From Homalodisca vitripennis (lineage: Eukaryota; Arthropoda; Insecta; Hemiptera; Cicadellidae): a stretch of DNA of 64,000 bases. Every line of letters begins with the position of its first letter. Positions within the stretch are counted from its first letter, which is position 1. The stretch is taken from positions 128,066,001 to 128,130,000 of the forward strand of contig NC_060211.1 of NCBI RefSeq assembly GCF_021130785.1, given 5' to 3'. Below the pieces are notes generated by a model. That model was not told where the DNA came from. It saw only the letters and a list, made by a program, of their open reading frames with translations, and searched no databases. Positions 1-64,000 of this stretch are shown in pieces. Made by a program: the position numbers and the translations under genes.

Positions 1-3000
1 AATGAATTGCAAACCCACGAAAGAACCTTTCGGCTACATGTTAAAACTATTTTTATCTGTTTAAATTTAAACGTGTTCCTGAAGTAGAGGGTTATTGGTT
101 CGAGTTTCGAAAAGATCAAATGTAAACATAATATAGACATATAATTAAGCTTAAGCCATACACCTCCTATAGCCAAACCTTGTTATTTGAAAAATAATTG
201 TTTTACATTTTTATCTTTACTTGTTTCAAAATGGGATCCAAATATATCCAAATATAGGACGTTTTTCTATTGTAACCACTCCCAAATTAGGGATGATGGA
301 TGTTATCATTCTATTCAATTTAATGTATTACTGTATGTACATAATACCTTTCAAATTATATTCCATAAGGCACAATTAATTCCACAAGTGATGAAATAAA
401 GAAATTAAATGTTACCACTTTTAAAGGTCCTGAAAGAAATTACAATTTTGTCGCATGTCAGACGGTTGATGTGGAGTGCTTTAAGCCGAATAAATATGAT
501 TTTAGAAAAATATATCATTTTAAATCTTTAACTTTTTTGATACCCTCCCGATTCAACCAGCAACCAAACTAGCGCGGTTGAGGATCATTCTTTATTATCA
601 TTATTCTTAGGGGAAATGTTCTTAACGATTTCATGAGAATGCAGGTTGTGTGCTCCTTCAGTGTAATTTCACGGACTATTAAGTTTAATCTTTATCCGAA
701 ATAAATCAGGCTCGGACTAGTAAGTAAACCCACTTCACACGCTACCAAAGATTATGGAAAGAAGATATCTACATCGCGCGCGTTTGAGTGTGAATGTTAC
801 CCTTTTAAAGGATAGGGAGGCTAATAGGGGTGCGTTCAGCTTTTTGGCGTCTTAATTCTTCTTGTTTCTCCCCCTCGGAGCCTCAGAGAGTAATCAGGTA
901 ACACCTCCCCTCTCCCCACCCCACAATCCTCCTTTCACTATTATCGCAGCAGAGAGTATAGGACCCACTACAGTGTATATTCGCGTAACGTACTATACGG
1001 TAGACTAGTGTAAGTTTTGTTATATGTAAAGTATGACAACGCTATAATTTTTACTGACATTACAAAGTTGTTTGTTCTGTTTCAGGAACGGTATGAATTC
1101 ACTGGTATAACTCCAATATATGAAGTGCTTTATGTAAAAATGCTTCATTTTACTTGTTAGATAACTTTATGCGACAACAGTTATTTTTAAATCACCGAGA
1201 TGGAGAATAGTGAACATAATATTAAACAAAATTAACTCATCGTATTTGGTTAGTAAAATCGATTTTGGGTTTTGAATATTATTATGTTAAATTCATAGCT
1301 CTCCCAAATAACTTCTCTAAATACAGAAACACCAGAAAAAGGTTTTTTGTCCACTCCACGCGAAATTTCAGGTGTATAAAAATGCATTTAATACTTGTAT
1401 CTTTCATTGTACAAAATCAATTTTGTGTAGGAAAGTATATTAAAAAAATGTTATTTTATAGAATTATATTTAATTTAAAATATATGATTCAGTCCGACAT
1501 GAAATATTCCGACAATTAGTCCTTGAAGCTATAGCTCTTGTACATACTGTAAAAATTCACATTTTATCTTTAGCCGTTTTTATTCGGGCTTGATTCCGAA
1601 ATTTCCTAATTTCATACTTTAAATTAATACTTTTACTTTATTCAGAAAAGTTATATTAAAGCGCTATGACTTTAATGTAAAAAATATTCTCCAAACCCAA
1701 ATCCCATAACACCACCTTAATAAGGTACCTTTTGAAAACGAATTTTGTCCTTAGCACAAGTCAATGTTTCAAGAGCATTTCCAAATATTTAATAGACGGC
1801 GAACCTAGCATTCTCTGTGTGTGTTTTATACTGTTTTCTTAGGGAAGATCGTTAAACAAATAAATTTAACAAACATCCCGAAGTTTTGGGTGTTAAAGAT
1901 TGGGGTCATGAACTGTATACACGTTCAAGTCTACAGATAGACTAATTACCTCGGGGTGTGGGTTTAGGGAACCCGCTGAGTCAGTAAAGGAGTATTAAAG
2001 AGCTTTATAATTGCTCCGAGCCTCACTAAAAAAACTGTACTCACTATTGGTTAAAATATGTATTTTACATTATAGTAAATTAATGGGATTATTAATTCTT
2101 GTAATATACTTCTTTCCCACTTAGGTAGACTTATTTATACTGTTTACGAATTGCTTAAAACGTTGTTCTTAATAGTAAAGTAAAGTAAAAGTAAAAAAAA
2201 TATTAATAGTGATTTGTTCAATTGACAAAGTTTGTTTTAGAGTATACAGTATATTTATTCTTCATCTCTTGTCGTGAAATAAGAGGATGATTGTAACAAC
2301 ACATCAAATTAAAACCATCCATATGACAAAGAAATATTAAACATAAAGAAAATAAAACAAATCAAACATCGTTCTAAAAAAAGATGTTCATCTTATTGTT
2401 GCAAAGTTAAATCTATTTCAAAATCGTATGTTTTGTGTTTTACAAGAAAAAATGTTCTAACCTTAATTACTGTTGAATTACTTATAAATACAATAATTGT
2501 TGAAGAAGTTTTACTTCAGACCTTGAGGTTTGTTTTACATTATTATTTGATTTTTATTAAGGGAGGGAAAAGGGTAATATACCATATGTTATTTATACCT
2601 CTTGGCCCATCATACAAGGGATGAATAAAAACGTGATAAAATTCCTCTTAAAGAGTGTTATGTATAAATAAAAATAATGGGGAATTTTGAGAGGGAGGGG
2701 TAAGTTTAAGCGTAAAAATGTTCAAGCGTAAACCCCTATCGAGTTAAATCAAATCAAAACAATATTTATCTTAATAAAAATATATACACTTTATAAATCA
2801 GAAAAAGTTTAACCGAGGAATATTCCTCGCAAAGACATCGTTATACAACAGTTATACGATCATTACATAAATAATTAAATATTCATTGTAGGTTTTTGAT
2901 CTTGAAATAAAAATATTAATTAATACAAAAATAGTTGAAAACATCACTTCTGGCAAGGTACAATAAGTTATGTTTAGAGTATCCATAAGCATACACGATG

Positions 3001-4430
3001 TAGCTATATGTTTTTTAAAAAAACGAGACAAAATTAATACAGTATTTAAATGTAAAGAGAACAAAAACAGCCTCTCACCAGCCCCCCCCCCCCCCAACAA
3101 TAGTATTAAACTACAGTCTTGATGTTTTGCGGTCTGTAGTCTGGGAAAAAATGAGTCGTTGATTTTTGTTTTTCCATAAACCACTATAAAAATATTAGTA
3201 CCATATTACAATGTCAAAGAATGCATTCTCAATTAACTTATATGCAAACATTCTCAGGTTTAAAATGGTGGGTTTTAAAAAAATTAGTCATTAAAATACA
3301 TTATATTTGTTTTAAATCGTCTTCAGCGGCGCAATTTTGAGTAAAGTTAGGTAGCAACTTTGTCTTTGCTATCTGAATTACAGTGCTGATCAAGTATACT
3401 ATATACTTAATATTTTCTAAAATTTTACTGTGATCAAATGTTTTAGCCTCTTTGACGAATTTCAGCTTAAAGTATTAAGTGTCTTCCTCGGACTTCAATC
3501 ATCATTAATAAAAGAATATAATTGCCCTAATTTTACCAACCTTTCTCACATTATCGCTTAGCAACACATTTAGAGATTAATTAATTTAGGTTTATAAGAT
3601 ACTTTAAAATTATCCACTCGTTATGACTTTTATCGGGCAATTTAGTAGTATTAAATTTTAATACAAACCAAAGACAATTGAAACTTAACGTTAGTAACTC
3701 ACAGGCGTTAGTAACCAAGATCAGTCAACAGAATATACACTAATGTTGTGGTAGGTCCCATCAATAGTCTTACTAGGACTGGCAGTTAGATTGCCGTTCG
3801 TTGTGCCAGTGAGTATTCTGCGTTTTATCTTCCCTGTTATAGAAGAGCTAGAGCTGTTTAATTGCTTTCTTCAGTATGATTAACCTAAAAAGAAAATATA
3901 GATCCTTGAAGTATTTATTTGTAAACTTTAGCTACCATATTGAAGTTGTCGATAAAATAATGTATAGTTCACAGCTAGTTGTGCCTAATCTTACCTCATT
4001 GAAATGTATGATGCCATGCTGTAATTAATTTCGACTGCGTTCGTCAATATATAATACTTACTTAATCTCTTGAACCATGGAAATGCAGAGGCATATTTTA
4101 TCATACTTTAAGTGCATCTTAAGCATGTCCCTTTCATAGAGAAATTATAAAAATCCTAAAAAGTGGTCTTCCTTTGCAGCTACAAAGAACAAAATAAATG
4201 TAATCATCCTAAGAACAGTTTTTCTGGAAAGTTGAGTCACAGCTCAATCTGTTATTGGATATGGCCGAATAGACCAAAGTAAAAGTTTTCCACCAATAAC
4301 CAGAGGGTAATGCTTCTTTCAAGTTATGGAAAAATGAATTATTCTATTCACATCTTGATTGTGTACTAAACTCTGTAAACCAAAGAAATAACATCTGAAA
4401 GTCATGTATGGAAAATGTCTAAATAAATAC
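1..4430. other. AT-rich intergenic DNA, no gene seen
   Basis: No open frame here resembles a protein family and no RNA gene was recognised. The frames present are short and rich in Ile, Tyr, Phe and Lys, as expected of random AT-rich sequence. The only low-complexity feature noted is a C homopolymer near 3082. The region lies far 3' of tll. Confidence 0.6.
3082..3095. repeat. poly-C run (14 C)
   Basis: Fourteen consecutive C residues in an otherwise AT-rich stretch. The length could be unstable or a sequencing artefact. Confidence 0.9.
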
Positions 4431-4439
4431 GATACCGAT

Positions 4440-4763
4440 TATAATTTAAGACAGTCTTATCACAAAAGGCGTGAAGGTTGTGCTACCTCGGAGGGTATCC
4501 CCTTTAAAGCGCGTTCAAGAGGGATAATTCGATTCAGAGTACTATTTAGCATTTTCGTTGCAGTATGAACGCTTAGTCAGAGAGGCTGATGGTAACGGTT
4601 CTGTGGAGGACGCGGACCGGCTGCTAATGAACCCTGACACAATGTAGGATTACAGGAGTAGAGGATTATGGCCGACCCCTACCTCTCACTCACACGCACG
4701 AGGTGTGGAGTGGAACACACCGCTTGGGACTGGGGCAGCAGGAATACTGGATCTTTAAAACCC

Positions 4764-4764
<1 letters not shown>
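4440..4764. other. GC-richer unique block before a TA microsatellite
   Basis: This block is noticeably less AT-rich than its surroundings and runs directly into the TA microsatellite. A 63-codon frame on the plus strand reads into the TA repeat and is not credible as a protein. It may be a decayed short interspersed element ending in a simple repeat, but I see no A/B box that would establish that. Confidence 0.3.
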
Positions 4765-4830
<66 letters not shown>

Positions 4831-4836
4831 ATATAT
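4765..4836. repeat. (TA)n microsatellite
   Basis: About 70 bp of nearly pure TA dinucleotide repeat with a single phase slip near 4819. One of four TA tracts in the window (also near 12107, 40131 and 52159). Confidence 0.95.
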
Positions 4837-5280
4837 CTTATTTTGTGTCCATAGATTAGACTTATTTAGTAACTAACTAAATGGCACAAATTGAAGATTT
4901 TTGAGCGCTTTATAAATATTTTTGGGCTGGCACGAGACTCTTGCAGGATGTTTATTGAACACTATATACCGGTTTATATAGTGGAAGAAGGAGAGGTGCT
5001 ATTTACATTTCTGGAAAGGACCACGTCATGGACTTAGCACCCCTTCCGTGAAGTCAAAAGGGTGTCAATGAAGGGGGTACAACAAGCCAGGGAAAAAGTA
5101 GATCTGTTATAAACTGTAATTTATTGGATGCTCTAAAAACCGTCAACAAGTTACAAATAATGACGTAGCAAGAATAAAGACACAGCGTTTTAGTTTATTA
5201 ACACTTTTAGAGTGTCGACGCGTTAAAAATATCTTGGAGGTACACTGATATTCTTCAAGATAAAATAAATATTATTTACA

Positions 5281-5586
5281 ATGATATTCCTGCACTCAAG
5301 ACTAAGGATTTTGGACCTCGTGTTCTTATTCAGGTTGATAAACAGTTACCTGGATTGCCCCGAGTTGCTCTGCGATGTTGATTTTATCGTCCCTAGAGGC
5401 ACAAGATCGGGATCAGTATTCCAGAGGAAGTTTATGCCAACACAATATTCTTACATCTTCTTGGCATCTCGATACTTCTGCTGGCTGGTAGTGAGGTGGC
5501 AAACAGGGTGGAGTTTTTCCATGGATCCCCGTCATCTTTTAGACAAAGCCTCAAGGAAATACAGATTTGTGCTTGATCACGACTGA
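5281..5586 (+). pseudogene. C-terminal fragment of a non-LTR retrotransposon ORF2
   Basis: A 101-codon open frame with the pattern typical of the extreme C-terminus of Jockey/CR1-like reverse transcriptases: R-ILDLVFL-LINSYLDCPELL, then DFIVPRGTRS, then F-PTQYSYI, an SRYFCW block and a final short tail before the stop. The reverse transcriptase and endonuclease domains are absent, so this is a 5'-truncated copy. The first ATG is not the original start. The frame may continue slightly upstream in decayed form. Identification is by family pattern from memory. It is followed by an AT-rich 3' UTR and a TAAATAAATA-type tail. Confidence 0.7.
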
Positions 5587-6170
5587 AATTTATTACTTAG
5601 CAGTAATCAGTATTAGTACTAGTACCTAGTAATAGTATTTTAGTTCTTCTTTATTTTATTGAGTTAATTTGAATGTATATAATATAATTAATTGTTTGTT
5701 TAGTGGATTATATGACTTACTGTTGCTTCTTTTCCTTATGAATGCCTTTAATCTAGTATGGTTGGCTGCTGTTAGGCATTTAAATTTGTTATTCTTCGTT
5801 TGTTTGTTGTGCCAATAATTTGATAGTCTTAATAAATTTATTCCATTTGATTTATTGCTTCTAATCATAAAATATTAATTCTTGTGATACAGCACAATTA
5901 CATGCCTGTTATTATATTTATTTATTATTTGTTGTTGTATTGAGTTGTTGAAATATTATTATCCGTTATTATTTATTTGATATTATTGATTTGCTTGTCA
6001 TGCTCATTAATCTAATAATGTTATTGTTTACTTAGCATTAATTTCAGTATTAGCTTTACTCAATATTAGCTTTAAATTACTGGTCAATAGTCATCATTGC
6101 ATTGTATTGATCTGTATTGTAAATGGTGAATCCGTGAATAAATAAATATTAAATAAATAAACTTTATCGA
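5587..6170 (+). mobile_element. 3' UTR and tail of the same non-LTR element
   Basis: The stretch after the ORF2 fragment is T-rich, has no gene, and ends in a run of AATAAATA-type units around 6138-6163. Simple repeat tails of this kind are usual at the 3' end of non-LTR retrotransposons and set the likely 3' boundary near 6165. No clear target-site duplication was identified. Confidence 0.5.
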
Positions 6171-6239
6171 AGCGTCATGTGCATGGTAACCGCACGGACT
6201 TACGGATTAAAGTGGACTTACAATGTGTATAACCCATAA

Positions 6240-6700
6240 ACTGAGAGCACTCTTTAATAATTATTCCCCGGGCAGCTGAGGGGACCCGCACTCTCGCGAT
6301 TAATTAAGCGTTTCATAGCTCAATTGGGCGCTTTGTGCGACACAAAGTCCTAAAGTCCTCGACCCAGGATCGAGCGAGCGGCCGCGGTGGGAACAGCTAC
6401 AGTGTTTGCAACTAACTGGCTTTGTCTCTCGCCATCTGACCGCAGTCGCTACAACTGAAGAGCCATTGTTAGCTGCGGAGCTAGTAGCGGTCTACTGCAG
6501 TTGCTACTTCAAGTGTCGCTGCTCTGTTCACCTGCCCTGCGAGACGTGCCTATGCCCTACAACACTGTGGCGCGGCCCTACAATATTGTATTTGTTCTCG
6601 TCGAGTACCTACCACTAGTCACTACTGTTTCTATTTCAAGGGCCGCTTTACAATCAGGTTTCGCCGGGTGACGCGAGAGAACCGGGGCTGTGTGATTTTA
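6240..6700. other. GC-rich island, function unknown
   Basis: Composition changes sharply to GC-rich and CpG-containing from about 6265. Open frames of about 65-70 codons exist on both strands but resemble no known protein. A small palindrome (CTTTGTG, 3-nt spacer, CACAAAG) lies near 6331. It could be a regulatory island or part of a decayed element. Confidence 0.3.
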
Positions 6701-9700
6701 ATGGGCGGGAAAGCAGGTGATCGATTATTCAAGCGTAGAACAAAGCGGTTTATGTTTTTAGATTGGAGTATGTTATTAACTTCAATATAGGACTGGTATA
6801 GTCCATGGGATGTTTTAATATGCAAACTCTAATTATTATAAATATTTGTTCTTTGCTTATGATTTATCGTTATGTGTGGCAAAAATACTACATTTCGAGA
6901 ATTGAGACCTGTCTCAGAATAACACCAAAATTGTATTACTTGTTTTAGAAGTTATTAAATTGTACACAGAAGATGGCTTGGAGCCGCAACTTGTATTTAT
7001 AATATTACACATGTTTAACACATTCACTAACTTACTACCTGTAAAAAACATTTTACATCATACCCGTGCTGAAAACCTTTTATAAAATAAATCTTACTTT
7101 TATGCTGTAATTAGATGTCTGCGATTGATAAAGACAGCTTCCAATGTTGTATTTTGACTTTTGGGGCAGTTCAAAATGGGGAACTCCGGAGTGCCCCCAG
7201 CACCGTGCACCTTTCACCGTGTGTTGGCACTGTGGAGTGCCTCACGCACTTCATCCACCTGCTGAATATTTCATGTCCCCGATGTATAAGGCCCGTTTGC
7301 TGCCATTATTATAAGTCACTTATTATCACTAAAAGTAGGTAATAACACCACAGTACGTCCACAACCACGCGATATAGTACTCATGAGTACCGTGCCGCAC
7401 CGTGCGAACCAAACCGTCCACAGAGTCGCCACAGATGTTCTAAACACGCACACAATACTACAACCGCCTCGACGGACCCAGTTTAGTTTAGTTACTCGGC
7501 ACTCATGAGAGCCGCCAGCAGTGAATGTGTTAACAAGGGTTCCTTTTAAATTTACTAACTCATATGTCAAGTTGGGATTTTACTTGCGGGTATAAGGGTG
7601 AAAGCAAAAATATTGTCTTAAATTTTCTTAGTAATGTAATATTTAGTAACTTCTAGTCGTTTAAACTTGTTAAAAAGTTATAAAACAGAAGGTGGATAAT
7701 TTTATTAAGATATTGACAGATACTTCTTTAACTTGTGTCTCTTCTATCCGTCCATTTATCTATGTTTTAACTCTTGATACTTGGCGCATATGTTCAACTT
7801 GGTCTAAGAAAGAATACCTATATTGGATATGGGGCCTAAGAGTCAAAGGGCAGCAAAGTTATTGTCAGTTTTGTCAGAATTTAAGTTAGTCCAAAAATGC
7901 AACTACCACTGCCTGGCAGACTGTTCTAAAACGTTCTACAGTTAATAAACACGAAATGAGGACACTTTCACAAATTCGGGAACTCAGGTCAGTCGGTCTG
8001 TCGGGTGTTTCGATAATCCGTTATACCGGTTTATTTAATCCATTCGAACGTGCAAGAGTGTTTATGTGAGTATGTCACAAAATACAACTAAGTGTGATTT
8101 AGTGTTCAGTCTGTATAATCGTACTGCGAAGGGCACCCCATCCTTTAAAATTTTTCTCCACTTCAAGGCAAACACTCAATGTTGACCCTTCTCAGTGTAA
8201 AAAACCAACATCTTTAACAAACAACGTTTGAAAGAAATTTATTCTAGTGATTGACAAGCTCAATGTATTCGTATATTACGAGGAGCATCCAAATCCCCGG
8301 GCTAGTGAAGTCATGCTGTTAGCCAAGTGACAGCAAGAACACTCCAGGCCGCGCCGGGATGAGAACGGGTCCTGCGGGGTTTTGTCGGGAAGACAGAGGA
8401 GGATGCGGGCTCGCCGGGGGATGGGGGCTGCAGGTGGACGGAGTCAGTGAGTCTGTAGGGGGTCCTTGTACCGAGGTCAACTGTGTACAGGTCCTTTGTT
8501 GATTTTTTATAAGGAAAATACCCACTTTATCTCGGGTGTTCTCAACAAGACGAGCACTTCAGCAGATCTTCAACAAATTTTCCCACAAACACGACTATGT
8601 TTTCATCATTGTTCTTCGTATTCTGTGCTCGGAATAAAACATTTATATTTTCAACCACAACTTTATATTTTTATAACCCTTCTATTTACACAATTTGTTG
8701 TGTTTGTACAACGTTTATTGTAGGAATACAGTTATTACATACCACTCCCCAAATTCCTTGTATATTAGAGTTCTTGGTTACAAGAACAGTGTCTTGAATT
8801 CGTTTCTAAAGGTTTAATTTGGTAAACCATACAGTACAGATAATTTTGTTTCTTCAATCAGATTATCTCTTGTGACACTTGTTAGTTTTATGTATTCTTC
8901 ACATGGAGCAAACTAGTGCCTAGCTGTTTAAAAGTTAAACGTCAAGCACAACATAAACCTGACTTTTGTTGTTAACTTTGACCTTGATGTGCTCATAATC
9001 ATTGTTTTATAATGTTACCTCCTTCCGAGCTTAACCTTGTCATTTAAGATTCGGCAGCTGAAGAAGAAACAGTTTACCTGTTATTGAAACTTTGTGTTTT
9101 CTGTTGTAACATACTCGTAATTATGCATATTCATAATCCTAAAACCTTGTAATTTTGATCTGTTGCCGTCAACCCCATCTCGTCACGCAGAGTCAACCTT
9201 AATGCTAAATTATTGATTGTCTGCAGCACAATATGATGGCCTATAAAGCCGTTGCCACAGATATCTGGTCAGGACAGCCCAGGCGGGGGGAGGGGCCAGC
9301 TGCCGCCCTAGGTCACCCAATCACGGACCGGGATGTGCCTGACAGCCGGACCCGGATCTGACAAGACAACCTCTGTCAGCTCTACACACCTCACTTCCGG
9401 CCGATTCACTCTCGAGAGCCGCCACTAAGTCATTACCGTGATCACTGCCCGAAAAACATCTGTAACAAGAGGGAACTCTGCCGTAGACTAATGCGGGGAA
9501 CCTTTGGGCTCTTTCTTGGACCGCTTCTTTTCAGAGTATTCTTCACTATTTTCAGGAATGTGACTCCAAAATCCTAGTTAGCTTTGAAAGGTTTCGGAAT
9601 CATTAAAAGCCGATTCTAATGAAGCGACCTTGAGTTTCACCCCATATGAACAATGACTTTAAACACTTTCACGCCTTCAATTATTTTGGCCCTTGAACTA

Positions 9701-10432
9701 TGAGACATGTGGTTTAACGCTTTCTAATTTTTCTTGTTAAAGTGTATAATTTGTGAAAATTTTAAATAAAAATACAAAAATCTGGATTTTTTTGAATAAC
9801 TATTTAAAATATTAAACTATGTTTTGAAGTATATTAACGATACTGTTAGAATTAAACATCTCTCCAGCTACAGATACGACCGTAAAATTACCAGTACAGC
9901 CGGCTCCAGGCAGAAAGCAGAATACGGATGTTATTAGATAGGCAACAAGTTTACAATGGGTTTACCCATAATACACAAATTCAGTTATATCTAGATATAT
10001 CACGAAACTTTTGAATTTAAATCCTTTTAAATTACTCTACCTGTAGATGGGTTTTGTGTTTTTATTACACTGTTTAATTATTGTTTACTTATAAGGAATA
10101 CAAATATATTTTAATGCAACATGTTTCTATGTAGTATTAAGTTCATGCTAACTCAGTTCATGCTTGTAAATAGAAAACAAAAGCTTTAAAGCTAAACCTT
10201 TGTTACTTGTAACGATTTAAATTATGCAATCACTGTCCTTTGCAGTGACAAAAAAAGTACGGTGTTAGCAGTAGGCCTTATAGGATACAGTACAAAAACG
10301 TTTTCCTCTTTCTAAAACATGTCTTAAATCAAGTACTTTATTACTAACAGAAACTATACTTCATTCAACATGACTCCCTCCTCGTGTGTAGCGTTTGAAG
10401 ACGTTATTAACTTTATTCAAGAACCAGTCCAT
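6701..10432. other. Intergenic DNA with GC-rich islands at 8.33-8.47 and 9.23-9.48 kb
   Basis: No gene recognised. Two GC-rich blocks stand out against AT-rich surroundings. The first contains a proline-rich minus-strand frame that looks like a compositional artefact. The second, near 9240-9480, contains no long open frame. Both are downstream of tll and could be cis-regulatory, but the sequence alone does not show this. Confidence 0.35.
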
Positions 10433-10807
10433 TCAAACGTCGAATGCCACCCTGTGGTAAACCGCCAGCAACAAAGCAGAAAATAACGACTGGCCGCACA
10501 TTTTATAGAAAGGATGGCCTTTCTGTTCCCCTCTGTCCAAAAATAGCCGCAGTCCATTACCTGGGATCTGTTTGGGACCAATTTGTCGGCTCAATGTGCT
10601 GTTTACCGGCCCAATGCCTTGTGCCTCTTGCCGCCTCTGCCCTGCCCGCCGCGCCGCGCATATTGTACTGTTGACAAAATAGTTCAGAAGCTCCGAGCCC
10701 CGACCGTAGTAATAGGCTACAGAAAATGTTATCCTCTCACCCGCAGGTGTCGCTGTCCATTCAGATATACCTCGTGACATTCTGAATTTTTGAATGAGAC
10801 TTTCCAA
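10433..10807 (-). other. Unassigned 124-codon open frame in a GC-rich island
   Basis: The longest minus-strand frame downstream of tll; it starts with ATG and is 124 codons long. It overlaps plus-strand frames of similar quality (10444-10674, 10583-10777), which suggests that low stop density in GC-rich sequence explains them all. I recognise no domain, signal peptide or membrane segment. The stretch may equally be a conserved noncoding element 3' of tll. Confidence 0.15.
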
Positions 10808-11310
10808 CCGTCTAGTAGGGGCTGGAATTGTTTCATAACCATACTTATAAAATCCTATAATGTTTTATGTAACTTTTATTTAAATAAATCTTGTCAAATG
10901 TCTAACTGGGTTTGATCCATAATTAGTAAACATTATACTCTCATATAATGATAGCGCTCAGGAATACATAACTAAATTCCTTCTGTGCATATTTACTTTA
11001 TTTAGGAAAATCGAAAATAAATAAATAAGTAGGTTTATGTACTTTCCTCAGTTAAAAAAATATTTTTTTGTATAACATCGACAGTTCTCATTTAAAAAAA
11101 TTATAGATTTTACATAAGAAGTGCACCCTACACAACTATCATTCAAAGGAGTCAGAAATTATACTTATTTGAATTAAACAACCCTTTCTTAAATGGTTAT
11201 CTACCTAAGTTTTGTATGAGTTAATTAATATAAATATTACTTGTAAAATCACTCTTAAAACTGGCCCTCAAATGGGTGTTGTAAGTTATACTATAGTATT
11301 CATGAAAGCT

Positions 11311-11356
11311 TTAAAATAATAGTGTATTTCAAAAATGAAATACACTATTATTTTAA
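11311..11356. repeat. Perfect 20-bp inverted repeat (hairpin)
   Basis: Two 20-bp arms (11311-11330 and 11337-11356) are exact reverse complements around a 6-nt loop. It may be a miniature transposon remnant or a transcript hairpin. Confidence 0.9.
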
Positions 11357-11899
11357 AATTTCACTATTTAATATGAGATAAATAATAATAAGCGATATTC
11401 GTTGTGGTTAAGTTTAAGATAAATATTAACATTTAAAGTTTGTATGCTCTGATACAGCCATGGACTAACTTTGTTCCAATATCTAATTTAAAAATCAGTG
11501 TAATTTAAGGGCAAGAAAAGAAATAAAAACGAACATAAAATACTTTGAGTATATATTTACAAATCAATTTTTACTTCTATTATGTGCAAACTAAACTTCA
11601 ACAATAAATACTAAAAATATCTAAACATCACAGACAGTGCAGGTATATAATAACATTTCACTATTTACAGTATTCTAAATTAACAGCTATTGTGCCCTAA
11701 AAAGTTCATATATTAAAATAAACTAAGCCTATAATAATTTATAATATAAATAGTTGGCCATGTTGAAACATGCATGTGACTACGCGTTTTCAAAAAAGAC
11801 ATTAGAAGTAAAGTCAAATATTACACATTCAACAACACTTAAAGTTCTCAACATTCAATTCTTAATAAGATATTAGATATGTAGTCTCGAAAAGTATTT

Positions 11900-12102
11900 G
11901 ATATAAATATATATACAATAATGAACCTTTTTAACACGTTTAATACCTATACTTTTTATTTCGTAAGATGTACATTTCAAATTCTAAGAATTCATCATCA
12001 GGTACATTTAGGCACCTTAACCTACTGATGATGAATTCTTAAAATTTGAAATGTACATCGTACGAAATAAAAAATATATCAAAAGTGTTAAAAAGGTTTT
12101 TT

Positions 12103-12120
<18 letters not shown>
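11900..12120. repeat. Long imperfect palindrome, arms about 100 bp
   Basis: The arm at about 11900-12002 is the near reverse complement of about 12021-12120, with a loop of roughly 20 nt. The innermost part (CATCATCAGG against CTGATGATG) and the AATTC/GAATT region pair well, and pairing continues outward into the TA repeat. It behaves like a foldback MITE. It overlaps the most likely tll 3' end, so it could be transcribed into the 3' UTR. Confidence 0.8.
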
Positions 12121-12163
<43 letters not shown>

Positions 12164-12752
12164 AGATAGTTGTTATAAAGAAAGAAGAAGAATATAATAA
12201 AAAAACGGAAGTGCCCCACAGACTAGTTAGCTATGCATCCCTTTGGTATTAACAACATCTAACTACAAAGGCAGTTACAGAAATACAAATGTAGCACCTG
12301 ACATTAATGCTGAATCCTTCTTGCATTATGTAGAATATAATGAGAAGGCACACATGTTACACATTTTTAGACACATTTAACAACTTAGAGAGTATACAAT
12401 ATTATTGTTCTTAGAAAATTACGGACCATTAACAACAGATGTGATATATCAAATATATTATTATACTAGTTGCCTACAATCTTAATGCCCATCAGGAACA
12501 GTAATGAGATCACAAAACGCTTCTCTTGAATTGTTTTACATTCATAACTTTGAAAAATAACAAACGTTTGACGAAATTCAATAAATAGCACTTAGAACAG
12601 ACAATTGTTACAGAGAGATCACCTAACATAAATAGTTTTCATTTTACACGAGTTCAGGGTTCCTTTTAAAACCACATGAAAAGGACGTTTAAGAATCAAA
12701 TAATAGCTGTGAGTTGTCATCTATGGCGTATAAAGAGTTTTTCAACCGAGAA
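12099..12752 (-). other. tll: Probable tll 3' UTR
   Basis: This lies downstream of the tll stop codon at 12753-12755. Reading the minus strand, I found no canonical AATAAA until about 12099-12104, at the right arm of the palindrome; a second one lies near 11955-11960. The UTR is therefore inferred at about 650-800 nt. No transcript evidence is available. Confidence 0.4.
12107..12161. repeat. (TA)n microsatellite
   Basis: About 55 bp of uninterrupted TA repeat at the outer end of the right arm of the palindrome. The left arm has only a short TATATATA stretch, so the tract expanded on one side. Confidence 0.95.
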
Positions 12753-13048
12753 TCATTGAGAGGGTGAGAGGTGGAGGGGTATGAAAGGATAGGACCGCTC
12801 GAAAGTGGTCTTGTACATATCACAGAGCAGACGGACGATGGGGATGTCGCCGATGGTGCGCCGGAAGAAGAGTTCCTCGATGGTGGACGTGGAGACGGCC
12901 TTGAGCGAGGGTAGCAGCAGGAGCAACTTGCCGAAGCGGTAGGGCTGTGAAGGGTAACGCGAGCTGACGTAGTGGTTCAGCGTCAACTGCGTCTGGTCCT
13001 GGAAGGACGCAACAGAGGTGACATCACACAAGGTACCACCCTGAACAG
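12753..13048 (-). CDS. tll: tll exon 8 (C-terminus and stop)
   Basis: This exon supplies the end of the ligand-binding-like domain: [20 protein letters not shown], then [12 protein letters not shown], then [20 protein letters not shown], with about 20 more residues to the stop. The acceptor TCTCTCAG lies at 13049-13056 (minus strand). Entry in phase 1 joins the single G left by exon 7. The linker [16 protein letters not shown] fits the loop expected before the penultimate helices. A later acceptor TTCCAG also exists near the DQTQ codons but would lose this linker and break the phase. The first 62 nt of this exon are repeated in the adjacent array. Confidence 0.93.
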
Positions 13049-16000
13049 CTGAGAGACAAAAAAAGAACATTATTACTATGATGTTTGATAACCTGCGTCA
13101 GGTCCTGGAAGGACTCAACAGAGGAGACATCACACAAGGTACCACTCTGAACAGCTGAGAGACAAAAAACACAACATTATTACTATGATGTTTGATAACC
13201 TGCGTCTGGTCCTGGAAGGACGCAACAGAGGAGACGTCACACAAGGTACCACCCTGAACAGCTGAGAGACAAAAATACAACATTATTACTATGATGTTTG
13301 ATAACCTGCGTCTGGTCCTGGAAGGACAACAGAGAGACATCACACAAGGTACCATCCTGAACAGCTGAGAGACAAAAACACAACATTATTACTATGATGT
13401 TTGATAACCTGCGTCTGGTCCTGGAAGGACGTCAACAGAGGTGACATCACACAAGGTACCACCCTGAACAGCTGAGAGAAAAAAAACACAACATTATTAC
13501 TATGATGTTTGATAACCTGCGTCTGGTCCTGGAAGGACCCGCAACAGAGAGACATCACACAAGGTACCATCCTGAACAGCTGAGAGACAAAAACACAACA
13601 TTATTACTATGATGTTTGATAACCTGCGTCTGGTCCTGGAAGGAGCTCAACAGAAGGCACAAGACACACACAGAGGCACCACTCTGAACAGCTGAGAGAC
13701 AAAAATACACAACATTATTACTATAATGTTTGATAACCTGCGTCTGGTCCTGGAAGGACTCAACAGAGGAGACGTCACACAAGGTACCACTCTGAACAGC
13801 TGAGAGACAAAAACACAACATTATTACTATAATGTTTGATAACCTGCGTCTGGTCCTGGAAGGACTCAACAGAGGAGACGTCACACAAGGTACCACTCTG
13901 AACAGCTGAGAGACAAAAACACAACATTATTACTATGATGTTTGATAACCTGCGTCTGGTCCTGGAAGGACCCAACAGAGGAGACGTTACACAAGGTACC
14001 ACTCTGAACAGCTGAGAGACAAAAACACAACATTATTACTATGATGTTTGATAACTTGCGTCTGGTCCTGGAATGACTCAACAGAGGAGACGTCGCACAA
14101 GTTACAACTCTGAACAACCGAGAGACAAAAACACAACATGATGTTATTGACTACTATGAATACTATGATGTTATTACTATAATGTTTGATTGAAAAATGA
14201 ATATAGCCTATTATTAGTTTGTGATTTCAAATTGTGGTAGGCTATGACTTCAGAGCAAGAGATGACTATAGCCTAGAGTCCAACATTTCCTTTCAACACG
14301 TAAATAATATACTACATATTTTATAAATAGCTACTAATATTTCGAATTGGTGTATGAGTGCATTAAAGGGTTTTCAAGAGTAAAGTAAAATTCTAAACGA
14401 ATTAAACTTAACAAAACAATATAAAATATATTTCAACCTAGATTTTTCTTATAGCTATTATTAATCTGCACGGAATTTATTAGACAGTTTTGTTTGGAAA
14501 TTATAATAACTCAAGCTAACTTAGCTAAAATGGTTTAAACTTTTTCACTTATACAATTGTTATGCTATGCTGATAAATTTTGATAAATATGTTTATATTA
14601 TTTGTTTTAAATTTATGCTTTGTTATTCATGCTGGGTTACGTAAACAGAATTTCAGTACTTTTCGAGGATTGGATATTTCTTTTTATTCTGAAGTAACAC
14701 ATAACTTTAAGCAAGGCTAGATTAAAATGTGGTGGTGCATTTACCTAAGTCAAACTTTACATTAGAAAAAGGTGATCTTCAAAAAAAGTGTTAATATTGT
14801 AACATCTAACTTGGCAAAGGTCTAAACTCCTGTTATTCTTTTACGTTTAAATAATCATCGAAATTATGTTTTCACATTTTACAATTGTATTAATTTGAAA
14901 ATGCAATTTAAAATTTGCCACTTTGAACCTTGAAACCCCCTTCATGACCTAACCAATAATTTTGGATCTGAAAATGTATTCGTATTCTTTATAAAGAAAA
15001 AAAGTAATTTATAAGAAAAAGCTCTCTTTATAATCTTATTATCAGCGTAAGACGTGCCAGTAATTTTATCACAACTATATCTGTAAGCAATGATGAATGG
15101 CACCACGATTTCTAATCGCCCAGTAGTATAACTGCCCGAATGAATCATCACTAGTTTATGACTATTTAACTGCGATCTTATCTGTGATTTTATGGGGCTG
15201 GAAGAACATGGAATTGGTGGGATAGGTCTGCTATCTCAAGTGGAATGAAATTACAGTATTAGTGAAGTATAACAGCGCGGGTGTATGTAGGCGTGTGTGG
15301 GCCAGTGATATATTCATTGTGGCCGTCTTGGTCACACACGCTCTTGTAGACCTTGTGTACGAGTATATATGGTCATTTTGAGACCACCTCAGTGGAGGCT
15401 TAATCTTGAACTTAACCTACACAATGACTCACCACCTACGCTACCAGTCACTTTTAAACAAATTGTCCAGCGTTTTTGCGTTTCAAAAAGAAATAAAAAT
15501 ACTTGAAAGTGTTTTTGTTCGATTCCTAAATACACCTGTAATTTTGGGTATATTTTTTAAAACTTGTTCAAATTTATTTTGTATACTGGATGAAATGTAA
15601 CTTTTAAGGGCCACCCACATCAATAACTTTAATGTTTTGATAAAATTTTCTTTTTTCTAGTTTTTCAGAATTTTTTTTATGTTACTGTGTTGTTTTTATG
15701 AAATTGAGAACTTTTAAACGAGGGATTCCTTTTTAACCTCACTTATGAATTCTTGTTAACGGCAAAGTAGAGAATTAAGGAGTGATCTCAAAATGATTAA
15801 CTGGAACAAACATCCGTAATTTCTAAATTGAAAAAAACTTTCGGAATGAATATTGACAGGATCGTCTTAGAAGTCATATTTGAGGCAAGCAGTAATTAAA
15901 AAATGATTTTAGAAATAACTTTGGTCTAAGGCAAATGTTCTCAAACGGGTTAAAATGTTTAAAATATTTAAAAAAAAATTGCAACTTTACAGGTAGGCTA

Positions 16001-19000
16001 TATACTAATTGTTTTGCATTACACGTAAACAAAAAAATGTGTTTGTTGAAATATGAATACAAATAATTTAAATTTATAAGTAGTACATTTGGTGATCTCT
16101 TTGTATCTTGTGAAGGAAACTGGATTTTTCCGGACATTTGCCATCCTTTAGTGATAAAAAAAATCAGTAACACGTTTTGAGATCTGCATTCTGATCTCTT
16201 CTTCAGGTAAAATCCTACTTAACACATGAGATAGGCAGAGCATAGACGAGATGCGGGTAAATGAGTCCGTAATATGCAGAAAGAATAACATCAGAGTTAG
16301 ATGATTTTGCTAAGGTGCGAATTGCAAATATTCCTGAGCTCATTTTGTTGGATACATTTCGTAAATGTATCAACAGAATGTTGACAACCAACGACTGTTG
16401 AGACACACTAAGACGAGATTATATTGTGACCTGTATTCTACAGTTTCTCAGTTTTAGTAATTAGTGTTGTGTTCACTTTTTTCAAGTGCCTGTTTAGAGT
16501 TAGTGAAGTTGACACACAACATGGTGGTTGTGATTCCTAACTTACGCATGTCACAACGCTCTAGTATGATTTGTTTAAATTAACCTAGTTTGTAATTATG
16601 TGTTAGGTTAGTTATTTACCTGAAGAAGAGATCGGATTGCAGATCTCGAAAAAGTGTTACTGATTTTTTTTAGCACTGAACGATGGAAAATGTCCGAAAA
16701 AATCCTGTTTCGTTCACAATCCTTCCATCGTCAAAAACAAACTTCAAAGATAAATCTTGATGAAATGTGAGCATTATAATAATGTAGGTTAGGTTCTGAA
16801 CTTTTGAACTTTCTTGTACATTATTCGGTATCTAAGAAAGGAAGAAGAGAATGATTACAACATATTTACAATACATGTGGTTTTGTTCGTTGCCTATTTA
16901 CTAGGCTCAAAATATCACCTACCATAAACGAGTTTGTTTCCACTGCGAGTTTGATGAATGTCTGGACATTCAGATTTGTTTTGTGGTGTCAGAGTTGACA
17001 GTGTAAGTGTGTGAGGACTATTATCAATCTCTACTCACCGGTCTTGAACAAGACGATGGCGCGGAGAAGGTTGTATTCTGTAGCATCCAGCTGGAGGTGT
17101 CTCAGCTTGACGACTGTCTCCTGGAACACTTTGACCTCGTGTACCAAGTCCTCGGTCTCCATGGAGTCCCCGAGGAGGCTGGTCAGATCCAGAGGGGGGA
17201 AGTACTCCCCGGCGCCCAGAACGAACAATTCTCGCCAACTCTCCTCCAACAGCAGTAGCTACAACCCCAGTCGTCCATTAATAAAATGAAATATGTAGTC
17301 ATGAGAGCCATTTATTTTTTGCGTTAGTCCATGCATGATATACAGTCTATACAGTCTAGAATAGTTAGGCCAAATAATATCATCGATAGAAATATATTAT
17401 TATTGGTGTTCCAAATTTGATGCACACTAAAAGGATCTGGCAAACTAAACAAAGATCTCAAAAATTTGCACTAGATCCTTGAAGATATACCAAAGATTAA
17501 TAAACGGACAAATTTGTGTGTAATACTAAGACCAAAAAAATCAATGTTAATTATTGGTTGTGTAATTCACTCGCTGTGCTCAAAAAACTGTTTTTGGCCA
17601 AACATTATCAAACTATCACAGCTCTCAGAAGTACCAATAATGAAACGTGTTTTACATGAAATATACATGAAACTTATTCTAGTTTTTAAATATCATATTG
17701 AATTAATTTTCAAAGCCAGCAAGCAGCAGTTGTGGCTTAATGTTTTAAAATGCACCACCAATCCATTTTTTTACTTAGTCAAATCAAGTAGAATTGTTTA
17801 CTTACTTAAAAAATACCATACATGTTATACTTTAGTTGTGGGTTTCGTCAAATTAAAGACATTTTTGTATGGTTATTTGAGGGAAATTTTTATTGTAGGC
17901 TACTATTCTGATTATAGATTACTGATATTTTACTGCACTTAATGATGGAATCAGCCATTTAGCGACATATAGAAAATATCTGACAAAGTCAGTCTAAAAA
18001 CTACTATTACTGACATTTTGGTGGCTTATAAGCACAATAGCATGTTAGTTTCAAATTTTGTCATGTCGTCATGTACCAGCTGTGGCAAATATTTGAAGCC
18101 ATGATGTTTGGCCACATTGTTTCAACGCCTTTAGTACCTGTGTTTTCAAACATCAAGATTAAAATTGTTTAGTTTCTTATTTTCGCTCAAAATCAAACGT
18201 TCCTTGTTCTCAACAACAAATTTATGGATTTTGTTTCGAATTTAACTTAGGACTAATATAACGTACCTGGTCTTTAAGGGCGAGATAAGTGAAGGCGGGT
18301 ACACTCTTGATCCAGGTAACCGTCATGAAGAGGATCCTAGCGGCGTATTCACTGACAGACTCTGGGCTGTTGAAGATAAGTGGCGGTGGCAGCGAGCACG
18401 GCTCCTGGAACACGATATAGTTGTAATATCCTCAAGGGCATAATAGGTACAAGTGATCTACTGGTTTGATTAAATGCCAAGGTAGGAGACTTTTGATTAT
18501 ATGCAGAGCGTTATAAATAACAGTTGATTGTTGAACCTTCTTACCTTAGGCAGGGGCGTGGTGAAGAAGAAAGGTGGGTGTAGAGGAGACGATACTAGAT
18601 GTGCTGGTGGTGCAGGTCTTGGTGGGGAGGCGGTGGAGGAGGAGACCTTCGGTAGCGCTAGGTCCAGGACCGGAGGCAATGCTGGAGGCGGTCCAGATCC
18701 CGGCTCCGAGTCCTTGAAGAACAGAGCCATCTGTCTCCGCAGAGTGGAGTTTCGGGGTCCTCTCTCGTGCTGCACGGCTGTCGGACAGACCACACGATTA
18801 ACGACTGGAAAAAGAACTTATAGAAATATCTATATTGAATTCTTATAATTTACATCAAATTGTTCAGACTCATGGATAGGATATCTGCTAATTCCTAATA
18901 TTCCAGGAGTCGAGAGCCAATTAGTTTTGTGTGTTTCCTTTATATCGGTAGAAGATTTAGTCCTAAGAAAGAAATCATCAGCCGCTAGCCTTGGTGGAAC

Positions 19001-22000
19001 TAATGAAATGGATTAAAAATGCCGAAAGCTATCTTTTATCAGAAATTTTTAGCTAATATTTTTTATCCAATTTTGACTTCTGCCAAAACAAGCCCAGCTG
19101 ACGGGGATTTCTTTTTTTTTTACAGGAAATCTCTTTATTGATTTCAAAAAAGTTTATCCACATATTATAATACAAATTGGCTCTCTGCTCCTGAAATATA
19201 AAACAAGTTTCAGGTTGAACAGCCCATATATTTATTACACTCCATACATATACCCTGAATTTGTAAAATTCATAAACAGTTAATTCTGCACAGTAGGCGG
19301 GTTCTGGATTTGGATTAGAGACAGCACAGGTCCAAATACTGGTGGCAGATGTTGTAAAAGATCAACAAATCGTTATTTTGGATGATCAAAGGATCTAGTC
19401 TTTTAGAAAAATGACCTAGTTTATGGGTACAAAAATGTTAAATGGAAATAAAACATGTACAATTACAAAAAATTGTAAAAGTAACAGTACAATATACACA
19501 AACCACCCACCAGTAAAAGTGGGAAGCATGAGGCAGCGTACACCATATTTACTTTAAATTGTCTTTTCCATAACACAGCTTTTGACATTTTGTGGCAAGT
19601 TAAGAGATATACTGCATAATTGCATATTTTACACCTACACCACACATCAACAGGAGGGGCAATTTACTTGTATCTTCCTAATCTAGTATTTCCTAATACT
19701 CAACAGAATCTGAAGAGCATAGTCAAATCTCCACAAACCCAAAATCTCGGAAGCTGAGCTGGTTTCACTCACCATCCTTGTTCATGCCGGCTTGTATACA
19801 CTTGCGGAGGCGGCAGGCTCGACACTGGTTCCTATGAGTCTTGTCCACAACACAACTGCCCTCACACTTGGCCTTACACACGTACTGTCGGTTCCGTCTG
19901 ATGGATCTCTGCAACAACAAATCAACTTATTCAACCATTGCTGTAAATAGGAAACATGGATTTAAACTATTTTTGTAAAATGCAGCTATTGAAATTTAAT
20001 ATGAAAATATCAACTTCCTAAGTACTAAGAGTTTCTACTTCTATTTATCCGTCTAATCAAATCATGTTGTTGGGTACGGATTCTTAAAATTTTACCTTAG
20101 TTGATATAACTCTTAAAACAGGATTTATATTATTCATTAAAATATGATTTCAAAATCTAAGCAGAAGTTTCTAGGATTTTCGTTGTTCAATTTAACAAGA
20201 TATGCAATTACGGGTTTCTGATAAACCTGGTCCATTAGTTTATATCTTAGTTTCCCACTGCCAGTTATATATTCTGGTATTTTAGTTGCTAAGTTATGTT
20301 GAAGAACAGTTAGAAAATAAGCACTATCCCTATGAAAAGAAGTAAATAATTGTGACATATTCAAGACCAGATACAACCCAAAGGGCTGCAAATAGAAAAC
20401 TAGCCCTTGACACTTGCAGACTAGAATGTATCTTACAAACAAAAATGCTTAGACTCCAAAAATGCTTAGAAAAAGAGTTTAGTGGGAAATCATCTAATTA
20501 AGTTCATTGCCTCTATCCACTCCACCAACTGGTTGCGGTTCGTTTTAAAAGATAATGTAAATAAGTACATTAGCTTCCTTATATTATTTCATATTTTACT
20601 CTGAATAATAATAAAGGAATAATATTATACTATTTATTATTTTACACTCCTTTTGACTGTTAATATTATGTCAATCTGCATAATATGAAAGATTAAAAAT
20701 TGCAAATCGATCATTTTCTAAACCAGTTATATCAAAATAAACAAGTGCAGTTATATCAAAATAAAAAAATGTAAAAACAGTTAGTATGGATTTTATTTAT
20801 TTAAACATAATAATACAGAGGTGTTAAAGTGAAATAACAATTTTTTTTAGATTATTGTGTGTTTAAATAATGCAGCATATTATTACTTGAGATGGATAAA
20901 ATTATTTGATACAGGTAATGCTAATTTTGTAAATGAGTGCGGACTTAAGTTCTGCGGTGATATCTGTGGGCTTAAGCACATCCATTTGATTAAAAATCTT
21001 AATAATTATAGGAAATCTGAAAAACAATCTGCGTAATGCATGCTAAATTACACTATTCGATATATTCAGTGAATTACGTTACAGTTCTGAGCACAACTAT
21101 GTTCCAAGACTGATTTGATATGTTTTATGTATAGAATACCACGATATCATTCTGGATTTGAAAATTTTTTAACGGCATGCATCATCTAGAGCATTAACTT
21201 GTTTAGTTTTGTTTCAGATGGTAAATTTGACAGCTTTGGTCTGCATCAACTCATCCCTGAGCCTAATCAAGCCGAGTTGTTTGTCGGTGTGCCTCGCCGC
21301 GCCAGATCGATAGACAACGGCAGCGGCAGCTGTGTGTGAGAAGTCAGAGGGGCATCAGGATCTGTATGATAGGCTGCCCTGTGATGCGGCAACATGGCGG
21401 CCAAGGGCACACAGATAGTCCCTGTAGAAGGGAGGGTCCAGGTGTCCGTCCCCGCCATCCCTTCGCCTTCCATTGAAATTGTGTTTATCATTATCCTCAC
21501 TCACCATTTCGTCCGTTCACAAAGGATCTTTTGTGTGAGTCACTGATTATTTGGCTCACCCTTTGATATTCCAAAGTCGAAAAGTTGATATTTAAATGAG
21601 TAACCGGAATAAGAACAATGTCGAATATGTTTTAAGGTTGTACTGCAAACGTTTAAAAAATAAACTTTAATCGGTTTTTCGAAATACTACATTCGATATA
21701 AGATGAAACCATGAAGATGTAAAGTAAACGGATGAGGAAACTTTTCATAAGAGATCCTATTCCATAGAGTATTTTTAATAAGTAAATGTAAATTCTACAG
21801 TATATAAATAAATATTAAAGAGTCCAATTTACCTTAAAGAAACCAGCACACCTGAAACAGAATAATTTCATAAGAATTTTTGTTGAAAAAACTAGGCACT
21901 GCTTAAAAACTTTTATTTGTTATTGGAATCTGATAATGAAAAATATAACGTAGTATAATTATGTTTACAAGACATGGTTGCATGTTATATTGAACGTTAC

Positions 22001-25000
22001 AAACAATAAACACACTATCTGTAGTGTAAAACTGTGCAATTATATTTCAATTTTTAGAATAACAATTTATTTATTTATTTCCTTTCAATGGTCAAAAACC
22101 AATTTACATTTATAAACTTATGATAAGATGACTAATTAATTAAATAATACTTAAAAGAAAAGAGCCAAACTAAACATGCAACTGGACTCTAAATTAAATC
22201 TAGGCTTAACTAACAATAAATAAGAAATGTATAAATTATAATAAATATTAGTGATAGTAGTATATAATAAATGGGAAAAGTATTTAACTAAAATACATTA
22301 CTGTATAAGATGTGACAGTATATGAATATATAAAAAAGAAAAAGAAAACAGATAGATAATAATTTCTTTTTGAAAGTTTGTAGACCTTAGCTTATAAAAT
22401 GTACTGTGTAACGAGCATCATACATAAAAGTTACAAAATAGAAGGTCTGAAATTCAATATAGCAAAACTAAAAGCAAGACATTTTAGTTATTGGTAGCAA
22501 TCCCAATGCTACTAGTATAATTGGCTGAGCTTTAGGGAAATTTTTACATTGATCGTATAGATAACCAAGATAGCAACGGGAAATCGTAATCGAAAACAAC
22601 AAATGTAAACAAACTCAATAAGAGATTCAAACATATGATGTATCAGCACATGTACCCTGATTATACTAAGACGTATATCACTTTATATTGACTTGGTGTT
22701 TATACCTTTATTATTTTAACACTAATATAAATACCACCTTAATGAACACTAAACTCTGAATAAGTCATGTGTAAAGATATCTCGAGAAATATATCATATG
22801 TAGACTTTATATATGCATAAAATTTCATGTAAAGAATAAATAATTTTGATGTCAACTTCTTAATTATCTGATTGCCTTTCTATCTGTCTAAAAGACATTT
22901 GGAAAATGAAATGAACTATAGATTTGAAACTTTGCATGCAACGTCACCGAAGCCTGCTACGCCATGTGGTGGTGTGTACTTCTTTATAGTTTAAATGCAA
23001 CCAGATAAACATTATTTTAAATATAAGACCATAACTCAATGCTAGTGCAACGTTAAACATTCTTGTTGGTTTCCAGATGATATAATAATTAGCATAAGAG
23101 AATATGAAAAGTAAAACTCTTCTTACCCGTCGCAAGCGAAGATGCCGTAGTGTTTTCCACTCGAGTGATCCTGGCACACTTTGCATGGTATATCGTAGAG
23201 GATACGGCCTGAAACAGATCACATCATTATAGAGCGGTTCCGGTCACGGTAGAGTACTTCCGGGTGTCGGAACGCGGGAACCGCGGGGGTGACATGTGCT
23301 CTGGTGTCATCATCCACCCATCGTCATCTCTCTCAGGTCGGGGCGGAGTGCTGGAGCGTAGCGGCACGCACCCGTGTGAACATTACACCGATGTGAATGA
23401 TTGGGCAGACACTGCACAGAGTACACCATCTGTGAACTGGGCACCCTCTCTCTGATATTGTCTGCACCGTAATTAATTATGAGGTGATGTTTAAAATGTC
23501 ATTAATCTCTTTAAACATGTTTATGTCATTCAGTATGGCTACAGACGGACGTCTACCCATAGACAGAAATTGCCAGAGCAGTTCATAATCTTCGATGGTC
23601 TCCAGATTGTTAAAATTGTGTAATTAGTTTTAGAACTTAATTAGCAATTGTAGGCAATAAACTCACCATTTAAGCCATCTTGAAGATGCCATTGGAATTG
23701 GTAGAAGATGAAGGATTTGATACTTAATTAAGAGTATCAAATTATATGCATGCATATAAAATATGCCAGAAGGGAAAACAAATGTTTTGTATGAAAAGTT
23801 TTTCGTAATTGAAATTTAATAAAAAATGCAATTTTTTGTATAAAACATTTAAATATATCAGTTCCCTAAACAAAAATACAATATTTCTGGATCCACATCA
23901 TCTTAACTAAAAAAAAAAAAAAACACCCGAAATGCTTATTTTTATTTTTAGAGCAAGGAAACAATGTTATTATTTCCCTGAGTTAAGAAAAGGGAGCCTT
24001 GATACGACTGTGACTATAAAAACATCAAATAAGCCCCAGTTGTAGCATCTTAAATACAGGAAATAATATACAGACCTAATACAGCAACAACCTTAATATT
24101 TATACTAATTAACTTAACAAAATAATAATTACAATTGTATCAATAATTGTAATTAGTCTCCAACAACTAGTGTTTAAAATGTATACTGTTAAAAAAACAG
24201 TTCAGAAATAATTATTAAATTCAGGATTTCTTTCTCAGATGTGAAATATTAAATACAAAAATTGTTTCCTTTTCTTATTGATCAAATATAATTATGTACA
24301 TATATATTTCGAGTTACAAAAAAGTTTAAGTATGGAATTTATACTGTATTCATAAATTGCTCTGTATTTACAGTAAAATTATTGAAAATAATTTTAACAT
24401 ATTCTGTGTTGACTTTTGGAAGACGTAAGTTTATCTCTATGTGTCATGAAGATGTATTTAAAACAATGTATTTAATGCAAAGTTTTCAAAGGAGGTTATT
24501 TTGTGTACGGTGTTAGCAAAAAGTTCCAAAGAAGGTAAACATCACTCTACTCCAAGTGTCTTTCCTCTTTCTCGCACTTTTAATTACTTCGCACCCAAAC
24601 ATATTGAAAACAAAATAGCGGGCGACCTCAATGCATGGTAATTAGCTTGTTGACGCTGCGCGGTGTTAACGAACACAAGACGGAAACACTTGGCTGTCTT
24701 TTACATAAATAATAGAGAGCGCACCGGGACCTGGACCACTTGCGGGGTAATGGAGGGTGTGAAACATGGAGTGTGTAGGACCTGCTGGCACAAAGTACAG
24801 GAAATACTCGGTACTTCCGGTACTTCCCCTCGACCTTGCATTGTGCCTCAGCCACCGCCGCGCGTCTAAATTATGCATGAATCAATCAAAACAACAATTA
24901 ACCACAATATGACCTACACACGCGGTATCGATTGTTGTCACTGTTCCATTATCGTCTGTCTTTTGTTTAATGCCAATCCCAATTTTTCTTAGCACCTACA

Positions 25001-28000
25001 TTATCAGACATTTTTGGAGTTCTAAGAGGTCAAAGGTTTTTAGAAGTGTTACGTACAGCAATTTAAAAATGCCATAACATTGTTTAATGGAGTATTGTTA
25101 TATATGTTTGTTCTGTTCAAAAATATTTAAGCTACACATTTTATATAGCTCAAACAATCTTAAAATATAAGAAATATAAATTTAAATTGATTATTTATTT
25201 TTATCTTCAGACTTGACACTCTAAGAAGTCATCAAAACACCCCCACGCAATCAATCAAACCCAGCTACACTAAAGGACAATTTATGTTCAACATATCTAC
25301 CAATTTGTATCTACTTATCTCCAAAAATACAAATACTAGAATACTTTTTTAAATTGACGTCACCCAAATAGATTGTTCACTGTTCTCTCTGCTACTCATT
25401 GATCGGTCGTTTGATGCAGTACGTAACTCGTTTAACAGAAATAACGGCTTTTAAAATGTACATTAATGATGTACTATTTCCTCAAAAATATAAAATTTAA
25501 GTGACGAAATGCGGTACTTTATGCGTGTTCTTAAAACGTTTGAATATCCTAAAGTTGTTTATAAAAGTGATTAACAGTCAAGTCTAGGAAAGTGCCATTA
25601 GTCTCTCTGCCTTTTGTTCAATATTTAAATAAATTCTCCTAATAACCAAGGTTTCTTTGGATAGCAATTGACTGTTGACTGACTCTATCATGTCATTACT
25701 ACGTTATTACAAAGTCAACATCGTCACGGTGATGTTGGGAAGTCGTTAACGATAGAAGCAAATCCAGTATCGCTGTGTAGTAATTTATGACGCGAGCCCT
25801 GTACCGATCTTGTACAATTTCACAGAAACGTGGCATGATGTAATATGCTAAGCCTCGTTCGCCTGAGATAAATTGTGACTTTGGCCAACGGTGAGAATAC
25901 GTGTTGTTTAACCACGGAAACAATAATTAATTAGAAACAATCACGTCATTCCTTTATTTCCAACATTACTTTTATATGCGTAGGCTATATTATCGTTTAG
26001 TTTTTAATTAAAATTGAACGAGTGTAAACCCAATTCGAATCATTGAGATTTATTATTAAAATTAGAGTACACAGACAAGGTGAATTGAGAGTGTATTTGA
26101 CTCTCGGTCCATTTTCTATTACACCTACCAAATGGTTAGTGGTTTGGTTATTATTGTTGTTAAATGGAATAAATAACTTTTTTGTATATGTTGTAATTAG
26201 TTGTAAGAATTTAATAAAAAGTTTGTGTTTTTTTTACTGCTGCTTATATTTGGTTGTTATGAACCGTTCATAATATTATTTGTTGATATTAATGAGTGTA
26301 TTGCCTGTTTTTTGCTATTGCTTACTGTCTTTATTTAGGATTTTTCGTTGATTTTTTATCCAAAATAATGTCCTGAATTTCAATACTTGCTTTAGCAAAA
26401 ATAATTTGAAATGTATTTATTAGTTCAATAGCGTTACTCATTGTCATTGGCTGGCTCAAGTAACGTTTATATCCCGTCTTTAAAGGCAACTTTGTAATAT
26501 TTAAAATTTCTAAATGAAGTAATGCATTTACCATTCATAATAAATAAATATATACCGATACAGCTTGCAGGACCAATTCTTATAATATTTAAATGGCAAT
26601 CAAACTTCACCGATTTAGGTGTAATTGATAATCAATAAATGTAAAATTTAGCCACATTGTTTATTTTTTATTTAAATAACATTATTGTAGTGTTTTTGAA
26701 GTTTGAAGACCGCTTCGGATACAAATGTACAATTAGTATTGTTTTGACAGTAAAGAGACAACCCATCATTACAGCCACAAGGCACGGTACTAGGGCGTGG
26801 GATGAAACTGCTACCCCGCGGTGTACGCGGTTCTCACGGGGGCACCTCGCGATATGCGGGCTCGGCCAGGGCCGGGGATGTGTCGCGATTTCCCAGTTCC
26901 GGTAATGGACAGATGGCTCATCACCGGACCGGAAGTGGCCATCTATCGTCATCTGGCGCTCAATCCGAACCCGGAAACAAGTGTTTGAGCCAGGTGATCT
27001 GAGGATCCCCCCAACAATATACCAGAACTAAACACGCTTTGTGTTACATTCCCCTGGAACCAATGCAATTACAATGCCGTGTGAATTACCCGTTTTATAC
27101 AATAAAGATAATATATTTATGAGAAACTAAAAAAATAGCAGCAGTTATCTCTTACATGATCTACTGAAGCTTACATTATCGTGTGTTGAAATTGTAGGTA
27201 TATTTTATACCTGTTTTAGCATGTCGCATTAAAATTCTAATCATTATTTTGCTGTATTTATATTGCAATTAGCTATGTACATAATATAGGATATAATTAT
27301 TATAAAGGTCTATTGATTTGCCACAAAAATAAATCGTTTAAAAATTGCATCTTCCAAACCATATAGGCTAAATTTAAAATTTAACGACGTAGCAATATAA
27401 CTACATACAAATAACAAAATTTTAAAGTGTTTTAAACGGACACAAAATGAAAACATAGATGGAATGATAGTGTGTCCAACAAGTCCTGTTTTCAACTGGA
27501 GATTTAAACAATTTATAGGGTACATTATATGCACTTTTAAATTATTTTGCTATTCCTTTACTCTATGCAGAATTAATTAATCTTTTTAAAATTTATATAA
27601 AAGATCAAATTATCAAACAACAAATACTGAAGCACAAATCCAACGCCCATTGAAACTGATATTAATCCATATTGAACTGCTACATTTTACAATTTTAAAT
27701 AATTATTTAAATGCATTTAATGAATATTTTGTTGAATGATGTTTTAACACTTTCGCTAATGAATTGTTTTGAATTTATTAATTTACCTTACATTTTCCTC
27801 AAAGCATTTGTTTATATTTTCATTTTATAAAAATAAAAGTTAAGCAAGCGTGTTTTTTTTATTTGATTGCCATTACCATACCGTTTTATTACTTGAAATG
27901 CCAAATTTTTAACAGCAGTTAAGAAATTCTTGTCCGTAAATACTGGATTTTTACTAGGCTATAATATTGTATACTATGCAGAAATGTAAATGTTCTTCTA

Positions 28001-30384
28001 TGAGATTTAAAGAGACAAAAAGCGAAATACCCTGTTAAATGTTTTGCAAAAGGTAGTAAATGCGATCGGCATAAGCAAGTAATAGTTTGAATATATATGT
28101 AGTCATTTTGTATTGAAATGTATCACCGGTTTTACATGTTTACATCACTGCAGTAAATGTAAACATGTGCAATGCAATTTTGGACATTCTAATAAACCTT
28201 GCTACCTGAAACCCTTGATGGTTTACCCTAATTTTCCGGCTGACAAAATCTGACTTTTCCCCAGAAAGGGTACATAAAGAGGTAGTCTATTTAGGACATG
28301 CCTGTTATGCCTCGGGTCTCCGCGGCATACCTGTGACTACTGGCCATCGCCTCGCTCTTAATTGGCGTCCCACAAAGGTGCGGCTTAGCGTTTATTTTTG
28401 TAAAACTTGGGACAAACAATCTCGCTGGCAGTGGACAAAGAAGGATGTTCCCTCGTCCGTTGTTTAGGTAGTTTTTTGCCGGTTGAAGGCGAGGATTAGC
28501 CATCGACGGAGAGAGTGGCGCCAGACCTAACACTTTCCTTGCACCGACACCGCTACTGTCCTGCTAGGTCGAGGGCGTGAGCCGACACACTAGTCCGAGG
28601 GATAACTTAGGAGTTACATTTTTTATAGCACTTAAAGATCGTGTGTTTTTATATTAATTTAATCTTCAGTACGATTAATATAAAACATCATTGACTATCA
28701 TAGGAATATAGCCAACAAACAAACAGCTAGCATGTCATTTATTAAAAAATCATCACTAATTCGTTAAAAAATACTGTTCAGTAATTTCTGAGTATTTGTA
28801 AAATTATTGTACATTTCATCCCTGTACAAATGCTGAAACTATTATATGTCAACAAAATTATGAACTAACTTGAAACGGATTTATCTGAACCATTTTTACT
28901 TTCACTTTTTATAGTTGAGCGTACTGAACTTCATGAATTTAACATTCCAAACTTTTAAAATAATGAAACACAAGCCCCCTTTTACTGAAACGATTAATTT
29001 CGAAACATATATGGTTGTTTACATTCTAACTTATACTAGAAGTTTAATAATTAATAACTTGACATAAATCTATAACACGGCAAACATTATAGTTATTTTG
29101 GCTTATAATACGACTTTGTTATAACCATTAATAATTTATAAAGCGTGCCTTTGTATGTTAACGTTAGTTTCAGTAACATTGTACGTGGATTGTGCAACAT
29201 TTTCATCCATTATGTATTACACGCAAGTTATATTCAGTATAGACTTTTACATGTTACAAACATTGACGAAATTAAATGTTTCGAAATCAAACAATTTGAA
29301 AGAATTACATGAATAGAATCTGTACCGACTCGACCCGTGGCGGCAGCTTTTGCAATCGGCCGTTGAAGTCTCCGCGTGGTATTCAAATATTCATTCAGTA
29401 ACATATGACTATAAGATAGGCTATGTATTTGATTACATTTTTTTGGATCAAAAGACAATCAAGCATTTACCTTAGCAGTTAACACCTAAATTTAATAATA
29501 TCACTACACGGATTTATAGGTATTTTAACAACTATTATTATAATACCTTATTAAAAGTACTGTGTAAATAAATTTCGATGTATTATTTTCTGTGCAAATT
29601 TATTGTCAGTTGGCAATTATCACAACAAACGTTATTGAAATATAATTAGATTATTGTAAAAATATTTTGTATTCAAGAATTATATAATTGAATGATATTT
29701 AAATCAATTTATTTTAGGAATTAATTGTTTACAGGAATGTAAATCATATGGTTACTATCAAACAAGAGGAGTTTCCTAAACAATTGATTATTGCCATTCA
29801 TGTCATGCCATTCAGCTGTGATTGTTAATCAAAGTTTTATAATCCTACTAAAACAAAAAACAAAAATAAAATAAAACTGCAGTATGTTTACTTTTAAGTG
29901 TTTCAAACAAGATTCAAATTTAACTTAGAAATTTTTACTAACTTTTTTTAGAAACTTTTTACTAAATATGTGCTCAACAATATTTATGAAAGACCTATTG
30001 TTATTTGTATAAAACAATACACATATCTTGTATTTACCAACGACAAACTACGCATAGTTGTTTTTATTGTGTTGGAAATACTTGCTCATTTATCTGAACA
30101 TCGCATTACATCTTGTTCCTATATGATAAAAAATATATTGGTAATGGAACTTCAAAAGTCCTACTTTTTACAGATTTTATTTCATGTATATCCTTATCAA
30201 TATAGTTCTTTATGGAAGGTTAGGGTTTGTTTGTAAACAATGGATTTAGTTCATTAAGAATTGTTTATGATAGTATTAATTATAATCTGTTAACCAGATT
30301 AATATTTGTACAAAACAGAATGGATGATTGCTTACTTGATGTTCCAGGCAGCTTAGGCTGCAGATGGTCCATGGTTTGTTGCAT
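12753..30384 (-). CDS. tll: tailless orthologue, NR2E nuclear receptor (spliced, 8 exons)
   Basis: An orphan nuclear receptor and sequence-specific transcription factor, nuclear. In other insects tll patterns the embryonic termini and forebrain, mainly as a repressor. Coding exons on the minus strand: 30384-30336, 23208-23127, 21851-21833, 19908-19773, 18777-18545, 18404-18267, 17258-17039, 13048-12753. They total 1173 nt, i.e. 390 codons plus stop, with every junction in phase and GT-AG borders. The DNA-binding domain is about residues 25-90: first zinc finger C25, C28, C42, C45; second C61, C69, C79, C82. The P-box is CDGCAG and the D-box spacing C-x7-C is typical of the tailless/TLX group. 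An extra Cys lies inside the D-box (residue 65). The A-box region [15 protein letters not shown] follows. Residues about 115-173 form a Pro/Ser-rich hinge. The ligand-binding-like domain has the signature [22 protein letters not shown], and a C-terminal [17 protein letters not shown]. The length is close to other tailless proteins. No fruit fly dsf-like features are seen. Confidence 0.93.
13049..14180. repeat. 106-bp tandem array made from the tll intron 7/exon 8 boundary
   Basis: About ten head-to-tail copies, marked by recurrences of the CTGCGTCTGGTCCTGG block near 13093, 13199, 13305, 13408, 13516, 13624, 13738, 13842, 13949 and 14055. Read on the minus strand, each unit holds a polypyrimidine tract with the acceptor TCTCTCAG, about 62 nt copied from the start of exon 8, then CAG followed by GTTATC, which mimics a donor. 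The junction therefore turns each copy into an exon-like cassette. Copies near 13330, 13430 and 13545 have small indels in the exon-derived part, so they are not under a shared coding constraint. The outermost copy (14.1 kb) is the most diverged. Confidence 0.95.
14181..16105. other. tll intron 7, AT-rich, no gene seen
   Basis: AT-rich intronic sequence without recognisable coding or RNA features. Several 60-100 codon frames on both strands are low-complexity and unsupported. Confidence 0.6.
16109..16736. mobile_element. Foldback element (about 0.63 kb) in tll intron 7
   Basis: The left arm (about 16109-16212) and right arm (about 16615-16736) are inverted copies about 100 bp long. Each contains CCGGACATTTGCCAT-type sequence (CCGAAAAAA in the right copy) and a block with ACCTGAAGAAGAGATC and GCAGATCTC. 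The same family occurs at 63330-63602, where the spacer is only about 40 bp. In this copy the spacer is longer and carries a reverse-transcriptase-like fragment (16215-16406). It is inserted in the intron between exons 7 and 8. Confidence 0.8.
16215..16406 (-). pseudogene. Non-LTR reverse transcriptase C-terminal fragment inside the foldback element
   Basis: The minus-strand frame contains [15 protein letters not shown], then a short variable stretch, then [16 protein letters not shown]. This matches the region after the RT palm in Jockey/CR1-like elements. The copy at 61.7 kb has the same pattern (KLSSGIYVLRKL, then AYYGVIYPHLSYG). Only about 60 codons remain. Confidence 0.65.
17039..17258 (-). 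CDS. tll: tll exon 7 (ligand-binding-like domain core)
   Basis: It begins [15 protein letters not shown], directly after the KDQ that ends exon 6, so the helix 4/5 signature is split between exons. It continues through [24 protein letters not shown] and [14 protein letters not shown]. Acceptor TTGTAG, donor CG/GTGAGT. It has 220 nt and ends in phase 1. Frames on the opposite strand here are shadows. Confidence 0.93.
17259..18266. other. tll intron 6
   Basis: AT-rich intron. A 142-codon plus-strand frame (17514-17942) contains a short [16 protein letters not shown] motif that recalls reverse transcriptases, but the rest has no recognisable family pattern. I do not annotate it as a gene. Confidence 0.5.
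18267..18404 (-). CDS. tll: tll exon 6 (start of ligand-binding-like domain)
   Basis: 46 codons in phase 0 at both ends, between acceptor TTCCAG and donor CAG/GTACGT. It encodes [19 protein letters not shown] followed by [10 protein letters not shown], the helix 3 to 4 signature of nuclear receptors. The start ([11 protein letters not shown]) is a proline-rich continuation of the hinge. Confidence 0.93.
18545..18777 (-). CDS. tll: tll exon 5 (A-box region and Pro/Ser-rich hinge)
   Basis: The exon finishes the split Ala codon at the end of MNKDA, then reads [19 protein letters not shown], which is diagnostic for tailless. About 58 residues rich in Pro, Ser and Ala follow, ending FFFTTPLPK. 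Donor AAG/GTAAGA, acceptor GACAG. The GC content is much higher than in the flanking introns, so a long plus-strand frame here (18528-18848) is antisense shadow. Confidence 0.93.
18778..19772. other. tll intron 5-side sequence with an in-sense AATAAA and A-tract
   Basis: The intron between exons 4 and 5. Read on the minus strand it has AATAAA (19134-19139) followed about 12 nt later by ten A residues (19112-19121). This resembles the 3' end of a polyadenylated RNA copied back into DNA, or an intronic polyadenylation site. No coding similarity was found in the sequence upstream of that signal. Confidence 0.45.
19773..19908 (-). CDS. tll: tll exon 4 (second zinc finger)
   Basis: It begins in phase 0 with [12 protein letters not shown] and contains C61, C69, C79 and C82 of the second finger, with [18 protein letters not shown] and IQAGMNKD. 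The C-x7-C spacing in the D-box is the tailless/TLX-type insertion. An additional Cys in the middle of the D-box is not in the fly or vertebrate proteins as I remember them. Donor GATG/GTGAGT. Confidence 0.95.
19909..21832. other. tll intron 3, with a GC-rich block at 21.25-21.50 kb
   Basis: Mostly AT-rich. The GC-rich block contains a 77-codon minus-strand frame rich in Thr, Pro and His and no splice-compatible link to the receptor frame. It may be an intronic regulatory element. Confidence 0.4.
21833..21851 (-). CDS. tll: tll exon 3, 19-nt P-box microexon
   Basis: The sequence between acceptor CTGTTTCAG and donor AAG/GTAAAT is only 19 nt. It completes the Gly codon split by exon 2 and encodes CAGFFK, that is, the second half of the P-box and the start of the recognition helix. 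Without it the flanking exons do not join in frame, and the fourth Cys of finger 1 is lost. The flanking introns are about 1.3 and 1.9 kb. Confidence 0.93.
22067..22130 (-). mobile_element. 3' end of a non-LTR-type retroelement
   Basis: On the minus strand a short unique segment ends in a run of AAATAAATAAATAAA. The segment next to the tail (CAATGGTCAAAAACCAATTTACA on the plus strand, in part) recurs at 31393-31470. Two loci sharing tail and adjoining sequence support a retroelement 3' terminus. The 5' extent is unclear. Confidence 0.5.
22850..22965 (-). repeat. AGAC-type dispersed repeat, partial
   Basis: The reverse complement resembles the copy at 56884-56995: a CACGCC/CGTAGCAGGC-type start, then AAATTTGAAAC, a TAGTTCATTTCATT block, and TAGAAAGGCAATC at the end. 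Only a degenerate, partial copy remains. Confidence 0.5.
23127..23208 (-). CDS. tll: tll exon 2 (first zinc finger)
   Basis: 82 nt. The first two bases complete a Ser codon from exon 1. It encodes [11 protein letters not shown], then [16 protein letters not shown], and ends two bases into a Gly codon. It matches the characteristic tailless segment [19 protein letters not shown]. Acceptor CTGTTTCAG? reads as TTTCAG at 23209-23214; donor GG/GTAAGA. A 92-codon minus-strand frame covering this exon in another phase is a shadow. Confidence 0.95.
23209..30335. other. tll intron 1 (7.1 kb)
   Basis: The largest intron. GC-rich blocks stand out at about 23.23-23.46, 24.64-24.87, 26.77-27.01 and 28.29-28.60 kb against AT-rich surroundings. 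Open frames within them are short, overlap on both strands and have no family pattern. Intronic enhancers are plausible for a patterning gene, but this is inference. No other repeat or RNA gene was recognised. Confidence 0.5.
30336..30384 (-). CDS. tll: tll exon 1 (start codon)
   Basis: It encodes [16 protein letters not shown] plus the first base of a Ser codon, before donor A/GTAAGC. The phase matches exon 2 exactly and the short N-terminus is normal for tailless. A second in-frame ATG four codons later is possible. No upstream in-frame stop was found within the first 35 nt, so a further upstream start cannot be excluded. Confidence 0.82.
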
Positions 30385-30625
30385 GCTGTGACGATGACAC
30401 TGAACTGACGGTGACTTACTGGTATGTGACTGCGACTATGACGTGAGGAGTCGCCCTCAGCCCTATGCCTCGGGCAGCTATTGGTGGAGAGACACCCCAA
30501 GCCCCGCCCCTACCCTCCCCCACCCCGCACCACCAGGCCGCGCCGGAAGGCTCTAAGGCCTTATCTCGCCTCTTCTCCGCAATCGCTTTATTGGCCCAAT
30601 AAATAGCTGCTGCCTCTAATGGGCC
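30385..30625 (-). promoter_or_regulatory. Putative tll promoter / 5' UTR
   Basis: The region just 5' of exon 1 is GC-rich, with GC-box-like CCCCGCCCC near 30500. At about 30590-30606 an inverted pair of CCAAT motifs adjoins a TATTTATT stretch (minus strand), about 210 nt upstream of the ATG. TTTATTG motifs here would suit Caudal-class homeodomain proteins. The transcription start is not determined. Confidence 0.4.
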
Positions 30626-31083
30626 GAGTTGATGCCTTGTTGTGCAACAAGTGCTCCAGATTACAGACTTGATAGCTCGGGGCGATGTGGTCACTTAACA
30701 TTTCCGAGTCAGAGGGTGATTCCGTATTTGTATGAATATACATAAATCCCTTGAGTTGATGCCTTCTTGTGCAACAAGTGCTCCAGATTACAGACTTGAT
30801 AGCTCGGGGGCGATGTGGTCACTTAACACTTCCGAGTCAGAGGGTGATTCCGTATTTGGATGAATATACATAAATCCCTTGAGTTGATGCCTTCTTGTGC
30901 AACAAGTGCTCCAGATTACAGACTTGATAGCTCGGGGGCGATGTGGTCACTTAACACTTCCGAGTCAGAGGGTGATTCCGTATTTGGATGAATATACATA
31001 AATCCCTTGAGTTGATGCCTTCTTGTGCAACAAGTGCTCCAGATTATAGAGTTGATAGCTCGGGGGCGATGTGGTCACTTACC
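30626..31083. repeat. 128-bp tandem repeat, about 3.6 copies, upstream of tll
   Basis: Units start at about 30626, 30753, 30881 and 31009, and the last is truncated at about 31083. They are nearly identical. Each has a near-palindrome around TTGTGCAACAAG, a TTCCGAGTCAG segment and a TGAATATACATAAATCCC segment. The array begins about 240 bp upstream of the tll ATG. Confidence 0.95.
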
Positions 31084-31392
31084 AATTTCACCAGAAACCG
31101 AGACATTTGTTTACATTTTAATTTTATAAAATATTAAGTTCGCCGTGCTAGAGATCAGTAATGTATCTGCAAAGACATTTGTAACAAAGACAGAGTTATC
31201 CTATAACTTTAATTCCAGATTGCGCCAGTGACGAATTAAAACATGTAATCCATTGGAAATACTTTTTAAAAATTTTCTTGTTATAAATACTAATAATTTG
31301 TTATAAAATCGACCTTAATGCATAAAGCTATGAATGTTTGCACATTAGGTAGGCATACTCAAACACACTTTGCATATGTGCGACATTGTGAT

Positions 31393-31470
31393 ATTTATTT
31401 ATTTATTTATTTAACTTCCAACGGTCGACCAATTTACAACGTGTTACAGTTTTACATGTTTCTCAAGATG
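31393..31470 (-). mobile_element. 3' end of a non-LTR-type retroelement
   Basis: On the minus strand the tail is a run of AAATAAATAAATAAATAAAT. The adjoining sequence (AACTTCCAACGGTC, ACCAATTTACA on the plus strand) resembles 22081-22110. The two loci are likely truncated copies of one family. Confidence 0.5.
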
Positions 31471-32580
31471 ACTAATACTTATAAACACAAATATGAAGTT
31501 TTTTTATAATGGCTTAAGAAAAACTGACATTCCTTAACAAACAATTTTTTCCCAGACTACAGTCCAAAAAACAAGACCAAGCCGCCTACTACCGAAGTAG
31601 GTTGCTAGAACGCTGTGTTTAGGGAAGTTATCTTAAAGGACTATGAATTGAAAATGAAGATTTATTTCCCGAAACACAAATCGATTACATCACTTCAAAT
31701 TACATTGGCTACGAATTTAACATTAATTCAAATTATAGAAACCCAAAACAGATTGCACCGCCTTAAAATTGCATGCACTCTGTATCTGAATCGGATGCGT
31801 TCGCATGATCCTACCAAATAGATTTGCCTAATAAATAGACTACTAAATGATAAGCTCATTTATAGATACTATATCTATATTGATTTGGATTAGTGATATC
31901 TGTATTGATTCTTACAGAAAACGTTTTAAGTGTGTGGATTGAAAAAGAATCTGTCTAAATTATTGTTAGAATGCATTCGTTCTTCTGGAACTCTCGAAAT
32001 GCTGAACACATCCAAGTTTGAGACAGATTCCGGTTCCTCTAAGAGGAGGAGGTAATCACACATTAGTTAAATGACCTATTTCCGGTCGTAAACGGAACTC
32101 CATAGTCCTCCTTCTCACAAGTGATAGTGTACATTTCACAGAAATCGTCAACCCATTGTGTCCTGAGCCTAACGACATCATGTGAGGCGGAAGGGTTAAG
32201 TACACCCTTTTCCCTTCCCTTTTCACTGTTTCTCAGATTTTGTTTTGACAAGTTTGTGCTGACATTCCTTATTGTCAAAATATGAAAATAGTTTACATTA
32301 TTGCAAGCTTCTAACACTCTTGTTAATAGGTATACTAAATTCTAACCCTAGTGCTAAATCAATTATTTCAGTTTTTAGACAGGTCTAATGAATTATTCTA
32401 GATACGTGTATGGATTTAATATATATTTATAATATTGGTGGGATGATATTCTGAGCTTTTTAATAAGCAATTCCTGATTTAATAATAAATTGAAGTTAAA
32501 ACTGATCCATTATTAAATTTACGAACAAACAAGATAGACAATTATAAGACATAAAAAAATGTTTAAGGCTTTAATACACT
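31471..32580. other. Intergenic, no gene seen
   Basis: AT-rich sequence with only short, unremarkable frames. No RNA gene or clear repeat was recognised. Confidence 0.5.
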
Positions 32581-32582
32581 TA

Positions 32583-32990
32583 CGGCACCACGTGTCGTGA
32601 AACAGGATTCGCTGAGGTTGTATGAAAAATTTCGAGTCTGTAGCTCATTTCATTAGAGTCCGAATGTTACTATGTCACATGTGAAAATGTCACATGGTTT
32701 ATACTTAGTTACCTTACAAATTTATTTATTTCGCTATTTTCTCTATGGGTTACCACCATGGTTACCCGTGAGACCAATATAACAAAATTCAATAAAGAAC
32801 AACCAAATCCAGAGTGATACACATACAACGATTGAACTCATTGTTGCTTATGTAGAAGGAATGTAAGCTTCATACAAATTTCAAATCCATAAGTCAGTTC
32901 GTTAACGAGACAACGTACAGACAGACAGACAGACAGATACTCAAACGGTAGTAAAATTTGTCCAGCTGCTCAAATGATATGCTTCTCTAT
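32583..32990 (+). repeat. Dispersed repeat with AGAC end, copy A
   Basis: It starts CACCACGTGTCGTG, passes through a block with ATGTTACT--GTCACATG, and ends with a CATAAGTCAGTTCGTTAACGAG segment followed by a run of CAGACAGACAGACAGAC near 32920-32937. Related copies lie at 45365-45735 and 57180-57500. It has no coding frame. It looks like a nonautonomous mobile element; such repeats with AGAC ends are common in hemipteran genomes as I remember them. Confidence 0.65.
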
Positions 32991-35900
32991 CGCTCAATTA
33001 ATTCTTATGAGCCGCAAGAGAGTAATTCGAGATTTTCCACCACTAATAAGACTTACAACATGAATAACTTTAGTGAGAGGTGAAACTTCTCAATACCTGT
33101 CACCAACGCAAACCTCATAAAGAAGTTCCTTGAATAATCGGGAAATAAATATACATAAAATATGAAATATTAGCAGTTATTTGTGGCTTAGCGCGCAGGA
33201 TAATTAGTACATATTATTATTAAATGCAATACAAAACAGTCCAGAGGTAAGTAGTGGGACTAAAACTTATTCTAACCTCCAGGTCCATGTCAGAATTATA
33301 GTTAGAATTGTTTTGGTGTCAGAGAGCAAAACAGATTTTATGAATACCACCTAAACAGGTGTCTGCAAAAATGTATGGATTTGATGGAATAATTCCAACA
33401 ATTTTATCAAAACGACCTATTTTAGATTAATGTGGAGGAACCCTACAGTTAAAGTCAGTAGCTTTCTTAGTAAAAGCACTAATGATGTTATACCATCTAC
33501 GATGTTTCTTTAAACGGAAGTAGGTATAGGCCTACATATCACGCATACTAGGTATACATTTTTCAGTGTTCATGGTTTAGAGGATCACAAGTTAAGCGAA
33601 ATTGGTAGTGGCTCTTATTTCAGATTTGGTGCTTGTTTTATCATTCCTGAAGCACAGTTAATTATAAATCCGACAGTAAATTTGAGTTTCATTTTATCCT
33701 GGATAAACAGTATACAGTGTTAATAAAATCTGGAGACCAACTGTTAATATTGTAACTTATCACACTAAATAGCTAAACTCTAAACACCTTTATGACATGT
33801 TATTAAGTACTTTTTGGGTTTAATTAGTATTTCGTTCACAGACCCAAAATGGAGGACTTGGGAGGCAACTCAAAAATTTCAAATGATAAGCCCCATCAAG
33901 TGACGCCTCATTTTAAAGGTCCTGATAAAATAAAACTACAAATCCAAACTACAGATCTAAATCTTAACCCAGTACAAAATGACGGTCAAAGTAAAATTTT
34001 AGAAGTCAGAAATAACCACTTACTAGCCTACCTAAGCATAAGTAACCTTTTAGAGCAGTTAAAGTTTTTAAAATTTTAAGCACCACTCAGTGCTATATAA
34101 GCTCTTAAAAAATGATTGTTTTGCCTATATAATCTTTGGGACAAAATTTACATAATATATAAGTTGGACCGAGAAACCTACTACGGTAAAAAAAGCGTCT
34201 GATTCCACTTAAACTTTAAGAATTAGAATGGAAAATAAATTTTTCCAACTGTAATTTATTCTTTAATAGACCTACTTTGATGCTAAATCTCTCCACTGTA
34301 TGTCAAATGGCTTTTGAAATAGTGTGAGAACAAACCAACACAGAAATAAACACAAAGACATAAACTTTTCAAAATTTCCTGATTTACTATTCTATTTACG
34401 ATTATTTTACTTCCCTAAAAGTTTAATTTATGCTTGCTGCCTTTCTTTGTACCCTCGATATTAGTTTTTCCAAGTAATAAATAACTATAAACCTAATACA
34501 ATACAGCTCTCGCTTCCTAAGCCCTGTCTGCTACATCATCACATTGCAGTCCTATCTCCTACTTCAGTCTGGGAATTATACTCGAATAAATATTTTCATA
34601 TCTAATCCTCATCGTATGCCCCATCAGTGAAAAACGGACGGGATGTCCTAACGACAATTTTATGTCATGAAATGTATGCAATGTCTCAAGTATTGCTTTG
34701 TAATTCCATTTGCTAAGGTCACGGGCTCACTGCTCTCGCTTGTTTCCTAAAAAAAGTAATCAAGCGATGAATGTTGTTCATGTTAATCCGCGGACTGCGA
34801 TTTTGTTCCTTTAGCTACTTACTGTATATATGCTGTACACATTTTCAATTTTATACTTTAACTAAAACCACAGTGAATTAGTTGGTTTGAATTCGCCACT
34901 GCTCCTATCAATAATAAAGGTTAGATAATAATATTTGTTATTACTATATGTATCACACAATGACAGCTGATATTTATTAATAGAGTTAAAAAAAGAAAAC
35001 CCTGTGACACGTTGCATTCTGGGACTCGACCACGTGTTAAAAATATTTCCTAGATTAAGCGGTTTTGTGTCCAATATAAGCATAAATAAAATTATCACAG
35101 TGTTATAGTGTTACGCTAAAATCAGCCGAAAAGAAATTCAACCTTTGTAGCGATAATCTCAATAGGGTATACAACAACTACAGATTTATTGCAGTTCTAA
35201 AAATATCCTCATTACTGCAATTCTACCGCTCCACCACATCAAGTCTTGACCTCTAACAGATCATTAATCACATTGGTTGCCAATTACAGGTTGGTAAGAT
35301 GTTTCTAAGCATCTCTTCTGTCAGTAATTTAGAATTAGTTTACGATGACTATATCAACTCTAGGGAAACCTTGGAAGTGCAAAGCGTCCAACAAATCACT
35401 GGAAATTCTCATCTGGGTATCATTCTTACTTAATATTTTAAAATTATATTGCATATACCATAAGTGGAAAATGACCGGAGGAGAAGAAATCAAAGAGATG
35501 CTGGAATTGCAGCACTATTGTTTAATAAACTTAACTGACTACAAAGTGATATAAGGGGGCGTACTTATATCAACCCCTGTAGATCAGATCCATTTTATTC
35601 CAGCTAATGAAATACCCAGTGTAACTGTCTCAGAGTACTAAGTAGTGATTTCCTATAAGCAGGAGATGCAGGCCACATAACTCCACGTAACTGAGATCAA
35701 GTAGAGATTACATCAAGAGGGAATGAGTGTGATAAGATAATGTTTCATGATTCATGACAGAATTAATTGAAAAATTACTAAATCAGAAATAGTGACGTTA
35801 TGCTGGATTGGATTGGTTGGAGCTCTCTGTATTTCTGCAATAAATAAGTATGTCAGCAATAATTATAGTGCATTACATATTTGGGTGGATGATTGAGTTC

Positions 35901-38280
35901 TGTCTGGATCTACAAATGTTTCATTAGGAAAAGAAGAATTTCTAGACAATTTTGAATAATAAAAGCACATCTCGTAACCAACTGACGTGATTCACACGGC
36001 CAAATCGTCAATGTATCAATTAGTCCAACAGTAAAGCCATTAACGACATGTTACATAACAAACATTAAATTACTGAGCAACGAATAAACAGACGCAGATT
36101 GAAGTGAAGTTTTAGGTCCAATTCCTTACTTCATAAACTTTTATTTAATCAGTAATATAATGTAATGTGCCAATTTGAGTAAAGATTTATTAACTGGGGG
36201 TTTAGCAAATCCTACTGGGCCAGTTTGTTTATGTTAAAATCGATTTCTGTCTGTCTGTATTCACGATAACTGAAGAAAGAATAAAATTGACCCACAGGAT
36301 TAACATTTGATGTGAATCCTACCTCTAAATCAGTATTAAATATGGTAAACATCGGTCCATTGAGAGTCCCAAGTTTTGCCTGTCAAGAAAGTGACCTTGG
36401 TTACATAACGCTAAAGGTGACAGTGTTATCATTGCAAAAAACAAACAGCAAACAAATTAGTTGACATAGTTTATTTAAAATTTCATACGACAATATAAAA
36501 CAGGGAGAATCGTATAACATTTCAGAGTAAATTAATAACGCTTGTGAAGAATATACTTTTTTTAGATTGATTGGTATCTCGTACAGTTTAGAATGGATTA
36601 AAAATGTAATTCCTTGATAATTGAATACTAAAATTAAATTTGACCACAAAAATTATTGTGAATAAAAAAAAACCAAAGCAATAACTGACTAGTACAACAA
36701 AACTTGCAATGTCACCTCCTTATCAAGCTAAACGTTGTTTAAACTCGACTGTCCCTAGGTACAACTATTTTATCGGTTACTAACTTTGCGAAGACCTACA
36801 GTGTTGTAACACAGAACATAGTTCAGCAGTATAGTGTTCCATTATGCGACTGTATAAATACTATAGACATTTGTCACTGGATAAGGCAGTTTATATTTAT
36901 TTCCTCGGTTTAGAAGACGCGTAAACACAGTGTAGTATTTACTTGAGTACAGTAGATGTACAAGGAAAATCTAAAATATATTTACTGATTACAAAATCTA
37001 GAGTTGTGCTATTAAAAAGTATTCATATATTTAAAATTAGCTTACGATGTTTAAATGGCTGAGTGTTTGTGTAGTGAAATATCTCTCCTAGTTGGTGACG
37101 AAACCAGATTCCCGTTGAAATTTGATCTACTACCTCTTTTTTTTACAAATTGAAAATCTTAAACATGGGTATATTGGGAGTCAGTCGATCTCTGGAGTGG
37201 GATGTCCGCTGTGGGTGAATGTGAAGCCTTCCCGTGCCTACCCGAAGTCCGGCGTGCGTTTATAAAAATCTTGTGTAACTATAAGGGAACAAAACATAAT
37301 GTTCCTACGAGAATCCTATGTCAACTCAAAGGATATTCAAACCTGAGGATTTTTGGCCAGTACTGATCTCATTCACAAAATCTTCCCACAGGGGTACATG
37401 ACAGGAAGGCGGCACGATTAATATATATTGTTTAAGGTAGGCTAAGGAATCACGAGGTTGCTTAATTTAGCACACTTTATCACTAGTTTACACTGCAATA
37501 CAATGCAGAGTTAAAGAAGGTTGATTTATATTTCGAACATGCCGTAATATTTAAAACCTTATACTAAATATAGAACTGATAAAAAAACAAGACACAACTC
37601 AAACATTCAATATACATAAATTGGTATCTTTCCACACAACTGTCATATTTTAATTCCTACTTGGAGTAGCAGATAAAATCAGTCAGAATCAGAAAATCAA
37701 TATAAATGGTTTTCTTGCTTGGGATTCGAGACTCACGATTTAAAAATTAAAATAAATAAATATATCGTTATCATCCAGTGTAGACGTTATAAATCTAGGA
37801 CGGACGATCTTATTATTGCAACAATAAACTAATATAACAACATTTCGAAGGATCTCTCGTAAACTTCTTATATTCCCACTTTTATATCCAAAACTGCTTA
37901 AGCTTCGTGCGAAAGCATTTGGAATTATTTCACATGGACAGCATTCCAAACAATTCACACAATCAAACGTCCTTAAAGTTCATATCTATAGAATCAGTTT
38001 TGTTGAAAGACACCTCCATGTAAAGTGGTATAACACTTTTTAATGTAATGTCCGAAACTCTCAAAATGGAATGATATACTTGGAAAGGGGAGTTAAAACC
38101 ATTCTTTTAAACAGCTGCCCCTACAGTGTAAAGGAGATTTTAAGTAGTGGTAAGCATTTAACACCTTGAAAAGGTGACGGCATATGTCGAAGAATATGAT
38201 TCTTACAAAAAATAGTTTACTTGTAAACGATTTTAACACTATATTATTTTTACGCTATTATACAGTGTAAAGTTTACTTG
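32991..38280. other. Intergenic, no convincing gene
   Basis: AT-rich. Apart from the frame at 33849, no frame is remarkable. A fragment near 36238-36300 (CTGTCTGTCTGT and following) is probably another degenerate AGAC-type repeat in reverse orientation. Confidence 0.5.
33849..34079 (+). CDS. Hypothetical 76-aa open frame
   Basis: It starts MEDLGGNSKISNDKPHQ and is richer in polar residues (Asn, Gln, Asp, Lys) than neighbouring random frames. It follows an acceptor-like TTCGTTCACAG by a few bases, so it could be an internal or first exon. No family, domain or downstream exon was recognised. Chance is the leading alternative. Confidence 0.15.
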   Translation: MEDLGGNSKISNDKPHQVTPHFKGPDKIKLQIQTTDLNLNPVQNDGQSKILEVRNNHLLAYLSISNLLEQLKFLKF

Positions 38281-38583
38281 ATGTAAATAAAGATATTTCA
38301 GTTCTGCGTTCTGATCCATAAGAAAAAAGTTGTCGCGCAGGCGGGCGGACAGGCAGACCACCCTTTGACATTTTAATCCCAAATTCAATAGGGGTTTTCC
38401 TTGGATCAAAAATAACCTACGTACTAAGATTCAATCTCTTGGGCCTTTCTGTCAAGAGATATCGCACATACGGGTGGACTGCCCTTTGACCTTTTGACCC
38501 CAAAATTAATAGAGTTTCTCGGAACCTATGTATACCCAGTTTCAAGTCCTCTAGGTCCAATAAAGAGTTATCACACAGACGAA
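38281..38583 (+). repeat. Dispersed repeat with internal ~100-bp units
   Basis: Related segments recur inside it: a CGGGCGGAC/CGGGTGGACTGCCC/ACGAACAGAC-type block follows a TATCGCAC-like word, then CCTTTGAC, a 'CCCAAA-TTAATAG' block and a 'TTCAAGTCTCT-GGTCC' block. It is a diverged member of a dispersed noncoding repeat class whose unit is repeated two to three times here. Confidence 0.6.
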
Positions 38584-38990
38584 CAGACAAGGACACGGTT
38601 TTAAGAAGGAAGTATCAGTACTAAATAGTTGTATTCCGTGGAATCAGTTGTTGAGATTGATCAATTGAAGTGTTCAGCGGCAGGAAGTAAGTAGGGACTG
38701 CTTGGATCCAGACTTCACAGAGCTTGGCATAGGGTTTGTTACTGGAGTGTGGCTTAACTTGAACTTTGCAGCTGTAGTTTACTGCCTAGGAAGCATTAAA
38801 GTTATCAATTAATTACATGCAGTTTTATCTCTTCTAGTATTCCCCAAGGTTCTAATTAAACCCTCTGCTTTTCAACTTCTTCATTGATGTATTTTATATG
38901 TAAAAGTCACAGATAAATTATCATTAACAAATATTTACAGTGATATACAGTTTGTTTTTCTAAATAAAATCCTTGACGGAGCCGGGTCCT
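38584..38990 (+). mobile_element. Inverted repeat with reverse-transcriptase remnant (left copy)
   Basis: About 400 bp that match, in inverted orientation, 40968-41367. Read on the plus strand it has a SIPQGS-like codon block near 38843 followed by a CFSTSS-type segment, which corresponds to RT motif (S/G)xPQGS of non-LTR elements. The frame is broken by stops and small indels. The inner boundary with the spacer is the sequence GACGGAGCCGGGTCC near 38976-38990. Confidence 0.65.
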
Positions 38991-40967
38991 GACGACCTCT
39001 CTCACACACTAAAAATGTTAATTACAGGCATACTTATTTTGTAAACTCTTAAAATAAGATTTAAAAAATACTGTATGACACATACGTACTGGGTGTGAAT
39101 AATGATTTAGATTTATACTCATCAGACTTGTATTTATTTATAAATCAGGACATATTTTTAGTACTGAAAGTCTTTACTTTTGAGTATGGGCGCGAGGTAC
39201 AACTGTACAAGCCCTGCCCGGCCCGCCACCACCGCGAGCGCACTACATTGTGGTATAATAATGAAACGTACTAAACCATCTCTTGCGTTGATAACAAACA
39301 AAAAATAATATTGACAACTCCATTTTCACACCAACCAAACAGCGAGATGTTTAAGTTAGGTATGTATACCTCTAAATAATGGCATATTTATTTAAGTTTA
39401 CATAGTACCATGCACAGTATTGTCGACGTACCCTTGTTTCCAGCCATGACCTGCATTTACCCACGTTTCGTCTAACCACCCAATATCATCAAATTTTTCC
39501 CTTTAATTGAACGAAGGAAGCGACATCTGGCAGTCACTACAACCGAGTTTTCCTCTGTGTGTGGGAGGGGGAGGAGGGCAGGATTTTTCGGTAAACCTCT
39601 CAAAGAACGCAAATTTCGTAGAAGGAGCATTCCTAACTGGACGAGACAGCAACACTCCTTTTCGTTAATGTGCTCAATGGCTCGTAATGCCTCTCGTCCT
39701 CAATAAAACACATCCGCTGGTCTAGTGGGAATATGCTTTCAAACCATAAAATGACCATTCTGGAAATCCCAATGTTTCTAAGTTTCAGTTATGAGTAAAC
39801 ATCATTCTATATGTGGGGTGGCTATTTCCGTCTTAACTTTGCCAACCCTTTTCTTTTAGGAAAGAAGATTATAACGACTCTCCCAACAACACCATTTACG
39901 AATATTAATCACCTCTACCTTGCTCTGACTGTATGTATTACTAAACTAATGTATCTCCCAATTATATAATTTTATTCTTTATATTTCATCCATAAATACC
40001 AAACAAACGCCAGGAACAATTCTTAAGAAATGATTCCACTAGTTTTTTGTCATATTTTGGATGCCGTTATTAATTTAGTGATTTTATTTACGTATTTTAT
40101 AAACTAAAAGGAACCAACAAGAACCTAACGATATATATATATATATATATGCCGAAAACATAGTTATAATTATATGTAATGCTGGTGAGCTAAATTTCAT
40201 GTTATGAAATTGTGGAATTGACTTATTCACATTGAATTAACACTGTTATATTTTTTCACTAAATGTAGTTTTGTGGGAACAAGTAGTCACAAAAAATGAA
40301 TTGCACCTAAGCCGAAAACATAATTATGTAAAATGTAAAATAAGCTGTAAAATGTTTAATATTGTTGATATAATATTTTCCTAGACGCATGTCAGCTTCA
40401 TAGACCTCTAGCTAATGATGACGTTCAGCCACAATTGTCACCTGAAGACACAGACTGTACTCCCTGCCCAGGAAGCAGCTACTGTTCACCTGTTGTGTTT
40501 ATCAAACACTCTTTTGAAATATATTCTATTTTTGGGATGGTGTAAAATTGAATTAGTGTGCACTAATCAACACTCTAAACTAGTACGTAGAGTATCATAC
40601 AGTTTAAAAAAATCCCTAAATGCTAGCTAATAACCGATTTCGTAAGGATTTTCAAAACATTAATTAAGCCTTTAATTATTGACCTAGAACTGGCCACTGT
40701 TCCTCAAAGACATACAACAAAAGATGTATAAGAGTTTTGTAATATCATTATTTAAATAGTAATAGTAATGAGTTAAAGTGGAGAAATCTTAAAATTTAAA
40801 CAGAATAGTGTTTTTCTCCATATCTTTGGTTATTGAAATATACATATTCAAAACATATGTTTATTTCACTCTAATACATTGGTAAAAAAACACAAGTAAT
40901 AAAACATTGTAATATATGTGTATATTTAAATGTGGTAGACGTTAGAAGTTTATTGTGTAAGATATTT
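38991..40967. other. Spacer between inverted RT fragments
   Basis: About 2 kb with no convincing gene. A GC-rich stretch lies near 39190-39240, and a short (AT)n tract near 40131. A 71-codon frame at 40415-40630 has no recognisable pattern. Confidence 0.45.
40131..40150. repeat. Short (AT)n microsatellite
   Basis: Ten AT dinucleotides in a row. Confidence 0.9.
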
Positions 40968-41367
40968 GGGACCCGGCTCCGTCAGGGATGTTTTTTTATA
41001 AACTCAAACTGTATGTCACTGCATATATTTGTTATTAACAATTTTGCTGTGACTAACTTCCAGAATACGTTGTTATAGAAGTTGAAAAACATAGGGTCTT
41101 ATTCATACCTTGAGGAATACCAGAAGTGGAGATGACACTGCAAGAATTAGCAGTTATGAAGCGGGCTGTAATGCTTCCTAGACAGCGAACCACGTCTGCA
41201 TAGATCAAGTTAAGCCACACTTCAGTAACAGACCCTATGCCAAGTCTGGATCCAAGCAGTCTCTACTTGCTTCCTGCCATTGAGCAATCTCAATAACTGA
41301 TTCCACTGAATACAACTATGTATTACCCAATAGGCCCTTCTTGAAATCGTGCCGTTTCTGTTCGTTT
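40968..41367 (-). mobile_element. Inverted repeat with reverse-transcriptase remnant (right copy)
   Basis: The reverse complement of this segment aligns along its length with 38584-38990. On the minus strand it reads RCLGSITARFITANSCSV and then ISTSGIPQG, then a short run to CFSTS. This fits the non-LTR RT block that ends GxPQGS. The GACCCGGCTCCGTCAGG word marks its inner boundary near 40968. Confidence 0.7.
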
Positions 41368-41552
41368 GTGGGATTATTTCAGCACTTAATTAAGACTTTT
41401 TGACTTGTGATAGAAAGATCAGTAATGTATACTGATATTATTCCGATATGGATAATTTCAGTAAATGAATGGGCTGTGTAAATCCATGTCAAAATTAGTG
41501 TTTTACACTTTTAGGTCAGTCACATACATCCTGTTGTACATCTTGATGATAA

Positions 41553-41861
41553 CTAATTAAAGGTCTCGTCACATTCTTCTGTAGCATATAGATGATTTGA
41601 AGTATTTGAATTCTCTGTCATTAAGAACGAGTACGTTAACGTTCGTAGATCGTTGGTGGAACCGTCCACCTGTGTAATACAAGAACCGACCTGAGCCTCC
41701 CACCGGAGGTCACCACTTATCGTACTGTATTGTGCGTGTGATAATGGATCGACTACCTGCGTCTCCCCCTCGCTCCCTCGCGGTGCTGACGCCATCTTCC
41801 CCCAGTCACTGCACTTCCTGGCCATCTTTGTCTTGTCGTCATCACTGATCACTGATCCCAT
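41553..41861 (-). CDS. Hypothetical 102-aa open frame
   Basis: It begins MGSVISDDDKTKMARKCSDW and has a balanced composition rich in Ser, Thr, Asp and Glu. The local GC content is higher than around it. No domain is recognised, and no promoter, splice partner or polyadenylation signal was tied to it. It could be a small exon, a transposon fragment or chance. Confidence 0.18.
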   Translation of the reverse strand: MGSVISDDDKTKMARKCSDWGKMASAPRGSEGETQVVDPLSHAQYSTISGDLRWEAQVGSCITQVDGSTNDLRTLTYSFLMTENSNTSNHLYATEECDETFN

Positions 41862-42339
41862 GGGGGTTGCATCAAGATCAACCCTGGGAAATTTGAGCCG
41901 ACAGAAGATTCAAGAGATGATACGATTTCTCTTCTCTTGACTACAGGAACAAATCTCACTTCAAGTAACTTAATGCAAATTACACGTTAATTATCGTGGT
42001 GTGCGCTCTTGGTTTCTGAGGTACTGAAACGTCATTCACATTGACTATATGTATTTTTTAAGGTAATGAATGCATTCGAAGTGAGATTGTAATAGAATCT
42101 TTAAATATAATGGAAACAAAAAAATTAAAATCGTCTTTAGTGTAACGATGGTTTTCTAAGACACAAAAAGCACACTAGGCTAATTCATACACAAGGGTGG
42201 GAAGACCAGATATCCTAATATCCTTTCCGTCTCAGTCGGAATACATGTAGATTTCACACGTGGCTGTGAAACTGAATATGTATTATTAGTATAGGTATTT
42301 AATTTGCTCAAAACCGATTGGAAAAATCACTCTAAATGT

Positions 42340-43300
42340 TGGCATGTTAATGTAACGTACCCCTTTCCAAAATTCAAAACTCCGTAATCTTGAAACCTGT
42401 TGGAAATGCAGAATCCTGAAAATTTGTCTAAACATAAAAATTTATTTGTAAACACGTGTATTAAGTTACTTAATCAAAGTTACAATTAATCCATAATTAT
42501 ATTTGTAAACGTATTCATCTTAAACTGTATACTTATATAACTTTAAACGGTCACCATCTTGAATTCTTTACTTATCTAAAAATAAATAAGAATAGATTTT
42601 GCTTTAAACTGTTTTAAAACTTATTAAGTTGTCTCTTGTTTTAAGTCATGAAATACACGACATAAAACTATGTCCAAATACGAATTACTACCATCTTGAA
42701 ACGTTTTATTGGTTAAGACTGTCTAACGAACAAAACTATTAGTAAATAACGTCCGGGTTCTACTTTTAGTCGGAATCAACGAGCAAACTACGGCATTTCT
42801 TGTGTTAAAAGTTATTCCTGCAATAATGTTTATTAGTTAACTTTGTATCTTGAAACCTTAAGGAATATTGAAAAAGTAAAAGAATACAAGTTGTTTACAA
42901 ATATCAAATATATGTAAGAAAAGATTGTGTTGGGTCTATGTAACAAATTATTCGGCCTTAAAGTTTTGCTCGAATGTGAGTGCCCGCTATCTTAAAATAT
43001 TTTAATGGTTCAGAGTGGATGACGAACTCATCCAACATTATACAAATACTGCCTCTGTTCGAAGTTTAATCTCTATCTATTAAGAACTACGGTACTTATT
43101 GTGTTTACAGTTATTCATGCAATGTTATATGTCAGTTAAAACTTCGTATGCTCGTATATGTAAACCATACGTGGTATCAAACACACTTTGGAACAACAAA
43201 CTCATCCAGGCTATGTGAAAGTTCTGCATCTGTACCAAGTTTAGTTTGAATATTTGAAAAATCACAAGCTCGCGTTAAATTACATAAACCCACACATACA
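42340..43300 (+). repeat. Degenerate repeat region (~250-bp related segments)
   Basis: Similar segments recur around 42660-42850, 42970-43150 and 43180-43270: a 'CATCTTGAAA' or 'TATCTTAAAA' block, an 'AACAAACTCATCCA' or 'GACGAACTCATCCAA' block, a 'CTGC-TCTGT-C-AAGTTTA' block, an 'AACTACGGCATTTCTTGTGT' type block and 'TTATTC-TGCAAT-ATGTT'. The copies are old and diverged. It contains no coding frame. Confidence 0.5.
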
Positions 43301-45364
43301 AATTTTCGGATTATGGTAGTTTTGGATTCTGGGAGTTATGATTGGAGAAATGTAATAAATCTTACAGAAATTCTATCGTGAGGGCTATTATAACAGGTAT
43401 ATTTCTGATATAAGGACTTAAAAGTTAGGGAATATCCATTTCATGGGGTTTTAGGGTTTAATATTGCTGTCCTCTATTATGTCTAATATTACGACCAACT
43501 TCATGATTTTAAATGTGATTTTCAATATTCAATAACTACCAGTAAGCACACCGATAGGCGAGTTACTTCAAGGGTAGAATTTCTTTGGGTTTTTTCAGCC
43601 AAGGAAAGCCGGAAATCGCCCAATAAACTTCAGGATATTATCCAGAGAACCAAAGACTTAAAGATAAGGAAAAAGTAAATGATTTTCAGTATATCCAGAA
43701 ATTCAATATAATTAAAACCCAAACATCGTGGGAATTAGATAGGTTCATTTAAAGCATAAATAACTTCTATCTAAAATCTGTCAGTATTGTGTAGTTTGAA
43801 AGAAGTAAGTAGTTTATTATTTTTTTGGCTTTATTAAAGTCTATAAAGGGCGTCAAGCGCCTAACAGCGTTTCGCCAAAGAAAGAGCAAAGGCCAAAACT
43901 TGAAAATGTTATTTGAAATGTTTGGTTCAAACTACCACAGGTAATTTAATCTAGGATTCACATTGAACAATGCTTGTGCCAGGAAAATTATTTAGAAATA
44001 AGTAAGATACCAAAACTATATTTATTCTAGTTTAGGCTCAGAAATCATATTTATGAGTATGGATGGTTTGCCTAAAAGTTTATATATTTTTTAAAGGTTT
44101 TTAGTTTTGTAATGTTATTAAAAACTACAAGAAACAGCATGAGAATGATATTTTTTAAGAATGTGCAATATTTACATTAACTGGTTGGTAAAATTCGTAA
44201 TACTAAAGTGTTACTATTGAGAATATAGGAAGTAACAAATAAAATGTTATAAATTATAAAATAACAAAATAACGAATTCAAAATAACTAAATTGCTTGGT
44301 TGAAATAACTTTATTTTCAAAATATTAATACAACATTTCTATCGAATTTAGCTCCCTACAAATGCAGCGTCCGGACTATTGGTTTTGGGTAGGAAAGAAT
44401 TAAACCTCTAGTGACAAGAGTTTAAGTGCTTTTTTTCCTTTCAGACTAATAATAGTGTTAATATTTCAATATTTTGATTAAGATAAAAGTGACAATGCAT
44501 ATTAGACATTTTCAATGATAATGTTATTTTATTTTTTTCTAACATCATACACCAAAGTTGACTTTAATTTTACAATAGTTTCTTTATTTCGAGAAATTTT
44601 CACATCAATGATAGAGTGCGCTGAACATTATTCCACTAGAATGGAAGGACTTTAAATAGACTACGAGGACTTCTCAGTTTGGTAGGCGATGTTTATAGCT
44701 TATTTGTTCCAATCACAGTGACAAGAAACTTGCTATCAACAATAGCACTTCCTGTCTGTTCACCCGACAGTATTCAGGCAATTACTGTGTTGCGTAATGA
44801 TAACAGTAATACGATCAAGATGGTATGATAATAGATTGTGCCTACTGGTGAATCTAATGAACCTTAATTATCGTTATGCTATAAAACATAGAAACAGTAA
44901 GTTTTGACAACTGCAATTCTATTTCCGATGTACAAATATAATTTAAGAATACTGATAACAAGTTAGTGGAATGCAATACACCAAATTATATACATGGAAG
45001 GGTAATCTATGAACAAAGTTTTGAACACTGTGGACAACGTAAAGACTCCTTTAAGATTAAAACTCAGTTTCGTTTCTTCAAATTTAACACCTTTGGATCA
45101 AAATATCAGCAGTCAAGCTCAATATCGTCATCGATAGTCTTTCCAACGATCTAACAAGACCTTATTACACACTTTATGGCATTCAATCTAGAGGTTTACA
45201 TTAATAAGTAAAGTACAACAATATGTAGCCTATAAGTATAAGTAAGTATAATAAGCCTTGATATGCGATTTTATATTAAAAACAACTTGTTTACTGAGTA
45301 TTGAGTGCCAGTATTAGACTACTTAAAGATCATCATTATAATTATTTACAAGGTAGAGTACGAC
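43301..45364. other. Intergenic, no gene seen
   Basis: AT-rich; only short frames with no family pattern. Confidence 0.5.
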
Positions 45365-45735
45365 TAACCACGTGTGGCGTATCAAGCTTCGCTCAAGTTG
45401 CGTACAAACGTTTAAGTGTATAACTCAATTTATTAGATAAAAATGTTACTTTGTCACATGCTAAATTGATATATCATTGTAATTATTTTTTTTATAAATG
45501 TATGTGTCACACGATTCCATAGTTGCAGTCATGCTTACTCATGACGCCTGGGTGTTCTCTAACGCTCAGCCCAATTCCATTAAGTGTCATGCACCATAAT
45601 CGCATTTGATGTTGCTTATATGAAAATGAACCTTCATGCAAATTTTTAATTCCTTAAGTCAGTTTGTTCTCGAAATATCGAGGGGGCAGACAGACATTCA
45701 GATATACAATATTTCCCCCTCCTCGAGTGGCTTAG
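45365..45735 (+). repeat. Dispersed repeat with AGAC end, copy B
   Basis: It begins ACCACGTGTGGCG, includes AAAAATGTTACTTTGTCACATG and an 'AACGCTCAGCC' block near 45560, and ends in 'TAAGTCAGTTTGTTCTCGAAATATCGAG' type sequence followed by GGCAGACAGACATTCAG. It aligns with copies at 32583 and 57180. Confidence 0.65.
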
Positions 45736-48599
45736 CTAGCGGTCAGCCAAATAAATATAAACATATTTATAATAGAGTATGTTTATTTTTATGTATATAT
45801 CGTTCAGTAAAACTTGTGTTCTTCCAAATCGTGGAAATACATTTGACATTAAAACTTTGTATTGCAATACCGTAGTTGATCCTATTATGATTATTAGCAG
45901 GTAATTAATTTGGATCGAATAGACAAAATATTGCAGTGTTTATAAGTTCAACACTGCATGAATATGTTGTCTAAATAATTAAGGACAGCAATGAGAAACA
46001 TGATGAGTAATATAAAATATGTAACATTATGCTGAACGCATAGTGGATGTTAATTGATATTATAGCTTATTGTAGATGGCCAAAGGTCAACATACGTAAT
46101 ATTATTAAAACTTTAATTAGAAGATAACGTAAATTTAAAATTAATAATTTCCGTTTTTTGCATGTAGTTTTATTTGAACTACGGTGTGTTATTTTGAGTT
46201 TGCGCTCTACATTAAATTAATATTTTCTTGTTCAAGATTGCTACAATATAAACACGATATATGAATAAGCTACATTATACCTATTTAGGATACAAAAAAC
46301 ATAAGTATTTGAGCATCTACGTAATACACAGTACTTTTGAAGTACAAAGTTTCAAGATGTATTTCTTGTATAGCTTGAACACAAAAGGTTACATAAAAAG
46401 CGCACGTTTGAAAATACCAGGAATTACCACTGAATTATATTAGAACGTATATTAGAAATCAATGAATAATTTAAATTGTATTGGAAATTTACGCACAGTT
46501 TCTGTATGACCTTCAAACAATTAAGACAGGTGAATGAAAGGGAAAAGACTTGATGTAAAGACTTGACGCAGGAGGCACCGACTTCATTGACCGTTGAAGT
46601 ACAAGTGTTTGTGAGGGTGTCTTCTTGGCTCTGTCAGAAGCTGGGCAATTACCCAGTAACTCGAGACGTATCCGGCCCTGTGAGGACCATTCATGTCCTG
46701 GGAACACACGTGCATGCCTACCCCGCCTGCCACCGCTCTGCTCTATAACTTTTCACTCTACAACATTCACTTTTTACAGGTAGGCATTGTTTGAGACCCT
46801 TGGAGGCATCATCTTTCTGAAATCGTCAATAGAACTATAAAAACTTTCCAACTCTCGAGCTTGAAGACACACAAGGCATATATGTGTCAGTTATTTGTCC
46901 GGCAAGGAGGTTAGATTCAAGTTTAGGTTTACTATCTAAATACATAAGGTAGACATTTTAGAAAGCTGATGGTTTAAGTCTGTTTACACACTATGTAAAT
47001 ATAAGCATACACATACAAACATTATTGGTTATGGTTTAAAATCAATACTAAAGATTTGTCTGGGAAGTACGCTGTATCGTTTACTCATTATTAATGAAAC
47101 ATACACATTGGTTTTCTAATATTGCATATTTTGGCTCTAACCAAAATTTCTACCTGAAATGTACCTAGCAAACTAATAAAAGCTCTTCACGAAATTTAAA
47201 ATTTGTCATTCTTCACTGAACTATTTACTTTAACATACAGTATGGCCATATCTTATTCTACCCAATATACACTTTTTATACTATTATAGTATTTTGATTT
47301 CATCGTTTATATAACTGTAAATATTTGATGAAACCGTTGCCATAATGTCTTGACGATTTATGTGGCTTGTAATAATATTTTAATTGTTACTATGAACCAC
47401 TTATGGGATTTTAAACTCACATTTTGAATCTTTTATTGCACTATATTGTAATGAGTGTTTTAACAAAATAAATATGCAATATTACAAAGGCATTTAGATC
47501 TTCCAGTAAAAATTAATTTTAATTGCATTTCACAAGTTCATATCAAAGTACGAGAATAAAGCTCACTTTTCAAAATAAAATGTATATTTTTTTGTTCTTG
47601 AAAGTTTTAAGAGAAAATTATATTGTGTATGCTACATACCGAAATTATGATAGTCTAAAATATGGATCGGACAAAAGTGTTAGTAATGCATAAAATAGAA
47701 GAAAATATTTGTCAAGATAATAAGATATATAATGCATCTTTGAATTACGGGAGGAACTATTTTATATATGAAAAAATACACGTTTTAAAACATCTCACAA
47801 CAATTAATATAAACAGTTTTATGTTGAAGTCCAGAAATACAACTCACTAATACAGTACATTGCAGATACTCTTTAAATATTGGATAAACTTCTACTTAAT
47901 TAATGTAAAGTATATAATAATCCAATAATGTTATTCATGTTATTTTTGAGGTCATCCCCTTATATAGAAAACATCATAAAACCAACCTGAAGAACAAGAA
48001 AATGGTTAATATATCTAATAATATAAACACGTTTGTACCACAATAAAACAATGCGCCTTTTAAATTAAAAAAGGTAGTTAATTTATTTTACTTTAGATTT
48101 TAAATTAGAAAAAGTAATCCCATATTTGATATATCAATTTTAAAGTGTAACATAATGAAATAATTTTTAAAATGTAACATAACGAAATATAACAATTTTA
48201 AAATGTAAAAATTAACCGTGAATTTGAAACACTATAATTTAAATAGCTCCAATAAATTCAACAACAATTGAACAACTCAGTGTAGAGGAATCCTATAGTC
48301 GAAGTCCTTAGTTTTCAGCTAATGCACTTATAATGGAATAAATATTGAGGATCTATGTAATTTCTAAACGGAGTTTACATGTTTTAGGTAAACATTATTA
48401 CAGTGTTCATGTTTTAGATAAGCAAGAGTTTTAATAGCAAGCGAATTAGCATATGGTTTTTATTTTAGGCTTTGAGTATGTATGAAAATCCTGGTTCTAA
48501 TGAATAATTTTTCGGGTGCTGTGATTGAGTTTGCCTAGCTGTTTTGATTATATATATGTTCTAAGACATTTTTGTCACAGAAATAGATATCCTTTCTTA
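45736..48599. other. Intergenic, no convincing gene
   Basis: AT-rich apart from a GC-richer block near 46560-46745, where overlapping frames exist on both strands. Nothing recognisable was found. Confidence 0.45.
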
Positions 48600-48690
48600 G
48601 TATGCCTCTAGAGCAAAAGATGTACCAAATTTCATGTTTCATCCTTCATAGTTTTGGCTGAGCGTTGATGAATCAATCAGTCAGCAAATT
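48600..48690 (+). repeat. AGAC-type dispersed repeat, fragment
   Basis: A short relative of the same dispersed family, with 'CCAAATTTCATG' and 'GGCTGAGCGTTGATGAATCAATCAGTCAGC'. Heavily decayed. Confidence 0.35.
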
Positions 48691-51384
48691 GTAAACCAAT
48701 CTGCAATTTTTTGATAAGTTAAGGCACAGTGAATGAGAACTTGATTGTACATTTGGTTGATCTCATAATTTGAATTGAGTTCACTTTTCGCCTGACCGCG
48801 ACGGTAACCGTCGTCGCACAGGTCTGTACGTTACGTGTCGCAAGAGCCTGGGAACCGACCACGCCTCCACATCCTCTCTCCAAGTCTTGTCTTCCATTCA
48901 CAGACGTCTCAACTGCCTTCCCTGACAACCACATAAAGGACGACCCCTTCCTCGCCGCGCGGTGTCTTCATGTTAAAGCAGTTTTTTGTGCTCTGTTGCT
49001 TTCTTCAAGACGAACGTGAAGTGGGCGTGTCATCAAGACATTTCTGATTGTCTTGTATATGCTGATTTAAGTGTTAGATTTGATAGGGAGCGCTTCCAGC
49101 TTTGATTACCCACATAAAAAGTTTTTCTGTCGGTAGATTGACGGATTGCTTTTGTATATATTTACGAAACAAGAAAGTAGGCTATGATTAGTAATAAATA
49201 TAGTAATAATCATGCACTGACATAAGCGTTATCGCATTAAAAGAAATTGCCCAAATCCTAAACCTACAGTATGTATATTCACGTGCTATAGATTCAAATT
49301 GAATTATACGTATATAATCTATTATTTGGTTGTAATGTATGACTCTTTTATATAGAATTTTATGTTCATACATTTAACGTAATCGGGATTATCATACAGT
49401 CTTATAAAGGATTTTGTTATTATGAATTTTATTGCATAAACTATCAATCAAACTTTATTTGCAATTCAAATTTGGGAAATGAGGATTTAATTGTACCATA
49501 CTTGTAAATAAAGTTGTTATGAAATAAGCAGCAATATTATTCATAAACAATAAAACAGTTACGAAAAGTGAATATCAGTAAAATAGGTAATTAATCTCGT
49601 ATTTGTTTCACAAATTAATTGTTTAAGAAATAAATTTTGTGTTGTACACAACATCAATAATATTCACAAACACTAAAATACTTTGTACAAATATATTACA
49701 GTATATTGTAGTATAGGTGTCTCTGATGTTGAAACGAAGCGACGAGTTCATTTTGAACTTCGTCGTAGACTTTTTATCTTTTCAGACAAACACGACTCCA
49801 GATTTCAGGGAGTCAAGTTTGTAACAGAGACAGATCCCAGACGCTGCATTAAGAGGAAGGTGATTTGGAGCATAACTCAATATTCACATGGAATCGACCC
49901 TTCTCACCATAGCTACTTTATGTGTAAAATAAATAATTAATCATGTAATTACTCTTTTCATGCTATATTGGGGCATCATATTGAGGCAGTATTGATTACT
50001 GTTCTGGTTGAAACGTCGCTGGATCATTACAAACTTCACAAAATTACAGGTTGACAGACATCTGTAATGTTGTGTCCTATTAAAAAAACTCATGAAGTAC
50101 ATTTTCCAGACCAGAAATAATTTTTAAACCTGCTCCGCCAACCAAATGACTATAGTTGCTTACGTTCACCCCAACGCAATGTTCCAGTTACATAAAAAGT
50201 CAAACACATGCAACAACACATATATACAACATGTGAAAAACGATGAAGCAAACTTAAATAATGTAGTACAAACTTTAGATTTGCATTACGGAAAGTTTAC
50301 GAAAGTAAATTTTTATTGACTAAACAGGTGATGCAATCAGTTTTGGGATTGGAAAATATATTTTACTTTAAATAAATAACAAGTAGAAAAGATATTTGTG
50401 GATACTCCATGTGGAATTACAGGAATCCAAAGTAAATTAGTAACAGGGGTTTTATCCAGCTATGACGTAAGGAAAATATATTTTTAATTAATCTTAAATT
50501 TAAAAAATTATAGTTTTAATATTTCTTTCTTAACGGAACTCATTTTTTACAAATTGTATACTGTAAAAATATTACATTTTAATTTTGATTAGATTTTATT
50601 TCAGCTTGATTAAAAAATTGTCAAAATTTTCTACTTTAAATCTCTGTAATTTCACGTGGAATTTTAAAGTTGTGTTTGTACAATTTCTGTGTTGATTTAA
50701 CTTAATATTTTCTATACCCAAAATCGATTGCTCCATCTTAACTGTTAGCATTTGCTTCTTTTATAATAAATTTCATCATACAATTAGTCTGTAGTTTAAT
50801 AATTATCTGTTCTTTGTACAACTGTAAGAAACGCATGGTAAATTCTATCAGACTTTCATTATTATTCCCTCCCTTCTTATAAACAGACGTCGTATAGCTG
50901 GCTGTCAGTGACAAACGGTCACGTGATGCAAGTGCTCCGGTTTTATTTCCGGTGTCTCAACCGTCAACGGCACCACAGCCTTTGATATGGTAACCGACCC
51001 CAATCAAGAAGGCAGTTGCTGTGCCAAGAAATCACCACAACGCCTGAGAGTAGAGTTACAACATTAATGTTGTACAATGGTTTGCTGAACGTATGTAAAT
51101 ATTATATTTATATTATTATACTTAATTAATGGTTACTATAATCTAAAGTGGATTTTATGATAAATACTGTATGCATGATAATGAAATTCAGTTGAAATTT
51201 AAAATTTGTTATTATTACGTATGACGTTACTTATCATACCTTTACTTATGCACAAAAAGGTATTACTAACATGTTTTAAATCAAAATCGTATCTACAGCA
51301 ACGTAATGGTTCATATATTGGCAATAGCCAAGCAAATATTTGCTTGACTACATCTAAGTATGAGAAATAACTTACTTTTTTTAT
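48691..51384. other. Intergenic, GC-richer blocks at 48.78-48.97 and 50.90-51.06 kb
   Basis: Nothing recognisable as a gene. The two GC-richer blocks stand out from AT-rich surroundings and lack plausible long frames. Confidence 0.4.
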
Positions 51385-51603
51385 AAAAAGGAGAAGCTGA
51401 TCCCCTTTTAAGCCTTACTCTGCCCGTCCTCATGAGCAACTGGCCTGTGCGAGGATTTTAACAAACAGAATAAGAGGGAGAGTCGATACAGTACAAGATC
51501 GATGGTACTGATAAAACGTGCAAGGGTCACAGACAGTATTTGAACCTCTGATATCTCTAACTCAAAGTCCAACGTCTTAGACTACTCGGCCATCGGCACT
51601 CCC
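51385..51603 (-). mobile_element. tRNA-derived SINE
   Basis: On the minus strand the head (51603 downwards) reads GGGAGTGCCGA, then an A-box-like TGGCCGAGTAGTC (51592-51580), a TTGGACT anticodon-arm-like segment, and a B-box-like GGTTCAAATAC (51546-51536). This is a Ser/Leu-type tRNA head with long variable arm. A tRNA-unrelated body of about 130 bp follows and ends in an A-rich tail near 51385. No intact tRNA cloverleaf with CCA end follows the B box, so it is a SINE and not a functional tRNA. Confidence 0.75.
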
Positions 51604-52154
51604 AAAACAACCTGGTATACTAGTTAATACGTCTTGTAGCTTTTCCCACATGGCATTTCAGTTTTATTTCTATATGCCGTTAAAAAAAATTCTTTTGTCT
51701 TATTAGTTCTAAATTTAAAGAACATACAAATAAATAATTATTCTCTACAACTCAACTTCTGAGTTATGCGCTATAGTCAGACATATTATGTAGTGAGGTT
51801 AGTGTCCTTGAAATGGGGAAGAACTTTGCAATGCATAAAGGTCAAACAACAGCGAATCGAAATAGGCTTAATTTGGGTTGGTTTTCCCATAATTTTTCGT
51901 GCAAACTCCACCACTCTTTCATGAACACCATTTACACGCATGTCATTATTATTCACTTACGTTTGATAAATTTAGTTTATTTTTAATCTCTGAACTGAAT
52001 TGGAGAAATTGTATTATAAGGTTGTATTTTAAATAAAATTATACCCTCCTCAGTGTATTTAGAATTTTGATTTGTTTTACTACTACAAATAGTTATAGAA
52101 AGGAAGACTCTACTTGGTTTGTCTATTTGCCTTCAGTACAAATATAGTTCAAGA

Positions 52155-52158
<4 letters not shown>

Positions 52159-52212
<54 letters not shown>
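52159..52212. repeat. (AT)n microsatellite
   Basis: About 54 bp of pure AT repeat. Minus-strand frames that read through it as an Ile-Tyr polymer are not proteins. Confidence 0.95.
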
Positions 52213-52214
<2 letters not shown>

Positions 52215-54355
52215 TAACTAGAACAGGCAGTTGTATTTTTGTTGTCGGACGTGATCGTATTTTGCGCGTGATACGATATCCAAGACAAGATGCGATGAAA
52301 GTCCGGAAAAGGAACTTTGAATAGATTATGAATGAATTTAACATCATAACGAAAAGGAATAAAATAACAATCCATTTATTAATAACGTGGCTACTTTTAA
52401 TTTACTTTCTTAATCTAAAATTGATAAATCGTTAAATACATTTAATATATTTATTTTCATATTCATTCATTAACATTTCGAGAATATGTGTTTAAAAACG
52501 CCTATGGCTTCTTCTATGATGTTATTATGTTTCTCTGTCCACGTTTTTTAGATATTATTTCACTACTAAATATTAATAACTAAACATTGTCTGTGTTGTT
52601 TTTATTTTTAATTTTTTTACTAAATTAATTACATTATTTTAAGCGCGCAATTACCTTTATAAGTTACAGGTTTACAGCGCGCCTGTTCTTAATAACGTTA
52701 CACAGAAAATCTACAGCCTCTTCGGATCTAGACTGAGGAAGTGGAAGTGGAAGCTAATGTGATACATAGAGGTATTTTGTTTTTCATCATAAAATTACAT
52801 ATATTATATAAATCGTCACTGTACCTAATTTTATACTACGCGTATTGTAGTCATAACCAAAAATAAATGATATGAATGTTTGAAAATACCTTACAATACT
52901 ATTTAAAAATAAAGATTAGTATTACGTATACAACCTTGGTCACAACAGCGTGGTGTTGCTGACAACGCCGCGCCATAATCGTTGAATACTGTCCGCAACA
53001 CAGGTCTGTATCTGTATTGACTGTCAGCGCCGTTGTATCTTACCGCTATACCTACTAACTGTTGTTTACTTTGTGTTATTATTTAAAATCACTGTACACT
53101 TATAAGTCAAACTCTCGCTATCTGATTCACTCATCGCTAACGTTTGTACTAATATTATGTTCAAATATCTGGATAGGTAAGAAATAGTACATGTTTATAA
53201 CGGGGTTTAAGTAGGAAAACTGAAAGTATGAGACTAAAATAATTAACGTCAGTAGCCTTTTGAAGTGATCAGGTCATGCAAACATTTTACGAATAGGACA
53301 TGCATACATAAAAAGAATCTAAAAAAATGTAAACTGCAAATTCTATCTCACATGTGAGTACTTTCTGGAATGAATCACGTCAGTAAATTATAACAAATTA
53401 ATCCACGTAGACACAATACATATTTTAGTAACACCTGATGGATATTGTGATTTATCTCTCATGAAATCAGAGATTTATACAAAAAAGTGTGCATGCTTAT
53501 AAATACAATTTTAAGTATTATTTTCACAACCACTCCTTTACCCTATACAAACACATGTACAAAACCCAGGTATTGCAATGAGATAACGGTTAGGTATAGA
53601 AATAAGATCTAGTCCAATTACGGTAAATCGAATGACATTTTAAAATAAAAATAAACAATAATTTTGTTTATCGAGGACAATTCACAGTGAAATACAACGT
53701 TTCCTTAATAACCACCCTTGGAGGCTAACTATGGTATTGTGAGACAAGATTGATTACAGAAATAGTGATTGTTTCTTAGGATTCGTTCATTTCCAATGAT
53801 CGCCCTTTTAAAGAGTTATAAGTAGTGAAAACATTTTTTCGGTGATAAGAATTTCTTTCAGTCAGTAATTTCTTATTCTTATCAAGACTGCATCTTTGCT
53901 TATCGATGAGGGCCCTTATGATTCCACGATTTGAACCTTTAACTGGTCCACGGCCAGTTACGAATATCCACTCAATGAGGTAGTATAATGGTACACAATA
54001 CGAATAATATGAGTGAAGCTGTTGAATTGAGATTTGTCATCTTCCTTAGGCGTAAATAATGGCTAAGACATGAGTTTTAAAGTACACAGAAACGTAAGAC
54101 TATAAAGTGTGGTGATGAGCTTCATTTTGTGTGGTAAATCTGATAACAGAATGTGTTATCCTGTACTGAGAAGTGAATATCTAATAAAGTCCTTTTGAGC
54201 ACTACTAGGACAAATTGACTAGGACAAAAATTCCAAGACTTCGTCGAGAAGTCAACAAATTCGAATCAAACAAATTTTCAAAAATACTAAAAATCACAGA
54301 ATTTTGGTTAAAGATGAAAAATTAATATAGAGAACCAAACTTTGAAAGTTACGCA
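52213..54355. other. Intergenic, no gene seen
   Basis: AT-rich with no recognisable feature. Confidence 0.5.
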
Positions 54356-54359
54356 CTCA

Positions 54360-54990
54360 ACGTACTAGAGACTGAAATTTACCGTCAAGACGACGCATGA
54401 CATTTTTGCTCTACGGCCCATTTTTGCCAATGATTATCTTTATCATAGAATTTGTGCAAAAAGCCCTGGTTTCAACTCAGATCAAAACGAGGATCATGTG
54501 AAGAAACATCGATGACACTTTCGTCGTCTCCCCTCTCGGTGACGCTGAACTAAAAGATCTTTTGTTCCACATAAATAGCGTTTTCTCTTCATTAACATAA
54601 GTATGGAGGTCGTTATAACATCAGTTTATCGCAAGAAAACACACACGATCACTATCTCAAGTTTGAAACGAACTATTGAAAATCTGTCAAAGGAGGAATA
54701 GCCAGCATATTATTTATTTGACAGAGAAAGTAGCTTGTGTTCAAACAAAGATGGATATAAAAAACGAAATAAAAAAATGTTATATTGGATTGTATACACA
54801 ATTTGCATCATAAATAATTTAATACATAGGTGAGACAACTACCACTAAATGTAAGAACGAAAGAACATAACAACTATAGGGCTAGTGGAAAAGAATACAA
54901 TTTCTTAACATTGGTGATCGAAAAATCCATGATGTTAAACCACTTTTGCTATCAATAATCAAAAAAGTATTTACTAGGTAACCTAAAATA
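54360..54990 (+). pseudogene. Decayed Penelope-like element (RT and GIY-YIG remnants)
   Basis: Across all three plus frames there are blocks in the right order for a Penelope-like retroelement: an IYRQDDA-like segment (54380s), an FIIEFVQKALVS block (about 54440-54475), the catalytic-type DDTFVV at 54511-54528 with SPLGDAELKDLLFHINSVF after it, a YRK-THT block (about 54630), an FDRESSLCSNKDG-like block (54715-54755), and PLNVRTKEHNNYR (about 54845-54885), the end of a GIY-YIG-type endonuclease. Frameshifts and stops separate the blocks, so the copy is dead. The first residue of the usual xDD triad is not visible in frame. Confidence 0.7.
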
Positions 54991-56283
54991 TTGTAACAAT
55001 TAAATACGTAAAGTATTTTCTTACCATCCCTTTAGGACCGGATGGAGAGGTAAGAAAATACCTTTGCCAAAACTGAAGTTTACATAAGAATTCTAAATCT
55101 GCAGTACATTTTCCCAAACGAAAACATTTACTAAGATTTACTTAGCCTCGAAAAATTAAATATTGTAAAAGAAAAAATTGGTATAACTAAAAAAATGTTA
55201 ACTCAAGGATACAGCATTTTACTCCATTTTAAAAATCTTAAAAAAGTGATTTTACATTCAAACCATTATTGTGTCTGTGAACACTTATAATAGTGCAAGT
55301 TGTTACGTGTTCAGAACTATTGCTTATAATCACTGCAATTTTAATAGTCAATTTGCGTCACTTAGAGCATGGTTTTTGAAATTCAAAACAACAACATTTG
55401 AGTTAAAAAAATATTTTTTATTTTATATTATAAGTCGGTAACGGTTTACTTTTATAAATATAAAACTTTCATACTCGTATAAAATTGTTAACAATCGATA
55501 GTAAAAACACTAATGGACTGAAACCAACCAAGTTTATAAAATTAAAATTGTAATGTATGTATTTATATTTAAGAAAATCTAAATATAAATAAGGCCGGAT
55601 TTTGATCTATATAAAGAAATTGTCGATCTATGCACACTTTAGTGCGGGAGGTATCCATAAACATTAATGATTGAAACAAGGTTTTCCCACTTATCCACCA
55701 ATGGCTGAAGCGAACATGATTATGGGCACCTCTTGGGCACATTCAGCTAACACGTCTCAGCGCTTGATTGATCAAAATATCACCTTCAATGGTTACGAGG
55801 TTCATTTGGAAAATTAGATTTGTAATGATTTTACACCAGAATTTTCTATGTTCTGAAGTAACCTACGGTTTTGGCTCATGAAAATATGTAGAAGTTGTTA
55901 CAATTTCAGTAGGTCTTTTAATAAGTGATGCCCTTAATTTCCCTGTTACATAAGATTAGCTTATGTAGGTCTTCCTATAGTAACAAATGTAAGTCCGGAA
56001 GTTCAGTAGACAGCTCAGGAGAACCTCAGGACGCTCTGTTAAGAAAACGCAATGAAAAATTAAGGAGTAATTAACATGAATTCATAACAGATGCAATGCC
56101 ACTAATATAAATTCTATTAAGTATACAAGCAAAAAAATAACGTTCGTATTTTTGTTCTTTCATGTAATTTCTTCTAAAAAAATTATGCAAAAAACCTGAG
56201 TTGTTTCATTTACCGTGTAGCAATCCCATAAATGTGATATATTGGACGCCACCCGGGGCCAGGGCGAGTGGGAGATGTCGGGA
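54991..56283. other. Intergenic, no gene seen
   Basis: AT-rich. No frame, RNA or clear repeat was recognised. Confidence 0.5.
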
Positions 56284-56311
56284 CAGTAGGAGGGGTGTGG
56301 GAGGCCAGAAT

Positions 56312-56735
56312 GGTCTACATGACATAGGAGACCCACGGAGCTGTGCGCGAGCGACAGAGACAGTGTAGGGCGAGGGCGGGACGCTTCGTCCACGAGCCGC
56401 GTCTCCTCGACTTCCTCTGACAATGATACACTTGCAGGCGATACTGACTAGCTACAGACTAGTCTCCATGACATAGGAGACCCACGGAACTGTGCGCGAG
56501 CGACAAAGAGAGTGTAGGGCGAGGGCGGGACGCTTCGTCCACGAGCCGCGTCTCCTCGACTTCCTCTGACAATGATACACTTGTGGTACTTGCAGGCGAT
56601 ACTGACTGGCTACAGACTAGTCTACATGACATAGGAGTCCCACGGAGCTGTGCGCGAGCGACAGAGAGAGTGTAGGGCGAGGGCGGGACGCTTCGTCCAC
56701 GAGCCGCGTCTCCTCCATTCCTCTGACAATGATAA
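56312..56735. repeat. GC-rich tandem repeat, three copies (~151-158 bp)
   Basis: Units start at about 56312, 56463 and 56621. Each carries CATGACATAGGAG, CACGGA-CTGTGCGCGAGCGAC, GTAGGGCGAGGGCGGGACG, CTTCGTCCACGAGCCGCGTC and a CCTCTGACAATGATA end. Units 2 and 3 differ from 1 by a few substitutions and a short insertion (TTGTGGTAC). CpG content is very high compared with the surroundings. A minus-strand 87-codon frame overlaps unit 1 but the other copies break it. Confidence 0.95.
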
Positions 56736-56883
56736 GGTTGTGGGATATAATAATATATTATAACTATTTTTTTATAAATTGATCTATATTCCTGATGGGG
56801 GGAGGGGTAATACTGAGATTATTTATTATATAATGTTCCCAGAAATAATTCCAATCCTTAAGTATTCTTAATACAAAGTTGGA

Positions 56884-56995
56884 GTACGCCACGCCAAGTT
56901 CACGTAACAGATTGCATTAAAAATTTGAAACTTGTAGGTCATTTCATTCTTGATATATCCTGAGGACAGACAGATAGAAAGGCAATCAAATAGAA
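56884..56995 (+). repeat. AGAC-type dispersed repeat, partial
   Basis: It has an AGTACGCCACGCCAAG start, an AAATTTGAAACTTGTAGGTCATTTC block and a GGACAGACAGATAGAAAGGCAATC end. The copy at 22850-22965 is its reverse complement relative. Confidence 0.55.
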
Positions 56996-57179
56996 ACGAA
57001 TTAATTCTTGTAGAAATGCATAATTTAAAAGCAACATAATTAACAATCTTCCTTGAAAATCTTGCCACGTTATACATTGATGGTTTTTTAAATAATTAAA
57101 TCGGGTTTCATATACGTTGTTTAAATAGTATAAATATACACACCAAGTCACTATAAAATTATGTATGTGTTGTGATAGT

Positions 57180-57500
57180 TAGGCTTCATGTGTTCATATG
57201 TCACATGTTTGAGTCTGTTATGGTTGTATTGAATTTGTTTACAATTTTTTTATCCTGCAATGTTTTGTTGCCATCATAAGTACCCATAATACAAATGTAA
57301 TGTATTGTATAACGCTCAGCCAAATCCCATGGAGTGACATGCACTTTCGTAAAACTCAGTGTTCCTCATATAGAAATGAAGCTTTACGCACAATTTTTAG
57401 TCTATAGGTCAGTTCGTTTTAGAGATATTGTGCGAACAGATAGACAGACAGAAATTAAATATTTCCAGCCCCACGAGGCTTCACTAAAGCTCCATCAACT
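57180..57500 (+). repeat. Dispersed repeat with AGAC end, copy C
   Basis: It contains TATGTCACATGTTTGAG, 'AACGCTCAGCCAAATCCCATGGAGTGACATG', 'GAAATGAAGCTTTACGCA', 'TATAGGTCAGTTCGTTTTAGAG' and ends in 'GATAGACAGACAGAAATT'. Each block has a counterpart in copies A and B. Confidence 0.65.
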
Positions 57501-58372
57501 AGATGTAAGCAGTTACATTATTTGTATTATAAGTATCTGAGATTAAAATTCTAGGCGTGAATTACATTAAAATAAACAATGTATTGGAGCTGAAGTTATA
57601 TTTGTATGGGAAGAGATTTGCAACTAAATTAATACAAAATTTAATACCTGCATTTTTTAATCTCAAATGTTAATTTTACAGTCATTCACAAATCATTTAA
57701 ATTTTATAACAACATGTACAATATATAATATGATCAAATTATTTTTTAATGAAAGAATTTCAATGATTGAATGGGTTTGCTATGAAAAATAACATGTATT
57801 ATTATAGTAGTTACGGTAAGTGATCCAATGCAGAATTTCTAGAATATTACGACTTTGTCAATTAACTAAAGAAATTGTGAACTTCACAAGGAACATAAAA
57901 TAAAGTAGTCAAATAAACTGACCGACGTTGCCAGACAAACACATTTAAATTTCCTTAAACAGCTACTTAACATAATTATTTCTTAACCATTCTGATATGT
58001 ACGTGGTATTTTTTTAAATAAAACATAAATTCACTAACTGCTATATTTAAATAAAAAACATTAAATACTTTTACCAAAGTATAATGCAGTATCGTTAAGT
58101 TTATATTACAAAAACATATATAAAGAATAATAATGTTACTCAATAAAATATACTCGCAGATATACTACATTAAAAAAGAAACACAAAGTACAACTGACGT
58201 TGCTGTTCATGTATTACGCAGTTACTTACTTGTACATAAACTACAAACAAGATTCCAGAGTATGCTACGCTTAGCCGTCAATATAGATCAGACTACTCTG
58301 AATATTCATTAGGGTCACTCATTAATAAGAGTAGCATTAGGAAGTTAAAATAAAGAATAAAACTGGTGGACT
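57501..58372. other. Intergenic, no gene seen
   Basis: AT-rich sequence before the satellite, with no recognised feature. Confidence 0.5.
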
Positions 58373-60992
58373 GACTCGCCACTAGAGGTGAGGTGGACTG
58401 AGTCTGTGAAGGACACTGGCACGCCTTGGCCCGCGGGGACTGCCTCACCTGACCTTTCGCACGTTGCGTTCAGTGCTCGCTAGAGAGCATTCCATCCAGC
58501 CTCACTGTTGTATCAGTTGCTCCTCCTCTGTGGCCCATCACAGTGATATCTGTAGACTGATATTGAGGTGAACTGAGATTGAGGATAATAAAGGCACGCC
58601 TTGGCCCGCGGGGACTGCCTCACCTGACCTTTCGCACGTTGCGTTCAGTGCTCGCTAGAGAGCATTCCATCCAGCCTCACTGTTGTATCAGTTGCTCCTC
58701 CTCTGTGGCCCATCACAGTGATATCTGTAAACTGATATTGAGGTGAACTGAGATTGAGGATAATAAAGGCCCGCCTTGGCCCGCGGGGACTGCCTCACCT
58801 GACCTTTCGCACGTTTGCGTTCAGTGCTCGCTAGAGAGCATTCCATCCAGCCTCACTGTTGTATCAGTTGCTCCTCCTCTGTGGCCCATCACAGTGATAT
58901 CTGTAGACTGATATTGAGGTGAACTGAGATTGAGGATAATAAAGGCCCGCCTTGGCCCCGCGGGGACTGCCTCACCTGACCTTTCGCACGTTGCGTTCAG
59001 TGCTCGCTAGAGAGCATTCCATCCAGCCTCACTGTTGTATCAGTTGCTCCTCCTCTGTGGCCCATCACAGTGATATCTGTAGACTGATATTGAGGTGAAC
59101 TGAGATTGAGGATAATAAAGGCCCGCTTTGGCCCGCGGGGACTGCCTCACCTGACCTTTCGCACGTTGCGTTCAGTGCTCGCTAGAGAGCATTCCATCCA
59201 GCCTCACTGTTGTATCAGTTGCTCCTCCTCTGTGGCCCATCACAGTGATATCTGTAGACTGATATTGAGGTGAACTGAGATTGAGGATGATTAAAGGCCC
59301 GCCTTGGCCCGCGGGGACTGCCTCACCTGACCTTTCGCAACGTTGCGTTCAGTGCTCGCTAGAGAGCATTCCATCCAGCCTCACTGTTGTATCAGTTGCT
59401 CCTCCTCTGTGGCCCATCACAGTGATATCTGTAGACTGATATTGAGGTGAACTGAGATTGAGGATAATAAAGGGCCCGCCTTGGCCCGCGGGGACTGCCT
59501 CACCTGACCTTTCGCACGTTGCGTTCAGTGCTCGCTAGAGAGCATTCCATCCAGCCTCACTGTTGTATCAGTTGCTCCTCCTCTGTGGCCCATCACAGTG
59601 ATATCTGTAGACTGATATTGAGGTGAACTGAGATTGAGGATAATAAAGGCACGCCTTGGCCCGCGGGGACTGCCTCACCTGACCTTTCGCACGTTGCGTT
59701 CAGTGCTCGCTAGAGAGCATTCCATCCAGCCTCACTGTTGTATTAGTTGCTCCTCCTCTGTGGCCCATCACAGTGATATCTGTAAACTGATATTGAGGTG
59801 AACTGAGATTGAGGATAATAAAGGCCCGCCTTGGCCCGCGGGGACTGGCCTCACCTGACCTTTCGCACGTTGCGTTCAGTGCTCGCTAGAGAGCATTCCA
59901 TCCAGCCTCACTGTTGTATCAGTTGCTCCTCCTCTGTGGCCCATCACAGTGATATCTGTAGACTGATATTGAGGTGAACTGAGATTGAGGATAATAAAGG
60001 CCCGCCTTGGCCCGCGGGGACTGCCTCACCTGACCTTTCGCACGTTGCGTTCAGTGCTCGCTAGAGAGCATTCCATCCAGCCTCACTGTTGTATCAGTTG
60101 CTCCTCCTCTGTGGCCCATCACAGTGATATCTGTAGACTGATATTGAGGTGAACTGAGATTGAGGATAATAAAGGCCCGCTTTGGCCCGCGGGGACTGCC
60201 TCACCTGACCTTTCGCACGTTGCGTTCAGTGCTCGCTAGAGAGCATTCCATCCAGCCTCACTGTTGTATCAGTTGCTCCTCCTCTGTGGCCCATTCACCA
60301 GTGATATCTGTAGACTGATATTGAGGTGAACTGAGATTGAGGATAATAAAGGCCCGCCTTGGCCCGCGGGACTGCCTCACCTGACCTTTCGCAAGTTGCG
60401 TTCAGTGCTCGCTAGAGAGCATTCCATCCAGCCTCACTGTTGTATCAGTTGCTCCTCCTCTGTGGCCCATCACAGTGATATCTGTAGACTGATATTGAGG
60501 TGAACTGAGATTGAGGATAATAAAGGCCCGCCTTGGCCCGCGGGGACTGCCTCACCTGACCTTTCGCACGTTGCGTTCAGTGCTCGCTAGAGAGCATTCC
60601 ATCCAGCCTCACTGTTGTATCAGTTGCTCCTCCTCTGTGGCCCATCACAGTGATATCTGTAGACTGATATTGAGGTGAACTGAGATTGAGGATAATAAAG
60701 GCCCGCCTTGGCCCGCGGGGACTGCCTCACCTGACCTTTCGCACGTTGCGTTCAGTGCTCGCTAGAGAGCATTCCATCCAGCCTCACTGTTGTATCAGTT
60801 GCTCCTCCTCTGTGGCCCATCACAGTGATATCTGTAGACTGATATTGAGGTGAACTGAGATTGAGGATAATAAAGGCCCGCCTTGGCCCGCGGGGACTGC
60901 CTCACCTGACCTTTCGCACGTTGCGTTCAGTGCTCGCTAGTGAGCATTCCATCCAGCCTCACTGTTGTATCAGTTGCTCTTCCTCTGTGGCC
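58373..60992. repeat. 175-bp satellite array, about 14.5 monomers
   Basis: A GC-rich monomer starting near CCTTGGCCCGCGGGGACTG recurs with a period of 175-176 bp (starts at about 58424, 58599, 58774, 58950, 59126 and onwards to about 60883). Monomers differ by isolated substitutions and 1-bp indels only, so the array was recently homogenised. The first part (58373-58425) is diverged. The array stops abruptly within a monomer at about 60992, where a non-LTR element begins. It has no conserved reading frame. Confidence 0.97.
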
Positions 60993-62299
60993 AGCCTTCA
61001 GCAAAATATTTGAAAAAGTTTTCCTTACACGATGCGTAAATATTTTGGAAAGTCATAATTTACTCTCAGTAAACCAATTCGGCTTCCGAAGTGGAAAATC
61101 GACAATAGACTCAGTCGTGCGTCTCGTGGATTGGATAGTGGAGGGAATTGAAAGTCGCAGAGATACTTTAAGTATATTTCTGGACCTCTCTAAGGCTTAT
61201 GACTGTTCTGACCAGTGACCACCGTATCCTCATTTCCAAATTGGAGCATTACGGGATACGAGGAATCCCCCTGAGGTGGCTCGAATCGTTTCTCTGTAAT
61301 CGAGTTCAATTTGTAAGATCGAGTTCAATCGGGCTCAATCAAAACAGGAAATACTGAAGTATGGAGTTCCGCAGGGTCCCTTACTCTTTCTCATCTACGT
61401 TAATGATGCCAGCTCATCTGTTCAACAAGGACGAATCGTCCAGTATGCAGATGACACGACTCTCTCTCTCAACGCGAATTCAATCGAAGAACTCGAAAAA
61501 GTAACATTCATTGAGCTCAACAGCACATTTCTACACTTTAATGAGCTTAATCTCAAAAACAAATTCAACAAAGTTAAATTTCATCCAATTCTTTTTGCGA
61601 AGCATAAACGCAGACAAAAGTCCGACAATAATGTTAGACGATATTGAGATTAAAGAAGTCTACAGAACAAAATTCTTTGGAATACACCTTGATCGAGGGT
61701 TGACTTGGGACTGTCACGTAGACCACGTTTGCTCAAAACTATCCTCAGGAATATATGTTTTGAGAAAACTATCCAAGTATTGCCCGACCCAGATATTGAT
61801 GACGGCATACTATGGAGTAATCTACCCACACCTATCCTACGGATTAACTTTGTCGGGAGGTTGCGTAAACTCAAATTTTTCAAGAATCTTCATTCTTAAA
61901 AAAAGCGATCCGAATAATTACCAAATTTCATAGTAGAGAGTCGTGAGGCAAGCTTTCAAAGACCTAAAATTGTTGACATTGCCCTGCCTCTATATTTTAG
62001 AGGCCTGTCTTAAAAAAAAATCTAAATGTAATGCCATAAAAGGTAGTGACATACACTCTTGTGTAACTAGAGGCAGGAACAACTACCGAACTGGGGCACA
62101 CAGGACGGTACTGTTTGAACGTTTGCCTTCCCAGGCAGGAGTTCTCTTTCTCAACAGATTATCAAATTCGATAAAAAATGCCTCAATGCGGAAGGCATTT
62201 AAAGCTTGTCTGAAATAAACTTTAGTCGCAAACGCTTTTTACAACACGGACGAGTTTATGGCATTTAATTGGGAGACCCTCGATTGGCAAACTGACTAG
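60993..62299 (+). pseudogene. 5'-truncated Jockey/CR1-like non-LTR retrotransposon in the satellite
   Basis: Reading from the junction: FEKVFLTRCVNILE, LSVNQFGFRSGKSTIDSV, and FLDLSKAYD (RT motifs), a frameshift after codon 61218, HYGIRGIPLRWLESFL, a VPQG-type block near 61365, YADDT at 61444-61458, FGIHLDRGLTWDCHVDHV, KLSSGIYVLRKLSKY, TAYYGVIYPHLSYGLTL, then TRGRNNYRTGAHRTVLFERL and NSIKNASM. A stop at 62216-62218 is followed in the same frame by VANAFYNTDEFMAFNWETL, ending at 62297-62299, the likely original C-terminus. The endonuclease and the start of RT are missing. Several frameshifts and stops show that it is inactive. Confidence 0.85.
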
Positions 62300-62429
62300 G
62301 AACTAGAGATGGGCAATTCGAATGAGTGAGAGAGTGTGACGGCAAACAATGTATGTACGAAAGAAAATTTTGTGGTAGTGTATGGAAAATTTTAGCTCTC
62401 TAGCGACCTCCAGTTACATGTCAAAAACT

Positions 62430-62860
62430 TATCAACACTATAAAGTGCCTGATACGCTAAAAGGCACTTCAGCCAAGCGGTCGACTTTGAGTGATGGAGC
62501 ATATTTTATAGAATTATGAAAACTGTTGAAATGAACTGCCGTATACTGTGTCCCAGTGAGGCAGTTATCCCTGCGTCTAGTAATATTCATGCACAACACG
62601 CCCAATTTGGAGAGCACATTTAGAGAAACAGAAAAGTGTTGTTTATCAATTATTAAGGACAAGGTAAATTCAATAGCTTTTTGAAAGTCGGTTTGAATGA
62701 CTTACTGCGTCCCAAATTAGCATCTATTTAAAACAACATTTTATTTAAGCCGGTATGCTCTAAGAACTTCGATTCTTGCACCGGCATCCTACAGTGGCAC
62801 TTCGTAGCATAAATATGGGTGAATCAGTTCATAATACGCCGTCATTAGTAGCTGTGTAGG
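62430..62860 (-). pseudogene. Related non-LTR fragment in opposite orientation
   Basis: On the minus strand, MTAYYELIHPYLCYEV (around 62800-62850) corresponds to the AYYGVIYPHLSYG block of the neighbouring element. CMNITRRRDNCLTGTQYTAV followed by FHNSIKYAPSLK (62490-62600) corresponds to its TRGRNNYRTG--RTV and NSIKNA blocks. The fragment is therefore the C-terminal third of a similar ORF2, decayed, facing the first element tail to tail. Confidence 0.7.
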
Positions 62861-62939
62861 GCAGAGCTTAGCCAACTTTCTCAAGACATAAATACCTGAG
62901 AATAATTTTGAACACAGATAAATGATAGCGCTCTGTGTT

Positions 62940-63329
62940 TGGAAGAGAGTATTCCATCCAGCCTCACTGTTGTCTCAGTGGTCCCTCCTCTGTGACCCAT
63001 CACTGTGTCGTCTCGAGACTGATACTGAGCTCGGGAATAACACAGGAACGCGATCGCCAGCGGGTATTGCCTCACCTGACCTTTCTAAAGCTGTTTTCAG
63101 TGCTAGAGCACATTTTATCCAGCCTCACTGTCGTCTCAGTTGTATCTATTGATCGATCACAGTGTCATCATTAGACTGCTATTGAGATGTTCTGAGCTTG
63201 TGGATAATATAGGCACTCATTAGCCCGAGGGCATTGCCTCGCCTGACCTTTCGCATGTTGAGTGTTCGCTAGAGAGCATTCCTCCAGTGACCCTTCCTAT
63301 CATGTTATAGTGCTATCTCTATACTAATG
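62940..63329. repeat. Diverged 175-bp satellite monomers
   Basis: The words ATTCCATCCAGCCTCACTGTTGT, 'CCTCACCTGACCTTTC' and 'GACTGATA-TGAG' recur here in the same order as in the main array, but with many substitutions and indels. About two old monomers are present. They resemble the edge of a satellite array and were not homogenised with the main block. Confidence 0.85.
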
Positions 63330-63602
63330 AAGGAAACAGGATTTTTTCCGGACATTTGCCATCGTTCAGTGAAACAGTGAAAAATCAGTAACACTACGTT
63401 TCGAGATCTGCAATCTGATCTCTTCTTCAGGTAAATTATTAGTAACCTAGTTTGTAATATGTATTAGGTTAGTTATTTACCTGAAGAAGAGATCAGATTG
63501 CAGATCTCGAAACGTAGTGTTACTGTTTTATTGTGTCACTGAACGATGGCAAATGTCCGGAAAACTCCTGTTTCCTTCACAATCCTTCCATTGTCAAACA
63601 TA
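63330..63602. mobile_element. Foldback element (~0.27 kb) inserted in a satellite monomer
   Basis: Two long inverted arms (about 63332-63435 and 63470-63590) surround a spacer of about 40 bp. Each arm has CCGGACATTTGCCATCG, a TCAGTAACACTACGTTTCGAG type block and the ACCTGAAGAAGAGATC/GATCTCGAAAC hairpin. The satellite word interrupted by it is flanked on both sides by TCTATACT, an apparent 8-bp target duplication. The right arm extends about 20 bp further than the left. The family also occurs at 16109-16736. Confidence 0.85.
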
Positions 63603-64000
63603 AAGTTCTATACTGATATTGAGGTGGATTGAGCATGTGGGTAATACAGGCACGTCTTTGCCAGCAGGCACTGCTCCATGTGACCTTTCACACGTTGTAT
63701 TCATAATGCTAATTAACGCTGTTCGTTGCGTTAATTCGCTAGAGAACATTCCATCCAGTATCAGTGTACCGTAAACAGAGCACAGGCGTGTCGTCAACAA
63801 AACAAGTGATGGGCTGAGACTGCGAAGGACACATAACATCCTCTTGACCCTTGCACACCTTGACTCCCGTGCTTTTGCTCACCTGACCTTGTACACATTG
63901 CATCAAAAGAGGTTGGAGACATTCTCTCTAGCCTCACTATTGTCTACGTTTCGCTCTGCTCTGGAGAGTCCTATAGTCTTCTAAACACCAAATACTGATA
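63603..64000. repeat. Diverged satellite monomers continuing to the window end
   Basis: The satellite resumes directly after the foldback element (CTATACTGATATTGAGGTGG) and continues with ACCTTTCACACGTT, GCTAGAGAACATTCCATCCAG and CACCTGACCTTG type words. The monomers are strongly diverged and interrupted by short insertions. The array leaves the window. Confidence 0.75.

Follow-up and report, generated by a model that had tools for sequence, protein, structure and literature searches.

An intron-exon boundary repeated in tandem upstream of the final exon of a predicted leafhopper tailless gene

Can a gene carry ten extra copies of one of its own splice acceptors and still be spliced as before? 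This question is raised by a tandem array in the 64,000-nucleotide stretch of Homalodisca vitripennis DNA analysed here (the window). The array lies directly upstream of the last exon of a gene that we assign to tailless, and each of its units combines the 3' end of the intron with the beginning of that exon. It therefore lends itself to asking, in a natural setting, how the spliceosome chooses among many almost identical 3' splice sites and whether intronic copies and exon sequence can exchange with each other. All positions below are those of the window.

The host gene and the array

On the minus strand, seven exons with GT-AG borders join into one open frame of 373 residues (the exons after exon 1). 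The best match among solved structures was the ligand-binding domain of human NR2E1 (TLX), 4xaj, with an E value of 5.4e-57. The top three database proteins were two H. vitripennis models and one from Macrosteles quadrilineatus; the first in rank is called 'hypothetical protein', and the other two leafhopper models are named NR2E1-like. With DNA-binding and ligand-binding domains of the NR2E type and TLX as its best match, the host gene is by homology a tailless (NR2E1) orthologue, and it looks intact. Its exons are as follows.

30336..30384, minus strand: probable exon 1, coding part, donor A|GTAAGC (likeness to the N-terminus of P0002)
23127..23208, minus strand: exon 2, DNA-binding domain, first part (open frame, splice borders)
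21833..21851, minus strand: exon 3, a 19-nt microexon coding CAGFFK of the DNA-binding domain
19773..19908, minus strand: exon 4, DNA-binding domain, second part (open frame, splice borders)
18545..18777, minus strand: exon 5, hinge (open frame, splice borders)
18267..18404, minus strand: exon 6 (open frame, splice borders)
17039..17258, minus strand: exon 7, donor CCG|GTGAGT (splice phase, open frame)
12753..13048, minus strand: last coding exon, 296 nt, phase 1, stop at 12755-12753 (splice phase, open frame)

We infer the position of the start codon within probable exon 1. The last base of exon 7 is 17039, and its donor and the acceptor at 13048 agree in phase. The last exon aligned to the TLX ligand-binding domain (4xaj) and begins with the 62 nt that are repeated in the array; the residues CDVTSVASF of this true copy are also present in Macrosteles. 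An earlier note on this DNA had recognised tailless, its last exon and an amplified intron-exon boundary, and the frame, the alignment and the array anatomy agree with it on all three. The parts of the array are listed from the outermost unit inwards.

12987..14139, minus strand: tandem array of ten decoy units and the true exon start (period 106, 10.8 copies, 92% matches)
14056..14117, minus strand: decoy exon part, unit 1, outermost, 62 nt (acceptor broken, TCTCTCGG; donor CAA|GTTATC)
13950..14011, minus strand: decoy exon part 2, 62 nt
13844..13905, minus strand: decoy exon part 3, 62 nt
13738..13799, minus strand: decoy exon part 4, 62 nt
13624..13691, minus strand: decoy exon part 5, 68 nt
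13517..13579, minus strand: decoy exon part 6, 63 nt, frame-neutral
13409..13471, minus strand: decoy exon part 7, 63 nt, frame-neutral
13306..13364, minus strand: decoy exon part 8, 59 nt
13200..13261, minus strand: decoy exon part 9, 62 nt, the closest unit to the true copy (96%)
13093..13154, minus strand: decoy exon part 10, 62 nt
13049..13092, minus strand: intron part before the true acceptor, the sole copy with TTCTTTTTTT in the pyrimidine tract

The array has a tandem-repeat score of 1902. Its decoy exons start at 14117, 14011, 13905, 13799, 13691, 13579, 13471, 13364, 13261 and 13154, upstream of the true start at 13048. The units follow each other at 103-112 bp, rather than at the fixed 106 bp of the earlier note, and successive exon parts (59-68 nt) are separated by 44-46 nt of intron end. 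The note had also given every unit a 62-nt exon start, a complete acceptor (TCTCTCAG) and the joint CAG|GTTATC. The length of 62 nt holds for six of the ten decoys, the other four measuring 68, 63, 63 and 59 nt. The AG and the joint hold for nine each, unit 1 being the exception in both cases, with GG instead of AG (TCTCTCGG) and CAA|GTTATC. The upstream intron part of this unit is also 32 bp longer. The note's count of roughly ten potential acceptors ahead of the true one thus stands, with ten decoy units, nine of them with AG. The donor-like GT coincides with the duplication joint; the true exon instead runs on into TTGACG, and TCAATCAAAC stands in the distal intron flank.

A 16-base acceptor block (at most two mismatches) matched 10 of the 11 copies, missing unit 7, where shuffled sequences would give 0.05 matches. 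A 24-base block across the exon end and joint (at most three mismatches) matched all ten joints, with 0.00 expected in shuffles. A chance origin of the repeats is excluded, and the tandem array in tailless is real. A 24-base pattern taken from the array had no match in prokaryote genome contigs, which is what an insect sequence should give.

Decoy splice sites and the predicted products of their use

Splice sites were scored with approximate metazoan matrices, which rank sites only roughly. The nine intact decoy acceptors scored 5.75-8.92 compared to 8.29 at the true acceptor, and only one of the nine, that of unit 7, outscored it. Among the AGs of the neighbouring intron, 1 of 147 reached the score of the true acceptor. 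The acceptors of the six other scored introns of the gene ranged from -6.86 to 2.35, below all nine intact decoys; the lowest value belongs to the real acceptor of exon 7, which marks a limit of the matrices. Within the exon part, the inner AG of CTTCCAG scored 9.29 in the true exon, compared to 8.29 at the true acceptor, and 4.70-10.41 in the decoys. Because this inner AG of the true exon, which is out of frame for use by exon 7, outranks the true acceptor, the matrices leave the used site undecided. A second inner AG (CTGTTCAG) scored 4.35-7.24.

The decoy donor CAG|GTTATC scored -0.72 (-4.61 in unit 1) compared to 3.57-7.66 for six donors of the gene. Of the 153 GTs in the neighbouring intron, 18 do as well as the decoy donor. 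From a decoy donor it is 44-46 nt to the next acceptor and 147-158 nt to the one after that (eight computed). An intron of 44 nt would be shorter than the minimum usual in insects. A functional cassette exon was judged unlikely because the donor scores poorly and the next acceptor is 44-46 nt away. In Dscam-type arrays of alternative exons, the copies are alike in length class and frame, which allows any of them to be included, whereas only two of the ten single units here keep the frame and their donors are poor.

Read-through from a decoy exon start gave a product that stops before LTLNHY in all ten cases (unit 1 counted, though without AG). Such products lose at least the last 77 residues, in the ligand-binding domain, and the stop falls inside what then becomes the last exon. 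The main outcome of decoy use would be truncation. The reasoning of the note on frame and decay mostly failed. With units used as cassettes, the normal C-terminus would be kept by two of ten singles (units 6 and 7) and by 1 of 45 pairs, where the note had expected one or two cassettes to shift the frame. Its claim that three cassettes restore the frame does not hold in general: the units are unequal in length and a stop occurs in one of the three frames, so that only 6 of 120 triples preserve the normal end, or 3 of 84 among units with an intact AG. The proposal that the array feeds nonsense-mediated decay is weak. For the nine units with an intact AG, a stop at least 50 nt before the last junction arose in 0/9 singles, 0/36 pairs and 15/84 triples.

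Variation among units and a second version of the array

Units 2-11, the true copy being the eleventh, are 79-99% identical to each other. Substitutions per site pair were 0.111 in the exon parts and 0.025 in the intron parts (column permutation p 0.0021, with alignment columns that are not fully independent). This contrast used 10 of the 11 copies, unit 1 being left out because of the extra 32 bp in its intron part. For the decoys alone (units 2-10), the means were 0.115 and 0.019, given as means without a permutation test. The exon parts are more variable than the intron parts, the reverse of coding constraint, and the low variability of the intron parts could also come from selection on acceptors. 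Much of the exon-part variation sits at one spot between TCTGTT and TCCTTCC, which holds seven different strings of 1-5 nt among the eleven copies. This spot looks like a site of repeated break or repair.

The unit pairs 6/8 (96%), 7/9 (94%) and 9/11 (96%) show higher identity than most adjacent units in this half of the array (88-94%). This likeness of alternate units hints at two-unit duplications that included the true copy; units 8/10 (89%) deviate from the pattern. In P0001, one of the H. vitripennis protein models considered below, a block with two unit-derived segments recurs at a distance of 71 residues. From ATCAAAC on, the distal flank matches the intron part of the unit, and at ACGCAG the true exon forms the proximal edge; both unit ends are therefore compatible with a single original duplication joint. 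In its pyrimidine tract the true copy alone shows two G-to-pyrimidine changes, a number insufficient to demonstrate selection.

Two H. vitripennis protein models bear on the array. In P0003, exon 7 is followed directly by the true exon start; this model is 100% identical over a 173-residue query and is the only Homalodisca-named match among the best 120 of 175 matches, many of them unnamed. P0001 (587 residues) equals the window protein outside the array, at 242/242 and 77/77 residues, and uses as exons eight unit-derived segments that precede the true exon start. Twelve array peptides, some overlapping, were tested. Ten were present in P0001, of which eight are encoded in no frame of the window and two are encoded in it; the remaining two occurred in the window only. 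The P0001 segments thus carry variants foreign to the window, so a different array exists at the P0001 locus, which probably belongs to another individual or another haplotype or, less likely given the identity outside the array, to a paralogue. The tailless array is probably polymorphic.

P0001 bears the locus tag prefix J6590 (J6590_059195), which is used in a California assembly paper whose available text describes gene prediction by several predictors, trained and refined with adult-leg RNA-seq (PMC8496328). Both P0001 and P0003 are gene models, and we do not take P0001 as evidence of splicing. Its array exons are regarded as prediction because the RNA-seq of the pipeline came from adult leg, where tailless expression is not expected. 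The earlier note had named absence of the array from an independent assembly as grounds for refutation; this was checked in part, in that the J6590-prefix model carries a different set of unit variants at the protein level. Five translated array stretches gave no protein match at E 0.001 among candidates of 0.55-1.75 times the query length, a limit that probably excluded the 587-residue P0001.

A mirage-type minisatellite and the alternatives

Tandem copies of an intron-exon boundary have been described in amphioxus as mirage minisatellites, a name coined for amphioxus Adh according to the accessible portions of these papers (PMC3087553, PMC3902484). Like the mirages of BflGb6, BflGb9, Adh3, TnC and PGBD5, as these portions present them, the tailless array consists of minisatellite-like tandem copies across the boundary, here 44-46 nt of intron and 59-68 nt of exon in ten units and the true copy. 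In BflGb6, units of 150-160 bp, six or three by haplotype, comprise the intron 3' end and the 5' part of the next exon, and the amphioxus mirages are described as showing copy differences, haplotype variation and AG/GT signals in many units. As far as the accessible text goes, the globin mirages were reported without disturbance of splicing (PMC3087553), and undisturbed splicing was reported for the Adh and TnC mirages and suggested for PGBD5 (PMC3902484). For tailless, P0003 uses the authentic boundary and P0001 uses array segments as well. Unlike the amphioxus cases, the tailless array is in an insect, has ten copies and belongs to the last exon of a conserved developmental regulator. No mirage-type array from an arthropod was found among open-licence papers judged by title and the start of the abstract, and open-licence papers on tailless, leafhoppers and splicing yielded nothing. 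Human internal tandem repeats in segmentally duplicated genes are similar in that minisatellite expansion changes gene structure; they have units of ~30 bp on average in recent paralogues, and no boundary array of the tailless kind was found in the part of that paper available (PMC2812944).

Collectively, these results make it probable, in our judgement, that the tailless array is a tolerated, fast-evolving minisatellite of the mirage type that is mostly spliced past and is not a regulatory switch. The founding event would be a tandem duplication spanning the intron-exon boundary of the last exon, with one breakpoint just after CAG, 62 nt into that exon, and a second one in the intron, ~44 nt before the acceptor (~76 nt, should the longer outer copy represent the ancestral state). 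Unequal exchange, in which the true exon start would take part, may then have expanded the duplication to ten extra units, perhaps partly as two-unit blocks. The extra units would act as ordinary intron sequence, and the spliceosome would mostly pair the exon 7 donor with the true acceptor, the last in line, perhaps aided by terminal-exon context and the longer pyrimidine tract. The unit lengths are mixed and mostly frame-shifting, which argues for this reading, as do, by analogy, the amphioxus mirages reported or suggested to splice normally. Against it, the nine intact decoys outscore the acceptors of six other introns, on rough scores. If the array is spliced past without loss, terminal-exon choice would depend strongly on context. 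As a mirage-type minisatellite, the array takes a phenomenon that the papers found describe in lancelets into an insect, where it places ten near-equal acceptors one after another in a conserved developmental regulator.

It is also conceivable, but unlikely, that the decoys compete: some transcripts would join a decoy, read through and give a Tailless lacking at least 77 residues, and array length would tune productive Tailless, an effect of copy number that the earlier note had proposed for splicing. The AG and pyrimidine tract of nine of the ten decoys (5.75-8.92 compared to 8.29), the truncation before LTLNHY in all ten read-through products and the different array of the second protein model are consistent with this, but P0003 takes the true exon start and the amphioxus precedents, in their accessible text, favour normal splicing. 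Frequent truncation should also come at a cost, given the essential role of tailless in Drosophila. A more elaborate version, which we consider very unlikely, would make the array a polymorphic splice-site sponge. Decoys would divert tailless transcripts in proportion to array length, yielding truncated Tailless, the true acceptor would have answered with a stronger pyrimidine tract, and array alleles would set the tailless dose between individuals.

The array could instead be a step towards a new intron or exon, with unit 6 or 7 serving now or later as a frame-neutral cassette, a reading that we hold to be highly improbable. Units 6 and 7 (63 nt) each keep the frame alone, P0001 uses unit segments as exons, and in potato RdRp a new intron arose from a duplication crossing an intron-exon boundary, according to the part of PMC4974935 available. 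In both cases the segment crosses the boundary and includes a putative branch site, the pyrimidine tract and the 3' splice site, but the donor of the new potato intron came from the exonic segment, as far as that text describes it, whereas the donor-like GT in tailless is at the duplication joint. It scores -0.72 compared to 3.57-7.66 for the gene donors, 18/153 intronic GTs do as well, and the next acceptor is just 44-46 nt off. A collapse or expansion error of the assembly deserves almost no credence: tandem arrays are hard to assemble and the copy number could be wrong, but units 2-11 are mutually distinct (79-99% identical) and P0001 bears a differing array.

For the preferred reading, a tolerated minisatellite, the setting is of note: other arrays with periods of 128, 158 and 175 bp lie in the same 64 kb, so tandem duplication is frequent here. 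The 128-bp repeat (30626-31081, 3.6 copies, 98% matches) starts ~240 bp before the probable start codon of tailless and is thus a second array near the 5' end of the same gene. The 158-bp repeat is at 56306-56735 (2.8 copies, 91% matches). The 175-bp array (58418-60992, 14.7 copies, 98% matches) is overlapped and then succeeded, from 60910 on, by reading frames with FLDLSKAYDC and QYADDTTL that resemble a non-LTR reverse transcriptase. In the 3' region of tailless, at 11950-12085, two near-complementary stretches around ATTCATCATCAGG and CTGATGATGAAT were seen by eye beside a long TA run.
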